From assembly GCF_000003195.3 (NCBI RefSeq), contig NC_012878.2, positions 9,660,386 to 9,724,385 on the forward strand: 64,000 nucleotides of DNA. Reading direction: 5' to 3'. Shown in pieces: positions 1 through 64,000 of the stretch. Position 1 is the first letter of the stretch. Every line of letters begins with the position of its first letter. A program made the translations under genes and the position numbers. The stretch comes from Sorghum bicolor. Lineage: Eukaryota > Streptophyta > Magnoliopsida > Poales > Poaceae. The notes beneath the pieces were generated by a model. That model saw only the letters and a list, made by a program, of their open reading frames with translations. It did not search any database and was not told where the DNA came from.

Positions 1-1027
1 TTTTTATCTATAGCGTCAAATGGTGAGTTGGAATAGAACAATAAAGGAGGCAGACCATCCGTCGCTATAGAGCCGTGGCTCCTAAGCGTACAGAAGAAAC
101 ACGTGAAAGTTTAAGGCCTATCCGCGGTAAAATTTCAAGGCCCACAAGCCCATCACGTCTAAACCCTAGTCTCTTGTTACCCTGCTCATCTCCCAAAATT
201 TTCCCATCTGCCCCAACCGCCGCCCTCTTCCCCGTCCCCTCCCCCCTCTCAAAATCAAAGTGCATCGGCCATCTCCTTCCTGCTCGTCCAACTAATTGCG
301 CCGCCCTCCAGTTCCTCCTTTCCCGTCCCCTCCCCCCTTCCCTTAAGCAACACAACCCCCATGGAGAGAGCCCTGAACGAAAGCAGGACCAGGTGCCAGC
401 CAGCTCCGAGTCAAAGAAGCACGCAGCTGCACCCGACGGTTCCCTGCCATACCTAGGGTGAAGCTCGGACTTGAAGAAGCGCAACAACATCGAGCTCATG
501 AATACCTTTTGAATCGCGTGGCCAACACTGACTCGAAGAAGCAACATCAATGGTCCCCTTGTTCATCCAACGGAGCTCCAAAGCAAGCTGGCAAGGTAAC
601 ATAGATCCATCTCAATTCGATTCTTGGGCTGCACACTCCAACCTAAGATAACACAGATCCATTTCAGTCCATGTCTTAGGCTGCACGCTAAAGGACAAAT
701 CTGATAGGAGGATTGTGTGGCTAGCCAAATAAAATATAGAAGTTCTTGCTGGTTCACAACATGTGATCCCTACAGCCTTACTGTTGACTACGCAGTGGTG
801 TTAGTCATTTGTTTCGCGATTTACAGATGAACTGTGCAATTAGTTTTTGTTTTCATATATATTTAATGCACCATACATGTGCCGCAAGATTCGATGTGAT
901 GGAGAATCTTGAAAATTTTTGAGAACTAAACAAGGCTATGTATGAGGAGTGAGGACTTACCCATGAAAGTCACAAATACTGGACTAAAGAGACACGTCCG
1001 TTCCATGAGGCCACAAAACTTTGAAGG
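1..1027. other. Left flank, no supported gene
   Basis: No gene or element is recognised here. Positions 150-350 are C-rich with CCCC/CCTCCC tracts, like a plant 5' untranslated region or a mobile-element end. Open frames exist on both strands at about 75-461 and 65-550, but they overlap antisense to each other, are low in complexity and show no motif. From 760 onward the DNA is AT-rich and has no frame of interest. Confidence 0.5.
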
Positions 1028-1958
1028 AAAAAACTCTACATAACCCCTCAAACTATTTAGAATGGACTACTTTACCTCTCGAATTATAAAACTGGATATC
1101 CTACTCCCTGAATTTTCAAACCCGGTCAAATAACGTCATCGAGTGGTTTAATGGTGGTTTTGTCTTTTTTTATTTATTTCTATTGAATCTTTGAAAAACA
1201 TAATAAATCATAGAAAAATCATAAAATAAAAAGTTCTATTTTGTTGGACTCCTGAAGAGTAGATCTACATAGCGAATATATAATATGGTATACTATAGTA
1301 CAAAGTTTATGTTGTAGCTTTAAATCTATGTTTTCCTATAATTAATTTGAATAATTCATATATGTAGTTCCTATGGTCCACTTGTGGTGCAACATTTATG
1401 GTGGACTCATTATTGTATGCTTGAACTATGGTAAAAATTTCATACTCATTGGATCATGAATCACTTAGTTATAGATAAAACATAGATTTAACAAGAATAA
1501 AGCTATAAATCTATAACTAAGTTATACGTGATCCAATGGGTACAAAACTTTCACCATAGATCAAGAATACAATAATGAGCCCACCATAAAAAATTTACCA
1601 CAATTGAACCATAGAAACTACATATATGAATTATTCGAATTAATTACAGAAAACATAGATTTAAAGCTACATCAAAAACTTTGTCCAAAGTATACTATAT
1701 TATATATTCACTATATAGATCTACTTATGAGGAGTCCAACAAAATTAATTTTTTTTATTTTATGATTTTTCTATGATTTATTATGATTTTTCAAAGATTC
1801 AGCGGAAATAAATAAAAAAAAGACAAAACCAACCTCCAAAACCACTCGAGGGTTATTTGACCGATTTTGAAAGTTTAAGGGGTAGAACATCTTGATTTTT
1901 ACTTCGGGGGGTGAAGTAGTCCACCCTAGATAGTTTAGGGGGTTATGTAGACTTTTTT
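1028..1958. repeat. Long foldback (inverted-repeat) element
   Basis: The two halves are reverse complements over almost their whole length, with the axis near 1490. The outer arms share TCTACATAACCCC (1035 onward on the plus strand; reverse complement ending near 1952). Inner matches continue through GGACTCCT, TAGATCTAC, a TATACTATA block, CATATATGAATTATT-like sequence and GATCCAATG. No coding frame lies inside. No clear target-site duplication flanks it. It is most like a long-TIR MITE or foldback transposon; a transcript would form a very long hairpin, a possible small-RNA source. The family is not identified. Confidence 0.8.
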
Positions 1959-2011
1959 GTACATATGGGTGTCCAAATCAAACCCTCTTTTGGGGATTTT
2001 GACTACTCAAG

Positions 2012-3175
2012 CTAGGGGAGAAGAGGTTCGATGCCTAGGGTGGTTCGAAGCCATTTTTCCCTGGAAGATTCGAATGCCGCCTCCCTTGTCTGCCTCTCCC
2101 AGTAAGTGCTAGTTGGAGGTAATAAATTAAAGGAAATATGAATAATACGCCACATAAATTTGGCAAAATGACAGTCAAAGAACAGATGTTGTATGGATTC
2201 TTTAGAAGAACAAAAACAACATTTCTTATGTTCTTGTTGCCACTGTTGCCTTAGTAAGTTACCCTTTGTCAAAATTACTCCCTTAAACAAGTACCACAAG
2301 AAAACTTTGATTTGAGAGGTCATTTTAGTTTCCAAATAAATGTGGTAATAGGTATAACTTATGCTGTCAATAATGCTCTGTACATGGATTTAACTAAGAA
2401 TAATCCATTCTAGTGTAGCCCCCATACAAAACGATCCCTTTGGTTTGTTAGTTGTACACTAGCAACCATAGCTACGATATCGTGCCAAGCTTGTAAATTA
2501 ACTCCTACTAGAGATCTCTTGAAAGCTACATTTAATGGTACTGTGGATAGTACCATTCTTACATAAGCACCTTTTTTTCCTAACAATGCTATAAAGTGCA
2601 GGAAAGATGGATCTTAGTGGTGACAGTGTTATCCACGAATCCTCCCAAAATTGCACCTGTGACTCGTCACCCAAATCAAACTTGCCTAGCGAGAGAAACT
2701 CCCCCTTGACATTCATGAGGCCAGCCCAAAACTAAGAGTCTCCAGACATGTATTGAACCTGAGTCAAAGTTTTGTGTCTCAAATATTTATTCCTAAGAAT
2801 CTCTTGCCAAACCCCATCTCTATTAAACAACTTAAAAAGCCATTTACTTACGAGACACTTGTTGTGGACCTCTAAATTAACACTCCCAACCCTCCTTGGT
2901 CTTTTGGAGTGCAAACTACCTCCCACTTAGTTAACCTATATTTTTTTTCTTATAGTCATCACTCTGCCAGAAAAATCATGATCTGAAGTAATCCAATTTC
3001 TTTAGAACCCCTCTAGGTACTTCAAAGAACAAAAACATGAACATGGGGAGACTACTCAAAACTGAGTTAATCAAAACCAGCCTCCCTTCTACCAACAACA
3101 ATTTACTTCTCTAACAATTCAGCCTTTTTTGAAATCTTTCTTCAACAAGTTTCTGGTCTTTATCATGAGTGTTCT
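2012..3175 (-). pseudogene. LINE ORF2 3' fragment (RT C-terminus and zinc-binding domain)
   Basis: Read on the minus strand, 3170-3000 has the G-R-L-V-L-I-N-S-V-L-S-S-L-P type motif that follows the RT palm domain in plant LINEs. 2926-2732 carries the conserved K-C-L-V-S-K-W-L-F-K-L stretch, 2716-2498 the F-W-E-D-S-W motif, and 2335-2012 the zf-RVT zinc-binding domain (C-x2-C followed by an H-L-F-x-D-C motif). These blocks are in the right order but are split by stops and frameshifts. The 5' part of the LINE, including the RT catalytic core, is absent, as expected of a 5'-truncated insertion. It is non-functional. Confidence 0.85.
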
Positions 3176-3433
3176 ATGATGCATGGATATTCCTGGATAT
3201 CGAAAAGGATATGACCCCAAATCACATCAAAAAATAAGTGTATACCCCAAAGCACAAAGCAAAAGCTTCATGTTTTTGGCTGCATGGATACCAGATTTGT
3301 GGAAGGAGAGAAACAAGATTATCAAGGATGCTATCAAGAAGAACATCTCAACATGGGTGTTTGGGTATAAGAGTGACAAGATCACTTGAGACATGGAGGC
3401 CACAATTCCTTTCCTTCTCGCTCTTAAGGTGAG
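3176..3433. other. CACTA left flank, unassigned
   Basis: A short open frame on the plus strand (3183-3389, 68 codons) is followed by more open sequence up to the CACTA end. I do not recognise it. It could be a fragment of the sequence that continues at 51346 on the other side of the CACTA insertion, where a plus-strand LINE-like region begins, but no diagnostic motif supports this. Confidence 0.3.
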
Positions 3434-3436
3434 TGA

Positions 3437-3790
3437 CACTGGTACAACCGACCTTTCTACTGGCGCCACCTTTTTTCTACTAGCGATTTGAAACGAACAT
3501 GTGCTAGTAGAAAGAAAATAATGGGCCCTTGACTCAAACCACCTGTGCAAATATATATTTACACAGGCTGTTTGTGTAAGTTAACCGCCTATAGAAATGT
3601 AAAGTTTGTTCTGATGGTTTTCTTTGCACATCCGCCTGCATAAATGTATTTACACTAGCAGTTTTGATTGGGCAGCCATTTGTATAAATGGACATATTTC
3701 ACTGGCATCTTCTAATGTTATCTGCTTGTATAAACCTTTTTTACACAATCAGTTTTTAATGTTAGCCACCTGCAATCTTCATCGGTCGAC
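3437..3790. repeat. CACTA left subterminal palindromes
   Basis: Short palindromes follow the terminal repeat. CTACTAGC (3477-3484) pairs with GCTAGTAG (3503-3510). A 26-bp palindrome at 3542-3567 has CCTGTG/CACAGG arms around an AT-rich centre. Degenerate CCGCCT copies follow near 3590, 3630 and 3690. Such arrays are the transposase-binding region in En/Spm-type elements. Confidence 0.7.
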
Positions 3791-3943
3791 CTACCATATT
3801 TGTAGCAAGTATTCCTTTTTAGGAGTACCGGCCACCCTCCATTTGTGGCAACTTTGGATGCTCCAAACACCAAAAATATGGAGGTACGACGAAGAAGGTT
3901 TGAGCGAGATCCAGCTATAGGTGGCTAAATAAAGAAGGTTAGT

Positions 3944-3945
3944 AC

Positions 3946-3978
<33 letters not shown>
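3944..3978. repeat. (TG)n(TA)n microsatellite
   Basis: A short GT run passes directly into an uninterrupted TA run, within CACTA DNA just before element A. Confidence 0.9.
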
Positions 3979-3979
<1 letters not shown>

Positions 3980-4009
3980 AAGTGCCACTCTTTTTGCATT
4001 ATTGCTTAA

Positions 4010-5227
4010 TGTTGGTATAAATTAACTACACCTTAATAATGATTATAATCAGATTATTCGCAAACGCACAGATATATACTGATGAACACTTCACCAAGAT
4101 TAACCCAGTTTTAATATCGAACCCAAAGAAACAGTAGGTAATTTATAACTTAGCCTATAATTTCTTAATCTAAGGGGGCACAAACAATCTAGAAACTATT
4201 GAGGATGAGGAAATACTAATGTACTCATGTTTCAATAATCGGTAACCTTTGTATAGTATCGTCTTATCGAGCAAGTAACCCAAATAGGGGGAGAATCAGA
4301 GTAACCCCCTACCAGGCACCTATAAGCCTATCGATCCTATCAACGGAAAGTGGACTACAGAGGAATCAACGCAGCTATAAAGTCACCTATGCGAACTACC
4401 ACTGTCCGGCTGATCAGGGGACATTCACAAGCAACCACAACCTAGACACCACGTCTACGCTACGAATCACTACTCCGACCTAGGAGCTACCCAAATCGTA
4501 ATATTCAATATAATATGAGTTGCAAACCAAAGAACGAATACAAATAAGTTGCTTACTTGAATCAGAAGGGTAAATACAAAAAGTACCTCAGAACGCGGTT
4601 CCGGGCGAGGGAGCCGAATCCCGAAGAATACAGCCACGAAGAAGCACCGACAGGCCGGGACTCCTCTAGAATCTCTACTCCTCTACTCTATCTCTCTCTA
4701 ATTTCTATCTTGATTGCTAGTCTAGATCTTGTGGATCTCTATCTAATGCTCTGGCTCTTCATCTCTTGATCTGGCCTCCTCTAGGAGGGGGTCTTGCCTT
4801 CTATTTATAGCCTGGTGGGGTGAACGTGCGCCGTTGGATCAAACCGACTTAACAAGCGGTCGAGATGGCTCCTCTGAGGCGGTGGAGGAACCTTCCGGAA
4901 GGGGGGCGCCAACCCTAACCCTAGGAGGCCGAGCGGCGCCAGGGCGTGGCTGGCCGACCCCACCTGGTGGTGTCTGCTGGTCCCCTTGCTCCAAGTGTCT
5001 TCTGGAGTCTTTCTGATCCCTCTGGTGTCTTCCTTCCGTCGCGGATAAGTTTCGTGGTTAATTGACACTTAAAATCTCTCTTTTCAGCACTTTCTGAAAT
5101 AATCCCTGGAAAACACAGAATATACAAAACTCGTGGAAATTGTCAGTGATAACCCTATTCTAGTGGTTATTCATTTCTGGTGGAGGAATAAATGCTAATA
5201 AATTTTATAAGTTAACAAGTGTCAACA
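4010..5227 (-). repeat. Element A 3' LTR
   Basis: This 1218-bp LTR starts TGTTGGTATAA and ends GTGTCAACA on the plus strand. It aligns with 34042-34986 plus 49337-49606. It contains the hairpin motif shared with other elements here (4056-4073), a conserved LTR block (4328-4402) and a TATA box on the minus strand at 4801-4810. Confidence 0.92.
4801..4810 (-). promoter_or_regulatory. Element A LTR TATA box (3' copy)
   Basis: On the minus strand this reads CTATAAATAG, a strong plant TATA box. The same 10 bases occur in the 5' LTR at 34831-34840, which would be the copy that drives the element's transcript. Confidence 0.7.
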
Positions 5228-5242
5228 ATTACCCCCAGACTT
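5228..5242 (-). other. Element A polypurine tract
   Basis: On the minus strand the 3' LTR is directly preceded by AGTCTGGGGGTAAT, the G-rich tract expected to prime plus-strand DNA synthesis. Confidence 0.7.
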
Positions 5243-6592
5243 CGGCTTTTACTCGTTCCGAGAAAAAGGTTGGTTTATCCTACTGAGCAAATATTTAATG
5301 CATAACTTGGAAATTAAATTATATAAAACTGATCTAGTCATCATGTACTATGGAAATTTAAAGTGTTTATCATGAATTCTATAGTTATTGAGGGTGGGAT
5401 AGCTTAAAATAGATAACTCTCTTCCTTTAATTTTGGTCTGCTGGAGAGTAAGTGAAGTTTGCAGATAAAACATAGCTTCAACCTTTAATTGTAGTGGCAT
5501 CAATGATTATTAATTTGATGTTATGACTAGGGAGGGAAATGTCATATTCCATGATCAGACAAGTTATTTATTTCCTTAGCATATTATGTAGGAGGGACCA
5601 TGAGCTCTCTTTTCTTCTTCTTCTTCTTCTTCTTCTCTTCTCTTCTTTTTTTCATATCGAGGTTCCAGACATTTGTCCCTTTTTATTTCCTCGTGATCTA
5701 TCTTTCTGAGGTTTCAGACACTTGTCCCTTTTTATTTCCTCAGATTTCTTTATGAAGAGCTCATGCCTCCTTCATAATAATGCTTAAGAGAGTGTATTAT
5801 ATATATTTTTATTTTTATGATACTAGGAATATGATAAATCTCTCTACCAAGGTCATATTAATAGAGTGATATTACTATTATTTGATTCCAATATAAAGAG
5901 AGGTGAAGCTAATTTGTTTTTACCTTTTTGAAAGAAAATCTCAAAAGACAAATTTTTAGGAATTGAATACTCATTTTTTTGCTATCTCTTTTTTCTCAAT
6001 AACTTAAGTAAACATGAAGTACTATCAATTTCGCAGTCACGATTCTAGAAAAGTGTTATGCAATTTATTTTTCGAGTCACAGATTAAATATCGTTTAAAA
6101 TATGTAATATGAAGAGTTACAATTCGGATGATAATTCATAGATAAAACATATTCTATTATAATTTAAATAATTCAAACCTGACCATGACCGAAGCGGAGG
6201 TGGGAAGGAACAGACAGGGCGCCGGCCAGCCCCACCTCTGGGTAGTGTGGGCTCTGCTTTGTGCGCAATCTTGGTTCGATTGTATTTCGAATTACACTAC
6301 TTTTCCGACTGAATTTCTATTTCGTAATTGATATGTGCCTCCCCCACACTTATTTTCATGTATACTTTCCTACGCAATATGTGGAGACAAACACATACAA
6401 AAGAAAATAGATAAAAGAGTAGATAAAATATAAGTCACTTTATTTATTCATGATGGTAATAATTGAACAAACGCATTAACGATTGAGCTAACGACTGCCC
6501 TAGCTCGATGGGCTTTAACCTAAGACTCAACTAACCTAACTGACTAGCCAAACCTAGCGGAATTGTGCCTTATTGATAGAGTAACTGGGCAA
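5243..6592 (-). other. Element A 3' noncoding region with paired palindromes
   Basis: No coding frame is supported. Two 12-nt palindrome-like motifs lie at 5667-5678 and 5716-5727 (minus strand GGACAAATGTCT and GGACAAGTGTCT), each followed by AACCTC. Related motifs sit at the equivalent place in D, E and F. A (TTC)n run lies beside them. Confidence 0.6.
5611..5645. repeat. (TTC)n microsatellite
   Basis: Uninterrupted TTC units followed by CTCTTC variants, next to the palindrome motifs of element A. Confidence 0.85.
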
Positions 6593-7226
6593 CTATGGCT
6601 GCCCTTTCTTGCTGAGGCCCTGAATCTCTTCGTGCAGGGCTGCAATCTCTGCCTCGAGCTTATCTTTATCACTCCTAAGGCTGTGGATCAATTTGAGACT
6701 GATCCCTAGCTGCTTGTCCATGCCTTCAATCAGCTTGTCCCTTAGGTTGTTGGATTCCTCTATCCCTCTGACAATGTCAGAGAGGCCTTCCAGCTTTTCA
6801 TTAAGGGTGCACAAGGTAGGAGCTGGCTGCTTAGGGGCTTTCTTCAAAGCTAGTGCTGATGTAGTCCTCTTCCTCTTGGGCTTAGGTGGCGGTGCGAGTT
6901 GCTCGACGTAGCACACCTTGTTAGGGTTAGCCCTAACACCTTGGATAACCGAATGAGCAGTGGTGTACTTAGCACAGATGAGCTTCCCATTCTTGTTGGT
7001 CTAGACTGACACGAGCCACTCGTTCTCCCTAGGTTGGAGAAGTGGAGTACCCTTGGGGATGGCAACTTGCTTCCTATTGGCAATTCCTTGCAGCAAACGC
7101 CTTGTAGGAGAAGAATTAGATGGTTCTTGCACGTAGTATGCTTGATCGTAGCGCTGAGGTGTTGTAGCTGCGTGCTTTGGCGGCACAACGGCGAGAGACT
7201 TCGGTGGTACCATAGCGAGAGGCTTG
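6593..7226 (-). pseudogene. Element A 3' ORF, C-terminal part (coiled coil)
   Basis: This is the downstream half of an ORF cut by element F. Read on the minus strand, 7213-7001 encodes V-P-P-K-type repeats and then an in-frame stop; 6916-6593 encodes a basic stretch rich in K, P and R followed by a helix-forming, leucine- and glutamate-rich stretch of about 70 residues that looks like a coiled coil. It occupies the position after the protease where Athila elements carry an env-like ORF, but I see no membrane segment and no similarity that would name it. Confidence 0.6.
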
Positions 7227-7231
7227 GGTGG

Positions 7232-8593
7232 TGTTGGGCATTCTTAACGTCACTACCAAAAGTAGACTTAGTTTTCTAATTCTGATAACGGCGCCAAAAA
7301 TGCCAAACCTATCCCTCAAGCCACTTAAGCCAAGTTGTCATCCCCAGCATGACATGAGAGACGCGGTATTGAAATATGCAATTGCTCATCTAAATAAATA
7401 ACAAATGGGATCTGCAAGCGCACAGATTAATACCGATGTAGCATTTTAACCGGGAAGTATTCTAGGTATCGTTATTTATATTTTTAGCACTGGGAAGGGA
7501 TTAGTAACCGTCAATGTTGATTATAGAATGGAATATAGAATTGAGTATCTATCATTGCATGTATAATTGAGAACATTTATCTAACTCTTTCATACAGGGA
7601 TAAGTGTCACATAAGGATATATAAAGTAATGAATAGTGACAAAGATAATTAATATGATCAGCATAACTTAGCCACATATAAATATGATAAGCACCTCAAT
7701 TAGATATTCTAGCAAGTCATTAGCATGGGATTAGGACGAACTACAAGAATATTTCCTAAGTTATTCTTAACTATACAGTCTAGCATATCAAAGTTAGTGC
7801 AATTATAGTTAGCAATCATTGTGAGACAAGACTACGCCCATGCATAGTGATATTATCAAGGAATATGAGAAACATAGCAATCACTCCCCTGTAATAATGT
7901 TGCTCTGCCAGCCCAATACATGAGAGGGGGACTATATAAGAATCAATGGAGCTGTCACTACCACGAACTACGCCGTGATCTGGCATATAGGGTACAATCG
8001 GAGATAAATACGGTATAAGCACCACGCCTACACAATATCTATCATTTACCCATGGATCCGATGGATAAACGCTATACGATCCTAACATGTATATAATTCC
8101 AATCTAACTAAGCCAAGTATATAACTATGATAAACTAAGAACAATATAATTGTGAATATAAACAAGTAGAGCAAAGTCATAATCAATATATTGAAGTAGA
8201 ACAAAGTCATATTCATAATATCGAAGAACAAAGATGAACAATTGAAGAACAATAGAGAATTACCACGAATCCTCTTGACAGATCCGGAAACCAATCGAAG
8301 ATTGACTCCTTCTAGTTCTAATTCTATGTAGCTATGCTAATCTAGATATCTAATTGATGTGGTGGCTCTAGGCTTGATCAGAGGCTTCTTCTCACCGATG
8401 AATAACGAATTAGGGTTGAGAGGTGCTCTCCTCCAGGGGCCAGGGGGTCTGGTTATATAGTCCTTAAAAGTGAATATGGGCCGTCGGATCAAACCGACAT
8501 TGATTGAACGGTTATCCTTGATCCTTTATTTTGGTGGAGCGTAATCCCCGAAGCGAGTCCTGATTGGACTCCAGGTCAGTGCGGGCGCCTTAG
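7232..8593 (-). repeat. Element F 3' LTR, truncated
   Basis: It matches 13541 onward until about 8593, where the sequence jumps from the GGGCGCC box into the internal 3' noncoding region. About 300 bp of the LTR start and the polypurine tract are missing, removed by one deletion. A TATA box (minus strand) remains at 8453-8459. Confidence 0.85.
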
Positions 8594-10719
8594 AAGTTGC
8601 TGAAATACCTTTGAAAATTGATGGTACACATGCTTCTAAATGAGGTCTCATCTCTGAGTTAGAGTAAACTGTCAAGATTTAAAACTTATTCATTTTACCT
8701 TTCACCATGGGACTTGTAACCGTTACTTCCATCTTGAGTAGTTAAAAGATAGAACGGTCTAGTCAAGTGCCATGTATCTTATTCTTGATCAGCTATAGCC
8801 CTGGAGTTTTTGCAGATTTTCAAATAAAACTCAGAGATTCCTTGTATGACTCTCTCAGATCTCTCTTTTGTGGTATTTCTGGATCCTTACCAAGGCAGTG
8901 ATGGTATATGCCTTCTCTCAAAATATGTAGTATTTGTGGTATAAGGCATAATGACATTGCCTTCTCTCTCACCCTACTCTAATAAGGCTTTAATATCTGG
9001 AGCTCATAGGTGGGAGATAAAGTGTACATACTTACAAGACATTTATTGCATAGTCAAACCATGGATCCAAAGAAACAAGTCAATAAATCAAATCAAGATG
9101 TGCATGTGTGGCGAATGAATGGTGATGATGGTGATAACAATGGTGAAAGTCTAATTCTATTTTTGCTCTTTTGAGGGGATACATACGTTTCTTGCTCTTT
9201 TGAAACTTTTTGAGGAGAATGAGATGCTCTGTATTTTATTTTTTGTTTCCTCTCAAGTGGGTATCTTGTACCTCTAATTCTACTGTCGAACACTTGTCCA
9301 TTTTTACCTCTCGTCTCATTTTTTCTTTTCTTTCGAGGTTCCGGGCACTTGCCCCTTTTTATTTCCTCGTATTTATTTCTTTTTTAGAGCACTCATCTCA
9401 TGAGATAATATAGCAAGTAGTAGTAACCAAGATAACTCGAGCATTTATTTTATAGGGAAAACAAAAATATTTTTGGCTATTCTCTCCCGGATTAGGAGTA
9501 GAATATTTTTGAGTGGTTCTGGAGATGGGAATGAGTGGATATATGTGGATGCGTACTTCCGGAGTAGAAGCAGCTTATGTGAATGAACGTGCAAGTGAAT
9601 CTTGATTTAACCACATGACAAGCTCCTAAGGGTCTACACAGCTTGACCACACTCAATGCTCATAAGTAGTAAAGTAAATGTGTGGCTTCAAAGTCTAGCA
9701 AGCATATATATATGGCTGTGGTAGGAATTTAAACTCTCATCATACAGGAACTCATCATGTGATATTTTAAAGATTTTTTTCAAGATAAAATTCTCCAGAA
9801 TTTTAGCATCTCTAGGAACAGATAAACAACAGCTCAACCTTCCCATATCATATCCGTTAACAACTTAGACTTCAGATCAAGTTCTCTTCCCACAAGTTCA
9901 GGTTTAGAGTAAGCTTTAAATTATAACAGTTATGTCTAAACTAGAGAGAGAACTCAAATTTGAAAAAAATAGACATAGCAACTATTCATCATATCCATGC
10001 TAGAGTTTTATTATTAAGATTCAGTTTAGCATAGCTACTTTATTTATTTATTTATTTATTAAACACACTAAGCAAAAGATATGTATATATATATTTTATA
10101 TATATACACAAAATCTTTATTTGGTTTTTCATAGTTATGTATATTTATATTTTAATATAGTATAAGTATAAAGATAGATAGAAATACTTAGCGAGATAAA
10201 TGAGGATGCTCTCCCCCAAGCTGAATTTTGACGTAATTTCTTCTGATGTAGCTAGCAGGTGGCAGAGGTGTATTTGAAAGTCGGTAGTATCCTGACAACG
10301 ATTAGAATGTCCTCCGTCTGCTAGTCTTCTTGATTCTTAAATTCTGTGGAGCTCAAATAGACAACAAAGCTTTGTGGAACTGATTAAGTGTTAGCATAAA
10401 TATCTAGCATTTATCATGTTGAGCCTCCTCAATAAATATTACTCTCTATTTTTTTTATATTTTCATTTTATAGAACAGAAAAAATATTTATTTTATTTTT
10501 TATGCCACCACAGTGAAGGTCCATATGGGTTTTATGCCACTCGTATACTCACATGGGGCTTACTGTTTTTAGCATTTTTATTTTCTTTTTAGGATAGTAT
10601 GAATATAATTAACTAAGTAAACTATTTTAAATATTTGGAAAGGAATGATAACTACCAAGTTTACCTCTTGGCAAGGCGTTCGGTGTTTTTAAGTCCTCCG
10701 AACGGGACTCTCCGTTTTC
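8594..10719 (-). other. Element F 3' noncoding region
   Basis: No gene. It aligns in reverse complement with 21338-22943 of element D. It carries the palindrome motifs at 9288-9299 and 9343-9354, a (TTTA)n run near 10040-10060 and a TA-rich stretch near 10080-10110. Confidence 0.7.
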
Positions 10720-12627
10720 TCAGTCGTCCTGGGATTCGTTGCATGGCGGAGTCAGTGCTTCCGACGGCGCCTCTTCTTCGTGTATAGTTATCTTCTCTCT
10801 CCACACCTGACTCAGTGCTACGGTCTCCTCAGGATAATTTTGTTCAAGCTGTATGTCCTCAGATCTTATCACTTCTCCTTCGTAGTCTGTCCATCCGTCC
10901 TTAGTGATTTCCCTCCTCTGGTTGCGGTTGCGTCGTCTTCTTCTTGTCTTGACCTGCTTAGAATCTTCAACTATATAGTTAGGGTCAGTAAAATAGTGAC
11001 GTACCTTCTCTGAGGGGAAGTGCATATGGACTTCTCCAGTTCCAATGTAGATGATTGCTTTAACGGTGTTGAGGAACGGTCTTCTAAGGATGATGGGTGG
11101 ATCGTATTCGTCTTCTCCCATGTCAATAACCTGAAAGTCTGTGTAGACAAAATGATCGTCTATTTTGATAGGGACATCAGTTACTATACCTTTAACCTCT
11201 CGAAATGTCTGATCTGCCATCTGGAGCTGAATGTATGTTGGTTTTAGGGGCATGGTTCCTAACAAGAGCCGATAGGTGACTGCGGCCATTATGTTGACGC
11301 CCGATCCGGTGTCGCAAAACATCTTGTAGAAGTTGTATCCATTTATGGAGCAATAGATGCTTGGCATTCCTGGGTCATCCTTCTTGGTCAGAAACGGTGA
11401 CTTAAGTTGATGATCTTGTCCTTCATGAACTGCAGTGACCATCTTAGCTGACTCGGTCCACACTTGCTTGTTCCTGTTCCTCCTGTTGGTCCTCTTCCTT
11501 GGTTCATGTCGAGATTGCTCTGGAATTTGTGTAGTCTTGTTCTTGAAGGAAAACATCTTCTTCCTCCCTTTGATGTAGAAACTGATCTTGGTAGCACTAG
11601 CGTAGATGACAGCTCCCGAGGTGTTTAGGAATGGCCTCCCTAAGATGATGGGTGCTCTCTCATCATTACCGGTCTCTATCACCACGAAGTCTGCTGGGGC
11701 GTACAAGGTACCAACTCGGACACAGAGGTTTTTCAATATTCCCTTTGGTAAACTTAACGCCTGATCTGCAAACTGCAAACACATGGTTGTTTCTAATAAA
11801 GGATATGTAAAGAATTTTTCATAGAGTACCCTGGGCATAATGTTGACACTAGAGCCAAAGTCGCAGAGTGCTTCTGGGAAGTCCACCATGCCGATGGAGA
11901 TCGGGATGACGGGGCATCCTGGATCGCCTCTCTTGACCGGCAGAAGGTCAGTAGTAACTTCAGTGACGGGGTTACTCCAGTAGTTACCTGCATCAAACAT
12001 GTCTACAAGATTTGCAGATTCTAATCCTTCTGGTTGTGATGGTATACCGGGGTTAGTAGCAGGAACAGCAACAACTATTTGATTTAACTGAGATTCAATC
12101 ATTTTATTAAAGCTAATTTGATTCTTGATGGCAGTAGAGAAATTATCCATTTTATTATTTATATTTTCTAGCATTTTATTATTAGATGCCAATTTCTTAG
12201 ATAGGTTATCCATTAACTTTCCTTGATTAGACACTAACTCTCTCAGAGGTGGAAAATTATTATTATTGTTGTAAGAATTGTTACCTTGATAATTACTTGA
12301 GTAGTTAGGCCTTTGTTGATTCCAACCTTGATTTTGTTGAGGACGGTTGTAGTAGTAGTAGTTGTTGATGTAGTTTACATCCTCAAGCATCTCAGGGTAG
12401 TGATTGCCTGAGTGTCCAGTATCTCCACACTCCTCGCCAGTCATGTGAAAGTCGTAGATGTGCATAACTTCTTTCTTATCTCCAGCTCTATCATCGAGCT
12501 TCTTCATGAGCAGGTCTAGCTTTGCAGACAGCATGTCTACCTCCTTGAGCTGATGCATACCTCCACCTTTCTTGCGTGTCTGGGTCCTCTGTTCATTCCA
12601 GCCTTGGTTGGACGCCATCTTCTCCAC
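10720..12627 (-). CDS. Element F gag C-terminus and tandem retropepsin-like domains
   Basis: This 635-codon open frame starts within gag; the true gag start lies upstream at 13217. Residues 64-77 match the CCHC zinc knuckle, but positions 1 and 4 of the four ligands are Gly64 and Tyr77 instead of Cys, so RNA binding is probably lost. Residues 85-125 are Asn/Tyr/Gln-rich. A first aspartic-protease-like domain has D-F-G-S-S at 256-260 and I-L-G-R-P-F-L at 328-334. A second has D-T-G-S-G at 439-443 and I-L-R-R-P-F-L at 513-519. The two active-site motifs are 183 residues apart. The frame ends about 80 residues after the second domain with no RT. Element D has the same layout. Confidence 0.85.
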   Translation of the reverse strand: MEKMASNQGWNEQRTQTRKKGGGMHQLKEVDMLSAKLDLLMKKLDDRAGDKKEVMHIYDFHMTGEECGDTGHSGNHYPEMLEDVNYINNYYYYNRPQQNQGWNQQRPNYSSNYQGNNSYNNNNNFPPLRELVSNQGKLMDNLSKKLASNNKMLENINNKMDNFSTAIKNQISFNKMIESQLNQIVVAVPATNPGIPSQPEGLESANLVDMFDAGNYWSNPVTEVTTDLLPVKRGDPGCPVIPISIGMVDFPEALCDFGSSVNIMPRVLYEKFFTYPLLETTMCLQFADQALSLPKGILKNLCVRVGTLYAPADFVVIETGNDERAPIILGRPFLNTSGAVIYASATKISFYIKGRKKMFSFKNKTTQIPEQSRHEPRKRTNRRNRNKQVWTESAKMVTAVHEGQDHQLKSPFLTKKDDPGMPSIYCSINGYNFYKMFCDTGSGVNIMAAVTYRLLLGTMPLKPTYIQLQMADQTFREVKGIVTDVPIKIDDHFVYTDFQVIDMGEDEYDPPIILRRPFLNTVKAIIYIGTGEVHMHFPSEKVRHYFTDPNYIVEDSKQVKTRRRRRNRNQRREITKDGWTDYEGEVIRSEDIQLEQNYPEETVALSQVWREKITIHEEEAPSEALTPPCNESQDD

Positions 12628-12654
12628 AAGAGCTGTGGCTTGTGGTATGGTGAA

Positions 12655-13217
12655 TTATAAGAATGCTCCTCCAGATGCAGCATCCATGGTTTTTCGGGCA
12701 CTGTTGCCGAGTCCATGATAAAACGTCTGCATCAGTAGCCAACTCTCCATTCTATGATGGGGACATTCTAGGATGTAGTCTTGGAAGCGCTCCCATGCTT
12801 CTGGAACGGATTCATCATGTTGTTGCTGAAAACTTGTAATCTTCACACGGAGAGCATTGGTCTTGCCCATGGGAAAGAACTTAGCCAGAAAGTTCGTGGA
12901 GTAGAGTGCCCACGTAGTATTCTTCTCCTTTGTAGCATAGAACCACTGCTTCGCTCTTCCTAACAGTGGGAATGGGAAGAGGCGAAGTAGTATAGCATCT
13001 CTAGGGACTCCTGATATGGTGAATGTGCTGCAAATCTCCAGGAAGTGTTGGAGATGAGTATAGCATCTTCGTGTGCCTTCCCACAGAACTGGTTGGATTG
13101 CACCATGTTGATAAGTGTAGGCTTGAGCTCAAAGTTGCCATCGATCTCTGTAGCAGGTCCAGTGCGGATGTTGTCCGTAGTGGGAGCTGAGAACTCACGG
13201 ATCGATTTGTTCGCCAT
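12655..13217 (-). pseudogene. gag: Element F gag N-terminal part
   Basis: The likely start is the Met at 13217 (M-A-N-K-S-I-R-E-F-S), conserved in D. The Retrotrans_gag domain follows, with the A-W-E-R-F and H-G-L-G motifs at about 12810 and 12715. A frameshift near 13065 moves the frame, and a TCA-to-TAA type nonsense change (compare D) stops it at 12655-12657, 28 bases before the next open frame. Capsid-like function is therefore lost from this copy. Confidence 0.85.
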
Positions 13218-13514
13218 GACTTCGAACTCTGAAGGCAAGTTTCGGGTGAATCTTCGGTGATCTTCTTGATTCGATGAAGCTTCGTGCTGAAGTGTTGATG
13301 ATCTCTTCTTGAGCTTGGCTCTTGTTTTTCTAAAAATGCTTCGGGATGTCAACAAAATTTCCTGGAAGATGTCTTCTATTCATACATTACCCTGCATAAG
13401 ATAAAATAGAAAAATATCGGGGTAAAACTGTATGAGAATTGATAAGCTCAATCATATTAGTGATGCGAATGATGACTCAAAATTCTATATTCATTCCTAA
13501 TTAGTAATCAACCT

Positions 13515-13532
13515 TCCCCGGCAACGACGCCA
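13515..13532 (-). other. Element F primer binding site (tRNA-Asp type)
   Basis: The minus strand reads TGGCGTCGTTGCCGGGGA, one base different from the 18-base site in element E. It lies 8 bases inside the 5' LTR. Confidence 0.85.
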
Positions 13533-13540
13533 AAAATGCT

Positions 13541-15191
13541 TGTTGGGCATTCTTAACGTCACTACCAAAAGTAGACTTAGTTTTCTAATTCTGATAACGG
13601 CGCCAAAAATGCCAAACCTATCCCTCATGCCACTTAAGCCAAGTTGTCATCCCTAGCATGACATGAGAGACGCGGTATTGAAATATGTAAGTGCTCATCT
13701 AAATAAATAACAAATGGGATCTGCAAGCGCACAAATTAATACCTATATAGCATTTTAACCGGGAAGTATTCCAGGTATCATTATTTATATTTTTACCACT
13801 GGAAAGGGATTAGTAACCATCAATGTTGATTATAGAATGGAATATAGAATTGAGTATCTATCATTGTATGTATAATTGAGAACATTTATCTAACTCTTTC
13901 ATACAGGGATAAGTGTCACATAAGGATATATAAAGTAATGAATAGTGACAAAGATAACTAATCTGATCAGCATAACTTAGCCACATATAAATATGATAAG
14001 CACCTCAATTAGATATTCTAGCAAGTCATTAGCATGGGATTAGGACGAACTACAAGAATATTTCCTAAGTTATTCTTAACTATACAGTCTAGCATATCAT
14101 AGTTAGTGCAATTATACTTAGCAATCATTGTGAGTCAAGACTACGCCCATGCATAGTGATATTATCAAGGAATATGAGAAACATAGCAATCACTTCCCTG
14201 TAATAATGTTGCTCTGCCAGCCCAATACACGAGAGGGGGACTATATAAGAATCAATGGAGCTGTCACTACCATGAACTACCCGGCGATTTGGCATATAGG
14301 GTACAATCGCAGATAAATACGGTATAAGCACCACGCCTACACAATATCTATCATTTACCCATGGATCCGATGGATAAACGCTATACGATCCTAAACATGT
14401 ATATAATTCTAATCTAATTAAGCCAAGTATATAACTATGATAAACTAAGAACAATATAATTGCGAATGTAAACAAGTAGAGCAAAGTCATAATCAATATA
14501 TTGAAGTAGAACAAAGTCATATTCATAATATCGAAGAACAAATATGAACAATTGAAGAACAATCGAGAATTACCATGAATCCACTTGACATATCTAGAAA
14601 CAAATCGAAGATTGACTCCTTCTAGTTCTAATCCTATGTAGCTATGCTAATCTAGATATCTAATTGATGTGGTGGCTCTAGGCTTGATCAGAGGCTTCTT
14701 CTCCCTGATGAATAATGAATTAGGGTTGAGAGGTGCTCTCCTCCAGGGGCCCTGAGGTCTGGTTATATAGTCCTTCCAAGTGAATATGTGCCGTCGGATC
14801 AAACTGACATTGATTGAACGGTTATCCTTGATCCTTTAGGTCGGTGGAGCGTAATCCCCGAAGCGAGTCCTGATTGGACTCCAGGTCAGGGCGGGCGCCC
14901 TAGGGGGGAGGGTGGGCGCCCTGCCCCCGGGCCTGATCGCCTCCCCATTCGTTCCCGTGGCTTCTGGACTCTTCTAGATGTAAGGTAATTGCATGACACG
15001 TTAATATCTCTATGTAATCCCGACGTGTGGGCTTTTCTTCCATAATTCGTGATAACCCCCTGCAGAAATAGACAAACACCAAAACTCATGGAATTCTATC
15101 AGATAAAACCCTAAGTTTGGATGTTGATTGTATTTGGATCCTTTTCTTTGTTTATTTGATAATTAAATTTGATACTTAAGGACCGTCAACA
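13541..15191 (-). repeat. Element F 5' LTR
   Basis: A 1651-bp LTR running TGTTGGGCATTC to GACCGTCAACA on the plus strand. It has a minus-strand TATA box at 14763-14769, two GGGCGCCC-type boxes at 14889-14920, the conserved LTR block near 14216-14290, and the hairpin motif at 13719-13736. About 3-4% of positions differ from the 3' LTR in the stretches compared by eye. Confidence 0.9.
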
Positions 15192-15196
15192 GGTGG

Positions 15197-15600
15197 CACT
15201 ATGGCGAGAGGCTTAGGCTGGGCGACGACGAGGGCCTTTGAGTTGTCGACTGCTTGGTCTGCCAGTGCTAATGGATCTATACTAGAGAGCTTCTCGGGGG
15301 AAAATAGGTGGCTGGTTATGGAATACTATTGAGGGGGTCTAGGTATGTATTTATATGCGTTTTCAGAAGACGTGATGAGGATGGATTCTAGGCTCTACGG
15401 GATCCGTACGGAAGTGAAGGATTATGAGGACGCTACGCTAGCTAGGAAACAAAAAATTTGACCTCATAAACAAGGATATATAATCCATTCATGCAAAAGC
15501 TTTAAAACCTCTTTCTTTACTACATCTCTCATCGCATTCTGGATTGGTTGGTATGCGATGAGTGCAAAGAACAGAGCTAATCCCTTTTAGGTCTTGGAGT
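15197..15600 (-). pseudogene. Element A 3' ORF, N-terminal part
   Basis: This is the upstream half of the ORF resumed at 7226 beyond element F. The minus-strand translation has the A-Q-P-K-P-L-A-I-V-P-P type repeat next to the insertion. In-frame stops are present near 15330 and 15390. No domain is recognised. Confidence 0.5.
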
Positions 15601-15640
15601 GAATAACCAAAAGCAGCACAGTGTTTTTCTAAAACAGTTA

Positions 15641-16300
15641 TTAATTTATAATCTCCTCATCAGAGAGTTTATCACTTATAATCACCGGATATTTTTGATC
15701 ATTATTTAGAAAAACATATTTAAATCCAGAAGGTAGTGGTTTGAGCTCAATAGGAGGGTTAAGTGGCTCTAGTAATTCATCAAGAGGTTCTGGATCAGTA
15801 AGATCCTCTTCCTCTTCTTCGATGAAAAACTGGGTATCATCTTCTAAATCAGGCTGACTAAAATTATCGAATTTAGATGACTTAACCTCTTCTATTGGAT
15901 CTAATTCAAGAAGGGGTTCTGCTTTGACTTTTACTGTATTAGTTATAGGCATTGAAAAACTAAATCCTTTCCCAAATTTAATGTCTAATTTACCATTACT
16001 ACCTTCTTGAAGAAGTTTTATTATAGGTACTCCAATCATTACAATAAAATCCCACACATCAAATATATAAAAATTTAGCAAAATGCGGAAATCATTAATA
16101 ACAATAGGAAGTGCACTCAAAACTCCTAAGATAGGAATAATGTGTCCTGAACAACTTTTTAATAATTTATTTATAGGAATTAATGGTATGTCTTTCAAGA
16201 ATTCTTTATCAAAGGTATATGACATGATGTTGACTCCTACAACCGGATTATATAAAGCTTCAAAAAGGATGTGAATCTACTTGCAACTTTATAATAACCG
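15641..16300 (-). pseudogene. pol: Element A protease-like region without catalytic Asp
   Basis: The minus-strand frame 16225-15641 resembles the retropepsin-like region of grass Ty3/gypsy elements: G-V-N-I-M-S, a hydrophobic N-F-Y-I-F-D stretch, then I-G-V-P-I and G-K-L-D. At the place of the D-T/S-G active site the upstream in-frame codons give N-P-V-V-G, so the catalytic aspartate is missing. A glutamate-rich stretch follows, then Y-P-V-I-I-S-D, a motif that in Athila-type pol lies at the start of RT. The frame stops there and RT proper is absent. Confidence 0.65.
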
Positions 16301-16445
16301 AGGGTGAATTAAAGCAAATTACTTATGGGAATTTCTCAGATTCTATTAACCAATCATCACCCAGAATAAAGATTAATTCTCTTATAACTTCTCTAAGAAA
16401 TTTTAAATCATCAGGATGTGAGAAATTAAGTTTAAAATCCCTAGA

Positions 16446-17057
16446 TTATTGGGGTTGAATAATCTTATGATAGAGTGTAGTATTACCAAAATCATCAAAG
16501 AAATCATCCTCAAATTCAAACATCCATTCAAAATTTGGAGTTATCTCCGTCTCATTAGCTAATTCAACTATAGGTTGAGATGAATTAGGTAAAGGTTTAT
16601 TTTCAGCTAACTGAGATTCTTCTTCTAACAACTCTTCTTTTTCTTCAGGGAGATCATTTAAAATATTAGTAAGAATAGTTTTAGCATGATCAACAATAAT
16701 ATGCACAAATGCTCCTCCCGAGGCTAGATTAAGATATTCTTGATTTTTATTATTAAGGCCTAAAAAGAAATGTTGTAAAAGCATGGGTTCTAGTAAAGCA
16801 AGATTAGGTCCAGAGTTTACAAAACTATCAAAACGATCCCAAGCCTTGCTTAGCGATTCCTTGTCTAATTGTTTGAATCCTATAATTTCAAACCAAAGTT
16901 TAGCGACCTTTTCTACTGGGAAAAATTTAATGCAAAACTCTTTTCATAAAATATCCCAGTCTCCTTGACTATTCCCAACATGACGATTATACCATTTCTT
17001 AGCTCGACCCGTTAATGAAAACGAAAAAAGTTTCCATCTTAGAGTTTCATTGGCCAT
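16446..17057 (-). pseudogene. gag: Element A gag, central and C-terminal part
   Basis: Retrotrans_gag family: the minus strand gives F-S-L-T-G-R-A-K-K-W-Y near 17000, A-W-D-R-F near 16835, then F-F-L-G-L-N and A-S-G-G-A-F (about 16760 and 16715). The C-terminus is glutamate-rich. Element D interrupts the frame at 17058; the N-terminus resumes at 33711. A stop near 16948 also breaks it. Confidence 0.8.
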
Positions 17058-18587
17058 TGTTGACGGTTCTTAAGTATCAAATATAATCATCAAATAAATA
17101 AAGAAAAGGATCCAAATGCGACCAACACCCAGACTTAGGGTTTTATCTAACAGAATTCCACGAGTTTTGGTGTTTTTCTATTTCTGCAGGGGGTTATCAG
17201 AGAATATGGAGGAAAGGTCCACACATCAGGTTTACATAGAGATATTAACGAGCACCACAATTATCCAACATCTAGAAGAGTCCAGAAGCCACGGGAACGA
17301 GCGGGAGGCCGAGCGGGCTTGGGGGCTGGGCGCCCGCCCTCCCCCCTTGGGCGCCTGCCCAAGGCTCTCAGCCAATCAGGCTCCGTCTCGCGGATAATGC
17401 TCCATCGACCTAAAGGATTAAGGAAAACCGTGCGATTAAGGTATGTTTGATCCGCCGGCCCATATTCATTTGGAGGGGCTATATAAGCAGGCCCCCTGGC
17501 CCCTAGAGGAGGCGACTCATTCTCATTCCTCAAACCCTAATTCATTCATCAGGAGGAAAGTCTTTGATCAAGCCCTAGAGCCACCACATCAACTAGATCT
17601 CTAGTTTAGCATAGCTACATAGGATTAGAACTAGAAGGAGTCAATCTTCGATTGGTTTCTGGATCTGTCAAGAGGATTCTTGGTAATTCCTCTACTATTC
17701 TTCATTTGTTCATCATTGTTCTTCATTATTATGAATACAACTTTGTTCTATTTCAATATATTGATTATTACTTTGCTCTACTTGTTTATATTTGCAATTA
17801 TATCGTTCTTAGTTTATCATAGTTATGTGCTTGGCTTAGTTAGATTGGAATGATATACATGTTTAGGATCGTATAGCGTTTATCCATCGGTTCCATGGGT
17901 AAATGATAGATATTGTGTAGGCGTGGTGCCTATACCGTATTTATCTGCGATTGTACCCTATATGCCGGATCGCGGGGTAGTTTGTGGTGGTGACAGCTCC
18001 ATTGAATCTTATATAGCCCCCCTCCCGTGTATAGGGCAGGCAGAGCAACATTATTATAGGGGAGTGATTGCTATGTTTCTCATCTTCCTTGATAATATCA
18101 CTATGCATGGGTGTAGTCCTTTTTCGCAATAATTGCCAAGTATAATTGCACTAACTATGATATGCTAGACTTTATAGTTAAGAATAACTTACGAAATATT
18201 CTTGTAGTTCATCCTAATCCCATGCTAATGACTTGCTAGAATATCTGTTGAGGTGCTTATTATTATTATATGTGGCTAGTTATGCTGATCAGATTAGTTA
18301 TCTTTGTCACCATTCATACTTTATCTATATTTTATGTGACATTTATCTCTGTATGCAAGAGATAGAAGAGTGCTCTCTATTACAAATGCAATGATAGATA
18401 CTCAGTTCCATATTTTATTCCATAATAATCAACACTGATGTTAGTAATCCCTTCCCAGTGGTAAAAATATAAATAATGATACCTGGAATACTTCCCGGTT
18501 AAAATGCTACATCGGTATTTTTTGGCGTCGTTATCAGAAATAGAAAACTAAGTCTACTTTTGGTAATGACGATAAGAATGCCCAACA
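17058..18587 (+). repeat. Element D 5' LTR
   Basis: A 1530-bp LTR running TGTTGACGGTTC to GAATGCCCAACA. It contains two GGGCGCC(C/T)GCCC boxes (17328-17339 and 17349-17360), a TATATAAG box at 17480-17487 and the conserved LTR block at 17975-18048. The segment that carries the hairpin motif in the 3' LTR is deleted here near 18520. Confidence 0.9.
17480..17487 (+). promoter_or_regulatory. Element D LTR TATA box
   Basis: TATATAAG, followed within 20 bases by a GCCCCCTGGCCCCT block. The same block follows the TATA box in E and F, so it probably marks the transcription start region. Confidence 0.7.
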
Positions 18588-18595
18588 AGCATTTT

Positions 18596-18613
18596 TGGCG
18601 CCATTGCTAGGGA
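18596..18613 (+). other. Element D primer binding site
   Basis: TGGCGCCATTGCTAGGGA, two mismatches from the perfect site in E. It lies 8 bases after the LTR. Confidence 0.85.
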
Positions 18614-18913
18614 AGGTTGATTTACTAACAAGGAATGAATATGGAATTATGAGTCATCATTCGCATAACTAATATGATTGAGATCATCATTTCTCTCATA
18701 CAGCTTTACCCCTGTACTTTTCTATTTTTATTATTTTATGCAAGGTGATGTATGAATAGAAGACATCTTCCAGAAAATTTTGTTGACGACCCCGAAGCGT
18801 TAATTAGAAAAACTAGAGCCAAGCTCAGATCGTCAACACTTTAGCGTAAAACTTCATCCAAACCAGAAGACTGTTGAAGTTTCATCCGGAACTTGTCGAC
18901 AGAGTTCGAAGCC

Positions 18914-20182
18914 ATGACGAACAAGTCGATCCGCGAGTTCTCAGCTCCCACTACGGACAACATCCGCACTGGACCTGCTGTAGAGATCGGCCGCAACTTT
19001 GAGCTCAAGCCTGGGCTCATCAACATGGTACAAGCCAACCAGTTCTACGGGAAGGCACACGAAGATGCTAGTGCTCATCTCCAACACTTCCTGGAGATTT
19101 GCACCACATTCACTATATCAGAAGTCCCCAGAGACGCCATACTACTTCGCCTCTTCCCATTCTCACTGTTGGGGAGAGCGAAGCACTGGTTCTACGCAAC
19201 AAAGGAGAAGAATACTACGTGGTCACTCTGCTCCGCGAACTTTCTGGCCAAGTTCTTTCTCATGGGCAAGACCAATGCTCTCCATGGGAAGATTACAAGT
19301 TTTCAGCAACAACATAATGAACCCGTTCCAGAGGCATGGGAGCGCTTCCAAGACTACATCCTAGAATGTCCCCATCATGAAATGGAGAGCTGGCTGCTGA
19401 TGCAGACGTTCTATCCTGGGCTTGGTAATAGCGCCCATGAGACCATGAATGCTGCAGCTGGAGGAGCATTCCTATCACTCACCATACCACAAGCCACAGC
19501 TCTTGTGGAGAAGATGGCGTCCAACCAAGGTTGGAATGAAGAGAGGACCCAGACACGCAAGAAAGGTGGAGGTATGCACCAGCTCAAGGAGGTAGACATG
19601 CTGTCTGCAAAGCTGAACCTGCTAATGAAGAAGCTCGATGACAAAGCTGGAGACAAGAAAGAAGTCATGCACGTCTACGACTCTCACATGACTTGTGAAG
19701 AGTGTGGAGATACCGGACACTCAGGCAATCACTGCCCTGAGATGCTTGAGGACGTGAACTACATCAACAACAACAACTACTACTACAACCATCCTCAACA
19801 AAATCAAGGTTGGAATCAATAGAGGCCTAACTACTCAGGTAACTACTCAGGTACTTATCAAGGTAACAATTCTTACAATAATAATAATAATTGTCCACCT
19901 TTGAGAGAGTTAGTGTCTAATCAAGGAAAGCTAATGGATAACCTGTCTAAGAAATTGACATCAAATGATAAAATGCTAGAAAATATAAATAATAGAATGG
20001 ATAATTTTTCTACTGCCATCAAGAACCAGATTAGCTTTAATAAAATGATTGAATCTTAGTTGAATCAAATAGCTGCTGTTGTTCCTCCTACTAACCCCGG
20101 TATACCATCACAACCGTAAGGATTAGAATCTGCAAATCTTGTAGACATGTTTGATGCAAGTAACTAATAGAGTAACCCTATT
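18914..20182 (+). pseudogene. gag: Element D gag
   Basis: The start is taken at M-T-N-K-S-I-R-E-F because F has the same start. The Retrotrans_gag domain spans about 18970-19500 (motifs A-K-H-W-F-Y, A-W-E-R-F, P-G-L-G-N). A complete C-x2-C-x4-H-x4-C zinc knuckle lies near 19690-19735, intact here but not in F. The frame stays open to a TAG at 19820. Further in-frame stops follow at about 20059 (CAG in F, TAG here), 20118 and 20166. Capsid and RNA-binding roles are known for the family; this copy makes at most a truncated protein. Confidence 0.88.
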
Positions 20183-21337
20183 GTGGAAGTACATAATGAC
20201 CTTTTGCCAGTCAAGAGAGGCGATCCAGGATGCCCTGTCATCCTGATCTCCATCGGCATGGTGGACTTCCTAGAGGCACTCTGCGACTTTGGCTCCAGCG
20301 TCAACATTATACCTAGGGTACTCTATGAAAAATTCTTTACACATCCTTTATTAGAAACAACCATGTGTTTACAGCTTGCAAATCGGACACTGAGCTTTCT
20401 AAAAAGAATACTGAAGAACATCTGTGTCCGAGTTGGTACCTTGTACGCCCCAGCAGACTTCGTGGTGATAGAGACCGATACTGATGAGAGGGCACCCGTC
20501 ATCCTGGGGAGGCCATTCCTGAACACCTCGGGAGCTATCATCTACGCTAGTACTGCCAAGATCAGTTTCTACATCAAGGGGAGGAAGGAGACGTTTTCCT
20601 TCAAGAACAAGACTGCACAAATCCCAGAACAACCCCAATATGAACCAAGGAAAAGGACCAATAGGAGGAATAAGAGCAAGAAGCAAGTGTGGACCGAGTC
20701 AGCCAAAATGGTCACTGCAGTTCACAGAGGCCAAGATCGTCAACTCAAGTCACCCTTCCTGATAAAAAAGGACGACCCAGGTGTGCCAAGCATCTAGTGC
20801 TCAATCAATAGATACTATTTCCAGAAGACACTCTGCGACACCAGATCAAGCGTCAACATAATGGCCACAGTCACCTATCAGCTTCTGTTCGGAACCATGC
20901 CCCTAAAAACGACATACATTCAGCTCCAGATGGCAGATCAGACATTCCGAAATATTGAAGGTATAGTAACTAATGTCCCTGTTAAAATAGACGACCATTT
21001 TGTCCATACAGATTTTCAGGTCATTGACATGGGAGAAGACGAGTACGATCCACCCATCATCCTCAGAAGACTGTTCCTCAGCACCGTCAAAGCGATCATC
21101 TACATTGGAACCGGAGAAGTCCACATGCACTTCCCCTCTGAAAAGGTACACCGCTACTTTAATGACCCTAACTATATAGTTGAAGATTCTAAGCAGGTTA
21201 GGACAAGAAGAAGGCGATGCAACCACAATCAGAGGAGGCAAAACATCAAGGACGGATGGGCAGACTACGAAGGAGAGGTAGTAAGGTCCGAGGCCGTACA
21301 GCTTGAACAAGAGACTGTAGCACCAAGTCAGGTGTGA
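20183..21337 (+). pseudogene. Element D tandem retropepsin-like domains
   Basis: The first domain (20183-20797) has C-D-F-G-S-S at about residue 36 and I-L-G-R-P-F-L further on. A stop at 20795-20797 (a Tyr codon in F) separates the second domain, in which the active-site D-T-G of F reads D-T-R, so it is dead. I-L-R-R-L-F-L replaces the flap-side motif of F. The region ends in an acidic tail and the stop at 21337, followed by noncoding sequence rather than RT. Confidence 0.82.
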
Positions 21338-22943
21338 AGAGAAAAGATAGTTCTACACGAAGAGGAGGCGCCGCCAGGACCACCATCTACGCCATCCAGT
21401 GAATCCTAGGACAACTGAGAACACAAGGAGTCCCGTTCGGAGGACTTAAAAACACCGAACACCGTGCCAAGTGGTAAACTTGGTAGTTATCACTTTCCCT
21501 TCTGTTATTTACTTTTCCTTAAAAAGCTTGTTTAGTTAATCAGGTTCATACAAGCCCCATGCAAGTATGCTCGTGGCATAAAACCCATAAGTAAATTCAC
21601 TATGGTGGCACAAAATATAAATAAATAAATAAATAATTTTTCCTGCTCTATATAAAATAAAAATATAAAAATAGAGAGTAACACTTATTGAGGAAGCTCA
21701 ACATGATAAAGGCTAGGTATTTATGCTAACACTTAACCAGTTCCACAAAGCTTTGTTGTCTATTTGAGCTCCACAGAATTCAAAGAAGACTAGCAGACGG
21801 AGGACATCCTAATCGCTGTCAGGGTGCTACCGATATTCAAATACACCTCTACCACCTGCTAGCTACATCAGAAGAAATTACGTCAAGATCCACTTGCACG
21901 TTCACTCATATATGCTGCTTCTACTCCAGAAGTATGCATCCACATACATCCACTTATTTCCATCTCCAGATCCACCTAAAATTATTCTACTCCTATCAGG
22001 GAGAGAATAACCAAAAATATTCTCCTATCCCTGTTATTCCTTATGAAATAAATGCTCAAGTTATCTTGGTTACTACCACTTGCTATATTATTCCAGGCAG
22101 ATGAGTGCTCTGAAAAAAATGAATACAAGGCAATAAAAAGGGGCAAGTGCTCGGAACCTCGAAGAAAAGAAAAAAGTGAGACGAGAGGTAAAAATGGACA
22201 AGTGTGCGACAATAGAATTAGGGGTACAAGTACCTGAGAGAAAAGAAAAAAATATATAGAGCATCTCATTCTCCTCAAAAAGCTTCAAAGTGCAAGGAAG
22301 GTATGTATCCCCTCAAAAGAGCAAAAGTAGAATTAGACTTTCACCATTGTTATCACCATCATCACCATACACCATTCATTTGCCACACATGCACATCTTG
22401 ATTTGACTTATTGACTTGTTTCTCTGGATCCATGGTTTGACTATGCAATAAATGTCTTGTAAGTATGTATACTTTATCTCCCACCTATGAGCTCCAAATA
22501 TCAAAGCCTTATTAGAGTAGGATGAGAGAGAAGGCAATATCACTATTCCTTATACCACAAATACTACATACTTTGAGAGAAGGCATATACCATCACTGCC
22601 TTGGTAAGGATCCAGAAATACCACAAAAGAGAGAATTGAGAGTCATACAAGGAATCTCTGAGTTTTATTTGAAAAACTGCAAAAACTCCAGAGCTATAGC
22701 TGATCAAGAATAAGAGACATGGTGCTTGGCTAGACCGTTCTATCTTTTAACTGCTCAAGACATAAGTGACGGTTGTAAGCCCCATGGTGAAAGGTAAAAT
22801 GAATAAGTTTTAAGTCTTAACAGTTTACTCTAACTAAGAGATGAGACCTCATTTGAAAGCATGTGTACTGTCAACATTTTAAGGCATTACAGCAACTTCT
22901 GATCCATCACTGAGACTATCCTTGCTCAGGGACGAGCAAAGGT
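21338..22943 (+). other. Element D 3' noncoding region
   Basis: No gene. It aligns with 8594-10719 of F. It contains an (AAAT)n run near 21620 and two palindrome motifs, GGGCAAGTGCTC (22141-22152) and GGACAAGTGTGC (22196-22207), at the same position relative to the 3' LTR as in A, E and F. Confidence 0.7.
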
Positions 22944-22958
22944 AAGCTTGGGGGAGTT
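22944..22958 (+). other. Element D polypurine tract
   Basis: AAGCTTGGGGGAGTT directly before the 3' LTR. Confidence 0.8.
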
Positions 22959-23414
22959 TGTAGACGGTCCTTAAGTATCAAATATAATCATCAAATAAAT
23001 AAAGAAAAGGATCCAAATGCGACCAACACCCAGACTTAGGGTTTTATCTGATAGAATCCCACGAGTTTTGGTGTTTGTCTATTTCTGCAGGGGGTTATCA
23101 GTGAATATGGAGGAAAGGTCCACATGTCAGGTTTACATAGAGATATTAACGTGCACTGCAATTATCCAACATCTAGAAGAGTCCACAAGCCACGGAAACG
23201 AGCGGGAGGCCGAGCGGGCCCGGGGGCTTGGCGCCCGCCCAAGGCTCTCAGCCAATCAGGCTCCGTCTTGCGGATAATACTCCACCGACCTAAATGATTA
23301 AGGAAAACCGTGCGATTAAGGTCAGTTTGATCCGACGGCCCATATTCATTCGGAGGGGCTATATAAGTAGGCCCCCTGGCCCGTAGAGGAGGCGACTCAT
23401 TCTCATGAACATAG
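22959..23414 (+). repeat. Element D 3' LTR, first part
   Basis: It matches 17058 onward. At the junction with E, 83 bases present in the 5' LTR (17527-17609) are missing and replaced by GAA, a small deletion next to the CATAG target copy. Confidence 0.88.
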
Positions 23415-24928
23415 TGTTGACGGTCCTTAAGTACTAAAATTAATAATCAAATAAACATGAAAAAGGATCAATATGAAACAAACATCTAGAATTAGGGTTT
23501 TATTTGACAGAATTCCACGAGTTTTGGTGTTTATCTATTTCTGCAGGGAGTTATCAGGAATTATGGAGAGAAGGCCCACATGTCATGTTTACAACGAGAT
23601 AATTACGTGCCGCGCAATTTTCCTCAATCTAGAAGGGTCCAGAAGCCACGGGAACGAACGGGAAGCGATTCGGGCTCGGGGGCAGGGCGCCCGCCCACCC
23701 CCCTTGGGCGCCCGCCCAGGTCAGGAGGCCAATCAGGACTCTGCTTCGGGACTACGCTCCACCGACCTAAAGGATCAATCTAAACCATACAATCTATGTC
23801 GGTTTGATCCAATGGCTCACGTCCACTTGAGGGGACTATAAAACCAGACCCCCTGGCCCCTGGAGGAAGAGAGGAGAAATCATTATTCAGAGGTAGCCAT
23901 CAAAGTTAGGGTTTAGAGCTTCTCTCCCACAGAGAATTAGAATTAGCTACTCCCTAATCCTTCAAGTTTAGAGGTTGATTAGATAGCATTTAGAGAAGTA
24001 GAGCACTACGCTCTGGATTCGGATCTTCGGTAATAAAGATTGGTATTATTCATATCTTTCTCTAATTCTATTGTTCTAATTGCATTATGTCTCTAATTAT
24101 TATGTTCTTAGTTTGCTCTAGTTCTATATTTGATATAGTTCTAATTGATAATGAGTTTATGTATAAGTTTGCAAAGCGCTTAGCTCTTGACGCGAGGGAG
24201 TTAGGTGATAGATCACATGTGAGCGTGGTGCTTAGATGTTATTTATGTGCAAATGTATCCTATTGGCCGAGTCGTGTGGTAGTTCGCGATAGTGACAGCT
24301 TCGTTGATTCTTATATAGTCCACCCTCTATTGATAGGACAGGCAGAACCGGTATTGTGGAGTAAGTCATGCGATGCTCTGATTTACTTTATCAATGTTCC
24401 TTATACATGAATAAAGAGTCTTTTATGCTATATATGATCTTGTAGATAACTAGAGTAGATTATGACTTAGTAGTTAGTAGATAACTTAGAATCCATTCTC
24501 TAGCTAATCCGACATCACCTACATATATGAGTAGTCTATTTTCTAATCGCTGTGTTATCTACCCATGAACTTATACTTTATTATCATTATCTTTATGGTT
24601 TACCCCCTGCTAAAGTATGTGACTGTGTGACGAGTTTCTCATTAGTAATCATGTTCTTGCAAGTTTATCTCTAGTCTATGCCTTGATAGATTTTGCCCCC
24701 TTTTATTTTAATTCCATCTTCTTGAGATCCCTTGAGCAAAATTATAAATAACGATACCTGGAATACTTATCCTGGTGAAATGCTACAATGAGGTATTTTA
24801 TCTGTGCGCTTGCGGATAGAATAGATTATTTTCTAGAGAGCCTTTACATTTATAAATACCTTTGTACACTCTGGCGCCATGCTAGGGATGACAACCTAGT
24901 ATCTAAGTGGTGTTAGCTAGTGTCAACA
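23415..24928 (+). repeat. Element E 5' LTR
   Basis: 1514 bp, TGTTGACGG to GTGTCAACA. Two GGGCGCCCGCCC boxes (23685-23696 and 23706-23717), TATAAAA at 23837-23843, the conserved LTR block (24276-24349) and the hairpin motif (24800-24817) are present. Confidence 0.95.
23837..23843 (+). promoter_or_regulatory. Element E LTR TATA box
   Basis: TATAAAA about 120 bases after the paired GC boxes, followed by CCAGACCCCCTGGCCCC. The copy in the 3' LTR is at 31506-31512. Confidence 0.75.
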
Positions 24929-24936
24929 AGCATTTC

Positions 24937-24954
24937 TGGCGCCGTTGCCGGGGA
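24937..24954 (+). other. Element E primer binding site (tRNA-Asp)
   Basis: TGGCGCCGTTGCCGGGGA, the canonical Athila-type primer site, 8 bases after the LTR. No mismatch to the consensus I know. Confidence 0.92.
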
Positions 24955-25271
24955 ACTTATAGGATTTATACAAGTCTCAGGAATAAGTCATAAAAAGGAA
25001 CAAAAGGGTAATATTAAGGAAAGCCAGAAAATCAGTCAAGGTTATTCACATAAAATATTAGACTAGACTATAGAGAAATAATTGCATAAAACAGCTACTA
25101 AGTGAGAAATCATAACAAGGCACCGCTACTTTGGCAGGTTCACCCTGTTGTTTTTCTATGTTTATATTTTATATAGGGTATAACAGGATTGACTTTGGGT
25201 ACATTCAACTCTTCATCATCAGAACCAAAGCAATCAAGAGAAGAAGAAGCTAGCTACCAATTGCTGAAGCT

Positions 25272-26536
25272 ATGGCACAAAAAACCTTGCAAGAATTCTC
25301 TGCTCTAAGTCTTGACAACATTCTAACTGGTCCAAGATTTGCAGTAGAAGAAGGAATACCTGAGTTTGAGCTCAAGTCAAGCCTCATCAATCTGGTACAA
25401 GCTACACAATTCAGTGGAAAGGCACATGAAGATGCCAGTGCACACTTGCAGAATTTCTTAGAGATTGGAAGCACAATTCACATCAATGGAGTTGACAAAG
25501 ACGTCATACTGCTTCGCCTTTTTCCATTCTCACTAGAAGGAAAAGCAAGGAAGTGGTTCTACACTCATCAAGATAACATCAACAACTGGACGAACTTGTC
25601 AGATGCCTTTCTATCAAAGTTTTTCCCTATAGGCAAAACAACTGCCTTAAGAGGAAATATTGTCAGTTTCCAACAGCAGAAGACATAAGCCATTTCAGAA
25701 GCATGGGAGCGTTTTCAAGGATACATATCAGATTGTCCTCACCATGGAATGGCCACATGGTTACTTATGCAGACCTTCTACCATGGATTAACCCAGAAGA
25801 CTCGTGAGTGCCTAGATGCATCTGCTAAAGGATCATTCTTGGAGCTTACAACTGGAAAAGCAGAGATACTTTTGGATAAGATAGCAGTCATCAAACTGAG
25901 GAAATACCAGAAGAAGTAAAAGCATTATCAACTAAGATGGAAAATTTGCTCCATTGGATTGACCAGAGGGCCAAGTTTAAAGAAGATCAAAGGGCCATTG
26001 AGACAGCATACAAATATCAACCAGCTTCGAGTCAACCCAATAGCAAAGGTATGAATTCAGGTAATACTTTCAAGCAACTTTCACTAAAAGAGATAATTGC
26101 TCAACAAACCAAAATTAATGATGAAGTTAAACAAAGGCTAGATACAAATGAATCATCTCTAAAAGATATACACAATAAAATGAATTTTCTACTAACTGCC
26201 TTTGATGAGCAAAACACTCTTAATAAAAGGGTAGAGCTTAAATTAATAAAGATAGCTGCTGCACTGCCTGTTGCTACTAACATTGAGCAGGTAAAGAATA
26301 TAACTACTAGAGGAGGCAAAGCCACCAGAGATCCACCATACCCAAAAGAGAAACAAAGAACATCAGCACCAGTGCAACCAGCAGTGATAGAAGAAGAAAG
26401 CCCAGTTGAAGCAGAAGATCTGCTACAACCACCAAGAACTGGAGAAATGAGGAAAGATTTTTACGACACCAACTATTGCCATTTCCTAGAAGAAACAGAG
26501 GACTGCAGTCGGATGAGCAGTTTGGTAAGTTTGTAG
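25272..26536 (+). pseudogene. gag: Element E gag
   Basis: The start M-A-Q-K-T-L-Q-E-F is homologous to the D start. The Retrotrans_gag domain is at about 25350-25850 (A-R-K-W-F-Y, A-W-E-R-F, H-G-L motifs). A TAA at 25686-25688 stops the first frame; the frame resumes unchanged to 25919. A frameshift near 25880 then moves it to the frame that runs on to 26536, which holds a coiled-coil-like stretch and a basic, proline-rich tail. I do not see a CCHC zinc knuckle, unlike D and F. Confidence 0.85.
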
Positions 26537-26589
26537 AGGTCATTCAGAAATTATATGTCAACATACCTCTGCTCGATGCCATACAGAAT

Positions 26590-27104
26590 GTAGTGCGGCC
26601 ATCCTCAACAAACCACCAAAGAAGAAGGAAGATCCCGGATGTCCCACTATTGATTGCTCGATCGGAAACCAACACTTCAACAATGCACTTTGTGATCTCG
26701 GAGCAAGTGTCAGTGTGATGCCAGCGTCAGTCTACAAAAAGCTTGATCATGCAACCTTAGAACCAACATCAATGTGCCTACAACTAGCGGATCAATCGGT
26801 TCGACACCCGTTGGGCATCGCCGAGAACATTCCAGTCAAGATCAGAGATTTCCTGGTGCCAGTAGACTTCGTAGTACTAGACATGAGTCCTGACTCAAAA
26901 GTGTCCATCATCCTTGGAAGGCCATTTCTGAGCACTGCCAATGCCCACATTGATGTCGGAAAAGGAGAAATCAAGTTTAACATAAACGGTCAAGAAGAAC
27001 ACTTCACATTCAAACCCAGACCAGAGAGAGACTCTACAGTGAAGGAAGTTCAAGAAGAACCACTGGAGACACCATCTCTGGAGGAAGGTAACTCAGAAGA
27101 TTAA
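26590..27104 (+). pseudogene. Element E retropepsin-like domain
   Basis: The frame ending at 27104 holds D-P-G-C-P-T-I, then C-D-L-G-A-S-V-S-V-M-P at about 26690-26725, the Athila form of the aspartic-protease active site, and I-L-G-R-P-F-L at about 26911-26931. The preceding V-N-I-P-L-L-D-A-I-Q motif lies in a different frame, so a frameshift or small deletion near 26590 disconnects it from gag. A glutamate-rich tail ends at the stop. No RT follows. Confidence 0.82.
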
Positions 27105-27600
27105 AAGATTTAGAGGTCCAGCTTGGGGGACCTAAAAATCCCAAACCCTCACCGGGAGGTAAATCGGTATTTATCCGCATTATTAATTTTCTCATATTTA
27201 AATTCTTGCATAATTAAATTCTTGCATTAGTCATACATTCATAGCATAATTATAATAATAAAAAAGCCCCATATAAATAATATTCGTGGTGTGTAACAAC
27301 CCATATTTATTAATTATTATGGAGGCACAAAAATATTTTCCAATATCATTTTCATTAAGTTTCAACTCTCATAAATTTTCCTGCATTATATTTATTTATA
27401 TTGATCTTCTAGAAGCATGACCCACACTCTTTGGGTCCCACATGTCATACACTTCACCTCACATACATCCCATCATATAATTTCATCCACCAATGTGTTT
27501 CCACTCACCTGACATCTTTCCACCGTCCAACCACTACCAACACAACATTATTTTGCCTGAGATCAAAGCAAGGAAGCAAGTGGAGGAGGCACACCCAGGA
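27105..27600 (+). other. Element E spacer between protease and internal promoter
   Basis: AT-rich to about 27420, with an AGCTTGGGGGACC tract at 27120 that resembles the polypurine tract near the 3' LTR; it may be an internal remnant or a central tract. No ORF is supported. Confidence 0.4.
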
Positions 27601-27614
27601 TGGACACCAGGAGT

Positions 27615-27649
27615 GGGCGCCCGCCCTGTCCCCTGCTCAGCTTATAAAA
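27615..27649 (+). promoter_or_regulatory. Candidate internal promoter of element E
   Basis: A GGGCGCCCGCCC box (27615-27626), the same as the LTR boxes, is followed 16 bases later by TATAAAA (27643-27649). A CT- and CA-rich stretch begins about 12 bases further, a plausible start region. It lies 340 bases upstream of the env-position ORF. Promoter function is inferred. Confidence 0.5.
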
Positions 27650-27960
27650 GGCCACCTCCAGCTCTCCTTCTCTTCACACACACACTCCAGAAAACCACAC
27701 AAGTCTCAGTTTCCCGAGAAGGAGCTCTTGTAGTGAAGAGAAGAGAGTAGAGAGAAAGAGGAGAGTGGAAGGGAAGGTTGGAGTTCTTTTGAGAGAGAGT
27801 TTATCACCTAGCAAATAGTGTTCCCGCTGTCCAAGCGGAAGTAAAAGTTGTTTAGGGGGAGGCTCTACCAAAATAGAAACTTGTCCTGAACGATTAACCC
27901 CTGGACTACTGACACTCTGGACAGCTGACCACTAACATTTTATCTCACATTTTCCACCAG

Positions 27961-27989
27961 TTGTGTTTTTGCCAACTTTTGTTTGCAGG
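27961..27989 (+). promoter_or_regulatory. Candidate 3' splice site before the env-position ORF
   Basis: A T-rich tract ends in TTTGTTTGCAG, and an ATG follows one base later (27990). This is a near-ideal plant acceptor. A CTGAC sequence upstream (about 27925) could serve as branch point. Spliced subgenomic messages are known for env-like ORFs of Athila-type elements. Confidence 0.5.
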
Positions 27990-29546
27990 ATGTTTAAGAA
28001 GGTGAAAAATGCAGGGAAGGCTCTCAAGAACCTTGGTACAAGGAGTTCATCCCGACACTCCTCACAGCCATCAGAGATGAGCGTCGACCCGACACCCACA
28101 CAAGCTCCGTCATCTTCATCAGGCCAACAAGTCAAGGTCCTTCTCAAGATAGGAGACCTTGGACTGAAGACCTGAAGAGAGAAGGAAGTCTATCAGCAAT
28201 TAAAGAATAAAGATTTCATTCATACCCCTACTCTCGATCCAACCCTACTACAAGAAACAGGTATGGACACTGAATTCGATTTAATTTTTTAGATGATGGG
28301 TTGGACAAATTTTTGGAATATAACTGAGCTGGGTTCTCGTCTTCTGACCCTCGAATTTCTTTGCACTTTACAATACTATGAGGGGGGAATTGTTTTTCGG
28401 ATGTTTAAACAGGAAATTATGTTATCTTGGAGAGAGCTAAGCGACCATCTTGGTTTCTCTTCAAGATGCATCCTGAACATTGACTCCGATTTACCCAATT
28501 TTGAGGGACACCAGTTTTGGAGAGAAATATCTAGAGATAATTTTTACAGTCAAGCCCGAACCAGTGACATGGAACACCCCACTCTTAGGATGTTTCACAA
28601 ATGGCTTGGGTACAATCTTTTCTATCATAACGATATTAGGAAAGTAAGAGTAGGAGATTTACAACTCTTATATGCTGCTATTAGTAAAGTACCTACTTCA
28701 CCTGTTACACTATTAGTTTCACACTGGCTTAGTATACCTAGTCTTCAGGGACTAGTAGGATGTACTTCACTTATCACTCGTCTAGCCACTAATCTTCACT
28801 TACTAGAAAACTCATCGTTGGACTTCATAGAAGAATTAAGAATTTATCATGGCTATGACACATTTAGACAAGCTCGGATGTTAAAGAAAGAGGGGAATAT
28901 AATGTATATGCTATATGATGATAAAGGCAAGATTCGGTTACCTAACCCGAACCTTGGCCTCTACGTTGTTCAAAACTTTTTGATTGAGATTGCAGCAACA
29001 CCAGTGAACCAGAGAACTCCACAGCGAGTGGCATCTGAAAGGATAACCACTCACCGAGAACGCACTTGGTATGGAGCTGACCCTGGACCAGAAGAAGCAG
29101 CGCACCTGCATTATTGCGATTACAACCCTCGAGTCCTTCGAGACCCATGGGCTCGGCATGCGCAACCACAAGAGCCAACAGAGGAGACATGGCCGGAGAG
29201 CCAAGATCACCAGTGGACAAACCCGCCTTTTCATACGGGCAGGTACTCCACTGATCCATATGGAGCCTCAGGATCCAGACCTCCGCCCCAATTTGATGCA
29301 GGACGATACTCCGACGCCTCCTACGCTTTCACGAATGACTACTATCAAGAGGCCGGTGCTTTCTTCACTCGTACCGACAACACCCTCCTCGACATCCAGA
29401 ACTCGCAAGCAGAACATGGAAGACTCCTGGAATCGCAACAAAAATGGAACCAGGACCATGCCGCTGCAGTAGAAGAGCTGAGACAAGATACAACAACAAT
29501 GAACGACAACATCACAACCATGATGCGGTTCTGGAACATCGGGTAA
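27990..29546 (+). pseudogene. Element E env-position ORF (ATHILA ORF1-like)
   Basis: One reading frame of 519 codons runs from the ATG at 27990 to 29546, broken by TGA at 28173 and TAG at 28290. The N-terminus is basic, then serine- and proline-rich. From about 28290 it matches the Athila ORF1 type of domain: T-L-E-F-L-C-T-L, then F-R-M-F-K and L-S-D-H-L-G-F, and a leucine-rich stretch. The C-terminus (about 29200-29540) is rich in Tyr, Asp and Gln and ends in a coiled-coil-like helix. No signal peptide or clear transmembrane helix is visible, so a true envelope role is doubtful; its function is unknown. Confidence 0.75.
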
Positions 29547-31068
29547 GACCGACGTCAACATCTAGCTTGGGGAAGTTCCTCCTCAATTTATCAAGTAAGT
29601 TTTTATTTGCTCTTCTTATTTATTCTATTTTGTCTTAGTATTTAATTTATCTTAAAAGAAAAAACTTAGAAAACCAAATAAATATTTTCTTGCTTTAATT
29701 TACTGCATTTTAATAAACATAAAAACAAAATAAAAAGAGTGTGTAGATAAGTGTGCTTTATTTTTCTATTAAGATTAATCTCTAGAAAAAATAAAAAGAC
29801 CAAAAATATGCATGATGGAAATGATGAACAGTTGCTCTGTTTGCTTACTTACAAGTACCTAGCTTTTATATTAGAATTCTTCCAGGAATTACTAAAACTA
29901 AAATTATTATCTTTGGGAAGCATAAAACTAAAGTCTAGGTAAGAGAAAGACATGATATAAAGTTGAGCTGTTGTTTATCCTGTTTCTACTACACTAAGTT
30001 TTGGAGATTTATTTTGAAAACTTACAAATCACATGATGAGTTCCTAGCATACAAAACTACCTACCACAGCCATACTTGCTATAACATCTTTTACTATATT
30101 CACATTGAGTTTGATCGAGCTATGTAGACCCTTAGGAGCTTTTCATGTGGTTAAATTAAGATATTCACTTGCACACATCTACCACAGCATTCATCACCGA
30201 TCATTAAAATTGCTAAAAATATTGTCACTCACTGTCCCGAATATTGTTATTCTCTCGCTAAAAAGATTCAATGCAGAAGAGGCATGGGTTATGCAAAAAT
30301 ATGCGAGGAAATAAAAAGGGGCAAGTGCCCGGAACCTCGAAAAAGAAAGAAAAAGAGTGAGACGAGAGGTAAAAATGGACAAGTGTCTGAAGTAGAATTA
30401 GGGGTACAAAGATGCCCACTTGAGCGGAAAAAATGGACAAGTGTCCGACAGTAGAATTAGGGGTATCTACTACCCACCTGAAAAAAAAGAGAAAAAGATA
30501 GCCCATGTTCTCCCAAAGCAAAGATCAAAGAAGAGGAGAGATAGCAATACGAGGAGCAATGAGAACCAAATTTTATTATCACTTATGCATTTCCACCATC
30601 ATTATCATTTACTCCACCACACATGCACATCTTGATTTAATTATATGCTGAGTTCCTTTGGATCCATGGCTCGATTGGACAACATATGTATGAGCTGTTT
30701 TCCACTCCTATGAGCTCCACTTAAATATTCCATTAGCTATAGGTAAGTGATATCATGGTAAGGATCCACAAATACCACATATAGAGAGACCTGAGAGAAT
30801 CATTGCTGGGAACTCTGAGTTTTATTTTGAAAACCTATGAAAAACTCTAGAACAAAGGTGAAGTATAAACAGGAGGGATAGTGCTTGACTTAACTATTTT
30901 GTCTTTCGATTACTTAAGACTTAAGTGCAGGTACTAAACTCCATACCACTTCACTCTAATCTGGAAGAATTTTTATGTACAAGCATGTGTGCCTGTCAGG
31001 AAAGAAAACATCGAAGCAACTCCTGATCCGTCTGAGTTTAGCTATTTGCTCAGGGACAAGCAAAGGGT
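29547..31068 (+). other. Element E 3' noncoding region
   Basis: No gene. It carries three palindrome motifs: GGGCAAGTGCCC (30319-30330), GGACAAGTGTCT (30377-30388) and GGACAAGTGTCC (30435-30446). The last two lie in a local tandem duplication that also repeats GTAGAATTAGGGGTA. Confidence 0.7.
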
Positions 31069-31083
31069 AAGCTTGGGGAAGTT
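31069..31083 (+). other. Element E polypurine tract
   Basis: AAGCTTGGGGAAGTT directly before the 3' LTR. Confidence 0.85.
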
Positions 31084-32599
31084 TGTTGACGGTCCTTAAG
31101 TACTAAAATTAATAATCAAATAAACATGAAAAAGGATCAATATGAAACAAACATCTAGAATTAGGGTTTTATTTGACAGAATTCCACGAGTTTTGGTGTT
31201 TATCTATTTCTGCAGGGAGTTATCAGGAATTATGGAGAGAAGGCCCACATGTCATGTTTACAACGAGATAATTACGTGCCGCGCAATTTTCCTCAATCTA
31301 GAAGGGTCCAGAAGCCACGGGAACGAACGGGAAGCGATTCGGGCTCGGGGGCAGGGCGCCCGCCCACCCCCCTTGGGCACCCGCCCAGGTCAGGAGGCCA
31401 ATCAGGACTCTGCTTCGGGACTACGCTCCACCGACCTAAAGGATCAATCTAAACCATACAATCTATGTCAGTTTGATCCAATGGCTCACGTTCACTTGAG
31501 GGGACTATAAAACCAGACCCCCTGGCCCCTGGAGGAAGAGAGGAGAAATCATTATTCAGAGGTAGCCATCAAAGTTAGGGTTTAGAGCTTCTCTCCCACA
31601 GAGAATTAGAATTAGCTACTCCCTAATCCTTCAAGTTTAGAGGTTGATTAGATAGCATTTAGAGAAGTAGAGCACTACGCTCTGGATTCGGATCTTCGGT
31701 AATAAAGATTGGTATTATTCATATCTTTCTCTAATTCTATTGTTCTAATTGCAGTATGTCTCTAATTATTATGTTCTTAGTTTGCTCTAGTTCTATATTT
31801 GATATAGTTCTAATTGATAATGAGTTTATGTATAAGTTTGCAAAGCGCTTAGCTCTTGACGCGAGGGAGTTAGGTGATAGATCACATGTGAGCGTGGTGC
31901 TTAGATGTTATTTATCTGCAAATGTATCCTATTGGCCGAGTCGTGTGGTAGTTCGCGATAGTGACAGCTTCATTGATTCTTATATAGTCCACCCTCCGTT
32001 GATAGGACAGGCAGAACCAGTATTGTGGAGTAAGTCATGCGATGCTCTGATTTACTTTATCAATGTTCCTTATACATGAATAAAGAGTCTTTTATGCTAT
32101 ATATGATCTTGTAGATAACTAGAGTAGATTATGACTTAGTAGTTAGTAGATAATTTAGAATCCATTCTCTAGCTAATCCGACATCACCTACATATATGAG
32201 GAGTAGTCTATTTTCTAATCGCTGTGTTATCTACCCATGAACTTATACTTTATTATCATTATCTTTATGGTTTACCCCCTGCTAAAGTATGTGACTGTGT
32301 GACGAGTTTCTCATTAGTAATCATGTTCTTGCAAGTTTATCTCTAGTCTATGCCTTGATAGATTTTGCCCCCTTTTATTTTAATTCCATCTTCTTGAGAT
32401 CCCTTGAGCAAAATTATAAATAACGATACCTGGAATACTTATCCTGGTGAAATGCTACAATGAGGTATTTTATCTGTGCGCTTGCAGATAGAATAGATTA
32501 TTTTCTAGAGAGCCTTTACATTTGTAATACCTTTGTACACTCTGGCGCCATGCTAGGGATGACAACCTAGTATCTAAGTGGTGTTAGCTAGTGTCAACA
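31084..32599 (+). repeat. Element E 3' LTR
   Basis: 1516 bp, about 99% like 23415-24928. Differences include a GC-box change near 31377, a 3-base insertion near 32200 and A/G changes in the hairpin motif (32472-32489). Confidence 0.95.
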
Positions 32600-32604
32600 C
32601 ATAG

Positions 32605-33705
32605 CTACATAGGATTAGAACTAGAAGGAGTCAATCTTCGATTGGTTTCCGGATCTGTCAAGAGAATTCTTGGTAATTCCTCTACTGTTCTTCATTTGTT
32701 CATCATTGTTCTTCAATATTATTGATACAACTTTGTTCTATTTCAATATATTGATTTTGACTTTGCTCTATTTGTTTATATTTGCAATTATATCGTTATT
32801 AGTTTATCATAGTTATATGCTTGGCTTAGTTAGATTGGAATTATATACATGTTTAGGATCGTATAGCATTTATCCATCGGTTCCATGGGTAAATGATAGA
32901 TATTGTGTAGGCATGGTGCCTATTGCCGTATTTATCTACGATTGTACCCTATATGCCGGATCGCGGGGTAGTTCATGGTGGTGACAGCTCCATTGATTCT
33001 TATATAGTGCCCCTCCCGTGTATAGGACAGGCAGAGCAACATTATTACAGGGGAGTGATTGCTATGTTTCTCATCTTCCTTTATAATATCACTATGCTTG
33101 GGCGTAGTCCTTTCTCACAATGATTGCCAAGTATAATTGCACTAACTATGATATGATAGACTTTATAGTTAAGAATAACTTAGGAAATATTCTTGTAGTT
33201 CATCCTAATCCCATGCTAATAACTTGCTAGAATATCTGTTGAGGTGCTTATCATTATTATATGTGGCTAGTAATGTTGATCAGATTAGTTATCTTTGTCA
33301 CCATTCATACTTTATCTATATTTTATGTGACATTTATCCCTGTATGCAAGAGATAGATGAATGCTCTCTATTACACATGCAATGATAGATACTCAGTTCC
33401 ATATTTCATTCCATAATCAACACTGATGTTAGTAATCCCTTCCAACTGGTAAAAATATAAATAACGATACTTGGAATACTTCCCGGTTAAAATGCTACAC
33501 TGGTATTAATCTGTGCACTTGCAGATCTCATTTATTATTTATTCAGAAGAGCAATTGCATATTTCAATACCGCGTCTCTCATGTCATGCTGGGGATGACA
33601 ACTTGGCTTAAGTGACATGAGGGATAGGTTTCACATTTTTTGGCGCCGTTATCAAAAATAGAAAACTAACTCTACTTTTGGTAATGACGTTAAGAATGCC
33701 CAACA
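32605..33705 (+). repeat. Element D 3' LTR, second part
   Basis: Continues element D's LTR after E. It holds the conserved block (32965-33038) and the hairpin motif ATCTGTGCACTTGCAGAT (33509-33526), and ends GAATGCCCAACA. Confidence 0.9.
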
Positions 33706-33710
33706 GCCGT

Positions 33711-33931
33711 GCCCTTAATTTTTAGACATGAACATATTTGTTCAAAATCAGCTAAGTGGGAGTAGGGATTTTCGCTAGAATTACGAGAAAAAATATGTTC
33801 TTGAACTAATTTGATTAGTCCCGGGCGTAGCTCATAGCCAGATGATGTGATAGGTTTAGAAGATTGCTTTGGCTAGAGGTATGATCCCGATGGTGCTCCA
33901 TATTGATATAAAAGTTGAGATTCAATTTCCA
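33711..33931 (-). pseudogene. gag: Element A gag, N-terminal part
   Basis: Minus-strand start at 33931 (M-E-I-E-S-Q-L). The translation includes Y-E-L-R-P-G-L-I-K-L-V-Q, the N-terminal gag motif seen as F-E-L-K-P-x-L-I in D, E and F, then the E-N-P-Y-S-H-L motif. One in-frame TAG occurs near 33876. Element D interrupts the frame at 33705; the rest lies at 17057-16446. Confidence 0.8.
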
Positions 33932-34015
33932 TTATGTATTTTATATATATTTATATTTTTTCATGAAAGGATAACTATAGACTAAGATAGACTATGCCAA
34001 AAATCAGCAAACCGG

Positions 34016-34033
34016 TCCCCAACAACGGTGCCA
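34016..34033 (-). other. Element A primer binding site
   Basis: Minus strand TGGCACCGTTGTTGGGGA, three changes from the canonical tRNA-Asp site and all of the transition type. It lies 8 bases inside the 5' LTR. Confidence 0.8.
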
Positions 34034-34041
34034 GAAATGCT

Positions 34042-34986
34042 TGTTGGTATAAATTAACTCCACCCTAATAATGATTATAATCAGATTATCCGCAAGCGCA
34101 CAGATATATATTGATCAGCACTTCACCAAGATTAACCTAGTTTTAATATGGAACCCAAAGGAACAGTAGGTGATTTATGACTTAGCCTATAATTTCTTAA
34201 TCTAAGGGGGCACAAACAATCTAGAAACTATTGAGGATGAGGAAATACTAATATACTCTTGTTCCAATAACTGGTAAACTTTGTATAGTATCGTCTTATC
34301 GGGCAAGTAACCCAAATAGGGGGAGAATCAGAGTAACCCCCTACCAGGCACCTATAAGCCTATCAATCCTATCAACGAGAAGTGGACTACAAAGGAATTA
34401 ACACAGCTATAAAGTCACCTACGCGAACTAACACTCTTCGGCTCATCAGGGGACATTCACAAGCAACCATAGCCCAGACACCACGTCTACGCTACGAATC
34501 ACTACTCCGACCTAGGAGCTACCCAAATCGTAGTACTCAATATAATATGAGTTGCAAACGAAAGAACGAATACAAACAAGTTGCTTACTTGAATCAGAAG
34601 GGTAAATACACAAAGTACCTCAGAACGCTGTTCCATGCGAGGGAGCCGAATCTCGAAGAATACAGCCACAAAGAAGCACCGACAGGCCGGGACTCCTCCA
34701 GAATCTCTACTCCTCTACTCTATCTCTCTCTAATCTCTATCTTGATTGCTAGCCTAGATCTAGTGGATCTCTATCTAATGCTCTGGCTCTTCAACTCTTG
34801 ATCTAGCCTCCTCCTGGGGAGTCTTGTCTTCTATTTATAGCCTGGTGGGGTGAAAGCGCGCCATTTGATCAAACCGACTTAACAAGCGGTCGAGATGGCT
34901 CCTTAGAGGCGTTGGAGGAAGCTTTCGGAAGGGGGGTGCCAACCCTAACCCTAGGGGCCCGGGCAGTGCTAGGGTGGGGCTGGCCG
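34042..34986 (-). repeat. Element A 5' LTR, inner part
   Basis: Aligned with 4010-4960. Contains the hairpin motif (34088-34105), the conserved block (34360-34433) and a minus-strand TATA box (34831-34840). Element B interrupts it after GGCCG at 34982-34986. Confidence 0.9.
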
Positions 34987-37900
34987 TGTAACAGAACCGC
35001 CTAAATTATAAGAGATTAAGCCTAATAGTGACCATTTGCACAATTGAACCATCAATCTTAAGCCCATATAATCCCGGTAGTCCGTTAAATCTCGAAGGAT
35101 TTTGAACCACAAATCATACATACAGCCAAGATCGTAATAAGTCCAGCGATCGTCGTCCACAGTTACATTCAGTTCACAACATTCAACGATTACATCGGAG
35201 TTCATCGAAGGTTATTACAAACCAAGTTCAAGAGTAGCGGAAGCATCGTAGTTTTAAAATAACACACACTTAGTCTGATACAGTGCCATGATTTGATCAT
35301 TCCCACAACAGCAAAAGAAGAGATAGAGTGACCATCGCCCTTGGTCTAGTCATCACCCATTGCTGGGTACAAGGAGTGAATGCAATACCCATAGTACATC
35401 TGACCATCTGCAAAACAACATGGGAATGGAACCCTAAGTACGAGAATGTACTCAGCTAGACTTACCCGTCATAAATCAAAGATAAAAGACTCTTCAAGGA
35501 TCATGAAGGCTGTATAGTGGGGTAGCTGAGACCTTTTTGCGTAAAAGAGTTACCCATCTAGAAGTATATTCTGATATCCTCCTTTCTTTTATTTAGCTCA
35601 AGTTAAGTATTATCATTACCTATCATCTAGATTTGCACCTGTACTATTGCAAACAAGTGTTGTGATATGATAGTACCTCATCATAGGATTCACAATTCAT
35701 TACTTATCGTAACCTAAGTGTTTCATAGTCCTTACTATGAGGACAGGGCTCATCTCAAGTGCTCACTATCTAGGAGCGATGGCGATTCGAATCGATTTCT
35801 AACCAGCTGGTGAGTTTATTCCCCACACAAACCACACTCACTAATCAAGTGAGCTACAGGTCACCATGTTACACTATCCAGGACCAATTCGCGAGTTCGA
35901 CAGGCACCGCCCGTACCCGAGGACCGTTCCGGTGACTGAGGTATCCAAGGTATACTAAGGTTGCGCGCCGCGCCCTCGTCGTTCTCCTCAACCATCACCA
36001 ATACAGCGCGTACATCGGGCCGATTCTCGGCATGGATAGTGTTCAGGCTTCGCGGCCAAAATGACTTATCCTTCCAGCTAAGTGTGGGGCATACGTTCAA
36101 CATGACAAGAGGGCCGTCAACGATCGGTCCTTAATCAACATAGGCAGGGGCACTATGGTCAACACCCCCATAAGACCCTGCCCGGTCTCACTTTTCTTTC
36201 CCACACTTGGTTACTTTTCAACATAGCATTGACAACTAACATACAGGTATCCACCTATATCTCGCAGGTGACAGGAACTGCGCTAAGCAAGCTAAGCATA
36301 GACTCCGAGCCTATCTACATAGGACAAGGTAAATAAACAGGTGGTAATATCAAGGAGTAAATATGCATCAACGGTATCAATCAACTCCTACCACTTAAAT
36401 GCAGCATAGTAAGAAAAATCATGTTATAACAATTAAGTTAGCGAGAATAGGGAGACTTAGAATGCTTCGGGGCTTGCCTCTCTCGAAAGTGCTAGGCCTG
36501 AGGTCCGGGCACTCCTGCAGGTCTTCTTCCGGCTCTGGTCCTTGTGGAAGTTCCTGCTCCTGGGTCTCCTCCTGCTCCTCGGATCCCACCTCGTTCTCCT
36601 ACGAGCCTATATGATGCATGTGTGCTTATGAGTGGAGTGCAAGATGCCCGAGGTGCAATGCTTATGCAAGTTAATACAAGATGGTCATGACATGGTGCAT
36701 AGATGAAACAAGAAACTATTTTCTACAAGGTAGTCAACATCCTCCAAGGACATGTAACCCAAAGCAAAGCATCTATTGCATTCTCTTCTACAAGTTATTA
36801 GTAACCAGCAAGCTATCATGGTGCTTCAAAGATACACCAAACATCATTTATTTTATTTATCTCATGCACAACAAGGTTTTATTTATTAACTATCCTTAGG
36901 CCTACAACAATAGCATATACCTCTGATCATCAATAAATTCCACAAAAAATACAGTAGATAACTGGTTATTTATAAAGTCTACCACAAATCTTTCATAATA
37001 TTTAGACAGTTAATTTGGCCTAAACAAATATCACAAGTTCACTCAATATAATTAAGTGTAAATACCCTACTGGTGTTAAAGTGTCAAACAATAGAACTCA
37101 TATTTTTATAAATTACTTACTAACATAAGAAATGTCCACAAAAATTTTTAGATTATTTTCCTGATCAAATTATTTATTAAAAATCATAAACCACGGCATG
37201 CAAACAATTAAATCATCATAAATTAATTCCTACAGCAAATATTGTGTTACATATTTTTTCCAGAGACTAAACATCTATGCAAAGCTAACAAAACAAGAAT
37301 TACATTTTTCTGAGTTGTATTCTATTTACTATGTATTTTCTAAATATCAGCAAAAACATGGAATAATTATATTTACACAGAAAAGTTACGTAAACATGAC
37401 ATGCAAGTACACCAAGTTGTAGATCTGGATTTATAGAACACACCAAACTTTATTTGACCATTTTTGGAGCTGTAGAACTCATGTTATGAAATAAATATGA
37501 TTTAAATGAAAACGCTAGATCTACCTAGATCCACACCCAGCCCGACCCCGTGCGGCTGACAGTGGGGCCCCGACCCCACCGCCCAGTGTAACAGGGAGGA
37601 GGGGCACCTCCGGCGAGTGAATCTCACCGGCGGTAAGGTCCCCGACCACGGAGCACCAGCATGCTCCCTGCAACGAGGCGCACCCGATGGTGCCCTCGGC
37701 TTGGCTGGAAAACAGCCAGCACACCCCTGCCGACGTGCATGGCGGCACGGCGGTGCTGCTCGCCGTGGCCAGGCCACTCCAGAGGGGTAGAGCGCTCACG
37801 TAGCACCGCCGGAGCTTGCTCACGACGTCCCGAACCCAATGCGCTCAAGAACAGGCGAAACAAGGCAAGAGAGGGAGGGTTTCAGCGTGGCGGAGCACTC

Positions 37901-38774
37901 CGACAAGGTCGGGCGAAGTCCGGCGAGCGATTGCGGTTTCACGGATGGCTTTCACCTCGGTCGAGCGTGCGCAGAGGCTTACCGCGGCGAAGGCGAGCAC
38001 GGTGGCGGCTTTGGCGCAGAGAATGTCCCGCGGAAATGGCCGGCGGCAAGCGGCGGAGCTTCGGCCAGCAATGGCGCTGCGGCGGAACAGAATGGGAGCG
38101 GCTGCGGGCGAAGGAGAGAGGCGACAGAGGGAAATGGGGGTGCCTGGGGGAGTGGAGCGGCGTCCCGACCGGGTCATGCCGGTCGGAGCCGGGCGACCGC
38201 GGCCACGTTGCCGACGTACGGCCGCCACATGGCCGGTGCCGGGTGGAGAAGGTCGGGCGCGTCCACCTGCCCCCTTTTCTCTTTTTTTTTGAATTCCTTT
38301 TTCCCAAAAATTTTAAATGCCATTTTTGAATCCCTTGCAGACTTTTTCAGGAGTTGGGGTAAAAAGAAGGATTGCTCCCCATAAAATACTCTACCACTTT
38401 GCTTTAAGGTGCAAATCGAAATTCCCAACAGGATTTGAATTACAGATTAAAACTAGTGTTACGTTTTTAAATGAACTCATTTAGGGAACTTTTGTATAAA
38501 ATTCATTTCTCAAATTCTTGAGCTCCAAAAATTTCACAAAAATATTCTTAATTCTTCTAAAACATATTTCAACTTATTTTGGTCATTACAAGCAATTTTA
38601 AAGCAAGCACACAAATTTTATCATATTTAATCCATTTAAATTAAGCACATGAAATCACAATTTAAATGCTACTATATATGCTTGTGTGATGCTATGCTCA
38701 TGCTATGCTTGACGAAATATGCTTATGAGTGAGTTTATGAGACTAAGTGCATGCTTAACACCTAGGGTGTTACA
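34987..38774 (-). repeat. Element B 3' LTR
   Basis: A 3788-bp LTR running TGTAACAGAACC to GGGTGTTACA on the plus strand. A GC-rich core (about 37530-38280) makes long chance frames on both strands. It is 122 bp shorter than the 5' LTR, which has extra bases near 47960 and 48755-48825. Confidence 0.92.
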
Positions 38775-39242
38775 ACCGTTCTCCCAGGGAAATCTCGTCC
38801 CGAGATTTTGGGTTACTAACCATTTCTTATGAAATTTTGGATAAACTGTTTTTAGGTAATCCTCTATTTCCCAGGTGGCATCTCTATCATCGTGATGACT
38901 CCACACCACCTTGTAGGTTTTAACAACTCTATTCCTGGTTACCCTCTCCTTGGTATCCACGATACCCACTGGTTGCTCTTTATATTCCAAATCTGCTTTT
39001 AACTTGATCCCCCGAGGTTCAATCCTCTATTCAGGTACCTTCAAATGCTTTTTTAGCTGGGATACATGAAAAACTGGAAAGATCGAGCTTAACTCTTCAG
39101 GCAACTGAATCTTGTAGACCATAGGGCCCTTTCGTTCTATTATATGATACGTTCCCACATACCTAGGTGTAAGCTTACTTCGAACTCGGAAGCGCTGAAC
39201 TTTCATCATCGGTGTAACCTTAAGGTAAACATAGTCACCCAC
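38703..39242 (-). pseudogene. pol: Element B integrase C-terminus and chromodomain
   Basis: The frame 39242-39027 holds G-D-Y-V-Y-L-K-V-T-P and F-H-V-S-Q-L-K, the GPY/F-like module at the integrase end. 38990-38703 holds the chromodomain: Y-K-V-V-W-S-H-H then A-T-W-E and a C-terminal helix. The first aromatic cage position is not evident, as in other plant chromovirus chromodomains. The frame runs past the LTR edge at 38774. In chromoviruses this domain directs integration to H3K9-methylated chromatin. Confidence 0.85.
38775..38790 (-). other. Element B polypurine tract region
   Basis: Minus strand CCTGGGAGAACGGT before the LTR, preceded by GGGACGAGATTT, a sequence typical of the end of plant chromovirus interiors. 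Confidence 0.65.
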
Positions 39243-39293
39243 ATTGAACTCAAGTGGCCTTCTTCTCTTATCGGCATAGCTTTTCTGGCGTGA

Positions 39294-40329
39294 CTATGCG
39301 GCTCTCATGTGTTGTTGTATGATTTGCACTTTCTTCTCAGCATCGTTCACGAAGTCGATACCATAGTATCTCCTTTCACCAGGTTCGACCCAGTTTAACG
39401 GTGTCCTGCACTTCCGACTATACAACGCTTCAAACGGAGTCATCTTGATACTCTCTTGATAGCTATTGTTGTAAGAGAATTCAGCCAAAGGTAACCATGA
39501 TTCCCAAAATCCCCTTGAAGATAGCACACAAGCTCTCAGCATATCTTCAAGCACTTGATTGAGTCTTTCTATTTGGTCTAAGGTTTGAGGAAGATACGCG
39601 GTGCTTCTCACCAGACTGGTCCCCAAACTCTTGTGCATTCGCTCCCAAAAGTGAGCGGTGAACTGCGGTCCTCTATCTGATAATGTGGTATTGGGAATAC
39701 CATGCAACTTGACAATCTCCGCCATGTATATATCAGCATACTCAAGAGGTCAGTAACGAGTCTTAACTGGGATGAAATGAGCTGACTTTGTCAACCGATC
39801 TACGATTACCCAAATCGAGTCTTTCCCTTTTCGCGTAGTTGGCAGTCCTGTGATGTCCATACTGACCTCTTCCCACTTCCATTCTGGAAGTGACAACGGT
39901 TGCAGCAACCCTGCAGGTTTCATGTGTATCGCTTTAACTCGGCAACACGTGTCACATCGGGCCACATATGCTGCTATCTCTTTCTTCATTTTGGTCCACC
40001 AAAAGTGAGACTTCATATCTTGATACATTTTGCTACTCCCAGGATGGATGGAAAGCTTTGAAAGATGTGCCTCATCCATGATTCGATTCTTTAGCTCTCG
40101 ATTCTTCGGAACTACCAACCGATGCTGAAACCAAAGTACACCTTTCTCGTCTACTCGAAATTGAGTCTTAGGGTCATCCTTGATCTTTTCTTTGATATGA
40201 GAAATGCCCTTGTCTATTTTGTGACCTTCGGTGACTTGACTCTCAAGTGAACAACCGAGCTGTATGTGACACAGAACCTCGGGATGCATGAGATTAAAAC
40301 CATCTTCAAACAAAGGCTGGACCACTTGA
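39294..40329 (-). pseudogene. pol: Element B integrase core
   Basis: The zinc-binding part shows H-L-S-K-L-S-I-H-P-G-S then C-D-T-C. The catalytic core has M-D-I-T-G-L-P, in which the first catalytic Asp is present, then D-R-G-P-Q-F-T (second Asp) and E-R-L-N-Q-V-L-E-D-M-L with the Glu. A stop and frame change near 39730 divide it. The K-M-T-P-F-E-A-L-Y motif is present. It would insert element DNA into the host genome if intact. Confidence 0.88.
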
Positions 40330-41912
40330 TAATGTGGTTTATGACTTAAAGCATCTGCTACCACGTTAGCCTTGCCTGGGTGGTAATGGACCTCAAGATC
40401 ATAGTCCTTGATCAACTCTAACCATCTTCGCTGCCTCATATTCAACTCAGATTGAGTGAAGATGTACTTTAGGCTTTTATGATCCGTATAAATATGACAC
40501 TTATTCCCAAGCAGATAATGCCTCCAGATCTTTAGAGCGTGCACCATGGCTGCTAGTTCAAGGTCATGAGTTGGATAGTTGACTTCATGTTTTCTCAACT
40601 TTTGTGAAGCATAAGCTATAACTCTGCCCTCTTGCATCAGCACACATCCCAAACCACTTTTCGATGCGTCGCAAAACACATCAAAAGGCTTCTCGATGTT
40701 AGGTTGTGCTAGAACAAGAGCAACGGTCAGTAGCTTTCGTAAGGTGTGGAAGGCTACTTCACACCCCTCTATCTAGGCAAACTTATGATCCTTTTGTAGC
40801 AAACTGGTCATTGGCTTAGCAATCTTGGAGAAGTTGGGAATGAAATGACAATAATACCCAGCTAAACCAAGAAAGCTTCAAACTTCCGAGATAGAAGTTG
40901 GTGCCTTCCAGTCCATAACTTCTTGTACCTTTAATGGATCCACAGCGATCCCTTCTTCTGATAGAATGTGCCCCAGGAATGGAACCTTCTTAAGCCAGAA
41001 TTCACACTTGCTGAACTTCGCATATAACTGTTATTCTCGCAGTCGTGTCAGCACGACCCTTAGATGCTCAGCATGATCTTACTCATTCTCTGAATAGACC
41101 AGAATGTCATCGATGAACACCACAACAAACTTTTCTAACTTTGGCATAAAAACTGAGTTCATCAGGGACATAAAGTATGCAGGAGCATTTGTCAATCCGA
41201 AGGACATGACAAGATACTCATACAACGCATATCTGGTAGAAAAAGCAGTCTTTGGTATATCCTACGGGCGAATCTTGATTTGGTGATACCTAGTCCTCAA
41301 ATCTATCTTGGAGAACACTTTTGCTTTTGACAACTGATCAAACAGGATATCAATTCGTGGCAAAGGATACTTATTCTTGATCGTCACCGCATTGAGTGGA
41401 CGGTAGTCCACACACATGCGCAAGGATTGATCCTTCTTTTTCACAAACAACGCCGGACAACCCCATTCCGACGAACTCGGTCGGATGAAACCTTTGTCCA
41501 GCAACTCCTTCAACTGGGTTTTTAGTTCAACGAGCTCGTTAGGTGGCATCCGGTACGGCCTTCTAGAGATTGGTGTTGTACCTGGTATCAACTCTATAGC
41601 AAACTCTACTTCTCTATCCAATGGAAGTCCTGGCAACTCTTCTGGAAAAACATCAGGAAACTCACAGACCACTGGTATGTGCTCTAGCGGAACCACTTTC
41701 ATGGCACACAAAAGACTGGCAAAGTCAAATCGCCGGGGTAATCTGACCTCAGGCATGCCCTCCCCTTTTGGATCCTTAAGGGAGAGAGTTCTTTGCCCTG
41801 CATCTATGACTACACCCCAGTCTGTCATCTTATTCAGCCTGATGATAACGTCCAAAACTAACCCTGGCTTGACCACAAGATTTACGCGAAACCTTCGGCC
41901 ACTGATATCCAA
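40330..41912 (-). pseudogene. pol: Element B reverse transcriptase and RNase H
   Basis: RT palm: D-Y-R-P-L-N at about 41400, then F-S-K-I-D-L-R, F-G-L-T-N-A-P near 41190, and F-I-D-D with the catalytic Asp pair near 41110. RNase H (40679 onward) has C-D-A-S, L-E-L-A, Y-T-D-H-K-S and V-A-D-A-L-S. Stops occur at about 41260, 41080, 41030, 40880 and 40775, so the region is inactive. The region before 41600 resembles the protease-RT linker with [11 protein letters not shown]. Confidence 0.9.
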
Positions 41913-41939
41913 GGTAGCCCTTGTTACTACTTTGTTGGT

Positions 41940-42192
41940 TCACACATCAGCCTTAGCTGAACTGATGCGATAACCACAACCTAACTCGGTAACTGGTTGA
42001 TCATGCTTTTGTGCAAATGCTTGGCTCATAAATGAATGCAATGATCCAGAATCAAACAAAACAACTGCAAGATGTCGGTTGATAGGGAACATACCAGCTA
42101 TTACCGGTTCTCCTTCCGGGATATCCTCTATCGAGGTGTGGTGCACAAGAGCTGGGTAGGTCATCTGCTGCTTCTTGGGGTAGGGACATTCC
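41940..42192 (-). pseudogene. pol: Element B protease
   Basis: Contains V-L-F-D-S-G-S-L-H-S-F at about 42060, the retropepsin active site of Ty3/gypsy elements (usually D-S-G-A-S-H-S-F). A frame change near 41935 separates it from RT. Confidence 0.82.
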
Positions 42193-43215
42193 ATAGCAAA
42201 GTGTCCCATCTTGTGGCAATTGTAGAATGGTCCCTTGGTCATGGCGTTAGCAGCCGGTGCCGCAGCTTGATTTGCCCTTGGCTTGGCTGGAGTCACTGCT
42301 ACCTTGTACGGCTTCTGCAGCGTTGGATGTCCTGGATTCCTTTTCTGCGGGGGTCAGAACTTGACGTCCTATCACTGGTGCCCTGGACTGAGATGATCCG
42401 GCTTCAAAAGCCCTCTTGCGTGAATTGGATGCACTATAGTTGTTGTTATTATTCTCTTGAGTCAGACAGTAGGCATTGAAAGTAGCCCGGGTCCCTGTGC
42501 CCATAGTCTTCAGCATCTTTGGGCTCAAACCTCTCTGGAAACTAGCAATCTTCTTAGCATCTGTGTTCACAAACTCTAGAGAGTAGCGAGCAAGATTGTT
42601 GAAAGTGTGCAAATACTCTTTCACAGACTTGGTTCCCTCAGACAGCTTCATGAATTCTCCAACCTTCATTTCCACCACACTCGGAGGAATATAAATTCCC
42701 TGGAAGGCGGTGGTGAAGCAGTTCCAGGTGATCGGGGTCCCTTCTTGATAAGTGGTGCGATGATGGGACTACCATATCCTAGTAGGTCCCTGCAACTGAT
42801 GCGCTGCATACTCTGCCTTGAGCTCTTCGGTCATTTGAAGGAGACGGAACTTCTGCTCCATGGTGTTAATCCATTCATCTGCCTCAAGCGGTTCCAGGGC
42901 CTCTTTAAAGACCGGTGGTTTGGTATCCATGAAGTCCTTGAAAGAGCTATACTGATTCACTTCGCGGCCGCCTTGGTTATCCCCACAGCGGGTGTTGTCA
43001 GCGATATTGCGTTAGACAGCTTCCATGTTTCGCTGCATCTATTCCATGTTTTGTTGGCTCCCCAAAAACTACGCGAAAAACACGTCCGCAGTGTATGGAG
43101 GGGGTGGTGGTGGTGGCGGTGTTGGTGCTCTTTCCTCATTTCTACGAGCCCCACCTCCGGAGGAACCTTCTCCAACACCGGGGTTGCTGTTACCCCCACC
43201 ACGTGTTTGCACCAT
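42193..43215 (-). pseudogene. gag: Element B gag
   Basis: The start at 43215 (M-V-Q-T-R-G-G) lies directly after CAG. A poly-proline stretch from GGT repeats (43088-43120) is followed by D-T-K-P-P-V-F, P-L-E-A-D-E-W, and the M-K-V-G-E-F-M-K-L motif. In the zinc knuckle (about 42190-42235) the first Cys position is Phe (TTC for TGC) while the second Cys, His and last Cys remain. Stops near 43070, 43010 and 42770 and a frame change near 42280 disable it. Confidence 0.85.
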
Positions 43216-43554
43216 CTGCATGCGTCAACGATAAGCAGCCATTAGGAGTTGTGATCAACCGTTAGATATATGCAAAATCATGCCATACCGAATTTACCGA
43301 TGAGAATAAATCCTTACAATAAACAGAGGCACAATAATTCATCATCCACACACAACATCGCTAACTGATTACTTAACATTTAGTCAACAAGGTTTGCATA
43401 CATCCACGATTGCCAGCATACATACACTGGACTTTTAGCATCAACACAACTTCAACACATAAAGTCTTACACATCCAAGATCTAACTGATTACAAACACA
43501 GGTTATGCAACAACAACAGCAAAAGAAGAAGGACTAGCTCTAGAGCCCTAGCAT

Positions 43555-44598
43555 CTACTCACTATGGTCGCTGTCCATGCTGGAACCTTCCTCGTCCTCA
43601 TCTCCACTCACGGCTGCCACCATCTCTGGGTCCTCATCCATCTCATTCTCAGAGTCTAACTCAGCTGCTTCAGGTAGGTGGTGAGGGTGGAGTTGGTTAT
43701 GCAGCTGATGGATCTCCTCATGCAGGTTCTCATTATACTCCTCAACATTAGCTAGCTGCTGCTCAAGCTCTAGCTGTCGAGCCCTCAGGGTGTCCTCCTC
43801 ATGCCAGGCTTCATTCCTCTGACCAAGCACATGAACTAGCATGCGCTCGCAGTTCCTGTGAGCTGTGGTCACCCTGTCCCTCTGCTCTCTCACTGCTAGC
43901 AGATCTTGACTCAGCACACTGTTCTACTGGACCGCCTGGTCCCTCTCCAGAGTCATGCAAGCCAACTCTGCCTGCAGCCTCTCAACCTCACTATCGAACT
44001 CACGCTGCAGCTGGCGCTTCTCGTCCTGAACTGTTAGAAGAGATCCAGACAAATGCCCCAAGCAGCGCTCTAGACCCCCATCGGTCTTCATCAAGGTAAA
44101 CATAGCACTCATAACTGTACTGTCACTGTGCTGATCCTCATCCACACTCCTCTCTAGAGCATTCACCTCGGACTGATCCCACACCGAAGTGTAGGGGTCA
44201 CCCCGGGGAAACACCCCAGCGAAGGTGTGGGCCAGCTCCTGCGGAAACCTCTCCATGATGTCCCTCAGAACCGCAAAAGCATCCCTGCTAGCACCCTGGA
44301 AAGGCATGCTGCCTCGGGACTCGTATACCCAACCACCCTAGGCGGGGTCACCTCCACTGGTAGGGATCACTGCCTCAATCCCCTCGAGGGTCCCGTCACC
44401 GAGCTGCTCTCTGTTCCAATAGTAGCGAGGTTCCCTTCCTTCAGGATACCCCATCGAGCTGAGCACCCTCCATAGCAAGGTAGGCATCCCAAACTCTTCT
44501 AGGAACTTACTCTTGTGATGCGAGCTCCTAGGTGCTAACTGGTGGCGAGGGGCCCGCCCACCGGTGGACTTGCGAGCGGTGAGCCTAGTGCGTGCCAT
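43555..44598 (-). pseudogene. Element B ORF0 with histone H3-tail-like N-terminus
   Basis: An extra ORF lies between the 5' LTR and gag. Residues 2-22 match the histone H3 tail at 17 of 21 positions (A-R-T-R-L-T-A-R-K-S-T-G-G...). H3 lysine 9 and serine 10 are kept; lysines 4, 14 and 18 are Arg, Arg and His. The rest is not histone: an aromatic segment, then a helix-rich middle and C-terminus (about 44060-43690) that looks like a coiled coil, then an acidic tail. In-frame TAG stops at 44338-44340 and at the 43921-43923 boundary split one reading frame of about 348 codons. Function unknown; element C has the homologous ORF. Confidence 0.8.
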
Positions 44599-45407
44599 CT
44601 GCTAAAAATAGAATACCTTGGGTAAGACTGAGGATTATCTTTTATTATTTTAATTGAAATTGGGATAGATTTAAATAAGGGGAAGAATTAAGTATTGATA
44701 TGAAATGAACATGATGCATGCACGAAACTTACGATCTCACAAACTTAGAAACAAAAGTCAATACTAATCGGTATATGCGGTGGCACACAACGTTCTCTCA
44801 TAACGTAAATAGCATTCTATGCGAGAACGTGGTTAGCGTACCTACAGAAAACTCATTTCAGCCCAACCACAGTATGAACATGCAAAACAAGAATTTAAAA
44901 CTATGGACCCCACACACATAGGTACCACACCTATGTATATATGATGTGCCACTACCCACATCATCGCCCTAGTGATGGCATCGTCTCTCAGGATGAAAAC
45001 TCCCAACATGTGGTACTGCTCTCAGGCACACTGGATATGCGTGCATGACACAACACCCTAACGCACTTCCCTAGATCGGCAGTGTATCCGACCATGCGCT
45101 CACAGCTCCCACTTACCGGGACGTAGAGGAAATTGATCCATTCATTACCACTCAAGTGAATGGTACTCATACTATTACACGCCGTATGAGTGACGAAATA
45201 GAAATATGATGCATAACCCCCAAATCAGTACTTAACTAGCCACCTTAGAGTCCTTAACTGGGCATAAAGGATATGACCATGGCACACTGTGTAGTTTTCC
45301 AAAAACTCATTTTAACACCTTGATTACCATTAATAGGTAGTTAACTTTTATTAACCAGTTTAAGTTTGTTTTAGAATGTACTTATGAACATTAATTCGCT
45401 GAACCTT
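44599..45407 (-). other. Element B leader between primer site and ORF0
   Basis: Noncoding. The ORF0 start is preceded on the minus strand by a T-rich stretch ending TTTTTAGCAG, a good splice-acceptor match directly abutting the ATG. Confidence 0.55.
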
Positions 45408-45419
45408 GCTCCAATGCCA
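45408..45419 (-). other. Element B primer binding site (initiator tRNA-Met type)
   Basis: Minus strand TGGCATTGGAGC, three mismatches from TGGTATCAGAGC, two bases after the 5' LTR. Confidence 0.7.
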
Positions 45420-45421
45420 GC

Positions 45422-48400
45422 TGTAACAGAATCGCCCAAATTATAAGAGATTAAGCCTAATAGTGACCATTTGCACAGTCAAACCATTAAGCTTAAGCCC
45501 ATATAATCCTGGTAGTCTGTGAAATCTCGAACGATTTCAAACCACAAATCATACATACAACCAAGATCATAATAAGTCCAGCGATCACCATCCACAGTTA
45601 CATTTAGTTCGCAACATTCAACGATTACATCGGAGTTCATTGAAGGTTATTACAAACCAAGTTCAAGAGTAGCGGAAGCATCATAGTTTTAAAATAACAC
45701 ACACTTAGTCTGATACAGTGCCATGATTTGATCATTCCCACAACAGCAAAAGAAGAGGTAGAGTGACCATCGACCTTAGTTTAGTCATCACCCATTGCTG
45801 GGTACAAGCAGTGAATGCAATACCCATAGTACATCTGGCCATCTGCAAAACAACATGGGAATGGAACCCTGAGTACGAGAATGTAATCAGCTAGATTTAC
45901 CCGTCATAAATCAAAGATAAAAGACTCTTCAAGGATCATGAAGGCTGTATAGTGGGGTAGCTGAGACCTTTTTGCGTAAAAGCGTTACCCATCTAGAAGT
46001 ATATTCTGATATCCTCCTTTCTTTTATTTAGCTCAAGTTAAGTATTATCATTACCTATCATCTAGATTTGCACCTGTACTATTGCAAACAAGTGTTGTAA
46101 TATGATAGTACCTCATCATAGCATTCACAATTCATTACTTATCATAACCCAAGTGTTTCATAGTCCTTACTACGAGGACTGGGCTCATGTCAAGTGCTCA
46201 CTATCCAGGAGCGATGGCGATTCGAATCGATTTCTAACCAGCTGGCGAGTTTATTCCTCACACAAACTACACTCACTGATCAAGTGAGCTATAGGTCACC
46301 ATGTTATACTATCCAAGACCAATTCGCGGGTTCGACAGGCACCGCCCGTACCCGAGGACCGTTCCGGCGACCGAGGTATCCAAGGTATACCAAGGTTGCG
46401 CGCCGCGCCCTCGTCGTTCTCCTCAACCATCACCAATACAACGTGTACATCGGGCCGATTCACGGCCCGGATAGTGTTCAGGCTTCGCGGTCGGAACGAC
46501 TTATCCTTCCAGCTAAGTCTGGGGCATGCGTTCAACATGACAAGAGGGCCGTCAACGATCGGTCCTTAATCGACACAGACAGGGGCACTACGGTCATTAC
46601 CCCCATAAGACCCTGCCCGGTCTCACTTTTCTTTCCCACACTTGGTTACTTTTCTACATAGCATTGATAGCTAACATACAGGTACCCACCTATATCTCGC
46701 AGGTGACAGGAAATCACCCGACTTCTGCCGCGCTAAGCAAGCTAAGCATAGACTCCGAGCCTATCTACATAGGACAAGGTAAATAAATAGGTGGTAATAT
46801 CAAGGAGTAAATATGCATCAACGGTATCAATCAACTCCTACCACTTAAATGCAGCATAGTAAGAACAATCATGATATAACAATTAAGTTAGCGAGAATAG
46901 GGAGACTTAGAATGCTCCGGGGCTTGCCTCTCTCGAAAGTGCTAGGCCTGTGGTCTGGGCACTCCTGTAGGTCTTCTTCCGGCTCTGGTCCTTGCGGAAG
47001 TTCCTGCTCCTGGGTCTCCTCCTGCTCCTCGGGTCCCACCTCGTTCTCCTACGAGCATGTATGATGCATGTGTGCTTATGAGTGGAGTGCAAGATGCCCG
47101 AGGTGCAATGCTTATGAAAGTTAATACAAGATGGTCATGACATGGTGCATAGATGAAACAAGAAACTATTTCTACAAGGTAGTCAACATCATCCAAGGAC
47201 ATGTAACCCAAAGCAAAGTATCTATTGCATTCTCTTCTGCAAGTTATTAGTAACCAGCAAGCTATCATGGTGCTTCAAAGATACACCAAACACCACTTAT
47301 TTTATTTATCTCATGCACAACAAGGTTTTATTTATTTAACTATCCTTAGGCCTACAACAATAGCATATACCTCTGATCATCAATAAATTCCACAAAAATT
47401 ACACTAGACAACTGGTTATTTATAAAGTCTACCACAAATTTTTCATAATATTTAGACAGGTAATTTGGCCTAAAAAAAAATCACAAGTTCACTCAATATA
47501 ATTAAGTGTAAATACCCTACTGGTGATAAAGTGTCAAACAACAGATTTCATATTTTTATAAATTACTTACTAACATAAGAAATGTCCTCAAAAATTTTTA
47601 GATTAATTGCATGATCCAATTATTTATTAAAAATCATAAACCACTGCCATGCAAACAATTAAATCAGCAAAAATTAAGTTCTACAGAAAATATTGTGTTA
47701 CATATTTTTCCCAGAGACTAAACATCCGTGCAAAGCTAACAAAACAAGAATTACATTTTTCTGAGTTGTATTCTATTTACTATGTATTTTCTAAATATCA
47801 GCAAAAACTTGGAATAATTATATTTACACAGAAAAGTTGCATAAACATGACATGCAAGTACACCAAGTTGTAGATCTGGATTTATAGAACACACCAAACT
47901 TTATTTCACTATTTTTGGAGCTGTAGAACTCAAGTTATGAAATAAACAAGATTTAAATGGATTTTTAAAAACCTATATTTAAGAAAACCGAGGCGAAAAC
48001 GCTAGATCTACCCAGATCCACACCCAGCCCGACCCTCGTGCTGCTGACAGTGGGGCCCCGACCCCACCGGCCAGTGTAACAGGGAGGAGGGGCACCTCCG
48101 GCGAGCGAATCTCGCCGGCGGTGAGGTCCCCGGCCACGGGGTGAGCACCAGCGTGCTCCCCGCAATGAGGCGCACCCAATGGTGCCCTCGGCTTGGCCGG
48201 GGAACGGCCAGAGCACCCCTGCCGACGTGCATGGCGGCACGGCGGCGCTGCTCGCCATGGCCAGGCCACTCCAGCGGGGTAGAGCGCTCGCGTAGCACCG
48301 CCGGAGCTTGCTCACGACGTCCCGAACCCAATGCGCTCAAGAACAGGCGAAACAAGGCAAGAGAGGGAGGGTTTCAGCGCGGCGGAGCCCTCCGATGAGG

Positions 48401-49331
48401 TCGGGCGAACTCCGGCGAGCGATTGCGGTTTCGCAGATGGCTTTCACCTCGGTCGAGCATGCGTAGAGGCTTACCGCGGCGAAGGCGAGCACGGTGGCGG
48501 CTTTGGCGCGGAGAATGGCCCGCGGAAACGGTCGGCGGCGAGCGGCGGAGCTTCGGCCAGCAATGGCGCTACGGCGGAACGGAGTGGGAGCGGCTGTGGG
48601 CGAAGGAGAGAGGCGACAGAGGGAAATGGGGGTGCCTGGGGGAGTGGAGCGGCGTCCCGATCGGGTCATGCCGGTCGGAGCCGGGCGGCCGCGGCCACGT
48701 TGCCGACGTACGACTGCCACGTGGCCGGCGCCGGGTGGAGAAGGGCGGGCGTGTCCGCGCACGGGGAAGGGGAGAGGAAAACGGGCCGCGCGGGCCGAAA
48801 GGGAGGCGGCCGGCCCAGCAGCGCCTGCCCCCTTTTCTCTTTTTTTTTAATTCCTTTTTCCTAAAAAGCTTAAATGCCATTTTTGAATCCCTTGCAAACT
48901 TTTTCAGGAGTTGGGGTAAGAAGAAGGATTGCTCCCCATAAAATACTCTACCACTTTGCTTTAAGGTGCAAATCCAAATTCCCAACAGGATTTGAATTAC
49001 AGATTAAAACTAGTGTTAGGTTTTTAAATAAAATCATTTATGGAACTTTTGTATAAAATTCATTTCTCAAATTCTAGAGCTCCAAAAATTTCACAAAAAT
49101 ATTCTTAATTCTTCTAAAACATATTTCAACTTATTTTGGTCATTACAAGCAATTTTAAAGCAAGCACACAAATTTTATCATATTTAATTCATTTAAATTA
49201 AGCACATGAAATCACAATTTAAAAGCTACTATATATGCTTGTGTGATGCTATGCTCATGCTATGCTTGATGAAATATGCTTATGAGTGAGTTTATGAGAC
49301 TAAGTGCTTGCTTAACACCTAGGGTGTTATA
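45422..49331 (-). repeat. Element B 5' LTR
   Basis: 3910 bp, aligned over its length with 34987-38774, with small indels and substitutions throughout, so clearly older than element E. Confidence 0.92.
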
Positions 49332-49336
49332 GGCCG

Positions 49337-49606
49337 GCCCCACCTGGTGGTGTCTGCTGGTCCCCTTACTCCGAGAGTCTTCTGGAGTCTTCCTGATCCC
49401 TCTGGTGCCCTTCTTCCATCGCGGATAAGTTTCATGGTTAATTGACACTTAAATCCCTCTTTTCAGCACTTCCTGAAATAATCCCTGGAAAACACAGAAT
49501 ATACAAAACTTGTGGAAATTGTCAGTGATAACCCTATTCTAGTGGATATTCATTTCTGGTGGAGGAATAAATGCTAATAAATTTTATAATTTAATAAGTG
49601 TCAACA
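49337..49606 (-). repeat. Element A 5' LTR, outer part
   Basis: Resumes the LTR after element B; matches 4960-5227 and ends GTGTCAACA before the CTTAA target copy. Confidence 0.9.
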
Positions 49607-49611
49607 CTTAA

Positions 49612-50427
49612 GCTTCTCACTTTCGGTTTAAAAGTATTTAGCTAGATAGAGAACTTAATTTCTTGAAAATGGGGTTTTGAACGCATGGTGGCTTAGAAGA
49701 TTTGGATTAGTGGTGTGTGCCTAAAGTTGAGAAAAAACAAGACCCTAAGTTCTTATCTGGAAACATAATTTCTGAAGGAAATTAGAATGGTGCGTCCGAA
49801 CTTCTGGTGGCGGTGAACCAAACTTCAGATTTTCGCATAGAGAGATTCATGCATGATTGAGAAGATTTTTTATCTAGATGTCAAAATTATTTGTTTTCAC
49901 ATTTGACACGTAAATCAGGTTTATCTTTTAGAGATTCTTTGATGGTGCTTTTTCCAACATCCATGGTTGCAGTGATCTCAAGAGGTGCTGGTGTCTCCTC
50001 CCCATCTCCGTAGAGCAACGAGCAGTGGTTGTGAAACTTTCAAGCAATATTCCAATTTAGTCCAAAATGCTCAACTCGTTTTCCTTCAGCTAAATTTCTC
50101 AAGCCAACCTTATTTGTATACATACTTGCCAAAGTGAGATAAGAAGTCGCAGATCGAGTCAAAGCTGGCCTCACAAGCTCCCCACCTTTTGGTTGCTTAA
50201 TCTTGTCCCTGCAGTTATACTACTTCAAACATGCACTTATTACTACTTTCCAATTCTTATAGTGTCACAAGAAACCACTAGGAACGATGCACTATGGGTA
50301 CTATGTGTGAGAGTTTCTCAGACAGAATGGTCAGTACAACAATGACCCTAAGAAAGTATTGTCATTACTGATCCTGTCTCCATATTTGGTTAGTGTGTTA
50401 ATTTACGATGGCTTAATATTTTTTTGT
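49612..50427 (+). other. CACTA internal sequence, right side
   Basis: No ORF of note and no transposase motif. It is not repeated elsewhere in the window. Confidence 0.5.
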
Positions 50428-50429
50428 AG

Positions 50430-50632
50430 GTATACAAGTGTCCTGTCCCAAGGATAACCACTGTTTGCATGAAGAGCTCATAAACATTTGCCATGAATGC
50501 TGCTGGTTCATCATGAAAGAAATAGTTCACAAAGATGGAAAATATTTTGATCCCGATGGTGAGTTGGCTAAACCAGAGTACCAAGATCTTATTGATATTG
50601 ATAGGCTAGAGCTGAACCATGAGGATTATTAG
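50430..50632 (+). pseudogene. Candidate terminal exon inside the CACTA element
   Basis: A T-run ending in TTTTTTGTAG looks like a 3' splice site at 50429. The following frame of about 65 codons is open to a TAG at 50630-50632. It is rich in Cys, His, Asp and Glu and contains D-G-K-Y-F-D-P-D-G-E-L. I cannot name it; it could be the last exon of a CACTA-encoded protein or a captured host exon. Confidence 0.4.
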
Positions 50633-51040
50633 GTAGTCATGGGAACTAGAAAGCAATGGGTGGAAAACTTTGTTGTTCACACTTGGGTGTGATGACATAG
50701 GATTTATAATTGTCTGTAATCTACCATTATATATGCACTCTCCTGCAAGGAAAAATAATTTCCTGTGATCTATATTTATAATTGCCTCAGATATAATTGT
50801 TTGTGATTCAAAATTTATATATAATATATATACAAAGGACAAAACTTCTGATCTTTGAAATTGATGGAAATATATATGGAGCTGAATCATGAAAATTTTA
50901 AATCATTTCACAGACGGTCGACAAAATGCTCTGCCTGTGCAAAATAACATTCATGAGGCGGCTTGCCCAACAACCCATCACTGTATAAACAGATTTCACA
51001 GGCAACCACTGTAGAAATCTGCTAGTGGTAAATTAATTAC
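50633..51040. other. CACTA right-side noncoding DNA
   Basis: AT-rich, with an imperfect ATATATAATATATATA tract near 50815. CACAGG-type subterminal copies begin near 50910. No gene. Confidence 0.5.
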
Positions 51041-51342
51041 ACAGGCGGTTGTTATAAATCAACCGCCTACGTAGCTGACATTATCACTGGCGGTTGGCTT
51101 ATAATACCGCCAAAGTTATCCTGTTTACATAGACGGCTTCTTGTAAGAACCGCCTGTGAAAATGGTGTTATCTCTAGCGGCTGATTTAAGTTAACTACTA
51201 GAGAAAGTTGATTTCCACTGGCGGTTCTTAGGTAATCGCCTGTATATAGTTAGTTGCTATTGTCCTTTGCCACTGACGGTAACAACAACCGCCAACAGAA
51301 ATGCCTCTTGAATCGTTAGTGTAAAGGTCGGTTGTACTAGTG
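51041..51342. repeat. CACTA right subterminal palindrome array
   Basis: Six short inverted repeats start near 51043, 51087, 51132, 51176, 51218 and 51274. Most have GGCGGTT/AACCGCC arms around a TTATAA-like or TAAG centre. The first five are spaced 42-45 bp apart. The array ends at the terminal inverted repeat. Confidence 0.8.
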
Positions 51343-51345
51343 GGA

Positions 51346-54300
51346 ACGTCCATGTGAAGTAAAAACTCTCACTAGAGAGAAGATGACTGATGCTATGCAC
51401 CTAACATAAGAAGTTGATATTGAGGCACAAACCAATTCCACAGCTAACCCCAAATCTAATGAAGTTTGGTGATTTAGATGTAATCAAATGGTACACCATT
51501 AGGTGGACTATAACAGTAAGCCTATTTACTATAAATGTGAACTTCATAGACACCGGGCTGAAGATTACAGCTTAACACATCTCAACAAATTGAAGGAATT
51601 CGGTTTTGGCACAGCTACTTAAAGTTTCTATTCAATCTAGATCCTAAATGCCAAACCCACAAATAATGTAACTATTAGGATCATCGCTATCTTGGAAGGT
51701 GAAGCTACTCTTGACAAACTAGATAAAGAATTGAAGCACCTAGGTAGTGAGAAATGAATCTTCAAGCTGAAGTAAATTTCTTATACTAACTATCTAGACT
51801 ATTTTCCTAATGAACCTTTTCCATACACATTTACCAAATTTATGGGATCAGAGAGGTCATATATAGGCTCATAGTCAAAATCTAGATCCAACTTGATGCC
51901 AACGCTCCTCTTCCCCTCAGTCTTGTGAACATGCAAGTATTTCAAGGAGGTGGTAGAGGAACAAATACCTAGTTGACGAATCAGTTAAGTTCAACTCATG
52001 CAGCCTCATGAGACATGGCTCGATGATACTCAATGTAAATGTGGAGACTCTAGCAAAATTAGGGATTTCATTGAAGTCTTTTTCAATAGCACTAGGTATG
52101 GTCTCCGTGTTGTGTCTGAAGGTTTCCATGGCATGCCACATGGTAGCGGAGAAGATCCCTTAGGCATGGAAAATAGTCCAAATAAGAAGGATATAGACAC
52201 TAAGAGTAGGACCATGGAGAAATATATGGAACACATTAAGCGAGACTCTATGGAAGATATCTTGGAAGATGAGTGCAAACAAAGAAATCCCACCTAGGAT
52301 TAGGCATATAATATGGAGAAATAAGAACTCCTCAAGAGAAGTCTTTCTCCCTTGAGAAAAGACTGCATGACACATCAAACCCTCTAAGATGCCATCTGAT
52401 GAACCCATGGATCCTCAAGTCTAGTTGATTTATTAGGTGGTATTAGATTCTAGGTTGCTCACAATGCATTTGAAATTGTTGTGACCTAATTTTTCATTAC
52501 CTAATTATAATATTTCTAATGAGTAAATTAAACTTGTGCTGACACTTGCATCTCTGGCAGAGATGATTGGGAAGATGATATGGAGGATTTCTTATGGTGT
52601 CATGGACTTGACTCATACATGTAGTTGTACTTCACAAGGATGACATTTTCTAATGTTGCTTTGTTCTAGTGGCAGTAATTACAAAAATGACATATGATGA
52701 GAGGTGAATAACCTTGAAGGACATGGAATGGAATGAAAGTTATGATACAACACCACTTTGGTAATGGTATAAAATTGTTAGATACCAAGCTAATTGTGGG
52801 TTTATCACAAGGTGATACTACCACTAGAGATGTGTAACTTCCTGCTCCTCATCGGCAAGCTACTAATATTATTCATAATAAGAAGAAATTGAGTTTTGGT
52901 GCTTGACATAGAACACTAATGAATATTGAAAATTCTTACTCCCCTCATACTTATAAGAAGAACATTGTTGATTCACATATTCACACAAATATTGGATAAA
53001 AAGTAATGTTTTATGAAGACAAAGAAAGAGTCTATTTGAGAGGTTAATAGTTCCAAGAAACTGATGAACACTGATTCCTAATTATTTGTGGAGTCGGAAG
53101 TGCCCAAACATACCTTTATACATGGGAGTGTCGATTTTTATTTTACATTAGGGATACACATATTCTCATGATACTCAGTATAAAATTAAAATTGATGATA
53201 CAAATGATGCATTAGATGACTTATTTATGAGGGCAAGGAAAATACATAGTGAAGGTACTATTGCTACTGTGAAGAGGCATTGCTCTAGTATATTTCTGTT
53301 AGAATGCAAAATTCAGGATATGGTATAGAAGATAATTACACATGGCAGTAGTTCTACTAATGCTATTAGTTCAAATTTAGTGAATGGATTATATTTGTCT
53401 ACCTAGAGGCTTTCAATGCCACTATATATTAGTTGATTGATTTAGCTCCAAGGAGATTATTTTTGTGATCAGACATGCCTAACAAACATGCCCTAACCCT
53501 GATGGGTTCAATGGCCTTTTCATAAGTGATGCTAGAACATCATCAAGACTGACTTTCTCAGAGTGTTCTAGGATTTCAACAACTCTATAGTGGACATTGA
53601 TAGCATCAACACTTCACTTATTGTTCTCATCCCCAAAAAATAGAACCCAGAATATGTGGATGACTATAGAACCATATCTCTTTTGAACTACTCACTTAAA
53701 AGGGATTACCAAACTCATCTCAAACAAACTGCATTCAGCCATCATAGAAATGGTTCACTCAAACCATTATGGCTTCATAAAGGGAATAAACATACAAGAT
53801 TGTCTAGCATGGGCATTTTAGTTCCTCCACTTATGTCATCACTATAAAAAAAGAAATAGTCATTCTTAAACTTGACTTTAAAAAGCCTTTGACAAGATTG
53901 AAAATCAAACCATTTTGGAGGTCCTTGGACACAAAGGCTTTAGTAGTAGATGGATAAGGTAAATAAAAAGCATATTGTGCTTGATCTAGAACATCCTTAG
54001 TTCTTTTGAATGGCATAGATAGGAAGCATTTCACCTGTAAGAGAGGGGTAAGGCAAGGTGATCCACTATCCTCCCTCTTCTTTGTCTCAAAATCTGATCT
54101 ACTTTAGTCTAATCAACAAATCTTAACAGCTAGGTGTTCTGTCTCATTATCTCAGTGATGACTTTGGTGGAGATTATCCAATAGTACAATATGTAGATGA
54201 CACTTTATTCATTCTACTAGCAGAAGCAAGGTTATTGTTCAACCTAAAATGCATCCAAAGGGCATTCTCTATTTCTATAGTCCTATATGAATTTCAACAA

Positions 54301-54634
54301 ATTCTTCCTCATGTCAATCATTGTTCATGAGAACAAGACTAGTCATCTTCTAGCCACTTTTTGATGCAATATTAGATCTGTCTTTCATTTATTTAGGACT
54401 ACCCTAGCAGTCTTTAGTCCATTCCTTACTAGCAAACTTGGAGGAGTCAACAGCCTCCTATCCTACCATGGGAGGCTCATCCTAGTTAATTTTGTTTTCT
54501 CAGCACTTCCAACTTTTTACATGTGTTCCCGTAGATACCCCCATAGATCATCAAGCAACTAGACGGATACAAAAAAACAATCTCTGTAGAGTGGTGGAGA
54601 CAAACAAAGAAAGGTTCTTTTTGCACAAATTGTA
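51346..54634 (+). pseudogene. Degenerate LINE (ORF1-like part and RT)
   Basis: Near 51475-51600 the translation has two cysteine/histidine-rich stretches, including Y-Y-K-C-E-L-H-R-H-R-A-E-D-Y, like the zinc knuckle of plant LINE ORF1 with the first and last Cys replaced by Tyr. RT signatures run from about 53490: N-P-D-G-F-N-G-L-F, an L-I-P-K-K-type motif near 53620, N-Y-S-L-K, H-Y-G-F-I-K-G and I-L-K-L-D-F-K-K-P-F-D, then Q-Y-V-D-D-T-L-F at 54187-54210 (catalytic Asp pair) and F-S-A-L-P-T-F near 54500. Many stops and shifts. The part from 52300 to 53450 shows no motif. Element C interrupts it at 54634. Confidence 0.7.
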
Positions 54635-57600
54635 TGTCACACCCAGTTTTGATAACAAAACCAAGTACTCAAATATGTGCGTCCAGGATGTCCAAACACA
54701 CATATTATCACAAATTGTAATTATATCAAAGTAAAGTACTTTATTACATCGCATATTCATCATAAACATCTCTCATAGTCTTGCTCATTGGCAACATTAT
54801 TACATAAAGCGGAAAGCTAAGCCCTTGTTGCCACAGGGACATCAACTGGTGAACACCAGCACTCTAGAAATCCTAGACATCTTCAGGGAATTCCTCAGCA
54901 CACACATCTGTTACCCATCAAAGAATTTCATTGAAATATAAACAAGTGTAAGCGCACCATGCTTAGCAAGTATAACATAGGAGTATATGAAGGCTCAAAA
55001 AGGCTTGACTCGGTTTAACAGCGGTTAGCATTTTAGTTGGTCATATTTTATTAACCAAGTCTTACTACTTTTAATGATAAACCAACCTTGGTTACATAAG
55101 TGATTATTCATGATTAATACATTTCCCAAGTATAGCCAAGTAACCGCTAACCAAGAAGGATCCAGGCCGCTCATGACCGAGAGCTCGGCTGTTATAACAA
55201 GTTTTAGATTTCTTCAGAAATTGTACAACTTTCCCCCCGAGCCGTGGTTCCCTAGTGTCGGGGTTTGCAAGGCCCGCACCACTTCTACCGAGGAAGTGTG
55301 ACCGGGTTCCACTACTTAACCTTTCACTAGTCACCCTAACAAAATAGTAGCCGCGAGGTTTCAGTGGCAAGTGTGCATAGACGACCTCCTTCAAGAGGCA
55401 CATGTGGTCACGGCACTGTACACACCAAGGTAGGAGTGACATCTATACACCACGAGGCACCCCCCTCTAGCGCCTTTCGATAACTACTAATCTGCTAGAG
55501 ACATACTAGTTATATGATTAAAGTCAGAGCCATTTGACTCTCGGGATTGTACGTGACCTCCTAGGTGGCCGCTTCAGGCTTATGGAGAGGAATCTAGAGC
55601 CTTCAAACCCAAGCTCTAGCCCCCTGAACCAAGTTACTAGAACATATTTTATCACAATGCATATACCAATTAATCAGGTTAACTTATTAATTTGGGATTT
55701 AAGCATAGTAGCAACTACCTAAATAAATGCACACCTTCCCATGGGTATCAAGGATTTGTGGTACAAAATTTATCTAGGTAAAGTCCTTATAGGTATTTCA
55801 ATTTAGACACATGCATATGAATGAATTAAATAATATTCATAGGTACAAGGAAGCCTATATTACACTTGCCTTCCTCAAAAGTTTCCTCCTGGTAGAGCTC
55901 CACAAACTGCTCCTCAACCACCCCAACTTGATCACCTTCTAATCGTGATCCAAACACCAATCAAGCATCCAGTCCAATCATCACATGCATACAAATAGAG
56001 TTCTATTAGAACAGTACACCAAGCAATAAAAACAGTGACTGAAAAGTATATAAATCTACTCTACGCATTTCTACGAACACATGAGCGAAAGAATCACTCT
56101 AATCGGACTTAAAACGTGAAAGTTATGCATAAAACAAAATGAATGGCATTTCTGTAAATAAACTGAATTAAAAACGAATTTAAAAGAATTAAAACTGAAT
56201 TTCTAACGGGTCTGGACCGCGTCACCGCGCACACTATTATATAAAAGTATAGGGTTTAAAATGGAAGAAAACAGGATTAAAAAGAAATACTTTTGAACTA
56301 GGATGGACCGCGGGTTGATTTGCTTGAAACAGGGGGTTAAAGTGCAAAATCTCCAGCGGTCCGCGGCTGACCGCATCGCTGACCGACAGGGGGGCCACGT
56401 GTCGTGCCGGGATTGGCTCGGTCCACCACGGTGCGCGTGGACCGGCCGGTCGTGCGCTCGTGGACTGCGTCCATGGTCCACGGTGGACCGGTTACATAAC
56501 CCCGAAGGGGTATGTAATCTGGGCCGTTGGAATCCGATCGGACGGCTCAGGAAGAAGGGAGGCGGGGCACTCGCCTGAGCCGAGGCCGACCACGGTGGCG
56601 CCATTGCCGCCGACGAGGTGAGCTCCTCGGAGCTCATCGGAATCTCGTTCCCGGCCGCGCCAAACAAAAATAAAACCACCACAATGACCAGCGCGACGAG
56701 GCGAACACGACAGGGCATAAAAAAAGGTGGGGAGCACGTCGGGGCGACGGCGCCACGGCGGCGCCATTGCCGCGCTCTCGGAGAGCCTCGGGGTCGGTGT
56801 TAGAGTGTCCTAAACTCGCGATTAAAGGTACGGAAAGCATCGAGGGGGTACCGCAGTTCCGTTGGAGGTGATCGTAGTGTCCGGGAAAGGTCCGAGCGGC
56901 TTGACCATAGTCGGGGCGAATTAGAGAGAGAAGAAAATGTCGGTGAGCTCGAATTCATGGCATACAAGATCAAAACAAAGGTGAGATAGGTGCCTACGGT
57001 CGCGGCGAGTCCCAACCAAGCTCCCGGGGTGCTCTTCGGCTCTGGGTCGCTCGAGCAAGGGGAAACCGAGGTGGGGGAGAGAAACCGTGCTCCGGTGGTG
57101 GCTAGGGGCAGCAAGGGGGGCTCGGCCTGGGGTTTTATAGGGTGAGCAGGGGCGTCGAGGGGGCGTGCATGCGGGCGATAACTCCTGGCATCAAGAGGCT
57201 TGATGGAGCGCCGATTGATGGAGGCTTGAAGAAGGGGATGAATGCCCATTGCACCGTTCCCGGCTCGGTGGAGAAGAAGGGGGAAGACGCTGATGTGCGG
57301 GCCCCACAGTGCAGCGAGAGAGAGAGGGGGAAAAGAGTGCCGACAGGCGGGCCCTACTGCTTAGTGAGAGGGGGAAGGGGGAGGCGCGCGGGCTGTCCGC
57401 GCGGAGCGGGCCGCGCCACTGGGCCGCGCGCGTCGCGGGCGAGGGGAGGAATGCTGGGCCGCCACGGCCCAAGGCTAGGGATGAGCGCGGGGTAGAGCTG
57501 GGCTAGGGTTTGGGGGCTGGGCAAGATTCAGTGAAGGGAATAAAGATAAAAGAAAAACTCTTTTATATTTTCCAGAGCTATAAATTTGTATAAATTCCCT

Positions 57601-57805
57601 TCAAATTGATTTTTAAACCAAACAACCTAGTCTTACAATCAATCAAAATATTATGCACTAGCATGAATGCAGCATTTCATGTTTCTAGACCTTATAGTAT
57701 TTTAAATAATTCCAAAAATTGTTATTTGCCTAAACAACTCTCAAATAATTCCTATATTTATGCCCATTAAATACTAATTTGAAAATAAAATTTCAGGGTG
57801 TTACA
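54635..57805 (-). repeat. Element C 3' LTR
   Basis: 3171 bp from TGTCACACCC to GGGTGTTACA (plus strand), the TG...CA form. It has a GC-rich part at 56200-57500. The partner LTR is not in the window, so the start rests on the TG/CA ends and on the junction with the LINE. Confidence 0.8.
57133..57139 (-). promoter_or_regulatory. Element C LTR TATA box
   Basis: Minus strand TATAAAA within CACCCTATAAAACCCC. The equivalent copy in the unseen 5' LTR would drive the element. Confidence 0.6.
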
Positions 57806-57818
57806 AACCTACCCCCTT
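57806..57818 (-). other. Element C polypurine tract
   Basis: Minus strand AAGGGGGTAGGTT next to the LTR, preceded by GAGGACGAGATTC. Confidence 0.85.
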
Positions 57819-58308
57819 AGGATGAATCTCGTCCTCGAGATTCGGATGGCTCAAAAAGATGAGGGTACTCAGATTTTAAATCATCCTGTCTTTTCCAGGT
57901 TGCTTCATCTTTTGAATGCCTGTTCCACTGTACTTTGCACATTCTTATGACCTTGCTCCTGGTGATTCTTTCTGATGTCTCCAAAATTCTTACAGGATAT
58001 TCTTTATAGGAAAGATCTTTTTGAACATCGAGCTCTTCCAGAGGTAACTGTTCCTCAGGTATTCTTAGACATTTCTTAAGTTGTGACACATGGAAGATAT
58101 TGTGAACACTAGAGAGTTGCTTCGGTAATTCTAGCTGATAGGCAACTTCTCCTCTCCTAGCAATGATCTTAAATGGTCCCACATACCTAGGAGACAACTT
58201 CCCCTTGGTATGAAATCTCTTGACTCCTCTCATAGGTGAGACCTTGAGATACACATAATCTCCTATTTGAAATTCCAAATCCCTCCTCCTTGTGTCAGCA
58301 TAACTTTT
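57817..58308 (-). pseudogene. pol: Element C integrase C-terminus and chromodomain
   Basis: Open from 58278 to 57817 (153 codons). It begins in the GPY/F-like module (G-D-Y-V-Y-L-K-V-S-P, Y-V-G-P-F, F-H-V-S-Q-L-K) and ends with the chromodomain (C-K-V-Q-W-N-R-H, E-A-T-W-K, Y-P-H-L-F). A TAG at 58309-58311, in place of an expected Gln codon, separates it from the integrase core. The chromodomain itself looks complete for the plant chromovirus type. Confidence 0.9.
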
Positions 58309-59208
58309 CTATCGAGATTGTGCTATTTTCAAGTTCTGTCTTACTATGTGTACTTGTTTCTCCGCTTCTTGCAAAATCTCGAGCCCAAAAACTTGACTTT
58401 CCCCAGTTTGACTCCAAAACAGTGGTGTCCTGCATTTCCTGCCATATAATACCTCAAAAGGTGCCATTTTGAGACTCTTCTGATAGCTATTATTATAGGA
58501 GAACTCTGCATAAGGCAAACTTTTGTCCCAACTTGTCTCGTATTGCTGGGCACAAGCTCTTAACATATCTTCCAGTATTTGATTCGTTCTTTCTGTCTAC
58601 CCATCTGTTTGAGGATGGTAGGCTGAAATGAAATTCAATTTTGTATCCATGGACTCATGTAGTTTCTGCCAAAAGTTTGATGTAAACTGTGTCCCTCTAT
58701 CAGAAACAATTTTCTTTGGCACCCCATGTAAACACACAATCCTTTCCATGTACAATTCTGCCAACTTTGCCCCGGAATAGGTAGTCTTGACAGGGATGAA
58801 GTGAGCTACCTTGGTTAATCGATCCACAATAACCCAGATAGAATCGTATCCTTTCTGTGTTCGGGGTAGTCCCACTATGAAATCCATTCCAACTTCTTCC
58901 CACTTCCACTCAGGTATTTTCATGGGTTGAAGTAATCCTGCTGGTCTCTGATGTTCTGCTTTTACTCTTTGGCACGTATCACATATAGCCACATATTCTA
59001 CTACATCTCTTTTCAAGCCATACCACCAATATCTTTCCTTAAGGTCGAGGTACATTTTTGAGCTACCCGGGTGTATAGAATAGGCTGAGTCATGAGCTTC
59101 TCTCAGAATAGCCTCTCTCATAGACTTTATCTTGGGTACACAAATCCTCTTACCGAACCATACTGTTCCCTGGTCATCCATGTGAAAACCTGGTGCCTTA
59201 CCAATCAC
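58309..59208 (-). pseudogene. pol: Element C integrase core
   Basis: In the frame starting at 59208, H39, H46, C76 and C79 form the HHCC zinc finger, and D109 and D170 (D-R-G-T-Q-F-T) are the first two catalytic acidic residues. The Glu lies in the next segment (58566-58309, N-Q-I-L-E-D-M-L). A TAG at 58597-58599 replaces a Gln after Q-T-D-G. Upstream, a frameshift near 59250 separates integrase from RNase H. Confidence 0.92.
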
Positions 59209-59389
59209 TATCCGTTCAGCAATATCTTTAATTTTCTCATCTTCAAGCTGTCCTTTACGGATATCTTTTCTAGTGTGGGTTCCACCTCCAATTCCATAGT
59301 GTTAGCCACTATACTCAAGTTCAAGTGTTCAAACTCTTCGCACAACTCCCTAGGTAACTGAGTCACATAAGCCATATTAACATAGCTCT

Positions 59390-60785
59390 TTCTGCTCAAG
59401 GCATCTGCCACTACATTAGCTTTACCCGGGTGATAGTGTACTTCCAGGTCATAGTCCTTAATAAGTTCCAACCATCTTCGTTGCCTTAAGTTCAAATCAG
59501 ACTGGGTGAAGATATATTTTAAACTCTTATGATCTGTATAGATCTCACATTTATGACTAATTAGATAGTGTCTCCATATTTTCAGAGCGTGCACCACGGC
59601 CGCTAACTCCAAATCATGGGTCGGGTAGTTCAACTCATGTTTCCTCAACTGTCTAGAGGCATAGGCCACAACTCTGCCCTCTTGCATCAGCACACAACCA
59701 AGACCTTGCCGAGAGGCATCACAGTAGATAGAGAAACTCTTAGTTATGTCAGGTAAGATGAGTACGGGGGCAGAAGTCAGTCTCTTTTTTAACTCTTCGA
59801 AACTAGCCTGGCACTCTTTAGACCATATAAATTTAGCATTCTTTTCTAACAGAGCGGTCATTGGTTTGGCTAACTTAGAGAAACCCTCGATGAACCTTCT
59901 ATAGTACCCGGCCATTCCAAGGAAACTCTTAATTTCACTCACATCTTTAGGTGGCTTCCAGCTTAGCACATCCTGAACCTTTTTCGGGTCCACTGCTACC
60001 CCTCCGTTAGAGATGATATGCCCAAGGAAAGATACCTCTTTTAACCAAAATTCACACTTACTAAGCTTAGCATAGAGTTGATGTTCCCTAAGCTTCTGCA
60101 GCACCAATCTTAAGTGTTGCTCATGTTCTATCTCATTCTTAGAGAAAACAAGTATGTCATCAATGAACACAACCACAAACTTGTCAAGGTATTCCATGAA
60201 TACTTTGTTCATCAAATACATAAAGTAGGCAGGTGCATTTGTTAAGCCAAAGTACATGACTGTAAACTCATATAGTCCATATCGAGTCACAAAAGCAGTT
60301 TTAGGGATATCAGATCATCTTATCCTTAACTGATGATAACCAGACCGAAGGTCTATCTTAGAAAACACACAAGCTCCTTTCAACTGGTCGAACAGGTCAT
60401 TGATTCTAGGGAGTGGATACTTGTTCTTAATCGTAACCTCATTAAGCGATCTGTACTCTATACACATTCTTTGTGTCCCATCTTTCTTTTCTACGAATAA
60501 CACCGGTGCTCCCCAAGGTGAGGAACTTGGTTGAACATAACCCTTATCTAGCAATTCTCTTAATTGCTTCTTAAGTTCTGCTAATTCATTCACTCCCATT
60601 TTATATGGTCTTTTAGCTATGGGTGCAGTTCTAGGTAAAAGTTCAATTATAAACTCAATGTCACGGTCAGGTGGCATACCTGGCAGTTCCTCAGGGAATA
60701 CGTCCGGATACTCATTCACTATCCGTATGTCCTCTATTGATGTCCCTTTCAGTTGATTAACTGTGTAGTATTGTTTAGCTGACAT
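59390..60785 (-). pseudogene. pol: Element C reverse transcriptase and RNase H
   Basis: Fingers and palm: 60785-60315 includes [16 protein letters not shown] and [14 protein letters not shown] at 60315-60317 interrupts. In the frame from 60290, F-G-L-T-N-A-P is followed by F-I-D-D at residues 42-45 (catalytic pair) and F-L-G near 89. RNase H has D191, E228, D253 and D296, the four metal-binding acidic residues. Apart from the single nonsense codon, all catalytic residues are in place. Confidence 0.93.
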
Positions 60786-60806
60786 ACTAACCTCTACCTC
60801 AATTTG

Positions 60807-61220
60807 CTAGCCTGAAGGTGTCATTAACTGAACTGTTTTGCTATCACATTGTATAACTGCCTTTCTCTGTCTCAACCATTCCATACCCAAGATAACATCA
60901 ATACCAGAAGTTCTCAAAACCACTGGGCTAACTGTAAACTCTACCCCCCTTAAGGTGATGTTCACTAGAGGGCATCTAAGGGTAGCTTGCATTTCTGCTC
61001 CAGGTGAGCTAACTATCATGGAATTTTTCATAGCAATCATGGGTATATCATATTTCTTGACAAATGACTGAGCAATAAAGGAATGTGATGCACCAGAATC
61101 GAATAAAACTGTAGCAGGACTTGAGTTAACTGGAAACATACCGAGCATCACGTCCGGTGCCTCCTGTGCCGCCTCGGCTGTCACATGATTTACCCTTCCT
61201 CTGATATTGTTTTGGGCCAT
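60807..61220 (-). pseudogene. pol: Element C protease
   Basis: Open 137-codon stretch with L-F-D-S-G-A-S-H-S-F (D41), the standard Ty3/gypsy retropepsin site, and D-V-I-L-G-M-E-W-L near the end. It continues from gag and is stopped by a TAG at 60807-60809 where Gln is expected. Confidence 0.9.
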
Positions 61221-62234
61221 CTTCTTGGGGCACCTATTGGAGTAATGTCCCGGCTCACCATAGCTGTAACATTTGTTATCATTGTTGGCATTTGGTGCTT
61301 TTGGTGCACCATTCTTTGGTGGAGCATTAGGAACATTTGTCTTTACTGGAGCATTATTGACTGGCTGCTGACGTTGGTTAGGAGCTCGGTACTGCTGCTG
61401 CTGCTGTGCATGTTGTGGTTGTTGATTACGATTGATCAGACTCGACTGACCCTCACAGCGTTGCTGTGGATAAGCTTGATGAGGATTGGTACGAGTACGC
61501 GTGTTGTTCCCTGACTGTTGTCCCTAGAACTTCCTTTTCTTATCTTCCATCTGACGGCGTTTGTTTTCAATCACCAAGGCCTTGTCCACCAGATACTGAA
61601 AGCTTGCAAAAGTGTGGGATAGCAGTTGATACTGGAGCCCATCATTCAACCCTTCCATGAATAATTCCTGCCTCTTTTCATCGTTCTCCACTTCAGTGGG
61701 AGCATATCGTGACAATTGTATGAACTTGTCATGATATTCAGCAACAGACATACCTCCTTGCTTGAGGGAGAGAAATTCTTTCTTTTTCAGTTTCATTAGT
61801 CCGGCAGGGACATGATGAGAGTGGAAAGCATTACGGAACTCCATCCAGGTTATGGGGTCAGCATCTGTACGGCCAAAACGGAAAGAATCCCACCAAACAA
61901 GGGCAGCTCCTTGCAGTTGCCCCGCTGCATACAACACTTTCTCTCTGTCATCACACTGTGCAATCTCCAGTTGTCTTTCAATAGCACGAAGCCAGTCATC
62001 AGCTTCGAGAGGGTCGGTGGAGTGTTTGAAAACAGGTGGATGGCCCTTCAAGAATTCTCATCTCTTGTCCCTAACATGAGGAGGTGCGCTTCCATTTCCA
62101 TTTCCATTGTTCTGCATATTTTGAGCCAGCTGCTGCAGCAGTTGTGTTTGCATCATCATCAGCTGCTCCATAGTAGGAGGTGGTGGTGGTGGTGGCATGT
62201 CCTCACCCCTCCTGTTCCTCCTAGTGTTGGCCAT
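61221..62234 (-). pseudogene. gag: Element C gag
   Basis: Start at 62234 (M-A-N-T-R-R-N-R-R-G), directly after CAG. Poly-proline from GGT repeats, then G-H-P-P-V-F-K, P-L-E-A-D-D-W, G-A-A-L-V-W-W and L-K-K-K-E-F-L-S-L, all standard for chromovirus gag. Stops: TGA at 62058-62060 and TAG at 61524-61526. In the zinc knuckle (about 61225-61270) the second ligand is Tyr (C-Y-S-Y-G), so it is probably non-binding. A Gln/Asn-rich stretch precedes it. Confidence 0.9.
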
Positions 62235-62249
62235 CTGTACCAGATACAT

Positions 62250-62991
62250 AATATGAGTCTCATATGTCCAAGATACTTATTTTTCAAGAGATATAACATG
62301 CTGGAAACTATGTCATCTGATCAAGTACGGGATAACATATGTTGTGAGTACAAGGTAGTATGTATTCTGTATTTCTCTGCTGTCCTCACTGAAGATACAG
62401 TGAAGTAAAACAAGCATATATTTCTCTATGTTTAACGTCTCACTGCGACATTTAACTTTCTGGAAAGCTTGGAAATTTTCCTACAACTTTCATTCAGATC
62501 ACTTTCTCAAATTCTGGCGTTTACATAGGTAAAAACAAGTGACAACTTTTACTGTTCTGGAATTTCTGGCTGCGCAGAGAGGTCACCTTGTAACAATTTT
62601 ATCTCTCAAACGGTAATAGATATTGAGGTGGTTCCAGAGCCGAATGAAAGATATAGAAGTCTATTTTATTCCATAAATTTTTCGTATTTTTAGACCATCC
62701 AGAACTCGGAATATACAAATATTAAAGCAGACTGCTCAGAGGGAAAAACATAGGTGGACAGCAAGATATAAGTAAAACCCAACTATTTATTCATATTATC
62801 CTTAGACCTTAGCCCTAATCTAAATGACTTTGGACAGGCCCACAATCATTGAAATCATAACAAAAATCCAACTCACCCATTAAGCATTATTACAAGCATG
62901 CATTCACGTAATAGCAATTGTTCAATCAGTAGAAAATAAAAACACACTCTCGCATCTCTATGCGTACTTATTACAAATGGGGAAAATCCTC
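62250..62991 (-). other. Element C spacer between ORF0 and gag
   Basis: 742 bp with no supported frame. The gag ATG follows CTGGTACAG, a possible splice acceptor. Confidence 0.5.
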
Positions 62992-63963
62992 CTAAGGGTC
63001 AAGGTTGGTGCCGGTGTTGGGGTCCTCATGGTTCCTTGGGGGCGACTCTGCGAGGATGAGTGGTACTTCTTCAACATGACTCCCCTGCTGTTGCTTCAAC
63101 ATGGCGTTCTCAACAGCCAACTCGAGGTAGTCCTTCCTCAGGGCATCCAGCTCATCTGAGACTCGATCTAAGTCCGTGTTGGTTTGAGCCAAACATGCCA
63201 AGGTGGGTCGGATCCTGGGGTTCCCTACCCCAAGTGGTGCAGCAATGCTGCAAGATGTCTGACCACTCCGCCGGCGAGGTAGATAGCGATCTTCTTCCCA
63301 TGCAATATCAGCAAAGTGGCGGTCGCGGTTCACCACCATGGCTTGTCGGGCAGCGTCCCGGATGGCTGCTGCACGGGTAGTCCTGGCGGTGATCGCACGG
63401 TGGATGTAGCACACCCGACTTCCTTCTCGGATGTAAGCTTCAGTCTCCCAAAAACCAATGTAGTCAGGGTGGGTCCAATTCTCAGTGCGGTACTGTACGG
63501 TACACCGGGTGTGATAACGACGTGCGAGAGTAAGGAGCTTCGGGTGGTAGTAGGCGTCACCATGCAAGTCAAAATGAATCACCACTGTCCATCCCTTTGC
63601 CAAAAGCGCGCCATGGTGATCACGGCTATCTCCATCACTGTCACCATCACCACCATTGTCGTGGTTGTCCGAGTCAGTGCTGTCAGAACTATCTCCATCA
63701 TCAGGGTCACCAGCACCCTCCTGTTCATCTTGTTCCATGGGCTCCTCTTCGGTGTCCTCATCCTCAACAGGTTCCTCTATCATGACTTCCTCCTCAGCAT
63801 CTTCATCCATGGGTACATCCATGGTTTGTTCCTCTTGTGGATCCTCCTCCATGTCTCTCAGTGCCTCAACCAGATGCGGGGGAACATGCTTGCCTAGAGT
63901 GAACCTTGTCCTCTTGTTGGGCATGATGACACGTTTGCGAGCTGTCCACTTGGTATGGGCCAT
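62992..63963 (-). CDS. Element C ORF0 with H3-like first residues
   Basis: An intact 323-codon ORF upstream of gag. Residues 2-10 read A-H-T-K-W-T-A-R-K, 7 of 9 like histone H3 positions 1-9, including T-A-R-K(9). Residues 37-115 are strongly acidic (Asp/Glu/Ser). Residues about 125-245 hold aromatic and His/Cys-containing segments and T-R-A-A-A-I-R-D-A-A-R, and residues 260-300 look like a coiled coil. The start follows TTTTCTTATAG on the minus strand, a good splice acceptor. Homologous in position and architecture to 44598-43555 of B. No known function. It is the only uninterrupted element ORF here apart from the F fragment. Confidence 0.85.
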   Translation of the reverse strand: MAHTKWTARKRVIMPNKRTRFTLGKHVPPHLVEALRDMEEDPQEEQTMDVPMDEDAEEEVMIEEPVEDEDTEEEPMEQDEQEGAGDPDDGDSSDSTDSDNHDNGGDGDSDGDSRDHHGALLAKGWTVVIHFDLHGDAYYHPKLLTLARRYHTRCTVQYRTENWTHPDYIGFWETEAYIREGSRVCYIHRAITARTTRAAAIRDAARQAMVVNRDRHFADIAWEEDRYLPRRRSGQTSCSIAAPLGVGNPRIRPTLACLAQTNTDLDRVSDELDALRKDYLELAVENAMLKQQQGSHVEEVPLILAESPPRNHEDPNTGTNLDP

Positions 63964-64000
63964 CTATAAGAAAAGATATGAGGATTAGAACAAAATATTT

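Follow-up and report, generated by a model that had tools for sequence, protein, structure and literature searches.

The window, which is the whole stretch of 64,000 nucleotides of Sorghum bicolor DNA analyzed here, carries two retroelements that feature an additional reading frame, ORF0. Element B lies on the minus strand between a 5′ LTR at 45422–49331 and a 3′ LTR at 34987–38774. The LTRs have a length of 3.8–3.9 kb, are approximately 94.5% identical over the aligned pieces, and are flanked by CGGCC at their outer ends—a 5-bp target duplication on both sides of the element. At a rate of 1.3e-8, this identity presumably corresponds to an age of about 2 million years. The primer site after the LTR reads TGGCATTGGAGCAAGGTTC, which we take to resemble a Met-tRNA primer site. 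ORF0 is placed between the 5′ LTR and gag-pol, and the gag and pol frames follow downstream. The long LTRs, the 5-bp duplication, the primer site, and the gag–pol order, as read in element B, are those of Tekay/Del elements. The insertion splits a repeat (34042–34986 and 49332–49610) of which a further, uninterrupted copy lies at 4010–5231, so that the window carries its own empty-site counterpart of element B.

ORF0 of element B (43555–44598, minus strand) comprises 347 codons and a stop, with the last codon ending at 43558. The ATG at 44598 opens MARTRLTARKSTGGRAPRHQLA, and 17 of the 21 residues after Met are identical to residues 1–21 of histone H3; the departures are K4R, Q5L, K14R, and K18H. 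The chance of at least 17 matches in 21 is 4e-18 with residue frequencies taken from 60 ORF0 proteins. In a phmmer search against the PDB, histone H3 matches residues 1–24 with an E value of 7.6e-6, and with 61 ORF0 residues given, none of the 60 matches listed extends past residue 29. Pfam yields no histone domain in the ORF0s P0001, P0002, or L036, and a histone fold was not recognized in them. The sequence-only reading had proposed both the H3 likeness after Met and a remainder that is not histone-like, and both are borne out by the identity count and these searches. Its range of 44536–44598 covers Met and 20 residues but falls short of the 21st, A21, at 44533–44535; the H3-tail-like N-terminus, thus, spans 44533–44598. 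The window copy is broken because of in-frame TAG codons at positions 87 and 225 of the 347. Among 28 genome copies picked by their start, the window copy (L007) included, the frame is open in six.

The second element belongs to family C and carries a chromodomain. Its ORF0 (62992–63963, minus strand) is open with 323 residues and starts with MAHTKWTARK (63934–63963), seven of nine residues being identical to H3 1–9; the first 40 residues alone give no PDB match up to an E value of 10. For the body, the fold of a dsRNA-binding domain (dsRBD), in the order α-β-β-β-α, is predicted (63322–63558, residues 136–214 of the model). With E values up to 10, the listed Pfam matches of P0002 and L036 do not include dsrm, and neither do the 25 of 46 weak families listed for the other 30 members of alignment A3. 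Where KKxAK is expected for a dsRBD, the helix reads T-x-E-A-x-I-x-DAARQA, and the RNA-contact lysines of the second helix are not conserved. The domain resembles those of the plant dsRBD proteins HYL1, DRB4, DRB7.2, and DCL4 in predicted fold but differs from them by the missing dsrm match among those listed and the non-conserved lysines, and RNA binding is putative. For family C and its relatives, the predicted architecture is a tail, an acidic linker, the dsRBD-fold domain, and a coiled coil. In many of these relatives, the C-terminus bears a further, basic motif; SPPR[KR][RK] is found in 22 of 60 ORF0 sequences and is absent from the two of the window.

Both elements have numerous kin in the same genome. 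Family B accounts for 719 starts with at most three mismatches, and the reversed-pattern control yields none. Two family B copies carry AAG (K4) at the fourth H3 position, where the matches listed for the family carry AGG; R4 of the window copy, hence, looks like a change within the family. The B-like loci L036 and L050 read MARTKQTARKSTGGRAPRGQLAPR, identical to H3 at 19 of 21 residues, and L061 differs at one further residue. In family C, 27 of 30 loci start with M[AF][RH]TK[WF]TARK; the exceptions are L085, which is broken, L086, in which no start was found, and L089 with TTG in place of ATG. Family D surfaced in an own-genome search with P0012 (121 scored of 788 candidates) and was aligned only from approximately query residue 77–88 on, that is, by its body. 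Nineteen of 20 stretches read belong to this family, the twentieth (L111) being a C-like fragment without a readable start. All 19 starts are readable as MTRHLTC[RHC]KS, with R8 in 17, His in one, and Cys in one. Family D retains T-C-x-K-S and has lost the A1–K4 half, being one residue shorter. The families are also distributed differently: among the matches listed, the distal 15% of chromosomes hold 22 of 75 family D copies and none of 38 family C copies (Fisher p 7e-5; counted from the 121 scored rows, leaving out seven partial C-like copies and one D copy on a small contig).

Protein searches extended the comparison to other grasses. The N-terminal 60 residues of P0001 returned four relatives, P0002 returned 21, and the distant P0024 from Urochloa returned 34 including itself, with Miscanthus floridulus, Urochloa humidicola, Digitaria exilis, and Paspalum vaginatum as named hosts and no rice-named ORF0 among them. 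The resulting set, P0001–P0060, contains two sequences from the window and 58 from databases. An H3-like start is present in 32 of the 60. In the other 28, the alignment to the nearest relative begins at residue 21 or later, except for P0045 of Digitaria, a gene model that has lost its start and sets in at residue 6. Among the 32 starts, identity with H3 is found at T6 in 32, at K9 and T3 in 31 each, at R8 in 29, at A1 in 28, and at K4 in 27, the counts at positions 3, 6, and 9 being partly built in since the motif by which starts were picked fixes T/N, T, and K/R there. It declines over R2 (25), T11 (23), A7 (17, with Pro in 13), and S10 (17) to Q5 (six), and K14 and K18 of H3 occur in none of the 32. 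Exceptions at K9 are confined to Digitaria, where Arg is found in P0052 and in P0045 with its lost start. These two Digitaria exilis relatives are annotated as host genes, carry additional sequence upstream, and differ in their C-terminal parts; they may be artefacts of gene modelling or domesticated copies. A profile built from 31 ORF0s outside family B matches histone H3 chains with its N-terminus from an E value of 0.0053; mTERF4, ANP32B, and MCM3 rank above these chains with 0.0042–0.0045, probably through acidic stretches.

The tail is conserved at T6-x-R8-K9, and usually also at A1–K4, while the remainder of ORF0 diverged, as judged by alignment and codon comparisons. In 102 pairs of alignment A3 with a domain identity below 40%—part of 171 pairs from 19 full-tail sequences—mean identity is 29% for the domain and 72% over H3 residues 1–9. 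Of 318 nine-column segments of A3, the tail ranks fourth in conservation, behind three overlapping segments of the helix around DAARQA. Between the L036 and L029 families, codons 2–10 show a pS of 0.73 and a pN of 0.10, compared with 0.84 and 0.79 in the next twelve codons. Between L008 and L036, pS and pN amount to 0.67 and 0.43 over 315 body codons and to 0.47 and 0.13 over codons 2–10. Ten pairs were compared, six between ORF0 families and four with an H3.3-type gene, and pS exceeds pN in all ten over codons 2–10 and in nine over codons 11–22, the numbers of sites being small. These data support a genuine kinship of the ORF0 start with the H3 tail, maintained between diverged elements, with T6-x-R8-K9 as its best-kept part. 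The sequence-only reading had made its functional interpretation depend on relatives keeping the H3-like start and on conservation since capture; within the sequences reached, most relatives do not lack it and conservation has continued, as it is kept across diverged elements with the K9 site as the most constant part. An H3-like stretch in an otherwise unrelated protein is thereby kept by selection at the sequence level, as in histone mimics of parasites. The best reading of the tail is a selected H3K9-site mimic, and its conservation suggests a use against or through the host gene-silencing machinery.

The tail most likely stems from an H3.3-type gene with introns, whose first coding exon was captured long ago, as inferred from the borders of the tail. 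In gene L035 of the same genome, TTAATTAATGCAG directly precedes the ATG, and residues 1–23 lie in a single exon followed by GTAACA; the next exon carries T31 and Y41, which we take to be H3.3 marks. YAG directly before the ATG is found in family B in 30 of 30 cases (always CAG), in family C in 27 of 28, and in family D in 18 of 19, the exceptions being TAT and TGG. It is also present in L036-type and L052 starts and in the H3.3-type gene. Four uninterrupted H3 genes carry ACG (L041), TCG (L043), and CCG (L048 and L058) at this place, and the intron-bearing H3-like locus L034 carries AAG. In B-type starts, the H3 likeness stops at residues 21–23. Both the YAG in front of the ATG and the point at which the likeness stops, thus, fit a capture in which a single exon was taken from an H3 gene with introns. 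In L035, an AG acceptor immediately precedes the exon with residues 1–23; in contrast to the product of this gene, ORF0 shows no histone fold and keeps mainly residues 1–9. Between L035 and L008 or L036, pS is 0.60–0.81, and a direct DNA match for the capture is not possible because synonymous sites are too diverged. L034 (G000:C1:55813019) reads MARTKCTARKSTGGKAPRKQL and then intron-like sequence and looks like a decayed H3 gene or pseudogene.

In grass Tekay-type chromoviruses, ORF0 would, hence, be an accessory protein that has long kept a copy of the H3 tail at its front end. After capture of the H3.3 exon, selection would have held T6-x-R8-K9 and usually A1-R2-T3-K4, and residues 10–21 would have drifted in most families. 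In the nucleus, host H3K9 writers or readers of the H3 tail may take the ORF0 tail for H3, and ORF0 could then, as a hook or decoy, blunt or redirect silencing of the element. A long-kept captured tail with a selected K9 site that works in this way on silencing factors is given a probability of roughly 0.5. K9 writers read R8 and K9, and they fit better than chromodomain readers since position 7 is often Pro and family D is without the K4 half. The H3-tail relative with its best-kept K9 site, as proposed from the window alone, stands; the claim, read from this copy, that K4 is replaced and only K9 selected is not supported, as K4 is present in 27 of 32 starts and R4 looks like a change within family B. 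K9 is nevertheless the more constant site, since family D lost the A1–K4 half and kept T-C-x-K-S. Candidate host partners are the H3K9 machinery, SHH1, and ZMP. SHH1 and ZMP read unmethylated H3K4, SHH1 also reads methylated H3K9, and they help to place Pol IV, as described in PMC7617993.

The H3 1–9-like tail on a predicted dsRBD fold makes ORF0 a testable protein. A more tentative proposal is that ORF0 is a nuclear anti-silencing factor that arose by fusion of a captured H3.3 exon to a dsRBD-fold protein, in which the tail would occupy H3K9 writers or readers and the body would engage the Dicer/DRB side of RNA-directed silencing. If so, one small protein would meet both arms of plant transposon silencing and be a counterpart, in a plant retrotransposon, of influenza NS1, itself a dsRNA-binding protein.

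Other roles of the tail appear less probable than that of a hook or decoy. The tail, methylated or not, could tie the particle or integration complex to heterochromatin via host H3K9me readers and thereby serve target choice and not anti-silencing. This is rather unlikely. The distribution of copies speaks for it: of those listed, none of 38 from family C, which keeps ARTKxTARK, is distal on a chromosome (outer 15%), and 22 of 75 from family D without the ARTK half are; only two families are compared, however, and the counts are not corrected for copy survival, age, or chromodomain differences. Group II chromodomains are reported to go to heterochromatin when fused to a fluorescent protein (PMC12786077), which agrees with tethering; against it, ORF0 is an accessory protein outside Gag-Pol, with a putative link to the integration complex. 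An N-terminal constraint that involves no histone readers—import into the nucleus, processing of the N-terminus, T3/T6 phosphorylation, or nucleic-acid binding through basic charge—would account for a basic tail in which threonines are kept as well as lysines. It is improbable, as all 32 starts have lost K14 and K18, T6 and R8-K9 are kept in order and not as bulk charge, and a separate basic motif, SPPR[KR][RK], exists in 22 of 60 sequences, though not in the two of the window.

A closed loop as proposed by the sequence-only reading, with the ORF0 tail methylated by host enzymes and then bound by the integrase chromodomain of the same element, is very unlikely, even though tail and chromodomain occur in one element and K9 is kept in 31 of 32 starts. 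The chromodomain of element B matches Pfam at approximately 38823–38960 (minus strand) with an E value of 0.0068 and 16.7 bits against a cut-off of 25.1. It had been placed at 38703–38990; the domain is present, though weak by Pfam, and 38703 already lies inside the 3′ LTR. That of the family C element (57853–57966, minus strand) likewise remains below the cut-off (E 0.0055). The Tekay motifs (K/R)X(L/T)RX(k/r) and EEXTWEXE are found as RVTRNR..RDATWEIE in B, RITRSK..DEATWKRQ in C, and RITRSK..EEEATWERE in D, the second being only partly kept in B and C. Sequence-only reading had further held that chromovirus chromodomains bind H3K9-methylated tails, which is doubtful here: binding holds for group I, and Tekay elements carry group II chromodomains that lack aromatic-cage residues (PMC3350952, PMC6317226, PMC12786077). 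In the alignment, element B has non-aromatic residues at cage positions one and three, and family C may have Tyr at the first. The loop is weak for these reasons, and Pro at position 7 in 13 of 32 starts argues against it as well. That the tail is a fossil of a captured H3 exon, functionless since, deserves hardly any credence: the exon-like borders, namely the YAG ahead of the ATG and an H3 likeness that stops near K23, agree with it, but amino acids are kept at high synonymous divergence, across genera and in family D, which was found without reference to the tail.

Retrosat2, RIRE3, and RIRE8 of rice, also of Tekay/Del type, likewise combine LTRs above 3 kb with an ORF0 that accompanies the gag-pol ORF1 (PMC3485330). 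Their ORF0 evolves faster than ORF1, and "no function can be assigned" to it; the same paper proposes metabolic enzymes by modelling and uses the word histone 0 times in its main text (PMC3485330). Orchid Ty3/gypsy elements also encode an additional ORF of host-type function acting on epigenetic control, which is an AlkB-type RNA demethylase and not a histone mimic (PMC12786077). Histone mimicry itself is already known, with influenza A NS1 as the closest case: in this parasite protein, four residues near the C-terminus, ARSK for H3 1–4, resemble the H3 tail and mimic K4 (PMC10612106, PMC12937675). In ORF0, the stretch comprises 9–21 residues at the true N-terminus, has K9 as best-kept site, resides in a retrotransposon, and probably stems from capture of a host gene. 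A transposon-encoded H3-tail mimic was not found among the matches listed in titles and abstract openings of the open-licence PMC literature. If the mimic reading of ORF0 is true, it would be such a case, and the countering of chromatin silencing by mimicry may then extend beyond animal viruses to plant retrotransposons.

A T-rich stretch ending in CAG lies directly 5′ of the ORF0 ATG of element B (44599–44625, minus strand) and is splice-acceptor-like. The YAG ahead of the ATG resembles a 3′ splice site here as well as at 63964–64000 of the window, in L036 and L052, and at the family D loci, and ORF0 might be translated from spliced RNA.
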